Assembly (NCBI GenBank): GCA_032622095.1
Contig: CP136061.1
Span: 167,219,107-167,283,106 of the forward strand
Direction: 5' to 3'
Length of the DNA stretch: 64,000 nucleotides
Source: Siphonodentalium dalli
Lineage: Eukaryota; Mollusca; Scaphopoda; Gadilida; Siphonodentaliidae
The position numbers and the translations under genes were made by a program. How positions within the stretch are numbered: the first letter of the stretch is position 1; every line of letters starts with the position of its first letter. Shown here one piece after another: positions 1 through 64,000 of the stretch. The notes under the pieces were generated by a model. It worked only from the letters and a program-made list of their open reading frames with translations, made no database searches and was not told the origin of the DNA.

Positions 1-354
1 TGATAATCCTAAAATGACTTAAAAGATTTATATGGTCTAGAAACCACCAAACACAATCGGAATGCCCTCCCGATTGTGATTAAAATTATCCAAGTCCCGT
101 TCCGATCGCATAATAAATAAGACGAAAAAGTTATAAATTAGTAATAAATAATACAAGCACTGGTTTTCAGAGATCTCCTTGACTAGACCATGAATGACGT
201 CAAATTAATTGAGCATTAGGAGCCAGAGTTTATTATGTCGACTATGATTACGTAAACGTAGTCAGCCGTTACTAAAATGCAGAATCGGTTTGTGCAAACA
301 CAGTGCATAGATTAAATCACTATGCGATGAGTTATTTAAGTAATCAAGATCAAA
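1..354. other. Intronic sequence, nothing recognised
   Basis: AT-rich sequence with no coding potential or repeat that I recognise. It lies downstream of exon 881-1006 of the minus-strand DENN gene, so it is most simply part of that gene's next intron. Confidence 0.4.
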
Positions 355-725
355 CCCAGAATTGCAGAGCACCTCTGTTCTTGGTTGAGACACATACAGA
401 CCAAGTTTCAATCAAATCGGATGATCAATACTGGAGTTATAACTCCAGACGCACAGACGCACGGGGCTGATTACAATAGTCCCCCCAAAAATAAATTTTT
501 CTGGGGACAAAAAGGAGCATAACTCAGTCAAAATCATGCAGACGAAACCCATATTCGAACTTGATCTGTATTTTGGTGTGGTAAACTAACATATCAAATT
601 TGGTTCAGTTTACTCGATTCAATCTAAAGTTATCATCCAGAAACCAAATGTGAACGGACGACGGACGACAGACGGACAACCCATTTGCATTAATACGACC
701 GTTTTTTCAAACGGGCGTATAAAAA
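355..725 (+). repeat. Rolling-circle-type element, 3' hairpin family H3
   Basis: The block holds a core module (cataactc ... aaacccatattcgaactt ... tctgtattttgg), a short acggacg-type microsatellite at 653-680 and a 3' hairpin (ccgtttTTTCaaacgg) followed by gcgtataaaaa. The same core module recurs at 12480, 16330 and 17620 next to a different 3' hairpin. The order core, microsatellite, hairpin is that of HINE/pearl-type non-autonomous elements. The 5' end is not defined, and a second terminus-like motif at 465-490 suggests a composite. Confidence 0.5.
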
Positions 726-880
726 TAACTAATGAGGAAAGAATCATGTCAGTGGCTCTGACCCTATTTGACACAGTGATCCAATTCTGAATCAAATCTG
801 CTATGTAAAAGTCAGGGTCGGTATTGGGTGTGGGCCAGCAAGCACATTTGGCTTAAAACAGCATAATTCAGTCCACTTAC

Positions 881-1006
881 CTGAGGAGTAGAGCAATATC
901 TGATGCTCAAGTAACATGCAGGTGAACACCTGGACAACATTCTCCACTCCTAATAACCTGAATAGCTTCCATAAAGAGAAATCTAGCAATGGAAGTTCAC
1001 TGCAAC
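881..1006 (-). CDS. DENN-domain Rab GEF (DENND5-like), internal exon 2
   Basis: This 126-bp exon encodes part of the central DENN domain, including [20 protein letters not shown] and the core [14 protein letters not shown]. The acceptor (tattacag) lies at 1007-1008 and the donor (gtaagt) at 879-880, read on the minus strand. It enters in phase 1, matching the phase at which exon 41758-42292 ends, so the join restores a glycine codon and reads ...[16 protein letters not shown] proteins are guanine-nucleotide exchange factors for Rab GTPases in membrane traffic; DENND5 acts on Rab39 and binds Rab6. The DENND5 assignment rests on remembered family similarity, and other DENN subfamilies are possible. 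Confidence 0.78.
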
Positions 1007-1056
1007 CTGTAATAGATCAACATTGTGCATTCAGGTAAAGAGTCCACATCTTGTAT

Positions 1057-1950
1057 AGGGTCCGACGAAGTTTCGATTCGATTCGAATCGATATCCATCG
1101 GAAGATTCGTTTGTATTATGACAATTGGATACACCATTTATTTCCTTGTTTCGTGTCGTGTAAATTGAGCAGAATTAAGCAAATAAACGCATATTGCCGG
1201 CGGTGTGTATATATTTGATGTCAGACATAACTGATTCGGATGTAGCATAATAAAGCCCATAAAAAACTAGATAGAAAACCCCAAGGTGACATATTATTGG
1301 TGTGGTATTTGCCCCGTATTAAATTGTTGAAAACTAAGACAAACAAATTTTTGTCGTCGAATAAAACTCAGAAGAAATCGCAACTACTCAATAACAACGA
1401 TCGGCTGGCACGCACAGGTGACATAACAGCCAAAACAATCGCCGTCATGTCGATAATCAAAAATAGATTCTTTTTACCATCATCCAACTCCATCAGGTAT
1501 CGAATCTATCCATTTCCACAAACTGTAAGAAACAGTAAGATTACATTACTTAGAACCTTATATTTTTTTTTTCCAGAAAATCCTTCAGAAGGTCAGACTT
1601 GTGATAAAAATGTAACATTTTTAGTATTGTAATCGTACAAATTCCACTAAAAAATACATTTCAGAACAATTCAGCATGTATGAAAATGCGTATTGTATAC
1701 CTATTACCTAATACTTATCCTGGTCAGGATTGAAGAGTTTGACCGGTACGGTGGTATGAGAATTCCGATGTACTTAAATTCGTAAAAATATGCTGGATAA
1801 AACGGTAGGATGCAATAACCAATTGCTCAAAACTTATTGTTTTAATAGGTGATGATTTGATTCGAGATTCGATTCAATGTGAAATCATTGACCTGATTCG
1901 ATTCGAGATTCGATTCGAGCCGCAAATGCCCGATTCTTCGTAGTCTTATC
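1057..1950. repeat. hAT-like non-autonomous element
   Basis: Both ends carry gattcgattcg-rich sequence. The outer ends form an imperfect inverted repeat: ACGAAGTTTCG on the left and the complement of ACGAAGAATCG on the right. A gattcg-rich subterminal region is common in hAT elements. No transposase is visible. A 111-codon open frame at 1297-1632 shows no domain and is probably fortuitous. Target duplications could not be fixed. Confidence 0.4.
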
Positions 1951-2229
1951 TGGTAATCTTCCATTTCACATTTTCACATTTGACTACTGGACCAAACTAT
2001 TTTACAACTGGTAGTTCAAGCTCTCCGACTGTTCCCCCATAAAGTTTTCTAAATGTGGGCATTTGTTGGTCTATAAACAAAAAAAAATTCACTTAATACT
2101 AAAGAATTTTGTTCCTTTTAAATTCAATTTTTTTTTATTATTAAAGTTAAACATTCTTTAATCTTTTTTAAAGAAGTCAGTATCCTCTCCCCCTTAATTG
2201 GCTATCAACACACCAAAGCACAGCCAAAT
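1951..2229. other. AT-rich spacer
   Basis: Low-complexity AT-rich sequence (runs of a and t around 2080-2170) with no feature that I can support. Confidence 0.4.
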
Positions 2230-3380
2230 CCGATGATCCATGTCCAAGTTACAAGCTGAAATTTTCATAAAGACACAAAATTAAGAAATTCCCATGTGAA
2301 ACAAGGACTGTAACTCTGGTGAAAATGAATGGACGAAACCTATAATAAGTTGATATCTTTTCCCCACAAGCTGTACAATCACCATTTATTGTGATAAACA
2401 ACTGAATCTGATTATAATTAATTGCCCAAGTTACAAGCTGAAATGTTCTTTCGGACAGAAAATTCACAAATTTCCAAGTCAAACAAGAGCATTGTACCTG
2501 GCCTTGTATCTATTTGACCGGGTGTCCCTGATTGAACAAATCTGAATCACAATCACCAAAGGAACCTCAATATTAAACGAGAGGCCGATCACGATCGGCA
2601 GATGTTTAACCCATACCTTGGCGATAGCGATCTTTTTATGAGATAAATGTGGAGAGATAGAGTATTGTACCTGGCCTTGCACCTATTTGACCTGGTGACC
2701 CTGATTGAAAAATCTGAATCACAATCACCAAAGGAGCCTCAATATTAAATAGACCTGGTAATTCTTTCAAAGAAGACTTTTCAAGGTTTACTATAGAGGG
2801 AAAGTATGACCCTGGCCTTTCCCCTATTTTACCTGGTGACCCTATCTGAACATAACTGAAATAGAAAAATGTTCTCTTGTGATGTGGTGAGTGTGTTAAA
2901 TGTCCTATTGAGAGATTTTATAGATTGTTGTTGTAATTAGGAATTAATGACCTCTAGCAGATCTCCAGGGAATGTTTATAGATAGGTTAGATTTAATTTG
3001 ACATGTGTAGGCATACAGTTGGAACCAAAGTAATGCTTCTTATAATGATTCTGTCAAGAATTTGAGTAAATATTATTTTTTGGACCAGGAACAGCAGAAT
3101 CAGTGAACTTGAGTGAAGGGCCAGGGGCAACCCTTGGCATTTAATTTTCAATTTGTCTAACATGTTTAAAAAATATCTATATAATTGACCATGGAGTTAA
3201 ACCTGAATTTAAATTAATTTTTTGAGTTATGACCCTGGCTACGCCCACATTTGACCCAGTGACCTCATTTGATCAATCTGAACTCCAGTCACCCAAGGAC
3301 CCTTCATACCAAATATGAACCCATTTGACCCGATTGATACATGAGAAAAAGTCGATTTAAGAATTACTATGAAGGGAAAG
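2230..3380. repeat. Old diverged tandem repeats (~145-185 bp)
   Basis: Related segments recur. ccaagttacaagctgaaat appears near 2245 and 2428. A tacctggcctt/tgacctggtgaccctgat module appears near 2497, 2668 and 2811, with a weaker copy near 3230. The block caatcaccaaagga..cctcaatattaa appears at about 2550 and 2715. It is interrupted at 2577 by the 5' end of a rolling-circle-type element. Confidence 0.5.
2577..2631 (+). mobile_element. 5' terminus of H2-family rolling-circle-type element (fragment)
   Basis: The 55-bp sequence starting ACGAGAGGCCGATCACG and ending ggcgatagcgat also forms the left end of the two H2 insertions at 11018 and 15657. It contains a small hairpin (GCCGATC/GATCGGC) and the motif ATGTTTAACCCATACC, which is complementary to the 3' hairpin of the family. 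It follows tattaa, and the related uninterrupted repeat near 2740 continues differently after attaaa. The right end is not recognised here. Confidence 0.55.
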
Positions 3381-3966
3381 AGTTATTAGTCCAGGAGATA
3401 TTGATCGACCTCTGCACCCCCCCCCCCCCCCCAAGGACTCAACTTCGCCCCCACTAATTTTTGTTCTTAATGTCTCCTCTAATTTTTTTCAGTTGTTAAC
3501 AAGAAAAAAAAGTGGCCGCAGAGACTCCAGACAAGATGGCGTCCATCATGGCGGCCATTTTTTGTATATGCACTAGGTCTCTTTGATCGCCCATATAGTA
3601 AAGATGATATCACATGCGGTCTTGTTTTCCGCTCGATTCGTTATGCTATTACTAATATACAACCCTTACAAATTAGCCAAAAATCCGACACCAGAATCCA
3701 ATATGGCGGCCATCTTGCTATTTTTCTGACATTTCACCACCTTTTGTTTGTCTTTGTGGGAAAATATTGGCATCTTGGCATGATGTTATACATTTATCGT
3801 ATAGAAGAGTCCTTGGCGAACACATGGGGACCATAATATACATTCATTGTGGGATATTTTTGTCCGATATCACGTTTTCCCAAATACCGGTATAATAGGT
3901 CAAAGCCGAATAGACGTTAATAACGCGATGTAATGTTTTGAATCAATGAATGTTATTGCTATCATA
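3381..3966. other. Spacer with C-tract and ATGGCGGCC motifs
   Basis: There is a poly-C tract near 3417-3432. Several AAGATGGCG/ATGGCGGCCAT motifs at 3530-3560 and 3700-3715 resemble those of the adjacent tandem arrays. No coding potential is seen. Confidence 0.45.
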
Positions 3967-4094
3967 ATGAAAGTGTCAATGACACTGTAGCTCAACTTGG
4001 AAATGGAATAATTTAATATATTACAGTCAATGGAGCGATTAGGAATGTGGAAAGTTGAATGTCTAATACTAGTTTATAGACATGAAGAGAAAAG

Positions 4095-5790
4095 TAAAAT
4101 CCAAGATGGCTGCTGGCGGCCACGTTTCCAGCCGAATGACCCCAAAATGAGTCGTTCCCAACTACATGTCATCGTTAACATCAATGACAAATTTTATGAC
4201 GATCAGACTAAAGGTACGACCTGTGGCCCGTGCTAATGGATTCAATTTTGAAATCCAAGATGGCCACTGGCGGCCATGTTTTTTGTCCGAATGACCCCGA
4301 AATCAGACTAAAGGTACGACCTGTAGCCCGTGGTAAAGGATTTAGTCATACAAAGTGTAAAATCCAAGTTGGCTGCTGGCAGCCATGTTTTTTGGCCGAT
4401 TGACCCCAAAATTACTCGTTCCCATCTACATGTCATTGTTAAGAACCATGACAAATTTTATGATGATCAGACTAAAGGTACGACCTGTAGCCCGTGCTAA
4501 ATAATTTAGTCATACAAAGAGTAAAATCCAAGATGGCTGCTGGCGACCATGTTTTTTGGCCGAATGACCCCAAAATTACTCGTTCCCATCTACATGTCAA
4601 TATTATCATCCATGACAAATTTCATGATGATCAGACAAACAGTACGACCTGTGGCCCGTGCTAATGGATTAAATTTTGAAATCCAAGATGGCCGCTGGCG
4701 GCCATGTTTTTTGTCCGAATGACCCCAAAATGACTCGTTCCCATCTACATTCCAATATCAACAGCCATGACAAATTTTATGATGATCAGACTAAAGGTAC
4801 GACCTGTAGCCCGTGCTAAAGGATTTAGTCATACAAAGAGTAAAATCCAAGATGGCTGCTGGCGGCCATGTTTTTTGGCCGAATGACCCCAAAATGACTC
4901 GTTCCCATCTACATGTCATTGTTAACATCCATGACAAATTTTATGATGATCAGACTAAAGGTACGACCTGTAGCCCGTGCTAAAGAATTTAGTCATACAA
5001 AGAGTAAAATCCAAGATGGCTGCTGGCGGCCATGTTTTTGGGCCGAATGACCCCAAAATAACTCGTTCCCATCTACATGTCAATATTAACATCCATGACA
5101 AATTTCATGATGATCAGACAAATAGTGCGACCTGTGGCCCGTGCTAATGGATTGAATTTTGAAAACAAAGATGGCCACTGGCGGCCATGTTTTTTGTCCG
5201 AATGACCCCAAAATGACTCGTTCCCATCTACATTCCAATATCAACAGCCATGACAAATTTCATGATTATCAGACTAAAGGTATGACCTGTAGCCCGTGCT
5301 AAAGGATTTAGTCATACAAAGAGTAAAATACAAGATGGCTGCTGGCGGCCAGGTTTTTTGTCCGAATAACCCAAAAATGACTCATTCCCATCTACATGTC
5401 ATTGTTAACATCCATGACAAATTTTATGATGATCTGACTAAAGGTACGACCTGTAGCCCGTGCTAAAGGATTTAGTCATGCAAAGAGTAAAATCGAAGAT
5501 GGCTGCTGGCGGCCATGTTTTTTGGCCGAATGACCCCAAAATTACTCGTTCCCATCTACATGTCAATATTAACATCCATGACAAATTTCATGACGATCAG
5601 ACGAACAGTACGGCCTGTAGCCCGTGCTAATGGATTGAATTTTGAAATCTAAGATGGCTGCTGGCGGCCATGTTTTTTTTCCGAATGACCCCAAAATGAA
5701 TCATTCCGGTACAAATGTTGATGTCAACAGCTATGACAAATTTCATAATGATCCGATCAAAGGTACGACCTGTAGCCTCTATTGTTGACG
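4095..5790 (+). repeat. Core tandem array with trimeric higher-order period
   Basis: About eleven units of 155-164 bp are present. Each has AAATCCAAGATGGCTGC..GGCGGCCATG, CCCCAAAATGACTCGTTCCC, CATGACAAATT and TACGACCTGTAGCCCG. Two unit types alternate. Type a carries ggatttagtcatacaaagag (~164 bp). Type b carries attgaattttgaaa (~155 bp). The order is b-a-a repeated. Type-b markers lie at 4245, 4673, 5156 and 5639, spacings of 428, 483 and 483. One unit around 4255-4364 is about 55 bp short. Confidence 0.75.
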
Positions 5791-5795
5791 CCTTA

Positions 5796-5845
5796 CGTAC
5801 ACACGCACACACGCACACACGCACACACGCACACACGTACACACG
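5796..5845 (+). repeat. Microsatellite (acacgc)n of pearl copy A
   Basis: About eight copies of cacacg followed by acggacgacggacgac lie between the core array and the 3' hairpin. The same placement occurs in copies B, D1 and D2. Confidence 0.85.
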
Positions 5846-5872
5846 GACGACGGACGACAAAGCCATGGCAAT

Positions 5873-5902
5873 AGCTCAAACTTTACAAAGTAAAGTTGAG
5901 CT
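5873..5902 (+). other. 3' terminal hairpin H1 of pearl copy A
   Basis: AGCTCAAACTTTAC-AAA-GTAAAGTTGAGCT folds as a stem of about 13 bp with one bulged A. A 3' stem-loop just inside the end is typical of Helitron/Helentron-type elements. Confidence 0.75.
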
Positions 5903-5984
5903 AACAACACCCATGCATATATATATGTGCAGGAGATACTCGAGCTAGGATTCCTCTTATACCTGAGTTGAGGAATATTCACCC

Positions 5985-6540
5985 AAAGTCAAGATGGCGG
6001 CCAAAATGGCCACCAGAAATAGAAAAATCGCCGAAAATCACTGATTTTAACATCAGTGAGCATTATTGTCATGACAACTCCACACCTGATTACTATTATG
6101 AGTTGGGAACACTTAGGCGAAGAACTTTCCTTGTACCATATCCAAATAAAAGTTCCCCAAATCCAAAATGGCGCCCACAATGGTGGACAGATTTAGAAAA
6201 ATCACCGAAATTCCCTCATATTCACATCATTTGGCATTATTGTCGAGACAACTCCACCCATGCTTACAGTTGAGTTGGAATACTGAGGTGAAATAATTAC
6301 CTTACATCTCATGCAATAAATGGTTTTTCAAATCGAAGATGGCGGCCAAAATGGCGACCGAAATTTGAAAACACGTCTACATTTCATTACTTTCTTACGA
6401 TGTGCGTTATTGTTTTGCGATTTCTACCCACCATTACATGTTGATATGGAATATTGATATGAAGTATTCATTAGGGTTTGGCAATTGATACTCATAGTCA
6501 AGATGGCGGTCAAACTGGTGGCCAGAAATTGAAAAGAAGT
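5985..6540 (+). repeat. Four ~169-bp tandem units with aagatggcggcc motifs
   Basis: The motif (caagatggcggccaaaatgg or variant) recurs at about 5993, 6165, 6334 and 6499, followed each time by similar flanking sequence (cattattgt..gacaactcc). The last two to three units are also the outer part of the left arm of the palindrome. Confidence 0.6.
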
Positions 6541-7219
6541 CGATATTATCACATACTAATTTCAACTTTTTTGTCATAATATCGATCTGTATAGACGAAA
6601 CGGTACATAATATAAGCCATCTATTAGTTCCAACATAAGTCGTAGGAAGGATGAAAACCCACAATCGCGATGTGACATTTAAAGATCCATTCTTGACTAT
6701 AAAGGGCCCATACTGGCCGTAACTGTATATAGGTGCGCCGAATAGTCAAATTATGACTTCCAAGAATCAAAACAACAGTACCTGAGCTTATTCTGATTTG
6801 CCACATTCAGCATTATCTGGACCAGTTTCCGTCTCTTCATCAGATTAATCTATCTCGCTCACAACAATACAGTTTTCTACACTTCTTTGTAGAAGGGTCC
6901 CACTAATCGGAATGTTTCAAACAATATATATGCCGGTATCCAGCTCACGTGTTTGTTTCGAAAGCTTTGAATTCTTATCCTTATTCTTGGCGAGCTTCAT
7001 TCGTGATATAGCTTATGGTATAATTCAGATGCTACATATGGGGTATGGGCGTTATCTTGTGCGATAAACTGGACAGGTATTCGGTCGATGCGTATACTAG
7101 CTTTAAGAAGGACCTATCTATCTGCGTATTGTCAGCTTTGGTGACCTAATGGGGATAACAATTAACAACATGTACACCTGGTGATCTTCGCAAACAGCCA
7201 CCTCTCAATATATGGTTCA

Positions 7220-7501
7220 TCAATTCACATACTCATCTAATGCACTGACGTACCCGGACAACTTCTGTATATGGCTTCGAATGTTGAAAGCCTGAGATTT
7301 GACGGATGCCTTTCCGCTAAGGCGTAGGAGACCATAATACATAATATGCCCACACTTCTTGAACATGATTCTAAGAACAATCTTGTTGGCGCCCAGCAAT
7401 CGTCTCACCGAACAGATCCAAGCAGATGATAACAATACACATGATGCTAGTTTGTGGGAATGTGTCATGATAGTGGAAATGAAATTGGACCATGACTGCA
7501 C
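7220..7501 (-). pseudogene. Unrecognised 93-codon frame in left palindrome arm
   Basis: The frame includes LLSSAWICSVRRLLGANKIV and ends SALDEYVN. The inverted arm carries a counterpart at 8350-8571 (+) ending NAFAEFVS, and the nucleotide sequences match through this interval. Shared coding-like conservation suggests that both arms carry remnants of one ancestral coding segment. No domain is recognised, and it may be fortuitous. Confidence 0.25.
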
Positions 7502-8349
7502 CGCCCCTTATTTTGGTATGTTTTAGATTCAGACAGGATCTCATGTGTGGCTTTGCTTTCCTTGTATGCTAAGATTGTATGTTCCCATCCGTTTGGAAGC
7601 CGTTCTTAATCAACTGGACCAGGCGTGTACCATTGGCTACTACTGTATAAGCTCCACCAGACTGGGTGTAGTCTTAAAGGCGATGCCTTTGATAGTTGGT
7701 TGATATGTCATACTCAGGCTGGGTGGTAGTCGGTATGGTTCAAGAAAGTACAAATGTCACCAAAACACAAGGGTGAAATGTTCAACGCGAAGAACATCCA
7801 GAGGAATGTTACGTTGATGAGCTCTGGCATTCAGTTCAACATACGTTGGGCACACCAAGTGATTTCTTGGTAACATCACCATTGCGACCATTGTTCTGCA
7901 TGAGACATTAACTACTATATTCTAAAGTTATATATATATAAAGCTATATGATCATAAAGGTCGCGTTCCCCAACGTCCACAGCCATTGCCATCGAGACTA
8001 AATGCACCACAGTTCCTGACATTTTCTTGAATAATACCGCCCACATACTGACACTAACCCTGCGAGAGGATAACAAAAACGCATACCTTCATGCTATACA
8101 GACATTATCCTTTAGTCCATCCGACTGTTTTGAGGGAGGCTAGCATAGTATTATCCAGACTGGTCTGATTCTGGTCAAGTTGAATCAGAACGGCTTCGAA
8201 ACGGATGTTGAAATACAATCTTACCACACCAAAAAAAAAATCGACACGCATGACATTCTATATCTTAACCATGTACCAGGTATAGGGGTGGTGTATACCG
8301 TGGCCCATTTCATTCCCACTATCATGGCGCATGTCCACAAACTAGCACC

Positions 8350-8571
8350 GTGAGTATTGTTCTTGTCTGTTGGGAGATATTCGATGAGACAACTGCTGGA
8401 CGTCACACAGTTTGCTTCGTATCATGGTCAAAAAGTGTGGGTAGTCGGTACATTATGGTCTTCTCCTTAGCAGATAGACATCTGTCCAAGGGAATGAGAC
8501 AGCTAGCAACCTTCGAAACACTGTCAAAGTTGTCCACGTATGCCAATGCGTTCGCTGAGTTTGTGAGTTGA
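8350..8571 (+). pseudogene. Unrecognised 73-codon frame in right palindrome arm
   Basis: This is the partner of 7220-7501 in the inverted arm, with shared features such as KSVG/KKCG followed by YIMVF/HIMYY and the ending NAFAEFVS/SALDEYVN. The function is unknown. It is listed because the pair recurs, not because expression is likely. Confidence 0.22.
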
Positions 8572-9482
8572 CGAACCATCTATTGAGAAGTGACTAGCTA
8601 ACTGGTTCGCCAGGTGTACATGTCGTTATCCCCATGGGGTATGAGACACATACATAGAGATGACCTTCTGTAAGCTTATATACTCATCGACCATATACCT
8701 TCCTAGTTCAAGATGACGCACAAATCCCATATTTAGCAAATATTTAAAATTGTAAGCTAGACACCGGAAAATGAGCTGTTTGAAACGCTATGATTAGAGG
8801 GACCCTTCTCCCAGGAAGTGGTGAATACTTTGTCGGTGTGAGCGACCTAGATTTATCAGACAAAGAAATAGAAGCTGGTCCAGATAATTATGGACGTGAC
8901 GTGGTAAATCAGAATCTGTTATCAGGTAATTGTTCTGATATGACTATTCGGCGCATCTACAGTTACGCCCATTATCGGCGCTGAGTGGAGAATGGATTTT
9001 GAAATGCCACATAGCAATATTAATTGTGGGTTTTCATCTTTCCAGAAGGATACGAGCTAAGGCATGCGTTTTGATATGTTTAAGTTGAACTAATAGATAG
9101 TTTATGTACAGTTTCGTCCATACATACCGATATTATGACAAAAAGTTGAAATTAGTATGTGATAATATCGACTACTTTTCAATTTCTGGCCGCCAGTTTG
9201 GCCGCCATCTTGAATGTGAGTATTAATTGTCAAACCCTAATGAATACTTCATATCAATATTCCACATCAACTGCAATGGTGGGTAGAAATCGCGAAACAA
9301 TAATGCCCATCGTAAAAAAGTAAAGAAATGTAGGCGTGTTTTCAAATTTCGGTCGCCATTTTGGCCGCCATCTTCGATTTGGAAAACCATTTCTTGCATG
9401 AGATGTAAGGTAATTTCTTCACCTCAGTATTTCCAACTCAACTGTAAGCATGGGTGGAGTTGTCTCGACAATAATGTCCAAT

Positions 9483-9970
9483 GATGTGGACGCACAACAT
9501 TGCGTAATTAAATTTGCACCCGGCCTCGGCTGTTGCTTCACATGCTTGGGTGACATCCTATTCTGAATGGATCAGTAGACTTGTGAGCATGCACTGGATG
9601 GACCATGGTTCAGCCAGTATAAGAAAGATTACAGATCTGGATCTTAAAATCCGATCATATAGTTGGGTACGGTGTGAGAAAATTTTGAAATCTGAACAAG
9701 AAAATCGCAAAATCCTATACCATCTAGACTGGCCTCAAGCTTTCCACATGTTGGATATTTCCAACTGATGACCATTTAAGTTCACAATTTTGAACAAAAG
9801 TATAGGAAAATAATGTTTTTTTTAAAACTAATTAGCCGTCGCCACTTGCCTAGTAGCGGGTTTATCCAAACTGAACATAATTTTATTTAGTGAGTCTACT
9901 CGCATTTAATTTGAAACAAACGTCGCACTTGTGTCGACTCGAATTCAAATGCCACTAAATTACAGTTACT
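9483..9970. other. Spacer with left arm of a foldback repeat (~9890-9957)
   Basis: Most of this stretch shows nothing recognisable. The segment ttgaaacaaacgtcgcact..tcgactcgaattcaaat (about 9909-9957) is the complement of about 20935-20985 on the far side of the broken LINE. A related direct copy occurs near 21040-21100. Confidence 0.45.
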
Positions 9971-11017
9971 TCAAGTAAAGAAACAGAAAAAAGATGGAGG
10001 ATGGAATGGGGTTATGAAGCCATTATTTCTTCATTTTCCAGTGCTAAAAGAGGGGTGGCCATTATTTTTTTAAATTCAATCCAATATGAAATACACGAAA
10101 TAGTGGCTGATGACGGTGGAAATTACATCATTCTTGATATTACAATCCAACATCAGAGACTTAGCCTATGTGCTGTATATGGGCCGAACGAGGACAGCCC
10201 AATGTTTTTTGAAAAACTTTTTAACAAAATTGACAAATTGGAAAACTCCTCTATAATAATTGCAGGAGACTGGAATGTACCTCAGGACTATTCAATAGAT
10301 ACAATCCATTATAAACAGAAAAACAACACAAAATCAAATGAAAAAATGAAGTTCTGGCAAATGAGGTTAGATTTACACGATACATGGAGGCTTCATAACC
10401 CAGGCATTAAACGATACAGTTGGAGGGGCCCAGGAAGTAAAATGGCTAGGCTCGACTACTTCCTGGTCTCCTCTGATCTTCAGTCTTTCATAAAAAAATC
10501 TGATATACATATTAGTTATAAATCAGACCATTCTCCAGTGAGCTTAACTATACAATTTGTGAGTCATCTCAGGGGCAGAGGGACATGGAAATTTAACAAC
10601 AGTTTATTGAGAGACAAAAAGTATATAGAATTAGTTAAAACTATAATTGCTGAGGTAGTAGACCAATATGTGAATAATAACACTGAAAATATACGCATTG
10701 GGGAGGAAAATCTTTTTAAAATCAATGATCAACTATTTTGGGAAACCCTAAAAATTATGATTCGTGGCCAAACTATTGCATACTCTTCAAATTTGAAAAA
10801 GGGAAGAAATGAATCTGAAAATAAACTTGAGACAGAAATTTCAAGGCTTTCGGAAATACTCAACAATGGTGATGAATCGGTCGCTGCAAAAATAGATAAA
10901 TTAAAATCAGAGCTAATCGAATTAAGAGACAAGAAAATACAGGGAATAATTCTGAGAACAAAAGCAAAATGGAAAGTAGAAGGGGAAAAATCAACCAAAT
11001 ACTTTTGCAATTTAGAA
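9971..11017 (+). pseudogene. L1/Tx1-like LINE ORF2, segment 1 (endonuclease)
   Basis: This is an APE-type endonuclease followed by the start of the RT-linker region. Visible motifs are RGVAIIFLNS, AVYGPNED, IIAGDWNVP, RYSWRGPG, RLDYFLVS and SYKSDHSPVSL (the SDH catalytic motif). It is 5'-truncated. It begins in the middle of the endonuclease at about SKETEKRWRMEWGYEA, so the N-terminal catalytic residues and any ORF1 are missing. The 349-codon frame from 10001 is open until the insertion at 11018, where the last LINE codon is E of CNLE. Confidence 0.85.
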
Positions 11018-11089
11018 ACGAGAGGCCGATCACGATCGGCAGATGTTTAACCCATACCTTGGCGATAACGATTAGCTATTTTCATAAAT

Positions 11090-11640
11090 CCTTACACCAA
11101 CCTTTTCAACAATTCACACCTTACTATTAAAGCTACTCAATCCGATTAAGCACCCCTCAGTTACTTTTTATTTGGCTTCGGGGGTAAAAAATATTTTATT
11201 CAAATCGAGGAACCCATTCCTCAAAGCTCAGAGTAAGCAGATATCAATTTTTTAAATCTATTATCTTTAACCACCTGGAATATTTAGTGGCCGTATGAAA
11301 GTTGATGAAGATGGATAACTCTAAAATCAAGTGTTTTTTTTGTGTCAGATAAATGACAAAGTAGCAAAATTTCATTGTACAAAATGTTGATAAACAACAG
11401 ATTTTGGGCAATTTTATACTATAGTGGACTGTGGTTAGCATTATTTTTGGGCAATTAATTGATTCTGATAACAGAAGCGGAATTTTTAAAAAACTGTTGT
11501 TGTTGGAATCTGATGATATGGGGACCATCAAATCGGATTTAGTACCTTTAAGTTCACAAGTGGCATAAGACTTATTGGGCACCTTCCATATGAACATGGA
11601 TATGGCATTTGATTCCAACCTATTTAGTCAGTTTAAAATA
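11090..11640 (+). repeat. Dispersed repeat shared with the 30-37 kb element
   Basis: It contains ttggcttcgggggtaaaaaa, gaggaaccc, agatggataactctaaaatc, aaaatgttgataaacaacag and tgattctgataacagaagcgg. The same succession occurs at 31927-32029 plus 32861-32940, interrupted there by an 824-bp insertion. It occurs again inverted at about 35420-35660. The uninterrupted ggactgtggttagcattatt near 11427-11446 serves as an empty-site paralogue for that insertion. Confidence 0.6.
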
Positions 11641-12479
11641 GATATATAGTCTTATAGAGCTCAGTCCATAGTCAGGCAGAAGAACCATACATAACAGTTA
11701 AAGATAAACTATTTAAAAAAATTCGTAAAATATGATTGATAATGATTGGATATAACATACTTTAATGCATAATTATGAGATAACTAGAGGTCACCAGGGA
11801 TATGAGATTGAAGATAGCATACTGTGTGTCTATGGAATGGGTGGGTTAATTTTGTTAATATTTTAAAGCAATTAAACCAAATGAACCTCTCTGTACAGGT
11901 TAGGGGTGTGTTATCATAAACTATGACTTGAAATATAATATAATCAATGACAAATATTTGAGTTATTAAATGAGATAGCAAGGGGTTGATCTTAATCACA
12001 CTAATGAACTGATCAAAATAGTCTATAAATGCATGTATATGGATTTAGAAGCCCACACAATAAGTCAATCTCAAGAATACAAGCAACATAATTATTATCC
12101 TGCACCCCAAATGCAATAGAGGAATTTCAAAATAAGACATTTCCTCTAATGTTTTTAGAAATCCTTACTGAACCTGGCTCAAAGTGAAAGATATAATTTA
12201 ATATCAGATATCATGTGTCTATGGAATGGGTTAATATTAATCCCAAAATCCATGCAAGACCAGAGAGCTATGTTGGAGTTGATAAATCCTGAGAAGTCAC
12301 TGTCCACACACTATGGAAATGCAATAAACAACATATAGATATTAAAGTGCAGCAGTGAGTATCAGATTTCATTACCAGGTATCAATAATAGAGATTATCT
12401 CTAGTCTCTCTTACTAATACAACAATTGTAAGCTGCTACAGTTATATAGTGTAAGCAAATCTCAAATCTGTTCAATTCT
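11641..12479. other. Interior of H2 element I, unassigned
   Basis: AT-rich sequence without a coding signal. There is a faint internal duplication around ctatggaatgggt..aattttg (11830) and ctatggaatgggttaatatt (12215). Confidence 0.35.
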
Positions 12480-12895
12480 TAGTTAAAAGGGGCCATAATT
12501 CTGGTATAAAAAACAGGATCTGGCCCATATTCAAACTCGATCTGTATTTTGAGTTGATAAACTCGCATACCAAATTTGGTTCTTATCAGTTGAAAAATGG
12601 TTGATTTATCAAAATATGCAGAAATTCTATATCAAAGGGCCATAACTCCTTTAAAAAATATCGGATCAATCCCATATTCAAACTCGATCTGTATTTTGGT
12701 CCGAGAAACTTGCATACCAAATTTGATTATGATCAGATAAAAAAAATTTGAGTTATGGTAGCATGCATGAATTCTAAGTCGAAAAAGAGCCATAACTCGG
12801 TAAAAAAAACTCGGATCAAACCCATATTCGAACTCGATCTGTATTTGGTTCCGATCAGATATAAAATGTTCGAGTTAACGCACCATGCGTAAAGT
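12480..12895 (+). repeat. Three ~148-bp core units of H2 element I
   Basis: Each unit has gggccataactc.., a gga-tcaa-cccatatt module, aactcgatctgtatttt and accaaatttg. Units begin near 12489, 12638 and 12787. The same unit occurs three times at 17626-18050, once at 16335-16480, and as a single diverged copy at 515-640. Confidence 0.65.
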
Positions 12896-12998
12896 GTCTA
12901 CAGACAGACAGACAGACGGACGGACGGACGGACTAACGACGAGTGGTCAATCCGGACAACGACACTATGTTTACCATACTATGGTATGGGTAAACATA

Positions 12999-13016
12999 AA
13001 AAGAAGCTACACTGAA
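12999..13016 (+). pseudogene. LINE ORF2, segment 2 (six codons between two insertions)
   Basis: Eighteen bases encode KRSYTE. They sit between the end of H2 element I and the start of pearl copy B. They are in frame with segment 1 upstream and segment 3 downstream, giving CNLE-KRSYTE-KTIAKLIK across the three pieces, as expected for an L1/Tx1-type RT linker. Confidence 0.75.
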
Positions 13017-15418
13017 ATGAAAGTGTCAATGACACTGTAGCTCAACTTAGGTAGGGGAATAATTTAATGGTCGACAGTAAATGGAGGAATAGGAAAAGTG
13101 CTAATTGAAATGTCTAAGTAAGACTAGATGTTCATGTCAATATCAACATTCATAACAGGTTTCATAATGATCAGATCAGGGATGTGGTGATTATGGTGTG
13201 ACAAAGGATTTATTGATGCAAAGAGTAAATTCTAAAATGGCCACCGGCAGCCATGTTTTTTTCCGAATTACCCCAAAATGACTTGTTCCCATCTACAGCC
13301 TTTACAAATCTCATAATGATCTGATCAAAGGTATGACCTGTAGCCTGTGCCAATGGATTTAGTCATGCAAAGAGTAAAATCCAAGATGGCTGCTGGCGGC
13401 CATGTTTTTCGGCTGAACGACCCCAAAATGACTCGTTTCCCATCTACATGTCATTGTTAACATACATGACAAATTTCTTGTAAAACTCGATGCAAAATCA
13501 CAATTGTTCTCGACACTAACATACATATAAACATTACATATATGTAATAGTGTTAATTTGATTATCCAAACACCTCACTCAACAAACAAAACAAAAAAAG
13601 ACTTTCCAGCGATATATATAGATAATTCCTATCTTACTTACTTAACTAAAGACGGCGGTATCTTACAATTCGTCTGGATTGTCTCACAACCACACCAATA
13701 CTTGTCTGTGATATGCCCCAAAACTAGTTTCTAGTTAGTTTCATACACGAGAATACATGTAGTCTGTACGTATGCGTGGATAAAAAAAATACAAGCCTTC
13801 TATATATATGCAAATAATTATAGTGATACTTGTTTTAGGGGGTAGCAGGAAGACAGCCCGATAGGGCTAGGCTATATAACCCCCAACAATATATACAGCA
13901 TTTATATTATTATATGTTACTGTCATTGTATTATTCATGTGTATATTGTAAATAAATTATCCTATCCTATCCTAAAGGTCAGACCAAAGGTACGACCTGT
14001 AACCCGCGCCAAAGGATTTAGTCATTGAAAGAGAAAAATCCAAGATGGCTGCTGGCGGCCATGTTTTTTGGCCGAACGACCCCAAAATCACTCGTTCCCA
14101 TCTACATGTCATTGTTAACAACCATGACAAATTTCATGAAGTTCTGATCAAAACTACGACCTGTAGCCTGCGCCAAAGGATTTAGTCATGCAAAGAGTAA
14201 AATCCAAGATGGCTGCCAGCGGCCATGTTTTTTTGGCCGTATGACCCCAAAATGACTCGTTCCCATATACATGTCAATATCAATATTCATGACAAATTTC
14301 ATAAAGGTCAGACCAAAGGTACGACCTGTAACCCGCGACAAAGGATTTAGTCATGCAAAGAGTAAAATCCAAGATGGCTGCAGGCGGCCATGTTTTTTGG
14401 CGGAACGACCCCAAAATCACTCGTTCCCATCTACATGTCATTGTTTACATCCATGACAAATTTCATGAAGTTCTGACCAAAGCTACAACCTGTAGCCCGC
14501 GCCAAAGAATTTAGTCATGCAAATAGTAAAATCCAAGATGGCTGCTGGCGGCCATGTTTTTTGGCTGAACGACCCCAAAATGACTCGTTCCCATCTACAT
14601 GTCAATATTAACATCCATGACAAATTTCATAATGATCAGACGAACAGTACGACCTGTAGCCCGCGCCAATGGATTGAATTTTGAAATCCAAAATGGCCAC
14701 CAGCGGCCATGTTTTTTGGCAGAATGAACCCAAAATGACTCGTTCCCATCTACATGTCAATGTCAACATTCATGACAAAATTCATAAAGATCAGACCATA
14801 GGTACGACCTGTAGTCCGCGCCAAAGGATTTAGTCATGCAAAGAGTAAAATCCATGATGGCTGCTGGCGGCCATGTTTTTTGGCCGAACAACCCCAAAAT
14901 CACTCGTTCCCATCTACATGTCATTGTTAACATCCATGACAAATTTCATGAAGTTCCGATCAAAACTACGACCTGTAGCCTGCGCCAAATGATTTAGTCA
15001 TGCAAAGAGTAAAATCCAAGATGGCTGCTGACGGCCATGTTTTTTGGCCGAACGACCCCAAAATGACTCGTTCCCATCTACATGTCAATATTAACATCCA
15101 TGACAAATTTCATGATGATCAAACGAACAGTACGACCTGTAGCCCGCGCCAATGGATTGAATTTTGAAATCAAAGATGGCCACCAGCGGCCATGTTTTTT
15201 GGCCGAATGACCCCAAAATGACTCGTTCCCATCTACATGTCAATGTCAACATTCATGCAAAATTTCATAAAGATCAGACCAAAGGTACGACCTGTAGCCC
15301 GCGCCAAAGGAAATTGTTGACGGACACACGGACACACGCACACACGCACACACGCACACACGGACGACGGACGCCAAGCCATGGCAATAGCTCAAACTTA
15401 CAAAAGTAAGTTGAGCTA
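13017..15418 (+). mobile_element. Pearl-type element, copy B, inserted in LINE
   Basis: It starts ATGAAAGTGTCAATGACAC and ends GTTGAGCTA. Removal joins LINE codons gaa|aaa act att in frame without duplication. It contains a 5' module (13017-13240), core units including b types near 14685 and 15170, a cacacg microsatellite (15320-15362), and a 3' hairpin (15389-15417). A 495-bp LINE fragment is embedded at 13478-13972. Its 5' module and downstream units are nearly identical to copy C. Confidence 0.75.
13478..13972 (+). mobile_element. 495-bp 3' fragment of LINE2 within pearl copy B
   Basis: It matches 28165-28659 closely and has the same length. It ends in the same tatcctatcctatcct tail and is followed by the same target sequence TAAAGGTCAGACC. 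The 5' target duplication found with the full-length copy is missing here, where LINE sequence starts directly after gacaaatttc. This is best explained by deletion from a formerly longer insertion. Confidence 0.75.
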
Positions 15419-15656
15419 AAAACTATTGCCAAACTAATTAAAAGTGATGGATCTGAAATAACCGAACTTTCTGACATAATTGAAGAACAACACAATTTTT
15501 ACAAAAATCTATATGAATCAAAGATTGAACCAACAGCTGGAGATGAAGAAAATAATTTTCTTGATGTTGAAAACCCTTTTCTGAATTTCTTGGATACGCA
15601 AGAAACTGAATCCTTGGAGGGACAACTAACTGAATACGAATGCACAGCATCATTAA
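15419..15656 (+). pseudogene. LINE ORF2, segment 3 (endonuclease-RT linker)
   Basis: It encodes KTIAKLIKSDGSEITELSD..EQHNFYKNLYES...DTQETESLEGQL.EYECTASL, the typical linker upstream of the reverse transcriptase in L1/Tx1-like LINEs. It is in frame with segments 2 and 4 once the intervening elements are removed. Confidence 0.8.
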
Positions 15657-16309
15657 ACGAGAGGCCGATCACGATCGGCAGATGTTTAACCCATACCTTG
15701 GCGATAGCGATATGCTATAACTGATAATTGGTCAAAGATATGATCACAGTAATACATATATCAGTACCTAACTTAAAATCAAAAGGTCAAATAATTTGTC
15801 TTAAGAAGGGGTTAAAGTAATTGGGGTGGGGGAGGAGTCGTTTTAAATCTCATAACTCTGTCCCTATTCACACAAGGACCTCTCACTGTGAGATCCAATT
15901 GTTTAGCCATTAATAAATTTGACAGATAGGATAAACAATTATCCAGCCAGCAGGTTGTTCATCTTTACCTTCATACAACCACCCACCTAGGGCTATGTAA
16001 CATATGTCATCACTCAATTAATAACAGATTTTGCTTGGAATGACATCTATTAAAGGTATTCTCATACTCTGGATATTGGATGTTCACATGTCAATTTATT
16101 GATATCATTATATTACATGCAACTATTGCAATAAAATCTTCATATTTTCAATACAGGACATTCACACCTTATTAATGGAATACAACTAAAACAAATTAGT
16201 GTCAATGACAATTTTTTTTTTTTAATTAAATAATTTTTTTATTATTATAAAAGTTTTTTAATATTTGATTATGTTAAATTGAGCGAGGAAATTCAATCTA
16301 AAAAAATAT

Positions 16310-16577
16310 GAAAAATCCAAATTTCAAATTTAAAAAAAAAGAAGGGTCATAACTCCTTTAAAATAAATCGGATCAAACCCATATTCAAACTCGAACTGTA
16401 TTTTGGGATGAGAAACCTATATAAAAAATTTGGTTCCGATCAAATAGAAAATGTTAGAGTTATCGCATTATACCTAAAGTGTCTGACAGACAGACAGATA
16501 TAGATGGACGGACAGACGAGTAGTCAATCCGGACATTGACGCTATGTGTACCATACTATGGTATAGGTACACATAAA
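16310..16577 (+). repeat. Nested or internal H2-variant 3' end
   Basis: One core unit (cataactccttt..catattcaaactcg) is followed by cagacagacagata..gacggacag and a variant hairpin gtgtacc..atggtataggtacac, then ataaaaag. It is either an older element or an internal terminus inside element II. Confidence 0.5.
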
Positions 16578-16848
16578 AAGTTTTATCTCATGCAGAGTTC
16601 AGGAAAAATACATCAAACCTGGTGTGCCCCTTTAATTTTTCAATTCACATATGTAATCAATTGAAATCAATGTCGAAAAAGCTTTCCATTAATATATAGA
16701 TAAAACAAACTAGACCTACAGTACTAAAAGTGTTATGAACAATTATTTTGTTCCCATAGACTGATACAGAGCTCTCAAGTTTTTAAAACTTTGAAAACCA
16801 AAGTTGTCTTCCCATGAAACCAACAAATTCCAATGGTAATGCTATTAA

Positions 16849-17240
16849 CCCTTTACCCAACAAACCGGCCAAAACCGGCCAAATAAAGCTTCAACAGCCT
16901 AAACTATCTTCGGTCTGTCTCAATAGAACCATACAAATATGGATATCATTGGAACCGGCTCCTTGACCACATTGTGATAGTTACAGTTATACCCTGTGCC
17001 AATGCATTCTCTTATATATGCGAGTCGACCATAGGTCGCCTCGCATATATAAGAGAATGCATTGGCCTAAAAACAATCTTTTTTTAACACTTTTTACCAT
17101 TTTTTCTTACATTCTTTAACAATTTTATAATTTTTAATGTGTTAAGCCAATGCATTCTCTTATATATGCGAGGCGACCTATGGTCGACTCGCATATATAA
17201 GAGAATGCATTGGCACAGGGCCCTTCTGTTGGCTAAAGGG
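16849..17240. mobile_element. piggyBac/Kolobok-type MITE with twin hairpin cassettes
   Basis: It is flanked by TTAA on both sides (16845-16848 and 17241-17244). The terminal inverted repeats are CCCTTTACCCAACA and the complement of CCCTTTAGCCAACA. Inside are two inverted copies of a 69-bp near-perfect hairpin (16998-17066 and 17146-17214), each GCCAATGCATTCTCTTATAT at its start. There is no coding capacity. Confidence 0.75.
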
Positions 17241-17415
17241 TTAAACAATGAAACCAGATTATGCCTTTAAGATGAAATTTAAATAACCATGCATATAAAA
17301 TATAATAGTATAAACATTCCACCTATGATATGGCCAGAGATACTTATAGAGTATAAAGTATATCTGATACAGCCAGCACATCTCCTAGCAGTTAATTAAC
17401 TCAATACAAGATAAC

Positions 17416-17540
17416 CAACTTCATGGTATTGTAACTGGATACTAACTCTGTGTGAGAAGACACAAGAGAGAGACAACTTCATGGTATTGTAACTGGATAA
17501 TATCTCTGTGTGAGAAGACACAAGAGAGAGACAACTTCAT
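17416..17540 (+). repeat. 58-bp tandem duplication
   Basis: caacttcatggtattgtaac..tgtgtgagaagacacaagag is repeated with a 58-bp period from 17416 and 17474, with a partial third copy from 17532. Confidence 0.8.
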
Positions 17541-18067
17541 AGCATCCTGAACCTGATTTATTAGATACTATCTAGACAGTGCCACCTGTGTATCTTTGAT
17601 ATATTTTAGCGATGAATAAAATAATCAAAGGGCCATAACTCCAGTAAAAAGTACCGGATCAAACCCATATTCGAACTCGATCTGTATTTTGAGTTGAGAA
17701 ACTCACATACAAAATTTGTTTCCTATCAGTTGAAAAATTGTTGATTTATCGAAGCATTCATGAATTCTATGTCAAAGGGCCATAACTCCATTAAAAAATA
17801 TCGAATCAAACCCATATTCGAACTCGATATGTATTTTGGGTTGAGCAACTCACATACCAAATTTGGTTATGGTCAGATAATTTCTTTTTGAGTTATGGCA
17901 GCATGCATAAATTCTAAGTTGAAAAAGGGCCATAACTCCGTAAAAAAAACTCTGATCAAACCCATATTCGAACTCGATCTGTATTTGGTGCTGAGAAATT
18001 AATATACAAAATTTGGTTCCGATCAGATAGAAAATATTTCAGTTATCGCACCATGCGTAAAGTGTCT

Positions 18068-18102
<35 letters not shown>

Positions 18103-18206
18103 TACAGACAGACAGACAGACGGAAGGACGTACGGACGGACTAACGACGAGTGGTCAATCCGGGCAACGACACTATGTTTACCATACTATGGTATGGGTA
18201 AACATA

Positions 18207-20588
18207 AAAAGATAAAAAATGAAAAATCCCCAGGATCAGATGGATATACAGCAGAATTCTACAAATTTTTCTGGAAAGATCTGGGGCAATTTGTTGTTAA
18301 CTCATTGAACTATGGTTTTCGTACACAAAAATTATCAGTCACGCAAAGATGTGGAATTATAACATGTCTGCCAAAACCCAATAAACCTAAAGAATACATT
18401 AAAAATTGGAGGCCTATTTCGCTTCTCAATGTTGATGTTAAAATTGGATCAACAGTTATTGCTAATCGGGTAAAGAAAGTCCTCCCAAAACTTATTGCAG
18501 ATTCACAACGTGGATTTCTAGCAGGGCGTTACATTGGGGAATCAACAAGGCTTACATTTGATTTATTAGAAAAATGCGAGCAAAGAGATATACCTGGATT
18601 ACTAGTACTACTTGATTTTGAAAAAGCTTTTGACTCCTTAGAATGGAGTTATTTAGAAAATTGTTTAAAATTTTACAAATTTGGACCAGATATCATCGGT
18701 TGGGTAAAAACCTTTTATACAGATATTTTCAGCTATTTTGTCAATAACGGAAACCTATCTAACAAGATAGATATACATAGAGGGGTAAGACAAGGTGACC
18801 CACTTTCTCCTTACCTGTTTATTTTAGCGGTAGAAACTCTTAGCGCATCTTTAAAAAATAATTTAGATATAAACGGGATAAAAATTAACAAAATACATGG
18901 TCTCACAATATGCAGATGACATGAACCTCTTCCTCAGGAATGACTCACACTCATTAAACGAAGCCCTTAATACAGTCCGAAATTTCGCAAAGATAACAGG
19001 ACTAAAAGCAAACTTCCAAAAAACTCAAGTCTTATGGATTGGATCGAAACGGGGCTGTGGTGAAGAAATTCCAACAGAAGAAAATATCCTATGGAATCAC
19101 TCAAATTCGGTCACTATACTTGGTATTGAATTCAACCTCTTCAATGACGACTACATTGAAAATAATTACAAGACAAAAATAAAAAAGCTAGAAAATCTAC
19201 TGAATGACTGGTCCTTCAGACAACTAAGTCTTACTGGAAAAACAACAGTAATAAAGACTCTTGCACTTCCAATGTTAATTCACTGTCTATCAGTACTACC
19301 TCCCCCTTCAAAAGACACATCTCTAAAAATCCAACAAATCTTTTATCGCTTTTTATGGTCTGGAAAAAAAGATAAAATTAAACGTAATGTTATAATAAAT
19401 GAAATTGAAAACGGAGGCTTGAAGTTTCCACATATTGACTCGTTTGCAAATGCATTAAAAATGACCTGGATACAAAAATTGCTAGACACTTCCAATAATG
19501 CCAGCTGGAAAAATATAATCTTAGATGACTTGGAGCCCTTTGGTGGTCCAAAAGTTTGGTTCTTTCAAAATGAAGCACTGACTATTATGGCAAATAAAGT
19601 TAATCCATTTTGGAAAAGCGTTATACAGGCTTGGAGTTTGGTAGATCAAGATATCAGCACAGCCCCACAAGACATCCAATCCCAATCCATTTATTGGAAT
19701 AAATATATAAAAATAGACAATCATATGCTCTTAAACACTAAATGGATAAAGCAGGGTGTATTTTTTATAAATGACTTGATGAAAGATGATGATGGACTCT
19801 TAGACTATCCATCATTCTGTAGCACTTATAATTTACAAATTCCTTTCACACACTATCAAGGACTGTTGAATGCGATACCATCCCAATGGAGAGCATGTTT
19901 GAGAAATAGTGAGAAACTTGAATCAATTAAAAAAGAAAAAATAGAAATTCTCGGGAATGCCTTAACACCATGTAAGATTTTTTACCCAATTATTCTTAGA
20001 CAATATGCTGAAACACCTTCCCACATACAAAAAAAATGGTCTAATAGACTTGGAATAGCTTTATGTGATTTGGATTGGAAACAAATATATAGGAACCCAT
20101 ATCATATCACAGATGATACTGGCCTGATAAGTTTTCAATACAAAATTAATCAAGACATACTTTATACAAATTCAAAATTATTCAAGTGTAAACTGTCAGA
20201 AACAGAATTATGCTCTTTTTGTGGGAACACGAAAGAAACAATTATACATCTCTTTTGGGATTGCCCCATTTCAAAATCAGTTCTACTTCAACTCCAACAT
20301 AAGTTAAAAGAAAAGTGTGATATTACATTCGAATTAAAACCAGAGTATACTGTCCTAGGTATGCATGGAGATATACATCCCAATGATACCCTTGATATCT
20401 GTACAATGCTGTATAGAAAATTTATATACTCATGTAAGATGAGGGCTACCAACCCAACTATAAATGGACTTCTTGAATTTTTTAAATATTATAAAAGAAT
20501 TGAAACTCTAAACACATATTCCTTGAATGATAGAAGTAAAAAATATGGGGAAAGATGGGAAGCCCTGGAAGCAATTCTTAGCAATTGA
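18207..20588 (+). pseudogene. L1/Tx1-like LINE ORF2, segment 4 (reverse transcriptase)
   Basis: The RT domain begins with SPGSDGYTAEFYK and continues through NWRPISLLNVD, motif A LLDFEKAFDSLEW, motif B RGVRQGDPLSPYLF and motif C QYADDMNLFL. It has the C-terminal extension typical of the clade and a zinc-knuckle-like CSFCGN..HLFWDC near the end. One frameshift near 18900, just before the YADD motif, separates the frames ending at 18919 and starting around 18897. Otherwise it is open to 20588. The open frame extending left to 18053 is element II microsatellite. Confidence 0.88.
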
Positions 20589-20930
20589 AAACAAGGCAAT
20601 ATCTACTTCTCAGTGAAGCTATTACTCAAACATGCTCATAATATGGATTTAATAACTTCCCCCCAAGACAGTTCAGAAATAAGTGATCATAAGTATCCAC
20701 GTTTCACAAATACACTGATTATCCACAAAAAAAACAAAATTACTTGTTTTATATTTTGTTACTTTATATCTACAAATTACATTTAATCATATATACATGT
20801 ATGTTCATATATACCTAAAAATATTTGAAAATGTTATACAATACTGAATAAGACTAATGTCACATGATGAAATTAAAAAAATTATCTGAATCATTAGCAT
20901 ATCATTATGCTGCTCGTTTGCATTTCGCAG
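20589..20930 (+). other. Probable LINE1 3' UTR and flank
   Basis: AT-rich sequence after the ORF2 stop. The true 3' end cannot be fixed; an A-rich stretch at 20872-20881 is one candidate. No poly(A) signal or tail is decisive. Confidence 0.35.
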
Positions 20931-21150
20931 ATATAAATTTGAGTCGACGCAGGTCGACGGAGATGCGACGTTTGTTTCAAACACGGATCTCAGACGCATC
21001 AGTATTTAGATTCGTGTTGCCCACACGCATTCTTCGTCGGTAGTGCGTCTACTCACATTTATTTGAAACAACTGTCGCACTTTAGTCGTCTCGATTTCAA
21101 ATAATTGAATTTGAGTCGTCGGTAGTGCGACGTTTGTTCCGAGGGTAATG
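20930..21150. repeat. Foldback repeat flanking the LINE
   Basis: It contains inverted and direct versions of one motif: atgcgacgtttgtttcaaac near 20962, ttgaaacaactgtcgcact near 21062 and agtgcgacgtttgtt near 21125. The first is complementary to about 9909-9930. The LINE and its insertions may therefore sit inside an older short inverted-repeat element. Confidence 0.5.
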
Positions 21151-21536
21151 GGCCAGAATTTGGATGTTAATGGGCTAGAGTAGCCTCATAACATGATCCA
21201 TCTCAGTTCCGTGTCAATGTTCTGCCCATTTCCATTGAAAAACATGGCCAGAATCACAAAAGAAGTTTTAGTTAAAATTCCATACTGCATCCCTTAAAAT
21301 GAATTTGTCATGCCTCATAATGTATTGTTACAACCACAAAATAACACTTTATAGTTGTCAGTTGATTATTAAAGTAGCATGTTGAATAACCAAATGAGTC
21401 ACTATTTGTTACCTTTTCACAACAGCTGAGAATAATGTTCGGAATATATGTGAAAACTCAACTTTTTACCAAATTTGGTTGCCATTTTGCAAGCTATCTT
21501 GAGTGATTTTGTCTAAAACACCGCAGTGTGACACAT
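21151..21536. other. Spacer, nothing recognised
   Basis: AT-rich sequence with no coding signal or repeat that I can identify. Confidence 0.35.
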
Positions 21537-21540
21537 TTAA

Positions 21541-22867
21541 CCCTTAAGGGTCTGGAGATATAGCAATATAATGACTACTGTAGGGTGGCATTAGTATAGC
21601 TCATACAACACAACAAAGGATTAAGGTACAGTGAAGTAACATATGTCAATCTCAAGGTAAATGAAAGTTCTATAAATTGTGACATGTCGCACCTGAGCTA
21701 ACATGGTTGTCAACTGTCAAATTTACCTGTAATCAACAGGTAAAATATTGAAAAACTAATAAATTGATGTTCTGAATTGAATTTCTGTCTTGTGTTTGAA
21801 TATTTTCAGCATATTTGAGATATAAGATCAAATATAACCTTTGTTGGCCAATTTCCACAACTTTGGATGGCTCGAAACAATTATCTCAGTCTCGGGTAGA
21901 CGACTAACAACCAATGATTATAAGATGAAATATTCACAGATTCTGAGTTTTACCTATTGTAATGAAATGATTATTATTGTTACTTTGTGTCCCTGTACAT
22001 TGTCCTGAAATGTTGTATGGGCCAATATATCTGGATGGAGGTGTCAACTTTTGACCCAGGGCTTCACCTGTCAATCAGCTGACAGTTACCTGTGAACAGG
22101 TAACTGAAAGCAATGAAAGTTGCAAATATTTTTCATAACATAAAATTTATATTGAATGTCTCAAAATAACATGTTTTCAGATACATTTATAGATGTAATG
22201 TCTTTCACATACTAATACTGTCCCAATTTGAGAGAAACTGTACTAATTACAGCCGTAAATGTCAATTTCCTGGATATAGGTGTGTCCTCCTCAACTTGTG
22301 ATGAAAACAAATTTGTTTGGTAAACAATTAAGTCTAAAACTTCATCAGTCAGAAAAAGTTCCAAGAACTCAATTTCTGTTGAATTCTCACCCAAAGAATG
22401 CTGAGGACCGGTATTATTCCTTTCAAATCCTGGAATTGCATGACGAACAAGATTTTCAGTCCAGTTATCAGCATGTGTGACAGGTGTTGTTGATTGTTGA
22501 GGTGCGTCACCGTGTCCATCAGAGTCGCTATTTTCATCATCGTCAGATTTATTCTCTTCTGAGTCCGATAAACTGTCATCTAAGTCGGAATAATCTGGTA
22601 TTTCAACTGGAATTATTTTCTTTCTGGGCCGCAAAGATGGCATGTTGTATCCGCAGAAACTCAGGTGTACTAAACCAGGTGTATCATGAGAAAAAACATC
22701 GAAAAATCACCGATAAAAACGTGCATGGGCGCGGACATTTTGTATGCGTAATACGTCATCACTACCGGGGTGAATACCACACCGGAAGTAGTTGATTCTA
22801 TTAGAATTACGATGTTTACCGCGGGAGTTTTGAAAACTCGGAGTATTCGTATATGGACCCGTAAGGG
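21541..22867 (-). mobile_element. Internally deleted piggyBac element
   Basis: It is flanked by TTAA (21537-21540 and 22868-22871). The ends are CCCTTAAGGGTCTGGAGATA and the complement of CCCTTACGGGTCCATATACG, typical piggyBac CCC-start termini. At 1327 bp it is much shorter than an autonomous element. It retains only the 5' part of a transposase gene on the minus strand. Confidence 0.8.
22212..22643 (-). pseudogene. piggyBac transposase, N-terminal fragment
   Basis: This 143-codon frame has an acidic serine-rich N-terminus (DYSDLDDSLSDSEENKSDD). It is followed by the start of the DDE_Tnp_1_7 domain, with FLELFLTDEVLDLIVYQTNL, close to the family consensus. The catalytic Asp residues and C-terminal cysteine domain are absent because the element is deleted after VSLKLGQY. 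It cannot encode an active transposase. Confidence 0.8.
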
Positions 22868-22871
22868 TTAA

Positions 22872-23347
22872 GACAGATCAAAATAAAAAGTACCTTTGAT
22901 TCAAAAGATAGTTCCATTTTACTCGAAAACATGGTCCAAACCGGAAAAGTTAATTTTTGCCGATTTTGAAGTCAAGTTTGTGATAGCAAAATCCAATATT
23001 TCTGGTAATGTCAGTGGTTACAATAGTAACAATTAACCAAGATGCATCAGCAATGTTAGTATTCAATGTACAGAAGGCATATTAGTCAATTTTATTCATC
23101 AACCACTTCTTGTAGACGATTGCAGGGCACGCTTGGGCAATATCTACCATTTTCCATAGATTGGCCGCCATTTTGGCAGCCATTTTGAGTAACCAGTGAT
23201 GTACTGATTATCGGCTATCGGATCGTGCTGATATGTGGTATCGGCAAAATATCAGTATTGATCAACAAAATTTAGTCTCCCGACCAATATCGTGTCATGT
23301 CATGTCATTTGTGAACATTGTGGCACCAATTCCTACATTAATATTAA
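22872..23347. other. Spacer with one ATGGCGGCC-type motif cluster
   Basis: The pair ggccgccattttggcagccatttt lies near 23163. Nothing else is recognised. Confidence 0.35.
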
Positions 23348-23969
23348 ATGAAAGTGTCAATGACACTGTAGCTCAACTTAGGTAGGGGAATAATTTAATG
23401 GTCGACAGTAAATGGAGGAATAGGAAAAGTGCTAATTGAAATGTCTAAGTAAGACTAGATGTTCATGTCAATATCAACATTCATAACAGGTTTCATAATG
23501 ATCGGATCAGGGATGTGGTGATTATGGTGTGACAAAGGATTTATTGATGCAAAGAGTAAATTCTAAAATGGCCACCGGCAGCCATGTTTTTTTCCGAATT
23601 ACCCCAAAATGACTTGTTCCCATCTACAGCCTTTACAAATCTCATAATGATCTGATCAAAGGTATGACCTGTAGCCTGTGCCAATGGATTTATTCATGCA
23701 AAGAGTAAAATCCAATATGGCTGCTGGCGGACATGTTTTTTAGCCAAACGACCCCAAAATGACTCGTTCCCATCTACATGTTAATATTAACATCCATGAT
23801 AAATATCATGATGATCAGACAAACAGTATGTCCTGTAGCCCGTGCCAATGGATTGAATTTTTAAATCCAAGATGGCTGCCAGCGGCCATGTTTTTTGGCC
23901 GTATGACCCCAAAATGACTCGTTCCCATATACATGTCAATATCAATATTCATGACAAATTTCATAAAGG
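23348..23969 (+). mobile_element. Pearl-type element, copy C, 5' part
   Basis: It starts ATGAAAGTGTCAATGACAC after attaa. The first ~350 bp match copy B almost base for base. It includes core units near 23550, 23710 and 23865. It is interrupted by LINE2 after TAAAGG (23964-23969) and resumes at 28660. Confidence 0.75.
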
Positions 23970-26900
23970 AGCCAATATCCAGAATTTTCATTACGAGAAA
24001 CGCATTAATGCCTGTTGGATAAATCATGTTTGTCACATAATTATTGTTAGTCTTCAATCTTTCTACGCACACGGTATTAAAAGATAATTATTACTTCCTC
24101 AAATCTTCTGACATTCACCTACTAGCTGCATCCGCAACATTTACACATATCATCGAATATAACTGATTGAATTTTATATTCCAATTGAGAAGTTTCTTAA
24201 TGCACATAATATGATAAACAACAATTTCTGTATACATCAGTCCAGAGAAACAGGTCTTACACGCATCCTCCTGTCACGCTTCACTTCACTGGTCCGAGAC
24301 GCAGGATAAATTCGTGCACCAGGTGATGAAACCAATCATAATATTTACGACCGATGGGCACATCATCATTATGGACAGATACAGTAAGCGCCAGAACTGA
24401 CAATTTTCAATATATTCAACAACGTTTAGACCAAATTATATAAACCAGTGGTGTGACTTGTAATAGTGATAAATGCATGGCAATATATATATATGTGTGT
24501 GTTAAAGTGAGACTCCTTTTTCTAAACGACTGGAATTGACATATTGTTCATGTCAGAGGTGGCCTGTGTGCACCCCTGTCTCCACTGTTTGTTCTCATCG
24601 CTGTCTGGCTGTCAACATGCCTCCATCCGTCTGTACATGTTGTGGTTGGGGTGATAATGCGGATACCTAATAATGGTTATTGATCACCATGTATACACAC
24701 CGTTTACATATACCGTTGTATGTATATTTTTTTGTAGGAATATAGATCTATACATTTTATGCACCTGTGACTAATATATGTATACCAGCCTATTCATCTT
24801 TGTTAGTAATTATTCATCTATATAAATTGTATTTGACAAAATATATTGACATCATATATGCTATATTTATATTAACATCAGCATTTATTGATACAATTCC
24901 ACCAAAGAACTTGAATTCAAGTTTAGCAAAAATGATATTCGTATTAATTTCCACGCATACATATCGATCTTCCGCACGACAACATAAACATATGGCGATA
25001 CCAAGGCGCACATTACAGCAATTTAGAAATTTCCACAATGTCTGCAAATAGAATAACTTTGAGTGAGGTTCGGGATACACAGGCACATGATTTCGCGGCG
25101 AAATGGTCTCAATTAGAAGGAGATGAATTCAATCCCGATAGCATCCAACTTTGGAATCAAAATACATGTCAATATTTTTCGCCTATACAGGGTAAAAAGA
25201 TGCTATCAAATAATATAAAATTCTCTATCTTCGGCCTAAATTGCAGAAGCCTTAACGCAAATTACGGAGATCTAAAAAATCTACTTTGTGACTTGAAAAC
25301 AGAAGAAAATTTGTTTGATGTTATTGCCCTAACAGAAATATTCAAAGTGCATAGTCCCTCAGATTTTTCACTTCCGGGATATCACCCCTTAGAATTCAAA
25401 TCTCGACCTGACGGCGACGATGCCAGAGGCGGCGTTGGCATTTATATAAAGGAAAATCTTCAATATAAACCCAGACCAGATTTAACAGTATTTATACCAC
25501 ATGTAATAGAAACATTATTTATAGAAATAAACAGAGGAGCGAACGATAATTATATAGTAGGATGTATGTATAGACCGAACACAGCACCAAAGGCCGACTT
25601 GGACAAATTTATGTTGAAATTCGATAATATATTAGAACAAGTGAACAATACCAAGTCTTACATAATAGGAGACCTCAACATCGACCTCTTAAATTTTGAT
25701 ACGCATCAAAAAACTAACGATTTTATAAACAATGTCTTCACGTGTCTTCGTGCCCATGATAACGAAACCGACAAGAATGACTGAGCACTCTGCTACCCTA
25801 ATTGATCACATCTATACCAACAAAGTACAAGTTGGTCATCAAACAGGGATAATTACTTGCGACATCTCCGATCATTTCGGCATATTCCTATCTGAATCAA
25901 ACAAACACAAACCCATAAACCCCCCTCATAAAAAAGTCACGTACAGGAGCTACAACACTAACAATGTCAATATTTTCAAAAACTTGTTAAAATCATGTAA
26001 ATTCGACTCAGTTCTCGGTTGTAACTCCCCTGATAAGGCATATGAATTATTTTTAGACATATATATGAACGCACATGATCTAGCCTTTCCTCTCATAACA
26101 CGAAATGTACCCAAAAAATATATAAAACGCGAACCATGGATGACATCTGGACTCATTAAATCCTCTATTACTAAGCAAGAATTATACTCTAATAAACTGA
26201 AGGCACCTTCAGAAACAAATAAAATCGCCTTTTTAAATTATCGTCAATTATACAATAAACTAATAAGGAAATGTAAAAATAATTATTACTGCGATAGCCT
26301 AGAAAAAAATAAGAATGATATAAAAAACACATGGAAAATTCTTAAAAACGCAATCAATAAAAATCAAAAATCATGTAACTACCCTCAGACATTTAATGAT
26401 AATGATACAGAGCTATCTGACCCGAACATAATAGCCGAAAAATTCAATGACTACTTTTCAAAATCGGTCGAAACACCAGCAACTCCATACACACTGAAAA
26501 CGATGCAAATTTCACTGATTATCTTCAAGACAGGCAAATAAACGCACTCGAAATCGAACCTACATCGATACAGGAAATAATATTGACATGCTATACTATG
26601 AAAGGGAAAATGAGCAAAGATTACAACGGCATATCGACCGCACTTATGAAAGAGAGTATCTTCACAATAGCCACACCACTTAAGCATATATTTAATCTAT
26701 CGTTCGAACAGGGAATATTCCCAGCTAAAATGAAAGTTTCCAAAGTAGTCCCCATTCCTAAAATAAATAACTCAAAGGAAATAACAAACTACCGCCCAAT
26801 CAGTATCCTGCCATCGTTCTCTAAACTACTTGAAAAAATAATGCAAAAACGACTAGTAGATTTTCTAAATGAACATGAAATCTTGTATAAACACCAATAT

Positions 26901-28659
26901 GGATTTAGAGCAAATCACTCAACTTTTCACCCGATTTTGCACCTTCTAGACCATCTCGTTAAAAATAATGATAAACCGACACGGGATTCCACCTTAGCTG
27001 TATTTATTGATTTATCTAAAGCATTCGATACGATCGACTACGACATACTGATATCGAAACTGGAACACTATGGCATCAGGGGTGTAGCAATGTCATGGTT
27101 CCATAGTTATTTGAATGAGCGGAGGCAATACGTTGAATATGGTGGGACTACTTCTAACCTTATGAACACTTCCTGTGGGGTCCCACAAGGCTCAATTCTT
27201 GGGCCGATTATTTTCTTAATATACGTGAATGATATGGTAAATTCTACAACAATAGACATTTTATCGTATGCCGATGACACAACACTGTTTACAAGCGGTA
27301 AAGATGGCGAACTAGTACAAAGTTACGTCAACAATGAATTAGCCAATGTATCAGACTGGTGCTGCTGTAATAAACTCTCAATTAATATTAATAAAAGCAA
27401 CTACATGCTTTTACACCCCCAAAACAATGATCAAAAGTGGAATACTTTGAAATTAAAGCTAAATAACACTCAATTGAACCGAATAGGGAATCTTGGACAT
27501 GAATCATCGGCAAAATTTCTAGGTATTCACATTGATGAGAACTTGACATTCAAAAAGCACATATCCATAATCTGCTCAAAATTATCACATGCAATCTACT
27601 GCATCAATAAGGTGAAACATTTTTTCCCAAGTAAAGCATTGAAAACATTGTACTATGCACTGATTCAAAGCCACTTAGTTTATGGAATCCAAATATGGGG
27701 TCATGTTCCGGAAGTCAAGAAAATATTCCTATTACAAAAAAGAGCAATGCGTATAATATGCAATAAGAAGTATAGGAGTCACACAGATCCACTCTTTAAA
27801 AGAGAGAATATCTTGAAAATATATGACTTACACACCCTCAATTCCTCCATTTTCATGCATGACTGGTGTTATAACCACCTGCCTGCGTCTTTTGGAATTA
27901 TGTACAATAAACGAGCAAAATCAACACCAAGACACCCGAATCCCGTACTGTTAGAACTACCTAGAACTGACTGGTCAGGTAAATTGCCACACCACGCCTA
28001 CCCCACAACATGGAACAACATGGAAAAAGACTATACATCTTACCAAAGCAGGCACACGTTGAAGAAGCGCTTACAGATAGCAATGCTTAGAAATTACCAA
28101 GAAAATGTATGCTGTAAAAACAAAGGATGCCCCGACTGTGCTCTATAAATAATATGAATATTCATTGTAAAACTCGATGCAAAATCACAATTGTTCTCGA
28201 CACTAACATACATATAAACATTACATATATGTAATAGTGTTAATTTGATTATCCAAACACCTCACTCAACAAACAAAACAAAAAAAGACTTTCCAGCGAT
28301 ATATATAGATAATTCCTATCTTACTTACTTAACTAAAGACGGCGGTATCTTACAATTCGTCTGGATTGTCTCACAACCACACCAATACTTGTCTGTGATA
28401 TGCCCCAAAACTAGTTTCTAGTTAGTTTCATACACGAGAATACATGTAGTCTGTACGTATGCGTGGATAAAAAAAATACAAGCCTTCTATATATATGCAA
28501 ATAATTATAGTGATACTTGTTTTAGGGGGTAGCAGGAAGACAGCCCGATAGGGCTAGGCTATATAACCCCCAACAATATATACAGCATTTATATTATTAT
28601 ATGTTACTGTCATTGTATTATTCATGTGTATATTGTAAATAAATTATCCTATCCTATCC
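23970..28659 (+). mobile_element. Full-length CR1/jockey-type LINE (LINE2)
   Basis: The 4690-bp element is flanked by a 6-bp target duplication TAAAGG (23964-23969 and 28660-28665) inside pearl copy C. It has a ~1.07-kb 5' UTR, one long endonuclease-RT reading frame and a ~0.5-kb 3' UTR ending in a short tatcc repeat rather than poly(A). A short tandem 3' tail is usual for CR1, L2 and related clades. The exact clade is not assigned. Confidence 0.82.
25038..28148 (+). pseudogene. LINE2 endonuclease-reverse transcriptase ORF (two frameshifts)
   Basis: The reading begins at 25038 (MSANRITLSEVRD). Endonuclease motifs are LNCRSLNANY, DVIALTEIF, GGVGIYIKEN, GCMYRPNT, IIGDLNIDLL, LIDHIYTN and CDISDHFGIF. 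RT motifs are NYRPISILPSFSKLLEKI, the QYGFRANHST motif, motif A FIDLSKAFDTIDYDIL, motif B GVPQGSILGPIIF and motif C SYADDTTLF. The C-terminus has VYGIQIWG and ends in a Cys-rich CCKNKGCPDC. Frameshifts near 25735-25780 and 26490-26540 break it into three frames. The rest is open, indicating a fairly young copy. Confidence 0.85.
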
Positions 28660-30172
28660 TAAAGGTCAGACCAAAGGTACGACCTGTAACCCGCGCCAAA
28701 GGATTTAGTCATTGAAAGAGAAAAATCCAAGATGGCTGCTGGCGGTCATGTTTTTTGGCCGAACGACCCCAAAATCACTCGTTCCCATCGACATGTCATT
28801 GTTAACATCCATGACAAATTTCATGAAGTTCTGATCAAAACTACGACCTGTAGCCTGCGCCAAAGGATTTAGTCATGCAAAGAGTAAAATCCAAGATGGC
28901 TGCCAGCGGCCATGTTTTTTTGGCCGTATGACCCCAAAATGACTCGTTCCCATATACATGTCAATATCAATATTCATGACAAATTTCATAAAGGTCAGAC
29001 CAAAGGTACGACCTGTAACCCGCGACAAAGGATTTAGTCATGCAAAGAGTAAAATCCAAGATGGCTGCAGGCGGCCATGTTTTTTGGCGGAACGACCCCA
29101 AAATCACTCGTTCCCATCTACATGTCATTGTTTACATCCATGACAAATTTCATGAAGTTCTGACCAAAGCTACAACCTGTAGCCCGCGCCAAAGAATTTA
29201 GTCATGCAAATAGTAAAATCCAAGATGGCTGCTGGCGGCCATGTTTTTTGGCTGAACGACCCCAAAATGACTCGTTCCCATCTACATGTCAATATTAACA
29301 TCCATGACAAATTTCATAATGATCAGACGAACAGTACGACCTGTAGCCCGCGCCAATGGATTGAATTTTGAAATCCAAAATGGCCACCAGCGGCCATGTT
29401 TTTCGGCAGAATGAACCCAAAATGACTCGTTCCCATCTACATGTCAATGTCAACATTCATGACAAAATTCATAAAGATCAGACCATAGGTACGACCTGTA
29501 GTCCGCGCCAAAGGATTTAGTCATGCAAAGAGTAAAATCCATGATGGCTGCTGGCGGCCATGTTTTTTGGCCGAACAACCCCAAAATCACTCGTTCCCAT
29601 CTACATGTCATTGTTAACATCCATGACAAATTTCATGAAGTTCTGATCAAAACTACGACCTGTAGCCTGCGCCAAAGGATTTAGTCATGCAAAGAGTAAA
29701 ATCCAAGATGGCTGCCAGCGGCCATGTTTTTTGGCCGAACGACCCCAAAATGACTCGTTCCCATCTACATGTCAATATTAACATCCATGACAAATTTCAT
29801 AATGATCAGACGAACAGTACGACCTGTAGCCCACGCCAATGGATTGAATTTTGAAATCCAAAATGGCCACCAGCGGCCATGTTTTTTGGCAGAATGAACC
29901 CAAAATGACTCGTTCCCATCTACATGTCAATGTTAACATTCATGACAAATTTCATAAAGATCAGACCAAAGGTACGACCTGTAGCCCGCGCCAAAGGATT
30001 TACTCATGCAAAGAGTAAAATCCAAGATGGCTGCTGGCGGCCATATTTTTTGGCCGAACAACCCCAAAATCACTCGTTCCCATCTACATGTCATTGTTAA
30101 CATCCATGACAAATTTCATGATGATCAAACGAACAGTACGACCTGTAGCCCGCGCCAATGGAAATTATAATT
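28660..30172 (+). mobile_element. Pearl-type element, copy C, 3' part (lacks terminus)
   Basis: About nine core units resume at TAAAGGTCAGACC, with the same order and variants as copy B from 13973. For example, the 61-codon translations at 14271 and 28958 are identical. It stops at ccaatggaaatt near 30172 without the cacacg microsatellite or H1 hairpin, so the 3' end is deleted. Confidence 0.72.
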
Positions 30173-30352
30173 TGTTGACAAGCCAGACTGCTTAGAACAT
30201 ACATGTATGGGATTCCATCTCATATTTAAATTATACTTTAATTACTATCCCCCCATTCTCCTCTATTTATCAAACATGGACAGATAAGATCATATCTGAC
30301 CTGTGTAATAAGGAATGCTTATATTGTTAGGTACATGTACATGCAAGATTAA

Positions 30353-31900
30353 AAGGGAACTGTTAATAAAACTTTTTGTTCAGTAAAATAAACTATACCA
30401 GTGTCATAATGTAGAATTAAGGTTACTAAAAACGAATCATATTCGAAAACACCAACTTATAGCGTAAAAATCGAGATTTTAATGCCTTTTTGACGTCGAA
30501 AATAATAAGGAAAAACTAAAAAGCCACTCGCCAGTTTTATGTGCACAAAGAAGCGTGACGTCAATGTGGGAACGCAACTTTTTTTCGGATGATGGAATAA
30601 GACGTAAACATGTCCACGTGTTTTCTCATTTGTTTTGTTAATGGCGACTTACGATACAAATCTACTATTTTCAACAATTTGGACATTTAGAAAGTATTGA
30701 TGACTGAAGTGTGTAATCATATAATATCACGGAGTTCTGCTTGGACTATACGTTGGACGCTGTTTTGCGAATTTTTGATGGATATTGTGAATTGGATTTT
30801 CGATTCTGGACAGTCACAGTGCCGAGGTTGACGTTTCACAATTGAAACAAATTGACACTTTTATTGACAGATTTATGTTTTAGAGGAATGTTTATCAACC
30901 AAGAATCAAAATTATTGGACTGTAATGTGCATAGAACAGTTGTCTGCAGTTTTCAACACATTATTGGTGGAAAAAGATTCTAAAACTACGATGGCAATTT
31001 GGGAAGTAAATCACCTATTTTCGATGTTTTTTTCCGATGGTAATCCGACGTGGGCCGTATTCAACAATGCCAGCAAGGAGCTGATGCTGAACTCTTCCAA
31101 TTTGATGATTATTTATTATAATTAATAAATATTTATTTTAACCATTTCGCTTGTATATATATATCTCCAAAATCAGTTGGACAAGTGTAGGTGAACAACC
31201 GATATACATTGTACATACAATAATAGCCTGATCGAGTTAAAATAGATTCATTGATCGGTCTTCCTGGCACATTGCTCACTGTTGTATTGTAAGAGGGGAA
31301 ACCTCTAAATTTCTTGAACATTGTTTAAGAATTTGTAGATGTTTATATTGAATATTCTCAGTAAATAATTATTCTGTTTGTTTCAAAAGAAATCAGAATA
31401 ATTGTTATTGTTTGCAAGTACTAGTATTGGTTGAAAGATAATTATAGAACAGTTTAGATTGACTCCCCTCTTACCGGATGCATGCTGACTGTGGAAGACC
31501 GATCGGTCTATTTAAGCACTTCCGGGCTATTATAGATCACTCGGTGATTCACCCAGGTTCGTTGGATGGCTCAAACGATGTTTCCTAAGAAATTTATATA
31601 TGCCCTTAATTTGAACCACACAGTTGATTGTTTCGTACCATATTTTTTGTCATTTCACACCATATACATTTGTATGTTTCGTTGGTTCCCACAAATGGTA
31701 ATTGGTCATGCATATGCAGCGTACCATGTGAAAAATTATTTTAATTTTGTTAACTTAATGAAAGCGAACATGTTTACGATTTAAAGTTACGTGATGATGA
31801 CAACCCGACAATTACATGTAAACATATTTCTTTCTTTTTTTGCGAAAAAAAATTAACAAATTGAAATTGTGGCAACAAAGTTAAAGATACATAATCCGAA
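30353..31900 (+). other. Left part of the 7.2-kb element
   Basis: AT-rich sequence with small open frames (30925-31125 plus, 31133-31321 minus, 31566-31784 plus), none with a recognisable domain. The 66-codon frame at 30925 starts after ttggactgtaatgtgc and could be a short exon, but this is not supportable from one sequence. Confidence 0.25.
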
Positions 31901-32036
31901 TTAACGCTTGCATATTACTATTTCCTTGGCTTCGGGTGTAAACATATTTGTTTCGAGTCGAGGAACCCACCCGTGTTGAACAAAATGTTGATAAATAACA
32001 GGTTTTGGGCAATTGTTTACTATTGTTGACTGGTTA

Positions 32037-32860
32037 CAAGGGGGGGGGGGGCGGAAAAAAACTGCAGACCCAGGGTGGAAAAAACTGTTTTATTCGGTGT
32101 GGGTACCCCCCCCCCCCCCCCCCCCCCCAGAAAAATCAAATCTACCCCAGCCGGTCAACAACTCGTCTCGGTTTGACCGGAAACCGAAAAAAACACCGGA
32201 GCATACAATTCACGAGAAGGTGCTTGGTAACTTAGTTTAGATTATTATGACTAAAATGGTCATTGTCTACCAGTAGAATGCAGATTTGTACCTCGTGATG
32301 TCATGACATGACATGTATATTGGTGATCGCAACGCTATGTATGCACTTTAAAAAATGACAACTAGTCATTACCTCGACTTTGAAAAAGATGCAAATGAGA
32401 TGAGTGAGATACCAGCATATAACTGTGTTCTGATACCATTGGAGGAGAAATTGTTTAATACATGGGATAGTTCTGCAGTAAAAATTTGCCAGATAAGCGA
32501 TCGCAGGGTAGAATTCTGCATTCGACTGGTAGACACTGACATAATCGGCATTTATTAAGAGGGTTAATGGGGTCAATATCACATGTAAACCAAGACAGTG
32601 GTTATCCAAAACTGTTTGATGTGGATTGTACTACTCATGTATATATGATTTGGATATTAAGGTTAATCCATATTCTATAAAATGGGAGAAAATTGAAGTT
32701 GTGAGTCTGAAAATACATATTTGGAAAAAATTACATGCAAATTTTTTCCGACAACCCTCCCCCCTAAATGAATAAGGTGTAAATTTTTTACGCCTAGGTA
32801 CCCCCCCCACCCCCCAGTACGTTGTGTCCCGCAGTTTTTTTCCGCCCCCCCCCCCCCCTG
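32037..32860. mobile_element. hAT-type MITE with G/C tracts
   Basis: It is 824 bp, flanked by the direct repeat CTGGTTA (32030-32036 and 32861-32867). The ends are CAAGGGGG..GCGGAAAAAAACTGC and its complement. The CA(A/G)GGG start and 7-8-bp duplication fit hAT. It contains poly-G and poly-C tracts near 32041, 32107 and 32846. The related sequence at 11427 provides an uninterrupted version. The proline-rich frames here are translated C-tracts. Confidence 0.65.
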
Positions 32861-33079
32861 CTGGTTAGCATATTTTTTTTGGGCCATTAATCGATTCTGA
32901 TAACCGAAGCGGCATTTCAAAAAAAAATTTGTTTGTTCTATGGCACGAAATGTCCAGCAACCTATTGGCTGTTCAGTCCATTGCACATTATAATTTATTT
33001 CCAAATAAAGGTAATACTAAATATTAAAGCAGCGTTTAGTGTTAAGTTCAATCTTGAACTAATTGTACATGTGATATAG

Positions 33080-33243
33080 TCACAGGGGCTTGTTGTAAAG
33101 AAAACAAGTAAAATTGAGGGTGCCACTTTATCAAACATTATAAATGCATCCATATTCTATTGATATACATGTACATGTAATGCTTTACAAACGCATGTTT
33201 TTGTATATATATTTTTACTTGTTTTCTTAACAAGCCCCTGTGG
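33080..33243. repeat. Short inverted repeat (~32-bp arms)
   Basis: acaggggcttgttgtaaag..aaacaagtaaaa near 33082-33113 faces its complement at about 33210-33242. It is probably a small MITE. Confidence 0.6.
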
Positions 33244-33728
33244 CCTCAGTTTAAGTATAGGAAGCCATGACTTATCTGCGAAAGAGCTCTGGATCTCTTG
33301 TTCCCTCATTGTGTGACCACTGAAATCAGAGACGTGGCTAGATAGTCTCCCCATTGGGGAGGGGGTCCACCTTGATACCTGTATGTTACGACAGCACCCC
33401 TTGGAAGGAAGTTTCCTACTGATGGCTATATCGGTCCAAAATTTGTACGAATTTTTGCCCTGTACGGCTTGTTATCAAACTACATTTGTACATGTACTTA
33501 CCGTAGGTGAATATAACTTCAATTTGCCTTAAATTGAGTAATATAGTTTTAGGACATCACGGATCCGAGTAATATGGCTTTACAGCATGGCATAATTCTA
33601 TTTCACTGTTAAATAATGCATAGACAATGATTTTTTGTGATGTCACTCATTTGAAAGAGTTGTCCATACATGTAGTACACTGTTACTATTAAAGAGGCAA
33701 ACTAATTAATGTTATGGATAGGGTATTA

Positions 33729-34174
33729 CTTGGTTGGTTTGATATTATAGGCCTGATTTCAGCCCTCGGTAACCTCATTTCAGCCTTCGACCTTCGATGT
33801 CAGGCTGATAGTGATATGAGGTTACCTTAGGCTGATATCAGGCCTAATATCAAACCAACCAAGAAATGTCCTCTAATTATTATATAACTAGCAGGGTGAC
33901 CAGTCGTTGCCCAGGTTAATGCTCCCACTTTTTTACTCTGACCCCAATACCATCACTGTAGACATTTCTAACCTGCACCATTATGATGATTATCTTTCTC
34001 ATAAGAAATAACAAATTAATAGATATGTGTAGGGTATTACATGTACTTGGTTGGTTTGAATATATAGGCCTGATTTCAGACCCCTCGGTAACCTCATATC
34101 AGCCTTCGATGTCAGGCTGATTGCGATATGAGGTTACCTCAGGCCGATATTTGGTCTAATATAAAACCAACAAA
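33729..34174. repeat. Two tandem copies of a ~130-140-bp palindrome
   Basis: Copies at 33729-33870 and 34046-34174 have a ~317-bp period. Each is a hairpin opening with cttggttggttt and closing with the complement. Inside is taggcctgatttcag..ctcggtaacctcat facing its complement. Sequence after each copy is also shared (atgtaactagcagggt). Confidence 0.7.
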
Positions 34175-34879
34175 GTAATATCCTCTAAATATTATGTAAC
34201 TAGCAGGGTCGTTACCCATGTTAATGCAGTGTGGTATTGTTTTGCCCCTCCCACTTTTTGTCCCTTACCCCAATACCGTCAAGTGCTGTATACATTTCTA
34301 ATCTGCACAATTATGTTGATTCTCTTTCTCGTTAGAAATTGCCCCGGTTAGACCCCTTTGGAGCCATCTAGAAGGTCCCTCGTGAATTAATATAGAATAG
34401 ACATTCACAAATATAGGTATAGATAAAGATTTTTTAGGAAGTTCCCGGACCCCTGTGGTTGTAATTAGAATGCACTCAGAGATTCTGACTTCAAACTTGT
34501 GCCACCTTCTAATTTACATGTACCGGTATACTACCGGTAGTATTGCTTGATAAGTTGATAGACATGTGTTGATTTGATTTGGGTTGAAAGATTAGAAAAT
34601 CAGTGCCCCCCCCCCCCCCCCCCTCTCAAAATTATCATTTAAGGAATAATCTTGGTTTTTAATGTAATTACAGTTTAAAGATGGTCTATCTCTCCCTAAA
34701 CCAAGTTTTATATGCAGCAGTTTCCTGAAATATGTATGAAGTATCAAAAATAATAAATTTGAATTGAAAACCCCTGTCCGGAAATGCTTCTATCTGACAA
34801 TATTGATTTTATTTTATATTTTCTGGTATATTAGATACATACACATGTACAACTAATTTGGGACATTTTACAGCTCGCA

Positions 34880-35163
34880 AAAATGTTTGGAGTGTAGCAA
34901 GTGGGAGAACTCTATCTCAGATCGCCTGAAAGTTTTATGACATGACGGTTTGTTGTAAAAATAGTAACGAAAAATATGTCCCAATTGATAATCACATTAT
35001 ATAAGAAATTGAATGCCCTCATAGTGGTGAACATCTACATGTATACCAAATTTCATTGAGATCCAAGCAGTTATTAGCACTACTGTTCAAGTTATGCCCT
35101 GAACTCAGACGGATGGACAGACAGGTGCAAAACAGTATACCCCCTTTTTTAAAAAGGGGGTAT
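34880..35163 (+). repeat. Rolling-circle-type element, 3' hairpin family H4
   Basis: A core-like segment (accaaatttcattgagatcc..caagttatgccctgaactc) is followed by acggatggacagacagg and a strong hairpin ATACCCCC-TTTTTTAAAAA-GGGGGTAT at 35137-35163. The architecture matches H1, H2 and H3 elements with yet another terminus. The 5' end is undefined. Confidence 0.5.
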
Positions 35164-35419
35164 GAATATCGATAATTGATATAAGCATTTCCTGACATGT
35201 GTCTTCGACTCGATTTTATTATTTTATACCCTGGCAATTATAGAAAACATATTTACGAAGCTATAGATATAAACCCATCTTCAAATGCTGATCACAAACT
35301 GATATTAAATCAGTGTTTGTGATTCGGTATAAAGCCTTTAGACTCTACTGTTCAGACTTTTCTGTTTACAGCTACCGGTATAATCTTGTGTGCCAAATAC
35401 AACTGCAGGGTGGAATATT

Positions 35420-35660
35420 GCGGATGAAGATGGATAATTCTAAAATCAAGTGGTAATAATAACTTGATTTTAGAGTTATCCATCTTCATACGCAATTCTG
35501 ACCGAGACCACCTTTTTGACGACGTCTTTTTGGGCCACAAACAATAGAAATAATAAATTAAAAAATTGATATCTGATCACTCGGAGTGTTGATGAGTAGG
35601 TTCCTCGACTCGAATCAATATTTTTTACCCCCGAAGCCAAAGAAATAGTCATTTAGGAGC
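35420..35660 (-). repeat. Inverted copy of the 11090-11640 repeat
   Basis: It includes the complements of agatggataactctaaaatc and ttggcttcgggggtaaaaaa, with an extra small hairpin around 35425-35490 (agatggataattctaaaatc facing its complement). Confidence 0.55.
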
Positions 35661-37079
35661 ATCTGATCGGATTGAGTACCGTTAAACAATTATTTTTGTG
35701 TCTAGACTTGATTATAAAGCAAGTTTTCGCAATTGACATGCTTAAAATTGATATATGCATGGGGAAATGTAACCATCGTTGTCTACATGCCCCGTGTGCG
35801 CAACATCTCAAATGAAAAATCCAGTCCCTTGTACTAGTATTTGTAATTAAACTATTTGTATAGCATTTGTTATTTAAATTTAGAACAGAGCCATAATTTT
35901 GTTTAAATGTGCAGATCTACATGTATGATAATAAGGCTTAAGCATCGTGCAGGGTGGATTTTTCTCATAAAATTAATAAACATATAGGTACAATTATTTG
36001 GCACACAGTTTTTGCTGGAGTCTGATGATGTTAGATGCTGATAGTCTAAAGGGTCAGTGTCTCGTTGTTCCCCTTGCAGAGGAGATATAAATGGGTACGC
36101 GACATTTTAGAATGTCTTAAGTCGTTTCGTACCATATTTTTTGTAGTTTCGCACCATATTTTTTGTAGTTTCGTACCTTATTGTTTGGTCGTTTCGCACC
36201 ATGGTGGAAATCAATTCGTCTTTTGATACCAATGATACCATATCACTATACATGTACATGTATGTCACACCATAGGGAAACAAATAAATGATTTTCTGCA
36301 AAGTACGAAATAAAAAAAAGTAACCAAAAAATATGGTATGAAACGACCATGGTATCGGATAGTGAAATAATGAAGAAGTCACTATAGCTGTATATCATTT
36401 ATATGGTCACAATATATATAATGCAACGTGAAAGTTGATATGACATCTGTTCTGTTCGACTTCAGGTGTACTCAATTTCTACTCCGGCAATGTTCAGAAT
36501 CCTATCCATTGATAATCCAACGACACTGGTATGAAGCGTCTAGAACTTAGAATCCATATTTAATATAATTATAAATCCTTCAGACATTCAGTGTTACCGA
36601 TCTCCATTCTCCAGAATCAACAACTGGCTGTTCAAGGCGGTTCCACTCAATGGTTGTTTTTAAGAAGTCATCGTAATGACTAATGAGTAATGTACAGTGC
36701 TAGTAGTAGTACGCAGTAATTGAACGATTCACGTTAGCACTTGTTGAACACCTGATCCTAAGTTCTCCACCAGATTTTGACAGACACTCCCTGCCACACT
36801 GAGGACAGTAACAGTACTAACACTCACACTGACAGTGAATAGGCCTACTGGTAGTCGAAAATCTACGGGATACTAAAGATATAGTCAATTTTGGACTAGC
36901 CTACTGTAGTACTGACTACTGGTACTGGTACAGTGGTAGTGATGCAGATTGCACTTTGCAGTCCTCAAATTTGGTTGCTTTATTTTCCTTGTCTTCTTCG
37001 AATTTTTTTTTTAGAGTTACATGTGTAGATGTAGATTATTCATTTGTAGAATAACAATCAATTATCATGACAATCGTCG
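35661..37079. other. Right part of the 7.2-kb element, unassigned
   Basis: AT-rich sequence. The phrase tttcg(t/c)accatattttttgta recurs three to four times at 36120-36200, with complements near 36330-36350. No transposase-like frame is seen. Confidence 0.3.
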
Positions 37080-37376
37080 TCAACAACGAATGATTGTTGA
37101 CACTGTGACTTGGTGAATTGAAATTTTAAGTCTCGCTGTCCTTGCTATCTTCGTCGGCTGGTTCGTGTAAAACGGGCCAATATTCAAACGCAAGCCATCA
37201 AAGGCATCTTCAGTATCTGCCATATATGCAGTATCCTCCGCAACACGTAACTCGTCGTCATTTTCGTGATCAGAGTCACTTTCAGACGCAGAAATACTGT
37301 GTGCAGAAGCCATTTTTCGTAAACAGTTCGTCTGCAGGGGTAATTCCCACTTTGACGTCACAGGTTTTGCGGTCAT
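37080..37376 (-). pseudogene. Acidic N-terminal frame near element end, unrecognised
   Basis: An inner start (37313) gives MASAHSISASESDSDHENDD followed by DTAYMADTEDAFDGLRLNIG. An acidic, serine-rich start near the terminus of a DNA element resembles first exons of transposon-encoded proteins, but no domain is recognised. It could be the first coding exon of a lost element gene. Confidence 0.3.
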
Positions 37377-37590
37377 GTGACTCGAGCAAAATCAGCTAAG
37401 AAATAATAATCGATTTTTAAAAGTCGCTAAAAACACGTTTATCGATAAAATTATATCTAATTTTTTATTGGATGTTATATTTGAACCTTATTCACACCAA
37501 ACTAGCGATATAACATTGAAATGATAAACATTTAACAGTTCCCATTTAAGTGTTTCATAACAGGAGTGTATGGTTTTCAAAAACATACTA

Positions 37591-38086
37591 GTATGATCAG
37601 ACGAACAGTGCGACCTGTGGCCCGTGCTAATGGATTGAATTTTGAAAACAAAGATGGCCACTGGCAGCCATGTTTTTTGTCCCAATGACCCCAAAATGAC
37701 TCGTTCCCATCTACATTCCAATTTCAACAGCCATGACAAATTTCATGATTATCAGACTAAAGGTACGACCTGTAGCCCATGCTAAAGGATTTAGTCATAC
37801 AAAGAGTAAAATCCAAGATGGCTGCTGGCGGCCATGTTTTTTGCCCGAATAACACAAAAATGACTCGTTCCCATCTACATGTCAATATTAACATCCATGA
37901 CAAATTTCATGACGATCAGACGAACAGTACGGCCTGTAGCCCGTGCTAATGGATTAAATTTCATAATGATCCGATCAAAGGTACGACCTGTAGCCTCTAT
38001 TGTTGACGCCTTACGCACACACACACGCACACACGGACGACAAAGCCATGGCAATAGCTCAAACTTTACAAAGTAAAGTTGAGCTA
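37591..38086 (+). mobile_element. Pearl-type element, copy D1 (5'-truncated)
   Basis: It begins inside a core unit (atgatcagacgaacagtgcg). It has type b and a units, a short cacacg microsatellite (about 38012-38032) and ends with the H1 hairpin GAGCTA at 38086. It is followed immediately by another core array (D2). Confidence 0.7.
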
Positions 38087-39564
38087 AAAATGACTCGTTC
38101 CCATCTACATGTCAATATTAACATCCATGACAAATTTTATGATGATCAGACTAAAAGTACGACCTGTAGCCCGTGCTAAAGGATTTAGTCATACAAAGAG
38201 TAAAATCCAAGATGGCTGCTGGCGGCCATGTTTTTTTACTGAATGACCCCAAAATGACTCGTTCCCATCTACATGTCATTGTTAACATCCATGACAAATT
38301 TTATGATGATCAGACTAAAGGTACGACCTGTAGCCCGTGCTAAAGGATTTAGTCATACAAAGAGTAAAATCCAAGATGGCTGCTGGCGGCCACTTTTTTT
38401 CGCCAAATGACCCCAAAATTACTCGTTCCCATCTACATGTCATTGTTAACATACATGACAAATTTTATCATGATCAGACTAAAGGTACGACCTGTAGCCC
38501 GTGCTAAAGGATTTAGTCATACAAAGAGTAAAATCCAAGATGGCTGCTGGCGACCATGTTTTTTGGCCGAATGACCCCAAAATTACTCGTTCCCATCTAC
38601 ATGTGAATATTATCATCCATGACAAATTTCATGATGATCAGACAATCAGTACGACCTGTGGCCCGTGCTAATGGATTAAATTTTGAAATCCAAGATGGCC
38701 GCTGGCAGCCATGTTTTTTGTCCGAATGACCCCAAAATGACTCGTTCCCATCTACATGTGATTATTAACATTCCTGACAAATTTTATGATGATCAGACTA
38801 AAAGTAGGACCTGTAGCCCGTGCTAAAGGATTTAGTCATACAAAGAGTAAAATCCAAGATGGCTGCTGCGGCCATGTTTTTGGGCCGAATGACCCCAAAA
38901 TGACTCGTTCCATTCTACATGCAATATTAACATCCATGACAAATTTCATGATGATCAGACGAACAGTGCGACCTGTGGCCCGTGCTAATGGATTGAATTT
39001 TGAAAACAAAGATGGCCACTGGCGGCCATGTTTTTTGTCCGAATGACCCCAAAATGACTCGTTCCCATCTACATTCCAATTTCAACAGCCATGACAAATT
39101 TCATGATTATCAGACTACAGGTACGACCTGTAGACCGTGCTAAAGAATTTAGTCATACAAAGAGTAAAATCCAAGATGGCTGCTGGCGGCCATGTTTTTT
39201 GCCCGAATAACCCAAAAATTACTCGTTCCCATCTACATGTCATTGTTAACATCCATTACAAATTTTATGATGATCTGACTAAAGGTACGACCTGTAGCCC
39301 GTGCTAAAGGATTTAGTCATGCAAAGAGTAAAATCCAAGATGGCTGCTGGCGGCCATGTTTTTTGGCCGTATGACCCCAAAATGAATCATTCCGGTACAA
39401 TGTTGATGTCAACAGCTATGACAAATTTCATAATGATCCGATCAAAGGTATGACCTGTAGCCTCTATTGTTGACGCCTTACGCACACACGCACACACGCA
39501 CACACGGACGACGGACGACAAAGCCATGGCAATAGCTCAAACTTTACAAAGTAAAGTTGAGCTA
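38087..39564 (+). mobile_element. Pearl-type element, copy D2, head-to-tail with D1
   Basis: It begins at aaaatgactcgttcccatct, mid-unit, directly after the D1 terminus. About eight core units (type b near 38690 and 39005), a cacacg microsatellite (39480-39508) and the H1 hairpin ending at 39564 follow. It lacks the 5' module. Confidence 0.72.
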
Positions 39565-40900
39565 ATAAATGACAGGAATTTCCAGAAAAATTAGCCCTTC
39601 CTCATATACCCATGACAACATCGACATGAGACTGCTGGTACACTCATGACCCAAATAAACATTTCAAAACGTAACGTAGTTCCGTGTGCTTAATAATTAA
39701 AAGTTAAAACATAAACTGTAAACAATTAAAATTACTTGTTAGTACCGTGTAGCAGATGTTGAAAGCGATTAACTGATGTTTGCTTGAGAATGGAATCCTG
39801 ACTGAATCAGACTGATGTACCATTTAATGATTTATTCATGGGGGTGTGGAATTGATTCCGCGCCACGTGTGACAGTAAGTTGTCACATTGTTATTATCTT
39901 TGCAAGGCGAGCATCAAACGATTCTTTGCATGCATTTGATGTCATATAGTAGGAATCACCACTAAGCCACGTGTTGACAGATGACACAGTAAACTAAAAA
40001 TCACAGTGTTTATAAATAGACGAGTCACACTTGACCAGTTTGCAGTAAAGTTGCCGCAGTCGTGTTAACAACATATAACTGCATTTGAGTGCTTTTGATT
40101 CAAATTGATTAACGTTCTGGTATACAATGACTGAAGATGGAGGAGGTGACTTACTTGTTTGATGAAACCATCCAATCTAATCAGAGTGCTCGATGGGCGG
40201 GATTTGTATCTGCTGTCATGGGCAAAGAAAATGTCAACAATTATGCAGGACATTGCAGGTGTTATTAAACACAAGTTCAACTTCTGAAAAAGATTGAGTT
40301 TGGCAAATTGAAATTGAGTCATTGACTCAAAATAGATTATGGAGTGATTCCATAAGGCACAGAAAGGGATAAAACAAATATTGAGGAAATCTTTCGAATG
40401 CAACGAAATATTAAATTGTTTTGCCAGGGTTTTTGGGGAATGTAAACTAAACTGTTTTAGCGACCAGGGTATTAGTTCTTTGCCAATAAGACTTTGCAAT
40501 TTAAAAGACTGTTCACATACAAGACTTATCAGTATCGGTATCTGTACCGGATCAACCGATAATTGTATTGAAAATATCACCAATAACCCCCGTATCGTTA
40601 CATCACAAATGTTTAGCCAAAGTCACAATTTTTGTTCCAATGAGTGGGAATATACATAATTAATAGTATGCCGCACTTACATTGTTCAGTTATGCTCTTT
40701 TTTGTTGAAATATTACTAGAATCTCAATTGTGAATTTTGGTGAAATTTTATACCGCGTTCTGTAAAATTAATCGAATTATAGAGGGATCGGAAGGGGCTG
40801 GGACCCCATTAATGGCATGTTTCATTGCTCCAATGATCATTTAACATGAAAAATACAAAATATAGTCACAATTCTCCACCAGTGGCAAACAGCAGAAACT
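39565..40900. other. Spacer, nothing supported
   Basis: AT-rich intronic sequence. A 172-codon minus frame (40065-40583) has no recognisable domain and no splice-consistent ends, so it is not called. Confidence 0.35.
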
Positions 40901-41290
40901 GATATAGAAGATATTAGTGAAAAAATTTGTGACCTGTATTTAGGGTGTGCCAAAGGAAACTGACACACAGACGACAAATACCAACCCATGGCAAAAGCTC
41001 AAACTTGACTTCATCAAGTTGAGCTAAATAAAAGGGTCAATGACACTGGAGCTCAACTTGGAGAGGGGATATTGTCATATTTTACAGTCAAATAAAATCC
41101 AAGACTGCTGACGGCTGACATTTCTTATTGAAATTCATTCAAATTTGATAGCTCCCATCTAGAAGTGATCCTAAACATGCCTGTAAATTTTCAAAACATT
41201 TCTCCAATAAATGTGGGCTGCAGGCCGGGTGTGCCACTGGATTCAAATATAAAATTCAAACTTGACTAAAATACATACCAGTAAATTTGT
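40900..41290 (+). repeat. Adjacent pearl-related 3' end and 5' end
   Basis: A diverged 3' terminus (ccatggcaaaagctcaaact, hairpin gctcaaacttgac..atcaagttgagc) ends at 41029. It is followed at once by a diverged 5' module (gggtcaatgacactggagctcaactt). The two belong to an older pearl-related family in head-to-tail contact. Confidence 0.55.
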
Positions 41291-41757
41291 AACTTTCACA
41301 CTGTGACCAAAATTCTTAATGATCACTGACAAAAATAGTTATTTTTTCAGAAATGAACTGATTATGACAAATCAATCTTCTTTAATCTGTTAATATAGTA
41401 TACTGGTTAAAACTTGAGCATGAAGAAGTATATCCATTTCACTGCTGCAAATATAAAGATCTGGTATGATAGAAGACAACTGCCTATAGAGGATAGAACT
41501 TAACAAAAGCCCCCAAGCTTGTTGCTCAATCCTCTTTTGAACAATTTGAGATTATATGATATGTATTTTTTGTTTGTATTTCTGTTCTGTTTAGTGTTCA
41601 AATAAAATATTGTTTAAACCAAGACAACTGCCTATATGAACCAAGAAGACATGACAGTGCTTGTATATTTTTTGTGAACATGAAACATGTGGCATTTATG
41701 TCAAACCTTGTTTCGGATATATTGCATCAATTGTGACATGTTACAAGATATATTTAC
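41291..41757. other. Intron sequence next to the splice donor
   Basis: No repeat or coding signal is recognised. It contains the 5' end of the minus-strand intron (GTAAATATATC at 41757 downwards). Confidence 0.4.
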
Positions 41758-42292
41758 CTGGTCGCTGGACAAACACAGGATCTGTCACACCATAAAACTT
41801 CATGCTCCTCCCAGGGGGCGGAACAGGAACTTCATAAAGCAGATTATATAAATAATCCTCTATCGAAAGGTCTATGTTTGATTTTGATATCACATTATGG
41901 AGCTGCATGAGATACTGCTTACAACATGTGACGAATGGGACAGGCATTATAAATGATATGCATTTAGTCACATAGAGCTTGTCTTTGTTCATGTCATAGG
42001 ATCGGCTCTTTTGCTTCTTTAAATTCTTTCGTTTTAGAATTGGACTGTCATCATGTCTCTCAATCAACATAGATTCTGACGTTCTGGATTTGACATCAAT
42101 TTTCTCAGCGCCATGCATCATCTGCAGGGTTTGCATTGCTGTTGTTATTTGCTTATTTGTTACTTCTTCATAGAAGATATAAGCAGCTCCATAAACCCTA
42201 GATCCATCTTCTTTTGTAATGAGAAACGAGTGAAACTTTGGGTCTCTTGATTCATTATGTGTGTGAAAATTTATGCCTTTTGGCAAGCACAA
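41758..42292 (-). CDS. DENN-domain Rab GEF (DENND5-like), internal exon 1
   Basis: The 535-bp exon encodes the end of the upstream (uDENN) part and the start of the central DENN domain. It includes CLPKGINFHTH, FHSFLITKEDGSRVYGAAYI, FYEEVTNKQITTAMQTL, then a basic low-complexity linker, then LYVTKCISFIMPVPFVTCCK and YLYNLLYEVPVPPPGRSMKF. It starts in phase 0 after tttttcag and ends in phase 1 before gtaaat. The next exon is 881-1006. Product: guanine-nucleotide exchange factor for a Rab GTPase at endosome/Golgi membranes. An ATG upstream of the acceptor is intronic and not a start. Confidence 0.82.
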
Positions 42293-43060
42293 CTGAAAAA
42301 TAAAGCATATAGAGATAATGTGATGTAGAATAAGCCATCTTTGCACTGAAATATAAATTTAATAGGAGACGAAATAACCATGCAGGAAAATTCTATTGTT
42401 TACACATATGCCGAGATTTTTCACAGAATATTCATGATTTTTAAATACCAGGACAAACGAGGAAGATTAAATCCCTCTGAATAATTGATGAGTATACATG
42501 TACTGTAAATCTAAAATCTACTAACTATATATTCGGGATATAAAGTATGTCCTGAGAAATCACAATTATTATGTGAAATTCCATGGATCATTTGCAAATT
42601 GGTCAGATAAATACTGATTATCTTATTAGGCCAGGCAAATATGGACATAGGTGTCGCCTCGATACAGAATTTATGAGACCCACATTTTTGGTTAGCGTAA
42701 ATACTAAACTTTCAGAATCCGTATGTTGGATTTGTCAGATAGGCAGACTTTTTTCTCACTGCGTGGTTTTTTTGAGGCACCTGATGAAAAAATCGGTCAT
42801 TTTTTAAATAATGCCGACATTTTGGACATAGTATTCTCACACATTTTGAGAAGAAACATTCGTCCAATTTTGATACCTGAGAGTGGGACGATAACCAGAG
42901 TCCGATGATACATGTAACCATTGAATCTCGGAATAGCAGTCATGACGTCATGTGACGTAAAATAATATTTTGGGTGAGACAAATATGACAATTCACGCAA
43001 AGCGTTGCCTTTCGTTTCTTTAAATCATAAAGTAAGATGGGTATGCTGCATTGTTTTATA
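42293..43060. other. Upstream intron or flank, nothing recognised
   Basis: It contains the polypyrimidine tract and acceptor of the 42292 exon (minus strand). Overlapping short frames at 42580-43000 have no domain. Confidence 0.4.
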
Positions 43061-43199
43061 CCATGGGAAACTACTGCCAATTGGCAATATTTTTATATAT
43101 AACTTATCGCTGCAGGCCGCATTACTTTTTATCAGAGGCAGAAAAATCAACCCTCCCCTAAAGTTAAGATGCACCATGCTGTGGTATAAGCCACACAGA

Positions 43200-43750
43200 A
43201 CTCACGGTTTAAACATGTCAATAGGCTTAATTAACACAACGGCCATTGAAAGTCTGCTAAAGAATGTAATAATAAATAAGTTTTCTGTCTACAAACTCGA
43301 ACATTAAAGTAGAAACAATATATAATGTACCCCCAGACCCGAAATTTTAATAAATTTTAGAATTTTTCCAAAAAATTGATATAAAACGCATTTTTTTAAT
43401 TTTCTGGATGGCAAAAAAGAAAAGAATTAGTAAGGGTGGAAATAATTGTTGTATATGTCAATTTCATTCCGCCTTGGATTAAAAAATGACATACTAACCC
43501 AAAATGGCTGCCAATATGGCAGCCGGACTATAGGTGTAAATTGGGAAATATGTAAGAACGCACAATTACTTGCTTAAATGGCTTAACTAACAAAGTGGTC
43601 GTTGATGAACTGCTAAACTATAGTTTAACCCTTTGAGTGCCAGGCCGATTTTTGTATTAACCCATATACCCTGTGCCAATGCATTCTCTTATATATGCGA
43701 GTCGACCATAGGTCGCCTCGCATATATAAGAGAATGCATTGGCCTAACAA

Positions 43751-43781
<31 letters not shown>

Positions 43782-44150
43782 TTTTTAACAATTTTAATAT
43801 ATTTTATTATATTCTTTAACAGACTTATTGTGTAGGTTTAGGGCCGATTAGATCGGCCCCTGGCACTCAAAGGGTTAAGGTATATATCCCGATCTACAAA
43901 CTCGAACAATAAAGTGAAAATATTACACAATACACCTCCTGGCACAAAATTTTGATAAAATTTACGTATTTTTCTCCAAAAATAACCTAAAGCCATTTTT
44001 GTCATCTTCGCCATAAAGCCCAGAATGTAGCGTGGCGGAGATGTTTGGTGTGTACGATAATTTAATGTCGTTTTCGGATTACAAAATGGCTTACTAACCC
44101 CAAGATGGCTGCCAATACGGTGGTCAGAATAAATAGTGAAATATGTCATG
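43200..44150. repeat. Diverged ~600-bp tandem duplication
   Basis: Two copies share, in order, ctacaaactcgaac(a)ttaaag, a cc(t)cc..gcac-aaattttgat stretch, and aaaatgg..tactaaccc.aagatggctgccaat (near 43490 and 44090). The spacer between the copies was hit by the TTAA-flanked MITE at 43629. Confidence 0.5.
43629..43874. mobile_element. piggyBac/Kolobok-type MITE with hairpin cassette
   Basis: It is 246 bp, flanked by TTAA (43625-43628 and 43875-43878). The ends are CCCTTTGAGTGCCAGG and its perfect complement, extended by related gccgat motifs. It contains the same 69-bp hairpin (43675-43743), preceded by ataccctgt, as the MITE at 16849, although the termini differ. A long T tract follows the hairpin. 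Confidence 0.78.
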
Positions 44151-47100
44151 TTTCACTTTTATCGCCGTCATTGCCGCCATTTAATGTCTCACACAACCCA
44201 CAGTATTATATTAATTGTATCATGTTACTCCGGAACATCATGTTGCGCAATTCTATTTAAAATTGCAACCAGAATGGTGCCAATTATTGATGAATCTTGC
44301 ATTCATGAGCATTCAAGCTCAAGTAATCCGTGTCCCTTGAAATAGGTGGCAATTTGAGCGAAGTATTGACAGATGAACAGGATTGTTTAAAAATGAACCG
44401 AGTAACAGTTATACATTGAATGCCTGAATGTTATTGATGCCAGTCACCTTTGACATAATCAATATGAAATTACGTAAACCCGACAACAGAAGGTCAATCT
44501 TACTCAATGAATATTATTCCAAGTGCTACCAGATATGATGGTACATATAAGGTGGATATATCGTGGATACCATTATCGAACTCTGGGCTCTAGACGAGGT
44601 TGATGCGGGTTCAAACCCCCGACTTGATTGGGACGAAAATTGGGACCGATTTTAAAGCTAGATGTGAGATAAGGAACATCTCATTGTGCCATCCGATAAA
44701 TACATGACCACTTCGATAAGAAATGATAATTTGTTCACACTCACTGAAGCAACCACATTTGAAGCAATGATTTTGATTCTGAGTCAGTGCCTCCATTAAT
44801 CTGTTATATATACAAAGTACAATTGCTGTACAATAGCTTCGACCCACAGAAGACGGCCGTGATAACACAGTGAATTTTTCCAGACCCCAAATCACCATTG
44901 CCGCTTTCATTGACTAGTGTCCAATAACGCAAAGAAGATGAGATTCAGAAATCGATATCGCTCGTCGAATAGTCATGTCCAGAATGAGATTCCCTGCTGT
45001 GTGTCTAACTTATTTATGCTGTTACTGTTAAACAAGATCGCCATGAAGGACCGCTTAATTTGCAATATATGAACGCAATAACCTTCAGAAATATCAATTG
45101 GTGTTTCCAACCTGGTGGAATAGTAAACTTGTCTACGTTATGTTACATCTGAACAGGTCATATTCAGACTAGAAGACCTGCTGCTGTTGCAAGTATCATT
45201 GGTGTATGGAACGTAAAACCCATGTCATTAATGTATCAATCGGGCTGTATTCAATATTCGTATTTACAGGCAACACCGGTGGAAAACAATATGGCGAATA
45301 ATTCCTCGTCCCCATATCGTCCCGATTGTACAAAGACATATGCATGTATTCCCCCACACGCTGTTCACTACTAAACTATGGCTATCATGTCCAGTTACTG
45401 ATTTCGCTCATTCGGAGTTGTTATGGATGAGTTATCGTAGATCAGATTCTGTCCTGCACAGAAGTTGTTGCAGCGACAAATTACACCAAGACCAATTTGC
45501 ACATCAAACACTACCACAATAAACTATCAGGATACCCACGACACATGGTCCACTCACGGCACGCATAGTGGGATAACTATAGATACATTTGAATTTAACT
45601 GTAACACATCTGGCGTTGGATATGACGGGTGGGTGGAATTATGCTTTAATCATGAATATGGTATGTTTTCAGACATCGGACCTGCCGACATCAGCAGGTC
45701 CCTAACCGCTTATTTTTGGACTTATCTAGAAATTTATTATACGCTTCCTGGTACAACCTGTGTATGGCATGTATAAAATAATTTCAATTGTCGTCCTTTT
45801 CATTTTGGTGTCATAATGAACTAAAACTTATACTGTGATACCAAAAGTCCAAAATGTATCAGTCTACATGATAAAACTATATGCTGCTTTCTGAATGTAC
45901 AGCATTCCAGAAGTAATCCTACCTACTCATCAGCATAGAAAGATATGGGTAATATGACTGTTCATCTAGCATGGGATAACTGTCCATATTTGGGGTACAT
46001 GTACATCGCCTTACAAGCAATTGTTCAGTCACTTCTGGAAATGGGTACATGGGGTGACGCGAGACTCCAGTACCATACTATACAGAGTAACATACAATCG
46101 GAATATATAGGAACATAGTTTGACAGTTTTATGTGATTTACCACATCGCTGGTATGTTCGTTGTCGCTTAGAGCCTTGAATTTGCTTTGCAACTTATCTA
46201 CTGACAAACTACAAGAGGAAAATCAACCAGGTTCCCATCTCTTTGTGTGCGAAATATGTGTCATGGAAAATACAAAATTTAACAAGTCTATTGCGCGATG
46301 ATGAAACTGAACGAACCTGTATGATGTGACATATAACCTAAAAGTGAGGCTAAAAGTCAGCCCAAAAGTTTATATCAATTTTGCAAATTGATGTTCACAA
46401 TTTTCCAGCACACAACTAACATAAGTGGAGAATCTTGAAGCATTACTGGTCTCAATTAAATTGCCATTCGAGCCTTTTACTAGTTCAGATCATGTACTCT
46501 TTATGGCAGTTATTTATTTCCACTCAATTCCACTCGCTCGTCCCAAAATTTCCTTTCTAAAACTATGATTAAAGTCATCTTTTGACATTTTTATTGTTAT
46601 ATAATATGCTTGATGTGGTATTCATATAGCATAGATTCCTTCGTGTGGTGTACTAGCTTAACAGTAAAGTAGTTTTCTGAATAGGTCCTTCTAAACTTTC
46701 AACCTCCTGACATAGCTCAGGCATGGAAACTCCTTTATAATATCAACTAATCCGAATGAAACTTGATATGAGGAATATCCATGAGATTATTCAAGTAAAG
46801 TTTGAATATGGTTCCGGTTTGATGATTTTTTCAACTTAAAATATCAACTGATTCGAAAATAAGAGAAAAGTAAGAGATTGAAATGTGTGCGAGGCATCAG
46901 CTTTAAATGGGACTATATTTATATAAGCGGATTTGTTTAATGGACACAAGAAATATGTAGTTCTTTTGATAATATGGCACAAGTATATTTGTCATGACCA
47001 AGTTTGGTGGTCCTGGATATTGAAACTGAAAAATCCGATTGAAGGGGTATTGGAAATTAGAGACGTCACAACTATACGTGCATCGCTTACACACTGTAAA

Positions 47101-47279
47101 ATAATCTATAGGTTATTAATAAGTAACTCACCATTCCAACAGATTCTGCTCTGAATGGATTCCATGGTAAAGATTGTGGATAATGAGCAAGTACTTTGGT
47201 CTTGTATGACCTCTCCAGTGGAGCCTTTTGTAGATTGTCTCCTAAAAATATATTTCATAAATCACTTGACACTAGACCG
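44151..47279. other. Long stretch without supported features
   Basis: AT-rich sequence. Small open frames (for example 45465-45776) show no domain. The sequence cgggttcaaaccccc near 44608 looks like a tRNA T-arm but lacks a convincing A box and cloverleaf. Nothing is called. Confidence 0.35.
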
Positions 47280-47960
47280 CTAATTGACTGTAATAATGTC
47301 AAGTGAAGAGCTCTTTGCAATTTTACAGTCAATGGAGCGATAAAGAATGCAGAAACATTTAAGTAATACTATAGGTCAACATGGAGAGCCATATGAAGTT
47401 TGGAACCAATTGGATGAGAAGTGATGTTATAGGGTGTGACAAAGGATTTAGTCATGCAAAGAGCAAAATTCATGTTTTAATCGAAAATCTTTCAAATTTG
47501 ACAGCTCCTATCGAGAGGTGATCCTCAACATGTCTATAAATTTTCGATACATTTCTCCTATAAATGTGGGCTGCAGGGTGTCCTGATTTAAATATGAAAA
47601 TGCCAAGATGATGACCATTTAAATATGAAGATGCCATCATTATGACCGTTGTTTTCAACAAAATTCAGATACATTTCTCCTATAAGTGTGGGCTCCAGGG
47701 TGTCCTGATTTAAATATGAAGATGCCATTATTATGACCGTGGTTTTCAACAAAATTCAGAAAAAAAGATAGCTCCCATTGAGAGGTCACCCCGAAGATTC
47801 ATATGAAGTTTGGGATGAATCAGATAAAAATTGTTGGTCATGCCAAAGAATTTAGTCAAGAGAAGAGTGAAACCAAGATGGTTGCCGGCAGCTTTGTTTT
47901 TGAAAAAAAAATCATTCAAATTTTATATTTCTCATTTAACTAGGTATGACTGTGACAAAG
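47280..47960 (+). repeat. Old pearl-related element with internal tandem duplication
   Basis: Diverged pearl motifs are tttacagtcaatggagcgat, catatgaagtttgg and gacaaaggatttagtcatgc. A duplicated block (gtgtcctgatttaaatatga..gaccgt.gttttcaacaaaa) lies at about 47578 and 47697. A poly-C tract follows at about 47967. Confidence 0.5.
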
Positions 47961-48386
47961 GATACACCCCCCCCCCCCTGTTTTTAAAACACTAAGATGT
48001 TTCACATGTCAGTAAGAATTCAATTAAAATAATAAAATAACAGTTGGTGAGATAAATACGCGAGCAGCATACTACTTAAATATAAGGTACAGGTGACAAC
48101 AATATCATCGTGAATCAGTGCGAAAATTCCTTATTTGGTGTGTGAAGTAAATACCAACAGGATTAGTAAAATTTAATCACTTAAAAAAAACAATACTAAT
48201 TAGGTCTTTCTGTTTATGGCGGTTTTAACGGATGTGACTATTATCAGCAATACCCACCGCGATGGCCATCGGTATCTTTAAGTATATGCACCATTTTCAA
48301 AACAGGGTATCACATAAAATCTATCAGAATATTCAACAGGTGTCTTTTTGAGTGTTCATTAACTATTAAAATGAACCTGACTCAAA
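47961..48386. other. Spacer with C-tract
   Basis: A poly-C tract at about 47967-47979, then AT-rich sequence. Nothing is recognised. Confidence 0.35.
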
Positions 48387-48946
48387 ATGAAAGTGTAGCT
48401 CAACTTTGAAAGGGAATAATTTCATGTGTTACAGTCAATGAAGTTATTAGGAATGCGGATAATTGAAATGCCTAAGTAATACTATATTATCAACATGAAG
48501 AGATATATATAAAATAAAATCCAAGATGGTCAGTGGCAGCTATGTTTTCCAATGAATATCAAAAACATTTAATTGCTCCCATCTAGTAGATCAGTATCAA
48601 GATCAATATGAAATTTCGTGATGATAGGATGAGGGAAGTGGACTGTAGGGTGTGCCAAACGATTTAGTCATGCAAAGAGTAAAATCCAAGATGGCTGCCA
48701 GCAGCCATGGTTTTTGGCCAAATGACCCCAAAATGACTTGATCAGACGAACACTACGGCCTGTAGCCCGTGCTAATGGATTGAATTTTGAAATCCAAGAT
48801 GGCTGCTGGCAGCCATGTTTTTTTGCCAAATAACCCAAAAATTACACGTTACCATCTACATGTCAATGTTAACAGCCACGACAAATTTCATAATGATACG
48901 ACGAAAGGTATCACTAGTAGCCCGTGCCAAACGATTTAGTCATGCA
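48387..48946 (+). mobile_element. Diverged pearl-type element, copy G (3'-truncated)
   Basis: It starts aatgaaagtgtagctcaact, followed by tgttacagtcaatgaag and three core units with aaatccaagatgg motifs (48520, 48686, 48800). It stops at gatttagtcatgca near 48946 without microsatellite or hairpin. Confidence 0.6.
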
Positions 48947-49548
48947 CCCTACAGTCCACTTCTGTATCATGCTGTGATAGCAGTGTGTAATTCTGACTAT
49001 AATCTGTTATTGTATCTGTGGTTAGTCTATTCTCCAGGTAACGCCTGAGTTCAGTTATGCATAGCTGACAGTCTGTGTTTTTAGCGAGCGTCCTTTGACG
49101 GGCAATTCCCGCGCTGACTGTTATTTGCTTATCGATTGTATAATTTGGAATACATGTTTTGGAACTGACAAACAACGAACGTTGGAACTTTAATTGTTGC
49201 TGGATAAGTTGACAATACAACTGAACCTTGTACCCAGTGTGTCGCAATGCTCACGGTCTAGAATGCTCGCCAACGAGTAAGTTAACTTATATTCAAAAGT
49301 GTTTGAATCTGAATCAGTGAATGTGATGATCATGGAACAGTGTGAGTTGACACTAGATCTGAATAAAAAAAATAATAAAACAAAACAAAATAATTAGCAC
49401 CCTAATTACCAAAGCGTACTACAGGTTCAGACCACACCCTGTAATCGACTTCCGACAGTCCGGAGGATAAACTCAGTTCGGAGGAGAAAAAGTGTCAACA
49501 TTGAATTCAGCCACCTGATTATAATCGCTATTTTTATCATCAAAAGTT
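48947..49548. other. Spacer, nothing recognised
   Basis: No repeat or coding signal is identified. Confidence 0.3.
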
Positions 49549-50430
49549 CCTGCCCCGCGAAAGGATGCTTACACTGTCAATCAGGCAGGTAATATTGAAA
49601 TAAACATCAATAATTATGCATATTAGCAAATTTGGTCTATAAAACACGCCTAAGTTGACTCTACACTCTACCCAAATGTTGGCCAATAGTTTCAATTATT
49701 GGAACTAATTATTGTTTCATGCCTAAAACAATATTACCTGGGACGTTTACACTGTCAATCAGGCTTACACTGTCAATCGAAGACACAACAGTCATTCTAC
49801 TTCTAATTATTATTTAAATTTTATTTTATTTTAACCTTTATTATGATCATGACGTCGGTGTGTTTTGTCAAATTTCCAGTTTAACGAGTACCACAGGCAA
49901 TATTTTCGAGCAAATTAGCTCAACTGATTGATATTTCTGTAATATAATATTTACTAAATACATGGGGAAAAAATGCACAGATATGCAACTATGCGGGTTT
50001 TATCGAACCAGCTGCAAAATATTATGACAAAGATAGTACGGAGCAATATATTTCCAAGCTAACAGTCAGTACTGAGTATGGATAATGTATTAATATGAAA
50101 ATATCATGTCCAAGAAAAACGATGATATATCGCGTGTGTATAAAGAGTTCCCATATGTCAAATATCAAATGTCACATTCATTTGGCAATGCATTCATAAA
50201 ACGTCTATTTATCTTTGTCACTGTTGTGTAACTGCATGAAGTGAATTACAAAGTACAAACGGTTCATGGCAGTGTATACATATTCATCTATTATTCTATG
50301 TAGACTACACACAGGGATTGACGTGTCGGCAGGGGATGGGTTTGGGTCACACCCCCACCCAAACGTTGGCCATTAGTTTCAATAATTGGAACTAATTATT
50401 GTTTCATGCCTAGCACAATATTACCTGGGG
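49549..50430 (+). repeat. Dispersed direct repeats
   Basis: cttacactgtcaatcaggc occurs near 49568, 49748 and 49764. A ~70-bp block (cccaaatgttggcca..attattgtttcatgccta..caatattacctggg) occurs at about 49674 and 50356. They are probably parts of one old element family. Confidence 0.5.
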
Positions 50431-51800
50431 ATATTAAACCAAAGTTGTGTTGAAATTGGCATGATAGTTTGATATCACAGCCAGTATATCAATAGTGCAA
50501 TTTGTTGTTTTACCAAAAGTCCAATATTTTCCTACTTTCGCCAACTTTCGGTTATCAGTTGGGAAACTTCCAACCTTATAGGATATCAGTTTGGAAATTT
50601 CCAACAGTTGGAAAGCTGGAGGTACCAGTTAGACATTTCCAACCCAAGTCTGATGGTGTGCAAATGGAATTTCACCGACTTGGATATTGGGCATGGTTGT
50701 GCAGTTGCATCTGCAATGTGGACCAATTAACCTACTCGTCTCATTTGTTCATTAATGCTCTCCGGTATGCATAAATGATATTAAATCACCACTATTTTGA
50801 CTTTTGTTGGGATTACCTATTTGGTGACCTTTCCTCTGGTGGCAGGTTCCTCGAGAAGGCTACTTTACACCCTCATATAATTCCTTGTTATACTCTTGGT
50901 AACAGGAGTGACACATAAATTGGTAACAGGAGCAATGAGATCTATATTTTCAAGTTTGAATGAAGAAAGTCCATATTCCAGTTATAGTCGTTTTGCTAAG
51001 GTTTCATGGACTCAAATAGGATTGAATATGTGAGATTTATCTGATCTATTGAGGAAAAATATATAGTCTATACTATTCAATGTAGAAAAATAACATTCAG
51101 AAATTCATGACATGGACTCATGTCGGCTCTGTAAAAATCGAACAGCTCAGACTTTGGTTCAGTTTTTTTTGTCTGAATATCATCTTAATTATCATGGTAC
51201 CTAGAAAACATTATTATGTGGTTTTCTCCTATTGCACAAACTTCTGTAATTATAGGACCAATGGTTGTAACACCAAATTGTACACTTTTGAAATATTCAC
51301 CCATTATAGAAGAAAAGTGTCAATTTCAAAGGCTGCAGTACTTTAATTAGTGCCTGTGAAGGGTAAATCCTGCATTCAAGACCAGTGTCCAACTAAAGAT
51401 AAAGGATACATTCAATTGTTTCAGTGTGACCATATTAGCTTTGGCATGGAATGGTATACTATTAGAAATGAGAAATGGAATTATTACACATGCACCAGAC
51501 ACCATTCATCACTGCGGTTTAAAATTTCAATATGTTTTAAGTCTAAATTTTAAGTGAATCACGATAGACATATCGTATGAGCAAAAATTACAATAGCTAT
51601 TGTATCATAGCAGGGGTGTTACCACTACAGCCCATATATTCTAGATACATTCTACATACACCATAACAGGTACATAGGATTTTCATATCCCTCTCTCGCT
51701 TAAATAACTGCATATGATGTTCAGGAGTCAGAAGGGTAGGGGGTGATGCATATTTGGGGAGGAGAGTTAACAAAATACACCTACATATATAAGGAGCGAT
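50431..51800. other. Stretch with local cagttgg/ttccaac repeats, otherwise empty
   Basis: At 50530-50650 short phrases of the type cagttgg..aaacttccaac recur four to five times. The rest shows nothing that I can support. Confidence 0.35.
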
Positions 51801-52060
51801 AATTTAAGATTTTATTTGCACTCAAGTGCAATTCATTTATTTGTGCTTAAGCGCAAACCATCTAAGTTGCAATTCATCCATTTGCACTTAAACGTACATG
51901 CAAATCAGATTGACTTGAAATTCAAAACAGAATGAAGTGGCCTCTGAGAACGGAATTACCAGTAGGTGGACCAGTCTTCCATGAAAAGTTTAAGCGCAAA
52001 TAAAAAATCTATGCAGAGCATAATTGAATTGCACTTAAGAGCAAATAACGGATAAATGTG
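51801..52060. repeat. MITE-like inverted repeats (ttgcacttaa)
   Basis: tttatttgcactcaagtgca and tgtgcttaagcgcaaa on the left are complementary to tttaagcgcaaat and gaattgcacttaagagcaaa on the right. It is probably a short foldback element. Target sites are not defined. Confidence 0.5.
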
Positions 52061-52289
52061 AAAATGGCCTCCCATACATGTGCCTGTGATCAAAATGTTT
52101 TGGTTGTGGCCTTTGTATGAACAACCGATGGGTTTAATCAGAACACGTGGCCTTTGTTAACATTATTTGATATTTATTGTTTATACATGTATAATAAAGA
52201 ATGCTTTAATGTCCCCAATTTGCCTCAAACTTTTATGTAAAATGAAGAAGCATTTTTTTTAATTAATACATGTGCAGATGAATTTATCC

Positions 52290-53364
52290 ATTATGGCATT
52301 AAGCTCCCTAACTTCTGGAATCTCAGAAAAAACATACCGGCATTAAAAAATGGGGATTCGATTACAACCAACAATGAATAAAAAGCTGAGATTTTTAATA
52401 AATACTTTTGTTCAATTTCTGCCCTCCCGAACTAAGACAGAGTAGAATTACCGCCCTTTGACTACAAGACTCAATCTAGTTTTTGGATACATTCGTTATC
52501 ACACGCCAAGAAATATATAAATCACTAAAAAGTGTTCAATCGACAAAAGCTAGTGGCCCTGACGGAATTAGTCCAAGAATATTAAAACTTTGTGCATCGT
52601 CGCTAGCTGGTCCACTAGAATTTGCTTTCAAGAAATATCTCAAAAAATCTTTCTTCCCACCTGAATGGAAAGTGGCAAATGTATGTCCCATAAACAAAAA
52701 AGACGACCCCACCGACCCAAGTAAATTTTATCGCCCAGTTTCTCTTCTCTGTTGCCTGTCCAAAATTTTCTAAAAGTGTATATACCTTCACATTAATGAA
52801 TATTTAAGAGATAATATGCTTCTAACAAACCTTCCATCGGGATTCACTCCTCAAGATAGCACAGTATTTCAGTTAACAGACGTTTACCATTATATAATAA
52901 CTTCTCTTGATAATGGCAACGAAATTAGATGCCTTTTCTGTGATATCAGTAAAGGCATTCGATAAGGTGTGGCATCGAGGCTTACTATTTAAGTTGAAAA
53001 GAATGGGAATTGTCGGCCCAACATATGACCTTAGTATTACAAAATTATTTGGACAATCGGCACCAGCGAGTAATCGTTTCAAACTTGAACTCCTGTTGGA
53101 GATGTGTCTCAGCTAGTGTGCCCCAGGGATCCATACTCGGCTCTCATCTTTTTAAAATCTACATTAATGATATTGTAGACAATGTACCGGGTAAGGCTTT
53201 TTGCCGATGATTCTAGTACCTCTTTATTTCTATCAATTGAACACCCAGTTATTGCCATAGAGGTAATCAACTACGATATTAGTCTGATTTTCGAATGGTC
53301 TCAAAAATGGCTAGTGAAATTTAATCCCATGAAAACAGAATCACTTTTAGTATTGCTACACTGA
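52290..53364 (+). pseudogene. Decayed CR1/jockey-like LINE reverse transcriptase
   Basis: Motifs are spread over several frames: KASGPDGISPRILKL, PPEWKVANVCPI, YRPVSLL, VKAFDKVWHRGLLFKLKRM (motif A region), VPQGSILGSHLF (motif B), LFADDSS (motif C) and WLVKFNPMKTESLLV. At least four frameshifts or stops occur. No endonuclease is seen. It is older than the LINE at 23970. Confidence 0.8.
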
Positions 53365-54045
53365 GACGGTAGGAAATATATGCTGCACGGTTTTCTACTG
53401 GGGACTTTATATCATTTGCAACATTTGTAACACTTGTAACACCCGTCTACGAGCGGTCTCTCTGGTATCTCAGAAATAGTTTAACATTTGTAATGCTTTG
53501 TAACATGTCGCTACGAGCGGTCTCTCTGGCATATCTCACTCTCACTGAGTCTCATAAATCAATACTCATGCGACCGGAACGTCATGACGTCGCAGTCGGT
53601 TTCCTATTCTGGACTATAGTAAATTCCACCTTGAATTTATTTTTTATATCTCAATAAATATTCAATGACACGAAAAATGATTTAGTGATTCAAAAAATTC
53701 ATAATACAGCTGTTTTAGCTGTAAAAAAAATATCTAAATTAGGTTTGACTCAACGGAGTTCTAGCCAATTGAAAACAGGATAGTCTCCATTTTCTGCAAT
53801 TATGCAATTTATGGGCACCGAAATCTTGATTCTCGCAACCTCTCGATTCGTGTTAGGTCATATAACCTTATATGGCTCATAAGTGACATAAAAAGTAGAA
53901 ATGTGGGTAGAAACTTTGATGATGTATTCCTGTTGTATTAATAACTTCAATTGTGCAAAGGAATTCCCCCTAATTTACATAATTTGTGCAAGCGATCACC
54001 CGATGTTAGCACATGCTTTACAAGTTTTGTTATGAAAATTACACT
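53365..54045. repeat. Short duplicated segment and spacer
   Basis: gtctacgagcggtctctctgg.atct near 53445 recurs as gctacgagcggtctctctgg near 53511, with related gtaacatttgtaa sequence upstream. The remainder is not recognised. Confidence 0.4.
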
Positions 54046-54049
54046 TTAA

Positions 54050-54908
54050 CACGTTGAGTGCCGGCTACGAGTTATCTCGTACTACACTATATTCCAGGGT
54101 GCCACTACGAGTTATCTCGTACTTTATATGGGGTCTAGATAGTCTGCTGTAGAAATATATGAAATTGAGTTCCCCACGTAATAATGATTTCAACCATCTT
54201 CGGAAGCTCAAATATATATGTGATGTGAGTGGTGCCACTGCATCTGTGTAACAAAGGAACCTAATTTGGGCCGAAAGTATGGTTATACTGACACATTGGC
54301 CCCTACCTCCATTGTGCCGTCTGAATTGGCATTTTATGATAACATCCACAAAAGCCCCTAACATTCTGCACTCCAGAATAACGAGTTAGTTCGTATATTT
54401 GAATAGTATAAACATCAATTTTGAAGTAGCACAATCACACATGTAAGATTGTAAATGTCAAAATTTAGGTACGAGATAACTCGTAGTCGGCACCCAGTGC
54501 CACCCATCTAAACATGGAATGTGGGATACGATATTTCCTGGCTGTGACAACGAGTTATGTTGTAGCCAGAACTAGTGCAGGGTATTCCAAAAGGTCAAAT
54601 GAGCACATGTTTGTTATTTACAATATCGAACATGATCATCTGATGAAGTACTCATGAGAAAAACGTGGTAAAGTGTGGATACGAGATAACTCGTAGTCGG
54701 CACCCAGCCAAAATACCATGAGATGTGCTCTGTGCCGACTACCAGTTATCTCGTAGTTCGTTTATGCCATGTTTTTATGTGATCCAAGCTGATACATGCC
54801 CAGTTTTGGGGTATGGGGGTGGTTATATGGTGCTATCTACTTAATTAATACATAATATAAAGTTGGCACACTGGAATGTTACACTATAGGGTTCCGGCAC
54901 TCAACGTG
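54050..54908. mobile_element. TTAA-flanked MITE with clustered TACGAG palindromes
   Basis: It is 859 bp, flanked by TTAA (54046-54049 and 54909-54912), with terminal inverted repeats CACGTTGAGTGCCGG. Seven copies of a 16-bp near-palindrome TACGAGTTATCTCGTA, in both orientations and with variants, lie near 54066, 54106, 54379, 54470, 54549, 54680 and 54740. Two are followed by gtcggcaccc. There is no transposase. Confidence 0.75.
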
Positions 54909-54912
54909 TTAA

Positions 54913-55747
54913 TCAAATTAATGAGCTGTAAAACAATTCTATGCAACCATACACATTTATTTTTGCACTTAAAATGAAGCTTGTGTGATCTTCTTTCTGG
55001 TGATATGGGCAAAGTCTCAGCCCAACTCAACCCAATTTGAGTTATTTACATTTTCAAAGAAAAGAATTCAGCAGAGACCACTGTGTAGGAACGGAAGTGA
55101 ACGATGTATCGCGGTAATCGAACATAAATAAAAGTCGCTCGCCTCAGCTTGACTACGGTACGTATATTTTCGTCTTTCCCTCCAATTTTGTCAAAATCCC
55201 AGCCCGGATGCCAACCTGCCTCGATGAGGGGTATGTTTCGCTACATTTTTGTACTAATTTCATTTCAGTACCGTGTCTAGTTCTCTCGTAAATCAAGGTC
55301 AAACCTCATATTTTCGTGCTAAAAACACGTCACGTTTGCGATCAAAAGCACATTTTTTTTTCAAACTATACCACGTCTTATTTTATAACAAAGACATGTT
55401 TTGGATGCCTTAATATCCCATTGAAAGCCACGCTTAGCGTTTGTCCGCCGTTTCATGTGTTTTCCCGAAATACGAGCCCGATTTCAAAGCGTGGTGCTCC
55501 AACAGAATTGAACACATTGAACGCACGGTATTTTTTTTATTATTTGTATTGAACGCACGGTAAACATTCGATTACACCGTGTAAAATGCCTTACACTTAA
55601 ACATTTTTGTATATTGGAGTGAAAACTGAGTTGCTAGTATTAAAATAGATTATAGACCACCAATAAAAAACACATATGGACATAATTGAACTCATATTAC
55701 GGTCGTAATCTACAATCATTGTTTCAACATATAAAACTTTTAATTTA
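54913..55747. other. Spacer, nothing recognised
   Basis: Sequence of mixed composition with no domain-bearing frame. A short direct repeat (ttgaacgcacggta) lies at about 55516 and 55550. Confidence 0.35.
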
Positions 55748-55748
55748 T

Positions 55749-56031
55749 CCCTCAAGCTGGTGCCAAAAATATGCTATAATAGGGTTTTATATGGAGCGGC
55801 AAATTGTGTTTTGAACCGAAATACATATAATGTCCATGCATTAACATGGATGTGGTTGTACCCCCCCCCCCCCCCCCCCCCCAATTGATAAAATAATTTA
55901 GCCCTCAAGCTGGTACCAAAATATGCTATATTAGGGTTTTATGTGGAATGGCATGGGGTTCTGAACCGAAATAAATATAATGTCCATGATTGAACATGGA
56001 TGTGGTTGTACCCCCCCCCCCCCCCCCCCCC
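55749..56031 (+). repeat. 153-bp tandem duplication ending in C-tracts
   Basis: ccctcaagctggt.cca..atatgctat..tagggtttta and gaaccgaaat.atataatgtc occur in two copies from 55749 and 55902. Each ends gatgtggttgta followed by a poly-C tract (55861-55882 and 56011-56031). Confidence 0.8.
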
Positions 56032-56132
56032 AATTGATCAATTGATCAAATACTACTAATAGTTGGAAAATTTAACCCTCCAATTTAACAGCGTGCAGTT
56101 GGAAATTTCAGACTTTAACCAGGTAGAATCTT

Positions 56133-57692
56133 GATCTTTCTGGCTTGATTTTAGTCTAAATTTGCATTTTTTAATTAGCCTAGTTGAAAAATTCCAACTC
56201 AATGGTGAAACGGTAGTCGGGTATTTTAAAACTATAGATTAACTATATTTTATAATGTGTTAGAATTTGTCCAAAATTCGACACAATGTATCTTGTTTTC
56301 GTGGAAATGCGTCACATGATATGATGTTCTCGAAATAACACAATATAACACAGTATAAACTATATACTAGTATAGTTTTATGAAAGTAAAATATTACCTT
56401 CGACCAAAGATGGTGGGGTTCCAAGGTTACACTCGAGATAGCGAAACCGTCTATGTGCACAAGCTGGTGGGTATACAATAATATCGACACATAATACGGG
56501 TCATCCTAAGTCCCACATATGGGCGTATATTTAAAGAGCATTTTATGATTATAACAGTATCATATATACTGCCTGGACTATTTTATGGAACAATATTTTG
56601 AATCTTCCGCTGACATAAATTAACTATGACACAAATAATTCCCTTACCTCAGCTATATACCTAATTAATTTTAGAAGTTAAACTGACGCTCAATAATATC
56701 TCCGTTGTCCAATTCTAATGGCTACATATATACAATCCATGAACACGGCAATCCTTAATTTAGCAATTATTTACTCTATATATTCCAGACATGGATCCGG
56801 CTGATATGGAGATGTACGAGTGTACGACGTGCCATCAAATTGGCATCACATTTTGTGGATCAATCGATCACGCCAAAAGATGCCACCCAAGAGAAGAATT
56901 GGCGATCAAGATAAGCCGGAAAAATCCGGACTCAACGATAACATCGGTAGTTCGGCAGTATGGCGTAATACCGGAAACTATTGAAAGAAAGGGCAAGGAG
57001 ATAGTGCCAAATGAACATGCGAATTCCGTGAGGATTACGAACCGGTCGCAAAGCGATCAATCAGTAGTTCAGGAAAGTGCAGAATCCCCATTTCAGCCAT
57101 GTAAAAGACTGCGGTTCCAGGAAGGGCTACATAAAAGGGCACTTTACATGTATGTTATGGGCTACAGCCAATGTAATACACACGCGTCAGTTTAATCAGC
57201 CCTCTTAATTCAGATTGTTTGGCTTCGGCAATCCGCTACGGCAACAGTATGCCATGCCCCAGTTTGCTTCAGCAAATTGCTTCGGCAATGCTGATTGCCG
57301 TAGCCAATTATGAAGGCTGGTTTAATATACACACGCGTCAGTTTAATATAAACAACTCCCTGCAAATTCCTTCAATTGTACATGGATTTCATGCAGAATG
57401 GCGACAAAAAGGCAATCCGTGGTACCTCTCGCTCCCCTATAGACAGGGGTCACATCATGTTCCCTCTGCATACTCGCACCCGGTGTCGCTGGTCCTGTTT
57501 GATGGTATGACCCTCCTCATGAAATATAGGGAATATCTTATTTTGGTGTATGTATTTGTGCTTTTTGGGCTCCATTTGCTCGACTATACTCAGCCCCAAA
57601 ATAACCGACTACCGTTTCAACATTGAGTTGGAATTTTCCAACCAGGCTAAATGAAAAATGCAAATTTAGAATAAAATCAAGCCAGAAAGATC
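56133..57692. mobile_element. 1.56-kb element with 88-bp terminal inverted repeats
   Basis: The left arm 56133-56220 starts GATCTTTCTGGCTTGATTTT. The right arm 57605-57692 is its complement, with a few mismatches. The right end abuts the C-terminus of the minus-strand LINE at 57693. No target duplication is evident. A small zinc-finger frame lies inside. Confidence 0.65.
56791..57195 (+). CDS. Small zinc-finger protein frame inside the inverted-repeat element
   Basis: The 134-codon frame has an N-terminal finger: YECTTCHQ, then DHAKRCHP (Cys11, Cys14, His27, His32). Next comes a basic, polar region with NPDSTITSVVRQYG and KGKEIVPNEHANS. The finger spacing (H-x4-H) resembles that in the block at 62233-63117. 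Either it is an element-encoded protein or a fragment of the same composite gene family carried here. It could also be a non-functional remnant. Confidence 0.4.
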   Translation: MDPADMEMYECTTCHQIGITFCGSIDHAKRCHPREELAIKISRKNPDSTITSVVRQYGVIPETIERKGKEIVPNEHANSVRITNRSQSDQSVVQESAESPFQPCKRLRFQEGLHKRALYMYVMGYSQCNTHASV

Positions 57693-58814
57693 AGACACTG
57701 CAATCAGCAATAAAATGTTGTCGGTCTTCATCAGCTTCCTCACACAGCTTACAAGTACTCTTAACTTTATGCTGGTTAAAGACTGCATGGTTTGATTGTA
57801 GAGTGTATGTCCCTGTTAATAATTTAGCCTTGATCTCAGCTCTCGAAGCATCATATAGATAATTTGTCCTTACATAGCGATAAACTTGATGAACACAATT
57901 TACTTTCACAGCATCAGGATTCAGGTACTTCAGTGTTGATTTCTGCCTAATTTCCTCTTTCCATTTCTTCTGAATTTCAAGACTGACAGCTTCACTCAAC
58001 AAACTCTTCCACACTGCAGGCGTTCGATTTGAATTCAGCAGCGAATATGCATTTGGTAGATCATAGTGCTCAAGAAGTTGACGTATATAAGAGAACCAAC
58101 TCTTCGATTGGGGATTCTTCACTGCTAGTTGAAGGACAGCAATGTCATATTCCACCATACTTTTAGCCGATATAATTCTGAAGAACATGTTCAGGGAGTT
58201 CCTGTGTATCACGGTTTCAACTGGAGGTACTCCTAGTAGTTTATTAACGGCCCTCCAGAAATGATTAACAGCCCTCGGGCCATTACAGGCCCTCGACTTC
58301 GTCTCGCGGTGACTGCAACTGTAGCGGTTCTTGTTGGAAGATGTTGGATTTGCCTGAGTGTTACCGTCTGATGGTTTTCTAATTTCTTCATCTCAGTCTT
58401 ATTAAGCTGCAGCACCTCAAGTCCAAATGTCAACCTACCGGTAGGGATGACATACATCGTCCACAGTTTGCATTAACTAGCTGGGTCACTCCAGTCTTCC
58501 CAAGCATGCCAGCTCCCATCAGAGAATACGTCGTTCTGCAAGAAAGTTTTACCTTTCCCTCAACATCCGCAGAGTTATTTATAAATCTCATTATCCCAAG
58601 ATGTTCTGTAGAGATTGGCTGTTTTATTTTCTCTCCGTACATTTCCACATGCTCGCTCCCCCTTCCATTATATACTAAGGTGTTGCCCTTCAAAGGATTT
58701 ATCTTATATCTTTCTTGCTTAGCATACCATACCACCAAGTTCACCATCTCTTGCATCTCCTGGGTATCATGGGTCAGGAGGGCGATATCATCTGCACATG
58801 TAATATGAGGGATA
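57693..58814 (-). pseudogene. Decayed LINE, RT 3' half and C-terminal domain
   Basis: On the minus strand are RT motif C (CADDIALLTHD), the thumb region (YKINPLKGNTLVYNG, TEHLGIMRFINN), LTFGLEVLQLNKTEMKKLEN, then RNSLNMFFRIISAKSM and a zinc knuckle CKLCEEADEDRQHFIADC. The coding continues on the other side of the MITE at 59846. A ~65-bp extra sequence at about 58240-58306 interrupts it between VAVT and LLGVPPVE. I think the clade is I/Nimb-like but cannot confirm it. Confidence 0.75.
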
Positions 58815-59845
58815 CTCTCGGGCTCCAAATAAATGTGCATGCACGTTTATTATTTCAGGAGGAAGATTCCCCCTGTACGCTGCTTATTTGGGTCTGCACT
58901 TTTATTTATTTTTCAGTAAAATAATTTGTACCAAAAGTGAACCGTCAAATTCATCAACAAAGTGAAAGTTATACCACCGTAAAACATGTTTTCACTTCAA
59001 ATTTAGGTAAACAGTTTGACAGTTATTATAGTCAATACGTCACTCACTTGAGAGGAATTCCCAAAAATGAAAATAGCAGGGTGAGCCAGGTGTTTACCTC
59101 CCCACATTCATTTGAAAGTGGTTGCATCTGACTAGTAAACCGAGTATCCATTACTTTCGCGCACGTGATTGTTAGGATTATCTCATTATCAGGGGGACGC
59201 ACCATGTTCTTCCAGAATACACATTTCCCCTCCCTGCATGCCTTTAAAAGTGGACCCATCGGTTTCCGATTAAGCGTGTATCCATGATGTTTGAGCACGT
59301 TTTCATCAGGATTATCTCATTATTAGGGGGGGCGCACCACGTGCTTACCGGAATTTTTTTACTGTGGCAGTGTGGGGCTCCATTTAGGCACCAGATATTT
59401 TCGTTTTAATGATCTCAATAAAACACTCAATACTGCCATAATCCAACAATTTTATGAGAGGTTTATAAAATATTTGGATCATTGAAAGTGTATAGTTGGG
59501 AAGCTTAGTCTATAATTAAAAATGGATGTAGAATAAAACATCGGGGCCTCTTTACGCACTGTCTTTAGGGAATTTCTGTAAAAATTGTTGTTTCCCCCGT
59601 GAGAATTTAAACATGGCGGACACTTTTTGTCAAAAAATAAATAAAATATAATCTTGCGGAGAAGAAAAAGCTTGCCGAGTTATGTATAAAATATAAAAAT
59701 TTCACGTCCTCACTGTTAACTTTATAAACATTTGCTGGAAATTTCCCCCTGCACTATTATTTGGGTCTGCACGTTTATTAATTTTCAATGAAAGTCCCCC
59801 CCTGCACAATTATTTGGGTCTGCACGTTTATTTGGAGCCCGAGAG
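58815..59845. mobile_element. TA-flanked MITE inserted in the LINE
   Basis: It is 1031 bp, with ends CTCTCGGGCTCCAAATAAA and complement, flanked by TA on each side (58813-58814 and 59846-59847). This fits Tc1/mariner-type targeting. Phrases of the type ctgcac..ttatttgggtctgcacgttta recur near both ends. Confidence 0.7.
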
Positions 59846-60360
59846 TACTGACAGTACAGGTCTATACGTGCCCCTTCAAATTTCTTTTCCAGCAGCAGAG
59901 GATTGTTAAATCTCTTGTAGTGACTCGTAGAAAGGATCCCTCCTTGTCTGACTCCTTGTGAGATCTTAAATGGCTGCGACAGCTGCCCTTTCCATTTTAC
60001 TTTGGAGTATAGCATATATATAGGTCTGTGTATGATTCCTTTAGCAGCAGCCAGTCCTTCCCCATGATACCATCCATATACAATTAATGAAGGAGTATAC
60101 TGTGATCCACAACATCAAACACCTTTTGTGCATCCAGAGTGGTGAACAACATAGTTTTCTGATAAGTGGCATGATGTCTGCTATTAAGTACATGTATGTG
60201 CTCCAGTATTTTCAGCAAAATGGATGTTACAGTGATTCCTCTGTAGTTTGCCGGGGGCTAAGACTATTAAAGAGGATCACCTTTTTTAAATACTGGAGTT
60301 AATAATATTCCCTCTTTCATGCTAGATGGTATGTTTCCTCTCCTTAACAGGCAATACCGG
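59846..60360 (-). pseudogene. Decayed LINE, RT 5' half
   Basis: Minus strand. A VFKKGDPL-like start of RT near 60275 is followed by motif A TLDAQKVFDVVDHSILLH (about 60090-60140) and motif B FKISQGVRQGGILS (about 59930-59970). In-frame stops and frameshifts are present. It ends upstream at the foldback repeat near 60365, so the endonuclease is missing. Confidence 0.72.
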
Positions 60361-60364
60361 TGTA

Positions 60365-60950
60365 ACAGTTTATCTCCCCCCCTGGGTATCTTCCCCCCCA
60401 CTCATATATTTTTTTTTCCTCACTTATTTTATATTATTATGGTAAGAAATGCCGAGAAAACTTAACCCCTCACACAATAGCATAAATATGTCAAAATATT
60501 ACCTTACGATTTTATCGTTTATTTTGCTTTATATTGTCATGAAATGGCGAGAAATTAACTTTATATGAGAACAATTTAATAGAGTAAGAATTTGGGGTGG
60601 GGGGGAAATATCCAGGCCTGAGTATCTCCCCCCCCCCCCCCCCCCACCCAGTGGCTATATATGACAAAAATTAAACGTATGATTTTATTGCTTAATTTGA
60701 TTTATATAGTCATGAAATGGCGAGAAATTAACTCAGGCATGGGTATCCCCCCACACCCCAAATTCTTACTCAATAAAATTGTTCTCACATAAAGTTAATT
60801 TCTCGCCATTTCATGACTATATATATATATAAAGCAAATTAAGCAATAAAATCATATGTTTAATTTTTGTCATAAGTAGGTGCTGGGTGGGGGGGAAGAT
60901 ACTCAGGCCTGGGTATCTTCCCCACCACCCCAAATTCTTACTCTATCAAA
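60365..60950. repeat. Foldback repeat with G/C-tract hairpins
   Basis: Segments of gtcatgaaatggcgagaaat (near 60535 and 60710) and the complement atttctcgccatttcatgac (near 60802) alternate with gggtatctcccccc/ggggggaagatactcaggcc motifs. At least three inverted units can be folded. No coding is seen. Confidence 0.65.
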
Positions 60951-61190
60951 TTGAGAATATGGAGTACCGGTAATGGACTCAATCATTCACAATCAGAGGG
61001 AAGGAAGTGTAGTAGATTTGGCAGTCCGGCTGAAGTGCACATGCGCGGGATAACACCGGCAGAGATAATTACCACGCCGACCAACAATCACTACGACCTG
61101 CTTGCTCGATATAAATCCATCAGCATCATCCCATCCTCGTCGCCACAAGATACCATTATAGGGATGGTTGACACCGATGAAAAACAATGA
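60951..61190 (+). pseudogene. Upstream segment of the KptA/TatD composite block
   Basis: The 79-codon frame (CSRFGSPAEVHMRGITPAEI, then TTPTNNHYDLLARYKSI) resembles the low-complexity region that precedes functional domains in retroelement Gag-like proteins. The stop at 61190 is 12 bp upstream of the next frame, and a decayed continuous reading is likely. No domain is recognised. Confidence 0.35.
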
Positions 61191-61202
61191 TGGGGTCTAG
61201 AA

Positions 61203-62027
61203 ATGAGCCTGGAAGACACTAGCCATCCCCGATGGCTGTTGAAAGCACGACAGGGCCATAGTGACACCATGCCAGTGACAGAGGAGGGGCTATGCCCTGC
61301 TACACTAGAGACCTGCCCAGCGGCAGTGCATGGCACATTCTACCGCCACTGGGAAAGCATTAAAGCCCAGGGACTGAGCCGGCGGAAACGGAAGCATATT
61401 CACTTTGGCCACGATGATAAAGTCTTGGGAGTGGGGGCAAGAACCAACGCCGAAATACTTATGTATCTGGACGTACCCCAGTGCCTGGAGGGAAACAGAA
61501 TCCCAATATTTCTAGCTGAAAATGGGGTTATCCTAAGCCCGGGAAATAGGGATGGCTTTATCCCCATGCCCTTTTTCCACCGAGTGATTGATCGCCAGAC
61601 GGGGACGACAATATGGAAACCCCTGGAACTGCCTGTCCCATCCAGGAGGGATAGCGTGGAGATGCCCATCATCGAATCCGACTCCGACAGTGAGAGGGAA
61701 GATCAATCAGTCAGTCAACAAAAGCAGCTGGAAATGCCATCTGTGATGGCAACGAGTGGGAGAGATAAAGGTGACATCCAGAAATTGCTGGGGGTGACCC
61801 AAACAGGGCAATTAGAAGAATCCATCACCCCGATGGAAGTAGATCCACCCTCGGAGTCTAGAGTAGACCCACCAACGATAGACCCACCAACGATAGACCT
61901 CGGCAACGGAGGCGCACTAGGAGATCCATCACCGATGGACCCTAATGTGATCGGTCGACAGCTCAGAACTGAGATTGCTAGGGAGATATCTCAAAGGAAG
62001 GGGTGGCACAGGTCATACAGGACATGA
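61203..62027 (+). pseudogene. KptA/Tpt1-like RNA 2'-phosphotransferase domain
   Basis: Residues 11-135 match the ADP-ribosyltransferase-fold lobe of KptA/Tpt1: LKARQGHS (cf. IRANQGHS), AVHGTFYRHWESIKAQGLSR (41-60), RKHIHFGH, GVGAR (SGxR position), EILMYLDV and LAENGVILSPGN (104-115). Tpt1/KptA removes an internal RNA 2'-phosphate using NAD+, giving ADP-ribose 1''-2'' cyclic phosphate. The N-terminal winged-helix part with its LRHxP arginine is absent from this frame. A long acidic, Pro/Ser-rich tail follows (SDSDSERED, DPPTIDPPTID). Downstream sequence continues in other frames, so it looks like part of a larger decayed protein. Confidence 0.72.
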
Positions 62028-63117
62028 CCAGCAATGAAAACCTGCTACCGGCAGCCATCCTTTTCCAGATCCTTTACGGAAGACCCGGCTTCATGTTAAA
62101 GGAAAAGGCCAATATAGACTGGCGCTAAGATTAGAGAAGCTCTCGTGGATCGGCGCAGCGAGGCAGGAGGGAGAGTTCTATCACTCCAACACATGGAACT
62201 CTATACACCTCCAGTACACCATCAAGAAGGACGTGCGGCTAAGGGTGGTAGGAGGGGCAGAGAGAGTTCTCTATATGAAGGACACAGCTATGGAAACCTC
62301 ATCATTTGTCATGGACCTAAAACCGGTAGAGTCGATGGAGGTAACCCCACAACCCAGCCATCCACAGAAGCCAGGGAGATCTGCGAAAGGGACTTCAGGG
62401 AAGTCACAACCAAATGCTGCACAGACCCTGACATATGGGAAGTCTCAGCCTCAACAGGCGCCTGTAAAGCGGAAACAGACTTCACCGAAGTCGCAGCAGC
62501 AGGTCTCGCAGACTTCAGGGACTTTGGTTGAGACTTCAGTGAAGTCCCAACCAAAGTCGAGGCAGTCTCAAATTTCAGACAAACAGACTTTACCGAAGTC
62601 TCAGCAACCGGTCTTGCAGACCTCAGGGACTTTGGTTGAGACTTCAGTGAAGTCCCAACCAAAGCCGAGGCAGTCTCAAATTTCGGAAAAATTTCAGGCA
62701 TCCTGCCCAGACCCCAGAAAACCATCTCTGGTAAGAACAAAGATTATGGACCGGGGCCACAAGAGGGCAGCATCGCCAGTCACTACCGGCGAACCGAAGA
62801 GGAAAGGCCGAGCCACATGTGGGGTGTGTGGAGACCATGTAAACCACGGCAGGGGGCACATGGAACGACAGCATCTACCCCCGGTGCTGTGGGAGTATCG
62901 CCCCAGTTTCAGCAACGCTCCAAGACCAACGGCGGGACAACAACTGACTGCACTGACCAAAATTGCTAAGGCTACTCCCAGAATTAGCACGAGATGGGTG
63001 CTTCACGGCTCAAGCCCAGATCTCCGATGTACAAACAAAAGCAATGAAGGAGTTGTGCCGGACAGCGGGTTGGCCCGTGCCACATCAGTTGGTACTTTAT
63101 CCCCAGCCGAACAGTAG
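62024..63117 (+). pseudogene. Middle domain, SQPKSQ repeats and zinc finger
   Basis: After a frame change, MTSNENLLPAAILFQILYG runs to 62130. A second change leads to LEKLSWIGAARQEGEFYHSN, then TWNSIHLQYTIKKDVRLRVV and the frame 62233-63117. That frame has two 36-residue repeats (108-bp period, from about 62477 and 62585; SGTLVETSVKSQPK). It then has a basic stretch and a finger CGVCGDHVNHGRGHMERQH (C196, C199, H209, H214). The order suggests one ancestral protein. The function of the middle domain is unknown to me. Confidence 0.5.
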
Positions 63118-63276
63118 GGCCATCCTCCTCCATTGAGAGCTCTCGGGTGGATGCTGCGGCAGATGAGTACAAGGGACTTCAACCAATACCAACGAACACA
63201 AGAGACAGTAGCACAAGACTGGTTGAACCGATACCGTCCCTTGGATGCCAGCAATGCTCCGCCAACCGGAACCGGA

Positions 63277-63490
63277 GGTAATCCTTCGGTGAAGGACACC
63301 GAAAGAAGCCGGGAAAGAGATCGCTCTAGGACGGAGTTAAAGATAGTCCGGGGTAATCCGGTGAAGGACACCGAAAGAAGCTGGGAAAGAGATCGATCCA
63401 GGCCGGAGTTGAAGATAGTCAGAGGTAATCCTTCTGTGAAGGACACCGAAAGAAGCAGGGGAAGAGATCGATCCAGGCCAGAGTTGAAGA
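63277..63490 (+). repeat. Three ~72-75-bp coding repeats
   Basis: In the same frame as 62233, the charged motif VKDTERS.ERDRSRPELKIV occurs three times (from about 63290, 63362 and 63437). It is an RD/RS-rich tandem repeat. The frame continues open to about 63780. Confidence 0.7.
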
Positions 63491-63659
63491 GAGTGGCAAC
63501 CTCGTCCGAAAATGAGTCGCAATCAGCTCACCCGTCTTCCGCGAAGGCATTACAAAACCGGCAAGCCAGAGAACCAATGACCGGAACCAGGGACGACCAG
63601 ACACAAAGAGAGGAGCTAACCTCAAAGAAGGCGACAGGGCCACCACCTTTAGGGAAGGC

Positions 63660-64000
63660 AATAACGAAACCGGGACATTTAGAAATGGTAATCACCTCAA
63701 AAGGGCAGAAGAGGTCAAGGCCATGGAGTCAACCAGGGAAGAAGTGCTCCTGTGGGCAGTTGACTCCCATTTCCACATGGACCGGCTTCGACAGAGAGTC
63801 AAGCAAGGCAATCGGGGATCCCTGCAAGAGTTGCTGGAATTATGCCCAGCCCCAGGGACCAAGATCAGGCTTTGGGGGCAGGTTAGGGTATACTGTGACC
63901 CGGAGTCGTACCCTACGGAGGAAGAAACATGGGAGGCCAATACCAGAGTGGCAGTGGGCTTACACCCCAAACGGGCCGGGAAAATTACATCGGAGGAAGA
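63660..64000 (+). pseudogene. TatD-type metal-dependent hydrolase, N-terminal part (runs off window)
   Basis: In a third frame are WAVDSHFHMDRLRQRVKQG, with the HxH metal site (DSHFH), then LELCPAPGTKIRLWG, VYCDPESYPTEEETW and RVAVGLHPKRAG, which matches the conserved G-x-HP strand of TatD. TatD proteins are 3'-5' exonucleases or deoxyribonucleases on DNA and RNA, usually about 260 residues; only ~110 are in the window. The frame differs from the preceding repeats, so a frameshift lies around 63660-63720. Confidence 0.65.

What the first reader, a model, noticed from the sequence alone, without database searches (positions are those of the whole stretch)
60951..64000. Decayed composite gene: KptA/Tpt1-like RNA 2'-phosphotransferase + zinc finger + TatD-type nuclease
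Within 3 kb, on one strand and in order, I see a KptA-like ART domain (QGHS, VHGT, RKHIHF, NGVILSPG), an unknown domain, SQPK-type repeats, a C-x2-C...H-x4-H finger, RD/RS-rich repeats and the start of a TatD hydrolase (DSHFH, VGLHP). The domains lie in different frames with only short gaps, as expected from one ancestral protein now broken by several frameshifts. The block is GC-richer than its surroundings and sits among transposons. I know of no described protein or element with this combination. Inference: a mobile element or multicopy family that carries an NAD+-using RNA-end repair enzyme and a nuclease.
Basis: partly seen in the sequence, partly recalled or inferred. Interest (0 to 1): 0.87.

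Follow-up and report, generated by a model that had tools for sequence, protein, structure and literature searches.

The report
Retrotransposon carrying captured RNA-processing enzymes
The broken gene at the window's end is a decayed copy of a third gene carried by a multicopy family of animal jumping elements (LTR retrotransposons); this gene joins a nuclease to an enzyme that uses NAD+ to chemically process RNA ends, a cargo that I found described for no mobile element.

Summary
In detail: KptA/Tpt1, a C2H2 finger and TatD lie in order on one strand, split by stops and indels. It is a degenerate copy of ORF3 of a multicopy Ty3/Gypsy-type LTR retrotransposon. The genome has 83 KptA hits, many in open frames of 894-1492 aa, and at least 31 of the 54 best have TatD downstream. 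Undecayed copies show LTR, gag, protease-RT-RNaseH-integrase(-PHD), then KptA-finger-TatD in the env position, then LTR, with 4-bp target duplications and 99-100% identical LTR pairs. Primer sites match intact 3' ends of tRNA-Ser isoacceptors, up to 17/17. Most of nine sampled families have a splice-acceptor-like site between the pol stop and ORF3 (combined p 1.4e-6). TatD is in all nine families; KptA is in four, at different places in the ORF. TatD metal-ligand motifs and the Tpt1 Arg-His-Arg-Arg tetrad are kept. dN/dS is 0.18 for KptA and 0.11 for TatD. I found no described element with this cargo in open-access papers; the nearest are bdelloid LTR elements with exonuclease or esterase ORF3s. 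Best guess: an accessory enzyme that processes and protects the ends of the element's own RNA and RNA:DNA intermediates. The substrate is inferred.

The parts
61008..61131 (+). LTR fragment (starts TGTAGTAG; preceded by a purine-rich stretch)
   Evidence: about 94% identical to the LTR start of a related copy and 96% identical to the second LTR downstream of this copy at about window 65129-65348
61146..61571 (+). KptA/Tpt1 RNA 2'-phosphotransferase domain, N-terminus missing; an internal stop falls at the position of the third catalytic tetrad residue
   Evidence: PF01885 E 2.3e-23 and 1.8e-23; alignment
62030..62215 (+). remnant of domain X, a helical-looking block of about 65 aa shared by most ORF3s of the clade
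   Evidence: comparison with L024; the X profile hits families A and C at 4e-6 and 3e-8 although they are not in the model
62400..62700 (+). SQPK-type low-complexity repeats
   Evidence: ORF list; internal repeats
62818..62880 (+). C2H2-type finger C-x2-C...H-x4-H-LP..W
   Evidence: same motif in ORF3 of all nine families
63100..63145 (+). block Y (NSRAILLH; broken by an indel)
   Evidence: shared NSxAxLLHWR motif in most families
63270..63510 (+). RD/RS-rich repeats
   Evidence: ORF list and self-comparison
63759..64000 (+). TatD nuclease domain, first part (continues to window coordinate 64577)
   Evidence: PF01026 E 9.7e-38, profile 1-253, in the whole genome

Best explanation
The feature is a decayed copy of ORF3 of a Ty3/Gypsy-type LTR retrotransposon clade that has kept a TatD-family nuclease ORF in the env position. 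In part of the clade, ORF3 also carries a Tpt1/KptA ADP-ribosyltransferase domain of the eukaryotic TRPT1 type. Shown by sequence: element structure, tRNA-Ser primer sites, recent copies, intact catalytic residues, purifying selection, and a probable splice acceptor for a separate ORF3 mRNA. Inferred: ORF3 is an auxiliary enzyme that works on the element's own RNA and RNA:DNA intermediates. TatD, like its human relative TATDN2, would trim or cut RNA in hybrids during or after reverse transcription. KptA would use NAD+ to modify RNA ends, either capping 5'-monophosphate ends with ADP-ribose or removing 2'-phosphates left by host RNases, so protecting the element's RNA from decay.
For: 83 KptA hits genome-wide, many in long open frames. 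Upstream pol with protease-RT-RNaseH-H2C2-rve and, in most families, a PHD finger. LTRs of 508, 278, about 208 and 228 bp with 4-bp target duplications and 99-100% identity between pairs. PBS matches of 17/17 to tRNA-Ser(AGA), 15/15 to tRNA-Ser(UGA/CGA) and 10/10 to tRNA-Ser(GCU) of the same genome. At least 31 of 54 KptA hits have TatD downstream on the same strand. Acceptor-like sites after the pol stop, combined p 1.4e-6. Tpt1 tetrad R21/H22/R68/R151 invariant; TatD D-x-H-x-H, E, H, H and D kept. dN/dS 0.18 (CI 0.10-0.29) for KptA and 0.11 (CI 0.07-0.18) for TatD. Biochemistry of relatives: Tpt1 (PMC6333775), TRPT1 ADP-ribose capping and XRN1 protection (PMC9458441), TATDN2 as an RNase for RNA in R-loops (PMC10707325).
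Against: No expression or biochemical data could be tested. The splice donor is convincing only in family D, and in families A and E the acceptor is no better than chance. Only four of nine sampled families carry KptA, so it is not essential to this kind of element. The element carries no RNA ligase, so a complete repair pathway is not encoded. The true substrate may be host RNA.
Confidence: 0.6

Rival explanations
1. ORF3 is a classical RNA-repair (healing) enzyme: KptA removes 2'-phosphates from cleaved tRNAs or element RNA, while a host ligase reseals them.
For: This is the accepted role of KptA in phages and the proposed one in some animal RNA viruses (PMC9503650); the Tpt1 tetrad is intact.
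Against: No ligase and no 2H phosphoesterase was found in the ORF3s scanned. Recent work shows that the animal enzyme also caps 5' ends (PMC9458441), so the reaction is open.
Confidence: 0.25
2. ORF3 makes the reverse-transcription primer: TatD trims and KptA removes a 2'-phosphate from a cleaved half-tRNA, giving a usable 3' OH.
For: TatD and Tpt1 both act on RNA ends; half-tRNA primers exist in copia-like elements (my own knowledge).
Against: The primer sites match the intact 3' CCA end of tRNA-Ser isoacceptors, up to 17/17, so no cleaved tRNA is needed. The tRNA-Ser genes found were reported without introns.
Confidence: 0.05
3. ORF3 acts on the host: it ADP-ribosylates or cleaves host RNAs, or consumes NAD+, to suppress decay, silencing or translation.
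For: A separate, probably spliced ORF; viral ART domains often target host molecules (PMC9503650).
Against: The Tpt1-type RNA 2'-phosphate tetrad is kept rather than a fast-evolving effector-type site; TatD and the finger are nucleic-acid enzymes or binders kept in every family.
Confidence: 0.2
4. Passenger: host gene pieces caught by chance and now drifting.
For: Gene capture by retroelements is common (general knowledge); the window copy is decayed.
Against: dN/dS of 0.11-0.18 with upper limits below 0.3, intact catalytic residues in divergent families and intact ORF3 in copies with identical LTRs.
Confidence: 0.03

Closest known systems
Bdelloid rotifer LTR retrotransposons Juno and Vesta with enzymatic ORF3 (PMC5408684)
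   Same: Retrovirus-like LTR elements whose ORF3 is an enzyme (DEDDy 3'-5' exonuclease or GDSL esterase), proposed to process RNA 3' ends; family-specific and acquired more than once.
   Different: Different enzymes: TatD is an unrelated metal-dependent nuclease fold; KptA uses NAD+. Here nuclease, finger and KptA are in one ORF, and purifying selection is detected between subfamilies, whereas the bdelloid study saw no significant departure from neutrality.
Cellular TRPT1/Tpt1/KptA
   Same: Catalytic tetrad and fold family; best PDB match is 7yw3, tRNA 2'-phosphotransferase 1 of the animal TRPT1 type (E 1e-28); groups with eukaryotic enzymes.
   Different: Intronless, embedded in an ORF of about 950-1490 aa with a finger and TatD; the host's own TRPT1 gene is split by introns.
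TATDN2 / TatD nucleases
   Same: All metal-ligand motifs; TATDN2 degrades RNA in R-loops (PMC10707325).
   Different: Element TatDs separate from the two host TATDN-like genes in the tree and are fused to the finger and block Y.
KptA in animal viruses: sawfly baculoviruses, Beihai picorna-like virus, Botrylloides nidovirus (PMC9503650, PMC3230848)
   Same: Selfish genetic elements of animals that carry KptA.
   Different: RNA and DNA viruses; no reverse-transcribing element is mentioned in the passages found, and none with TatD.
Troyka LTR elements (PMC12440569)
   Same: LTR elements of marine invertebrates long filed under Gypsy.
   Different: Troyka has CG..CG termini, 3-bp target duplications and no envelope ORF; these elements have TG termini and 4-bp duplications.

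Membership tests
Ty3/Gypsy (Metaviridae) LTR retrotransposon | Paired LTRs with short target-site duplication | tested here: met
   Four families with 4-bp duplications and 99-100% identical LTRs
Ty3/Gypsy (Metaviridae) LTR retrotransposon | pol order protease, RT, RNase H, integrase | tested here: met
   Pfam order in an L028 ORF: PR 134-221, RT 720-879, RH 942-1070, IN from 1458
Ty3/Gypsy (Metaviridae) LTR retrotransposon | tRNA primer binding site next to the 5' LTR, and polypurine tract before the 3' LTR | tested here: met
   tRNA-Ser PBS; GGGGAGGAG-type tract
Ty3/Gypsy (Metaviridae) LTR retrotransposon | GPY/F module in integrase | tested here: inconclusive
   WKGP-type motif seen by eye, GPG in most families and GPY in family I (sequences); no profile test
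Ty3/Gypsy (Metaviridae) LTR retrotransposon | Position within a reference RT tree | not testable with these tools
   No reference set of Gypsy clades was on hand
Tpt1/KptA (PF01885) | Profile match over the full domain | tested here: met
   1e-32 to 8e-48 in families A-D
Tpt1/KptA (PF01885) | Arg-His-Arg-Arg tetrad | tested here: met
   R21, H22, R68 and R151 invariant in A-D; tetrad as in PMC6333775
Tpt1/KptA (PF01885) | NAD+-dependent 2'-phosphotransferase or ADP-ribosylation activity | not testable with these tools
   Needs purified protein
TatD nuclease (PF01026) | Metal ligands D-x-H-x-H, E, H, H, D | tested here: met
Retrovirus-like element with env | Envelope glycoprotein in the third ORF | tested here: not met
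   ORF3 is (KptA)-finger-TatD; Pfam finds no env domain
Troyka | CG..CG termini and 3-bp target duplications | tested here: not met
   TG..CA or TG..TA termini and 4-bp duplications

The most novel reading that the evidence does not exclude
An animal retrotransposon clade uses NAD+-dependent RNA ADP-ribosylation, through its own Tpt1 domain, to cap and shield its genomic RNA from 5' decay and translation, thereby steering it into packaging, with a fused TatD nuclease generating or trimming the ends.
Probability: 0.2. Interest if true: 0.92.

Novelty: new variant of a known kind. Interest (0 to 1): 0.77.

Why it matters
LTR retrotransposons and retroviruses are thought to rely on the host for RNA-end metabolism. 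Here a clade has kept a nuclease across all sampled families, and part of it has added an NAD+-dependent RNA-end enzyme. This gives the still unclear role of animal TRPT1 and of RNA ADP-ribosylation a natural experiment under selection. It also warns that many TATDN2-like gene models in invertebrate genomes may be transposon ORFs.

Tried and rejected
Half-tRNA primer maturation: disfavoured by PBS matches to intact tRNA-Ser 3' ends. Relatives in IMG/VR viral contigs with TatD and KptA profiles: none. Troyka: termini and duplication length do not fit. Literature: no paper with retrotransposon + phosphotransferase + TatD; the papers with TatD + LTR retrotransposon or KptA + retrotransposon looked unrelated from titles, word counts or the passages read. 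One or several KptA captures: unresolved; the integrase tree needs 1-2 changes and the AU test does not reject a single KptA clade (p 0.35). Splice donors: convincing only in family D.

Full report
Observation. The window's last 3 kb hold KptA (61146-61544, Pfam 2.3e-23), a C2H2-type finger (62818-62880) and the start of TatD (63759 onward; complete to 64577 outside the window). They lie on the + strand in three frames. The copy is 93.9% identical to a relative on another contig and carries about ten frame-breaking indels. It begins with a 124-bp LTR fragment joined to mid-KptA and ends in a second LTR about 1.1 kb past the window. That LTR runs into a primer binding site and then another pol, so the copy looks like the left member of a tandem.

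The multicopy family. The source genome (2.23 Gb, 9 contigs, an unnamed animal) has 83 KptA matches; many lie in open frames of 894-1492 aa. Of the 54 best, at least 31 have TatD downstream on the same strand. This is a lower bound, because only 150 of 529 TatD candidates were scored. In undecayed copies the ORF immediately upstream is Gypsy-type pol ending in integrase and usually a PHD finger. Gag with a CCHC knuckle lies further up. LTR pairs of four families are 99-100% identical and flanked by 4-bp target duplications ACTA, ATAG, ATAC and TTAC. These are recent insertions.

Primer. The PBS beside the LTR matches the 3' end, CCA included, of tRNA-Ser genes found in the same genome: 17/17 for tRNA-Ser(AGA) at the LTR following the window copy, 15/15 for tRNA-Ser(UGA/CGA) in family A, and 10/10 for tRNA-Ser(GCU) in family D. 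Family B and the other family C copy match tRNA-Ser(AGA) only partly (about 12-13 of 17). The clade thus appears to stay with serine tRNA while switching isoacceptor. Since the match is to the intact 3' end, KptA is not needed to mature a cleaved primer.

A clade defined by TatD. Eight further TatD-bearing loci were read. Those with pol in the stretch read show the same plan: pol, then an ORF3 with finger, usually block Y (NSxAxLxHWR), and C-terminal TatD. L039 is a family D copy with pol fused to ORF3 by a deletion. KptA is present only in families A-D. The integrase tree joins A with D and B with C, both well supported. Domain X lies before KptA in A but after it in B and C, and is not detected in D. 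So KptA was either captured more than once or moved. The KptA sequences group with eukaryotic TRPT1; the host's own TRPT1 is split by introns.

Function kept. [quoted passage not shown] The TatD metal-ligand motifs are present in all nine families. dN/dS is 0.18 (0.10-0.29) for KptA between family A and a diverged relative, and 0.11 (0.07-0.18) for TatD between two family F members. In the window copy a premature stop falls at the third tetrad position.

Expression. A polypyrimidine-AG site lies between the pol stop and the ORF3 reading frame in most families; the combined p is 1.4e-6 against other windows of the same loci, families B, F, H and I are individually significant, and A and E are not. 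This fits an env-like spliced message. Donors are convincing only in family D.

Mechanism. Relatives of both enzymes act on RNA ends. TRPT1 caps 5'-monophosphate RNA with ADP-ribose, which blocks XRN1 and translation (PMC9458441). Tpt1 removes 2'-phosphates (PMC6333775). TATDN2 degrades RNA in R-loops (PMC10707325). I therefore infer an auxiliary enzyme acting on the element's RNA and RNA:DNA intermediates. The finger may supply nucleic-acid binding. Capping, healing and action on host RNA remain open.

Comparison. Enzymatic ORF3s exist in bdelloid LTR elements (DEDDy exonuclease, GDSL esterase; PMC5408684), so the kind is known. KptA is known in some animal RNA viruses and sawfly baculoviruses (PMC9503650, PMC3230848). 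No open-access paper found links KptA or TatD to LTR retrotransposons. Subscription literature and Repbase could not be searched, so priority is not certain.

Noticed in passing
G000 C8:163268362-163380660 (L057) and C8:109079059-109176050 (L052-L056): Large tandem tRNA arrays: units of about 1.7 kb with Ser, Leu, Thr and Arg tRNA genes repeated more than 30 times, and another Lys-Ser-His-Asp array.
   Followed up: no
L033 (gag ORF start, element strand 2665) and L029 (element strand 694): Gag of these elements starts with a short helix-hairpin-helix-like motif (GIGRKRADILLYNR; Pfam HHH only 0.036), unusual for Gag.
   Followed up: partly
L022, L023, L025, L035, L036, L037: Integrase carries a C-terminal PHD finger in most families, a possible chromatin-targeting module analogous to chromodomains; family I lacks it.
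   Followed up: partly
L042, L043: Short TatD frames of about 300 aa, with a CCCH-like finger, look like host TATDN2-type genes and are distinct from element TatDs.
   Followed up: partly
G000 C6:168.57-168.85 Mb, C5:201.66-201.68 Mb, C6:75.15 Mb: Decayed KptA copies cluster in a few places, as in transposon graveyards or piRNA-type clusters.
   Followed up: no
literature, giant squid genome PMC6962438: A gene called TATDN2 sits among transposon-derived genes inside the squid Hox cluster; it may be an ORF3 of this kind.
   Followed up: no
L039: A copy in which pol and ORF3 are fused by an internal deletion into one 2082-aa frame.
   Followed up: no
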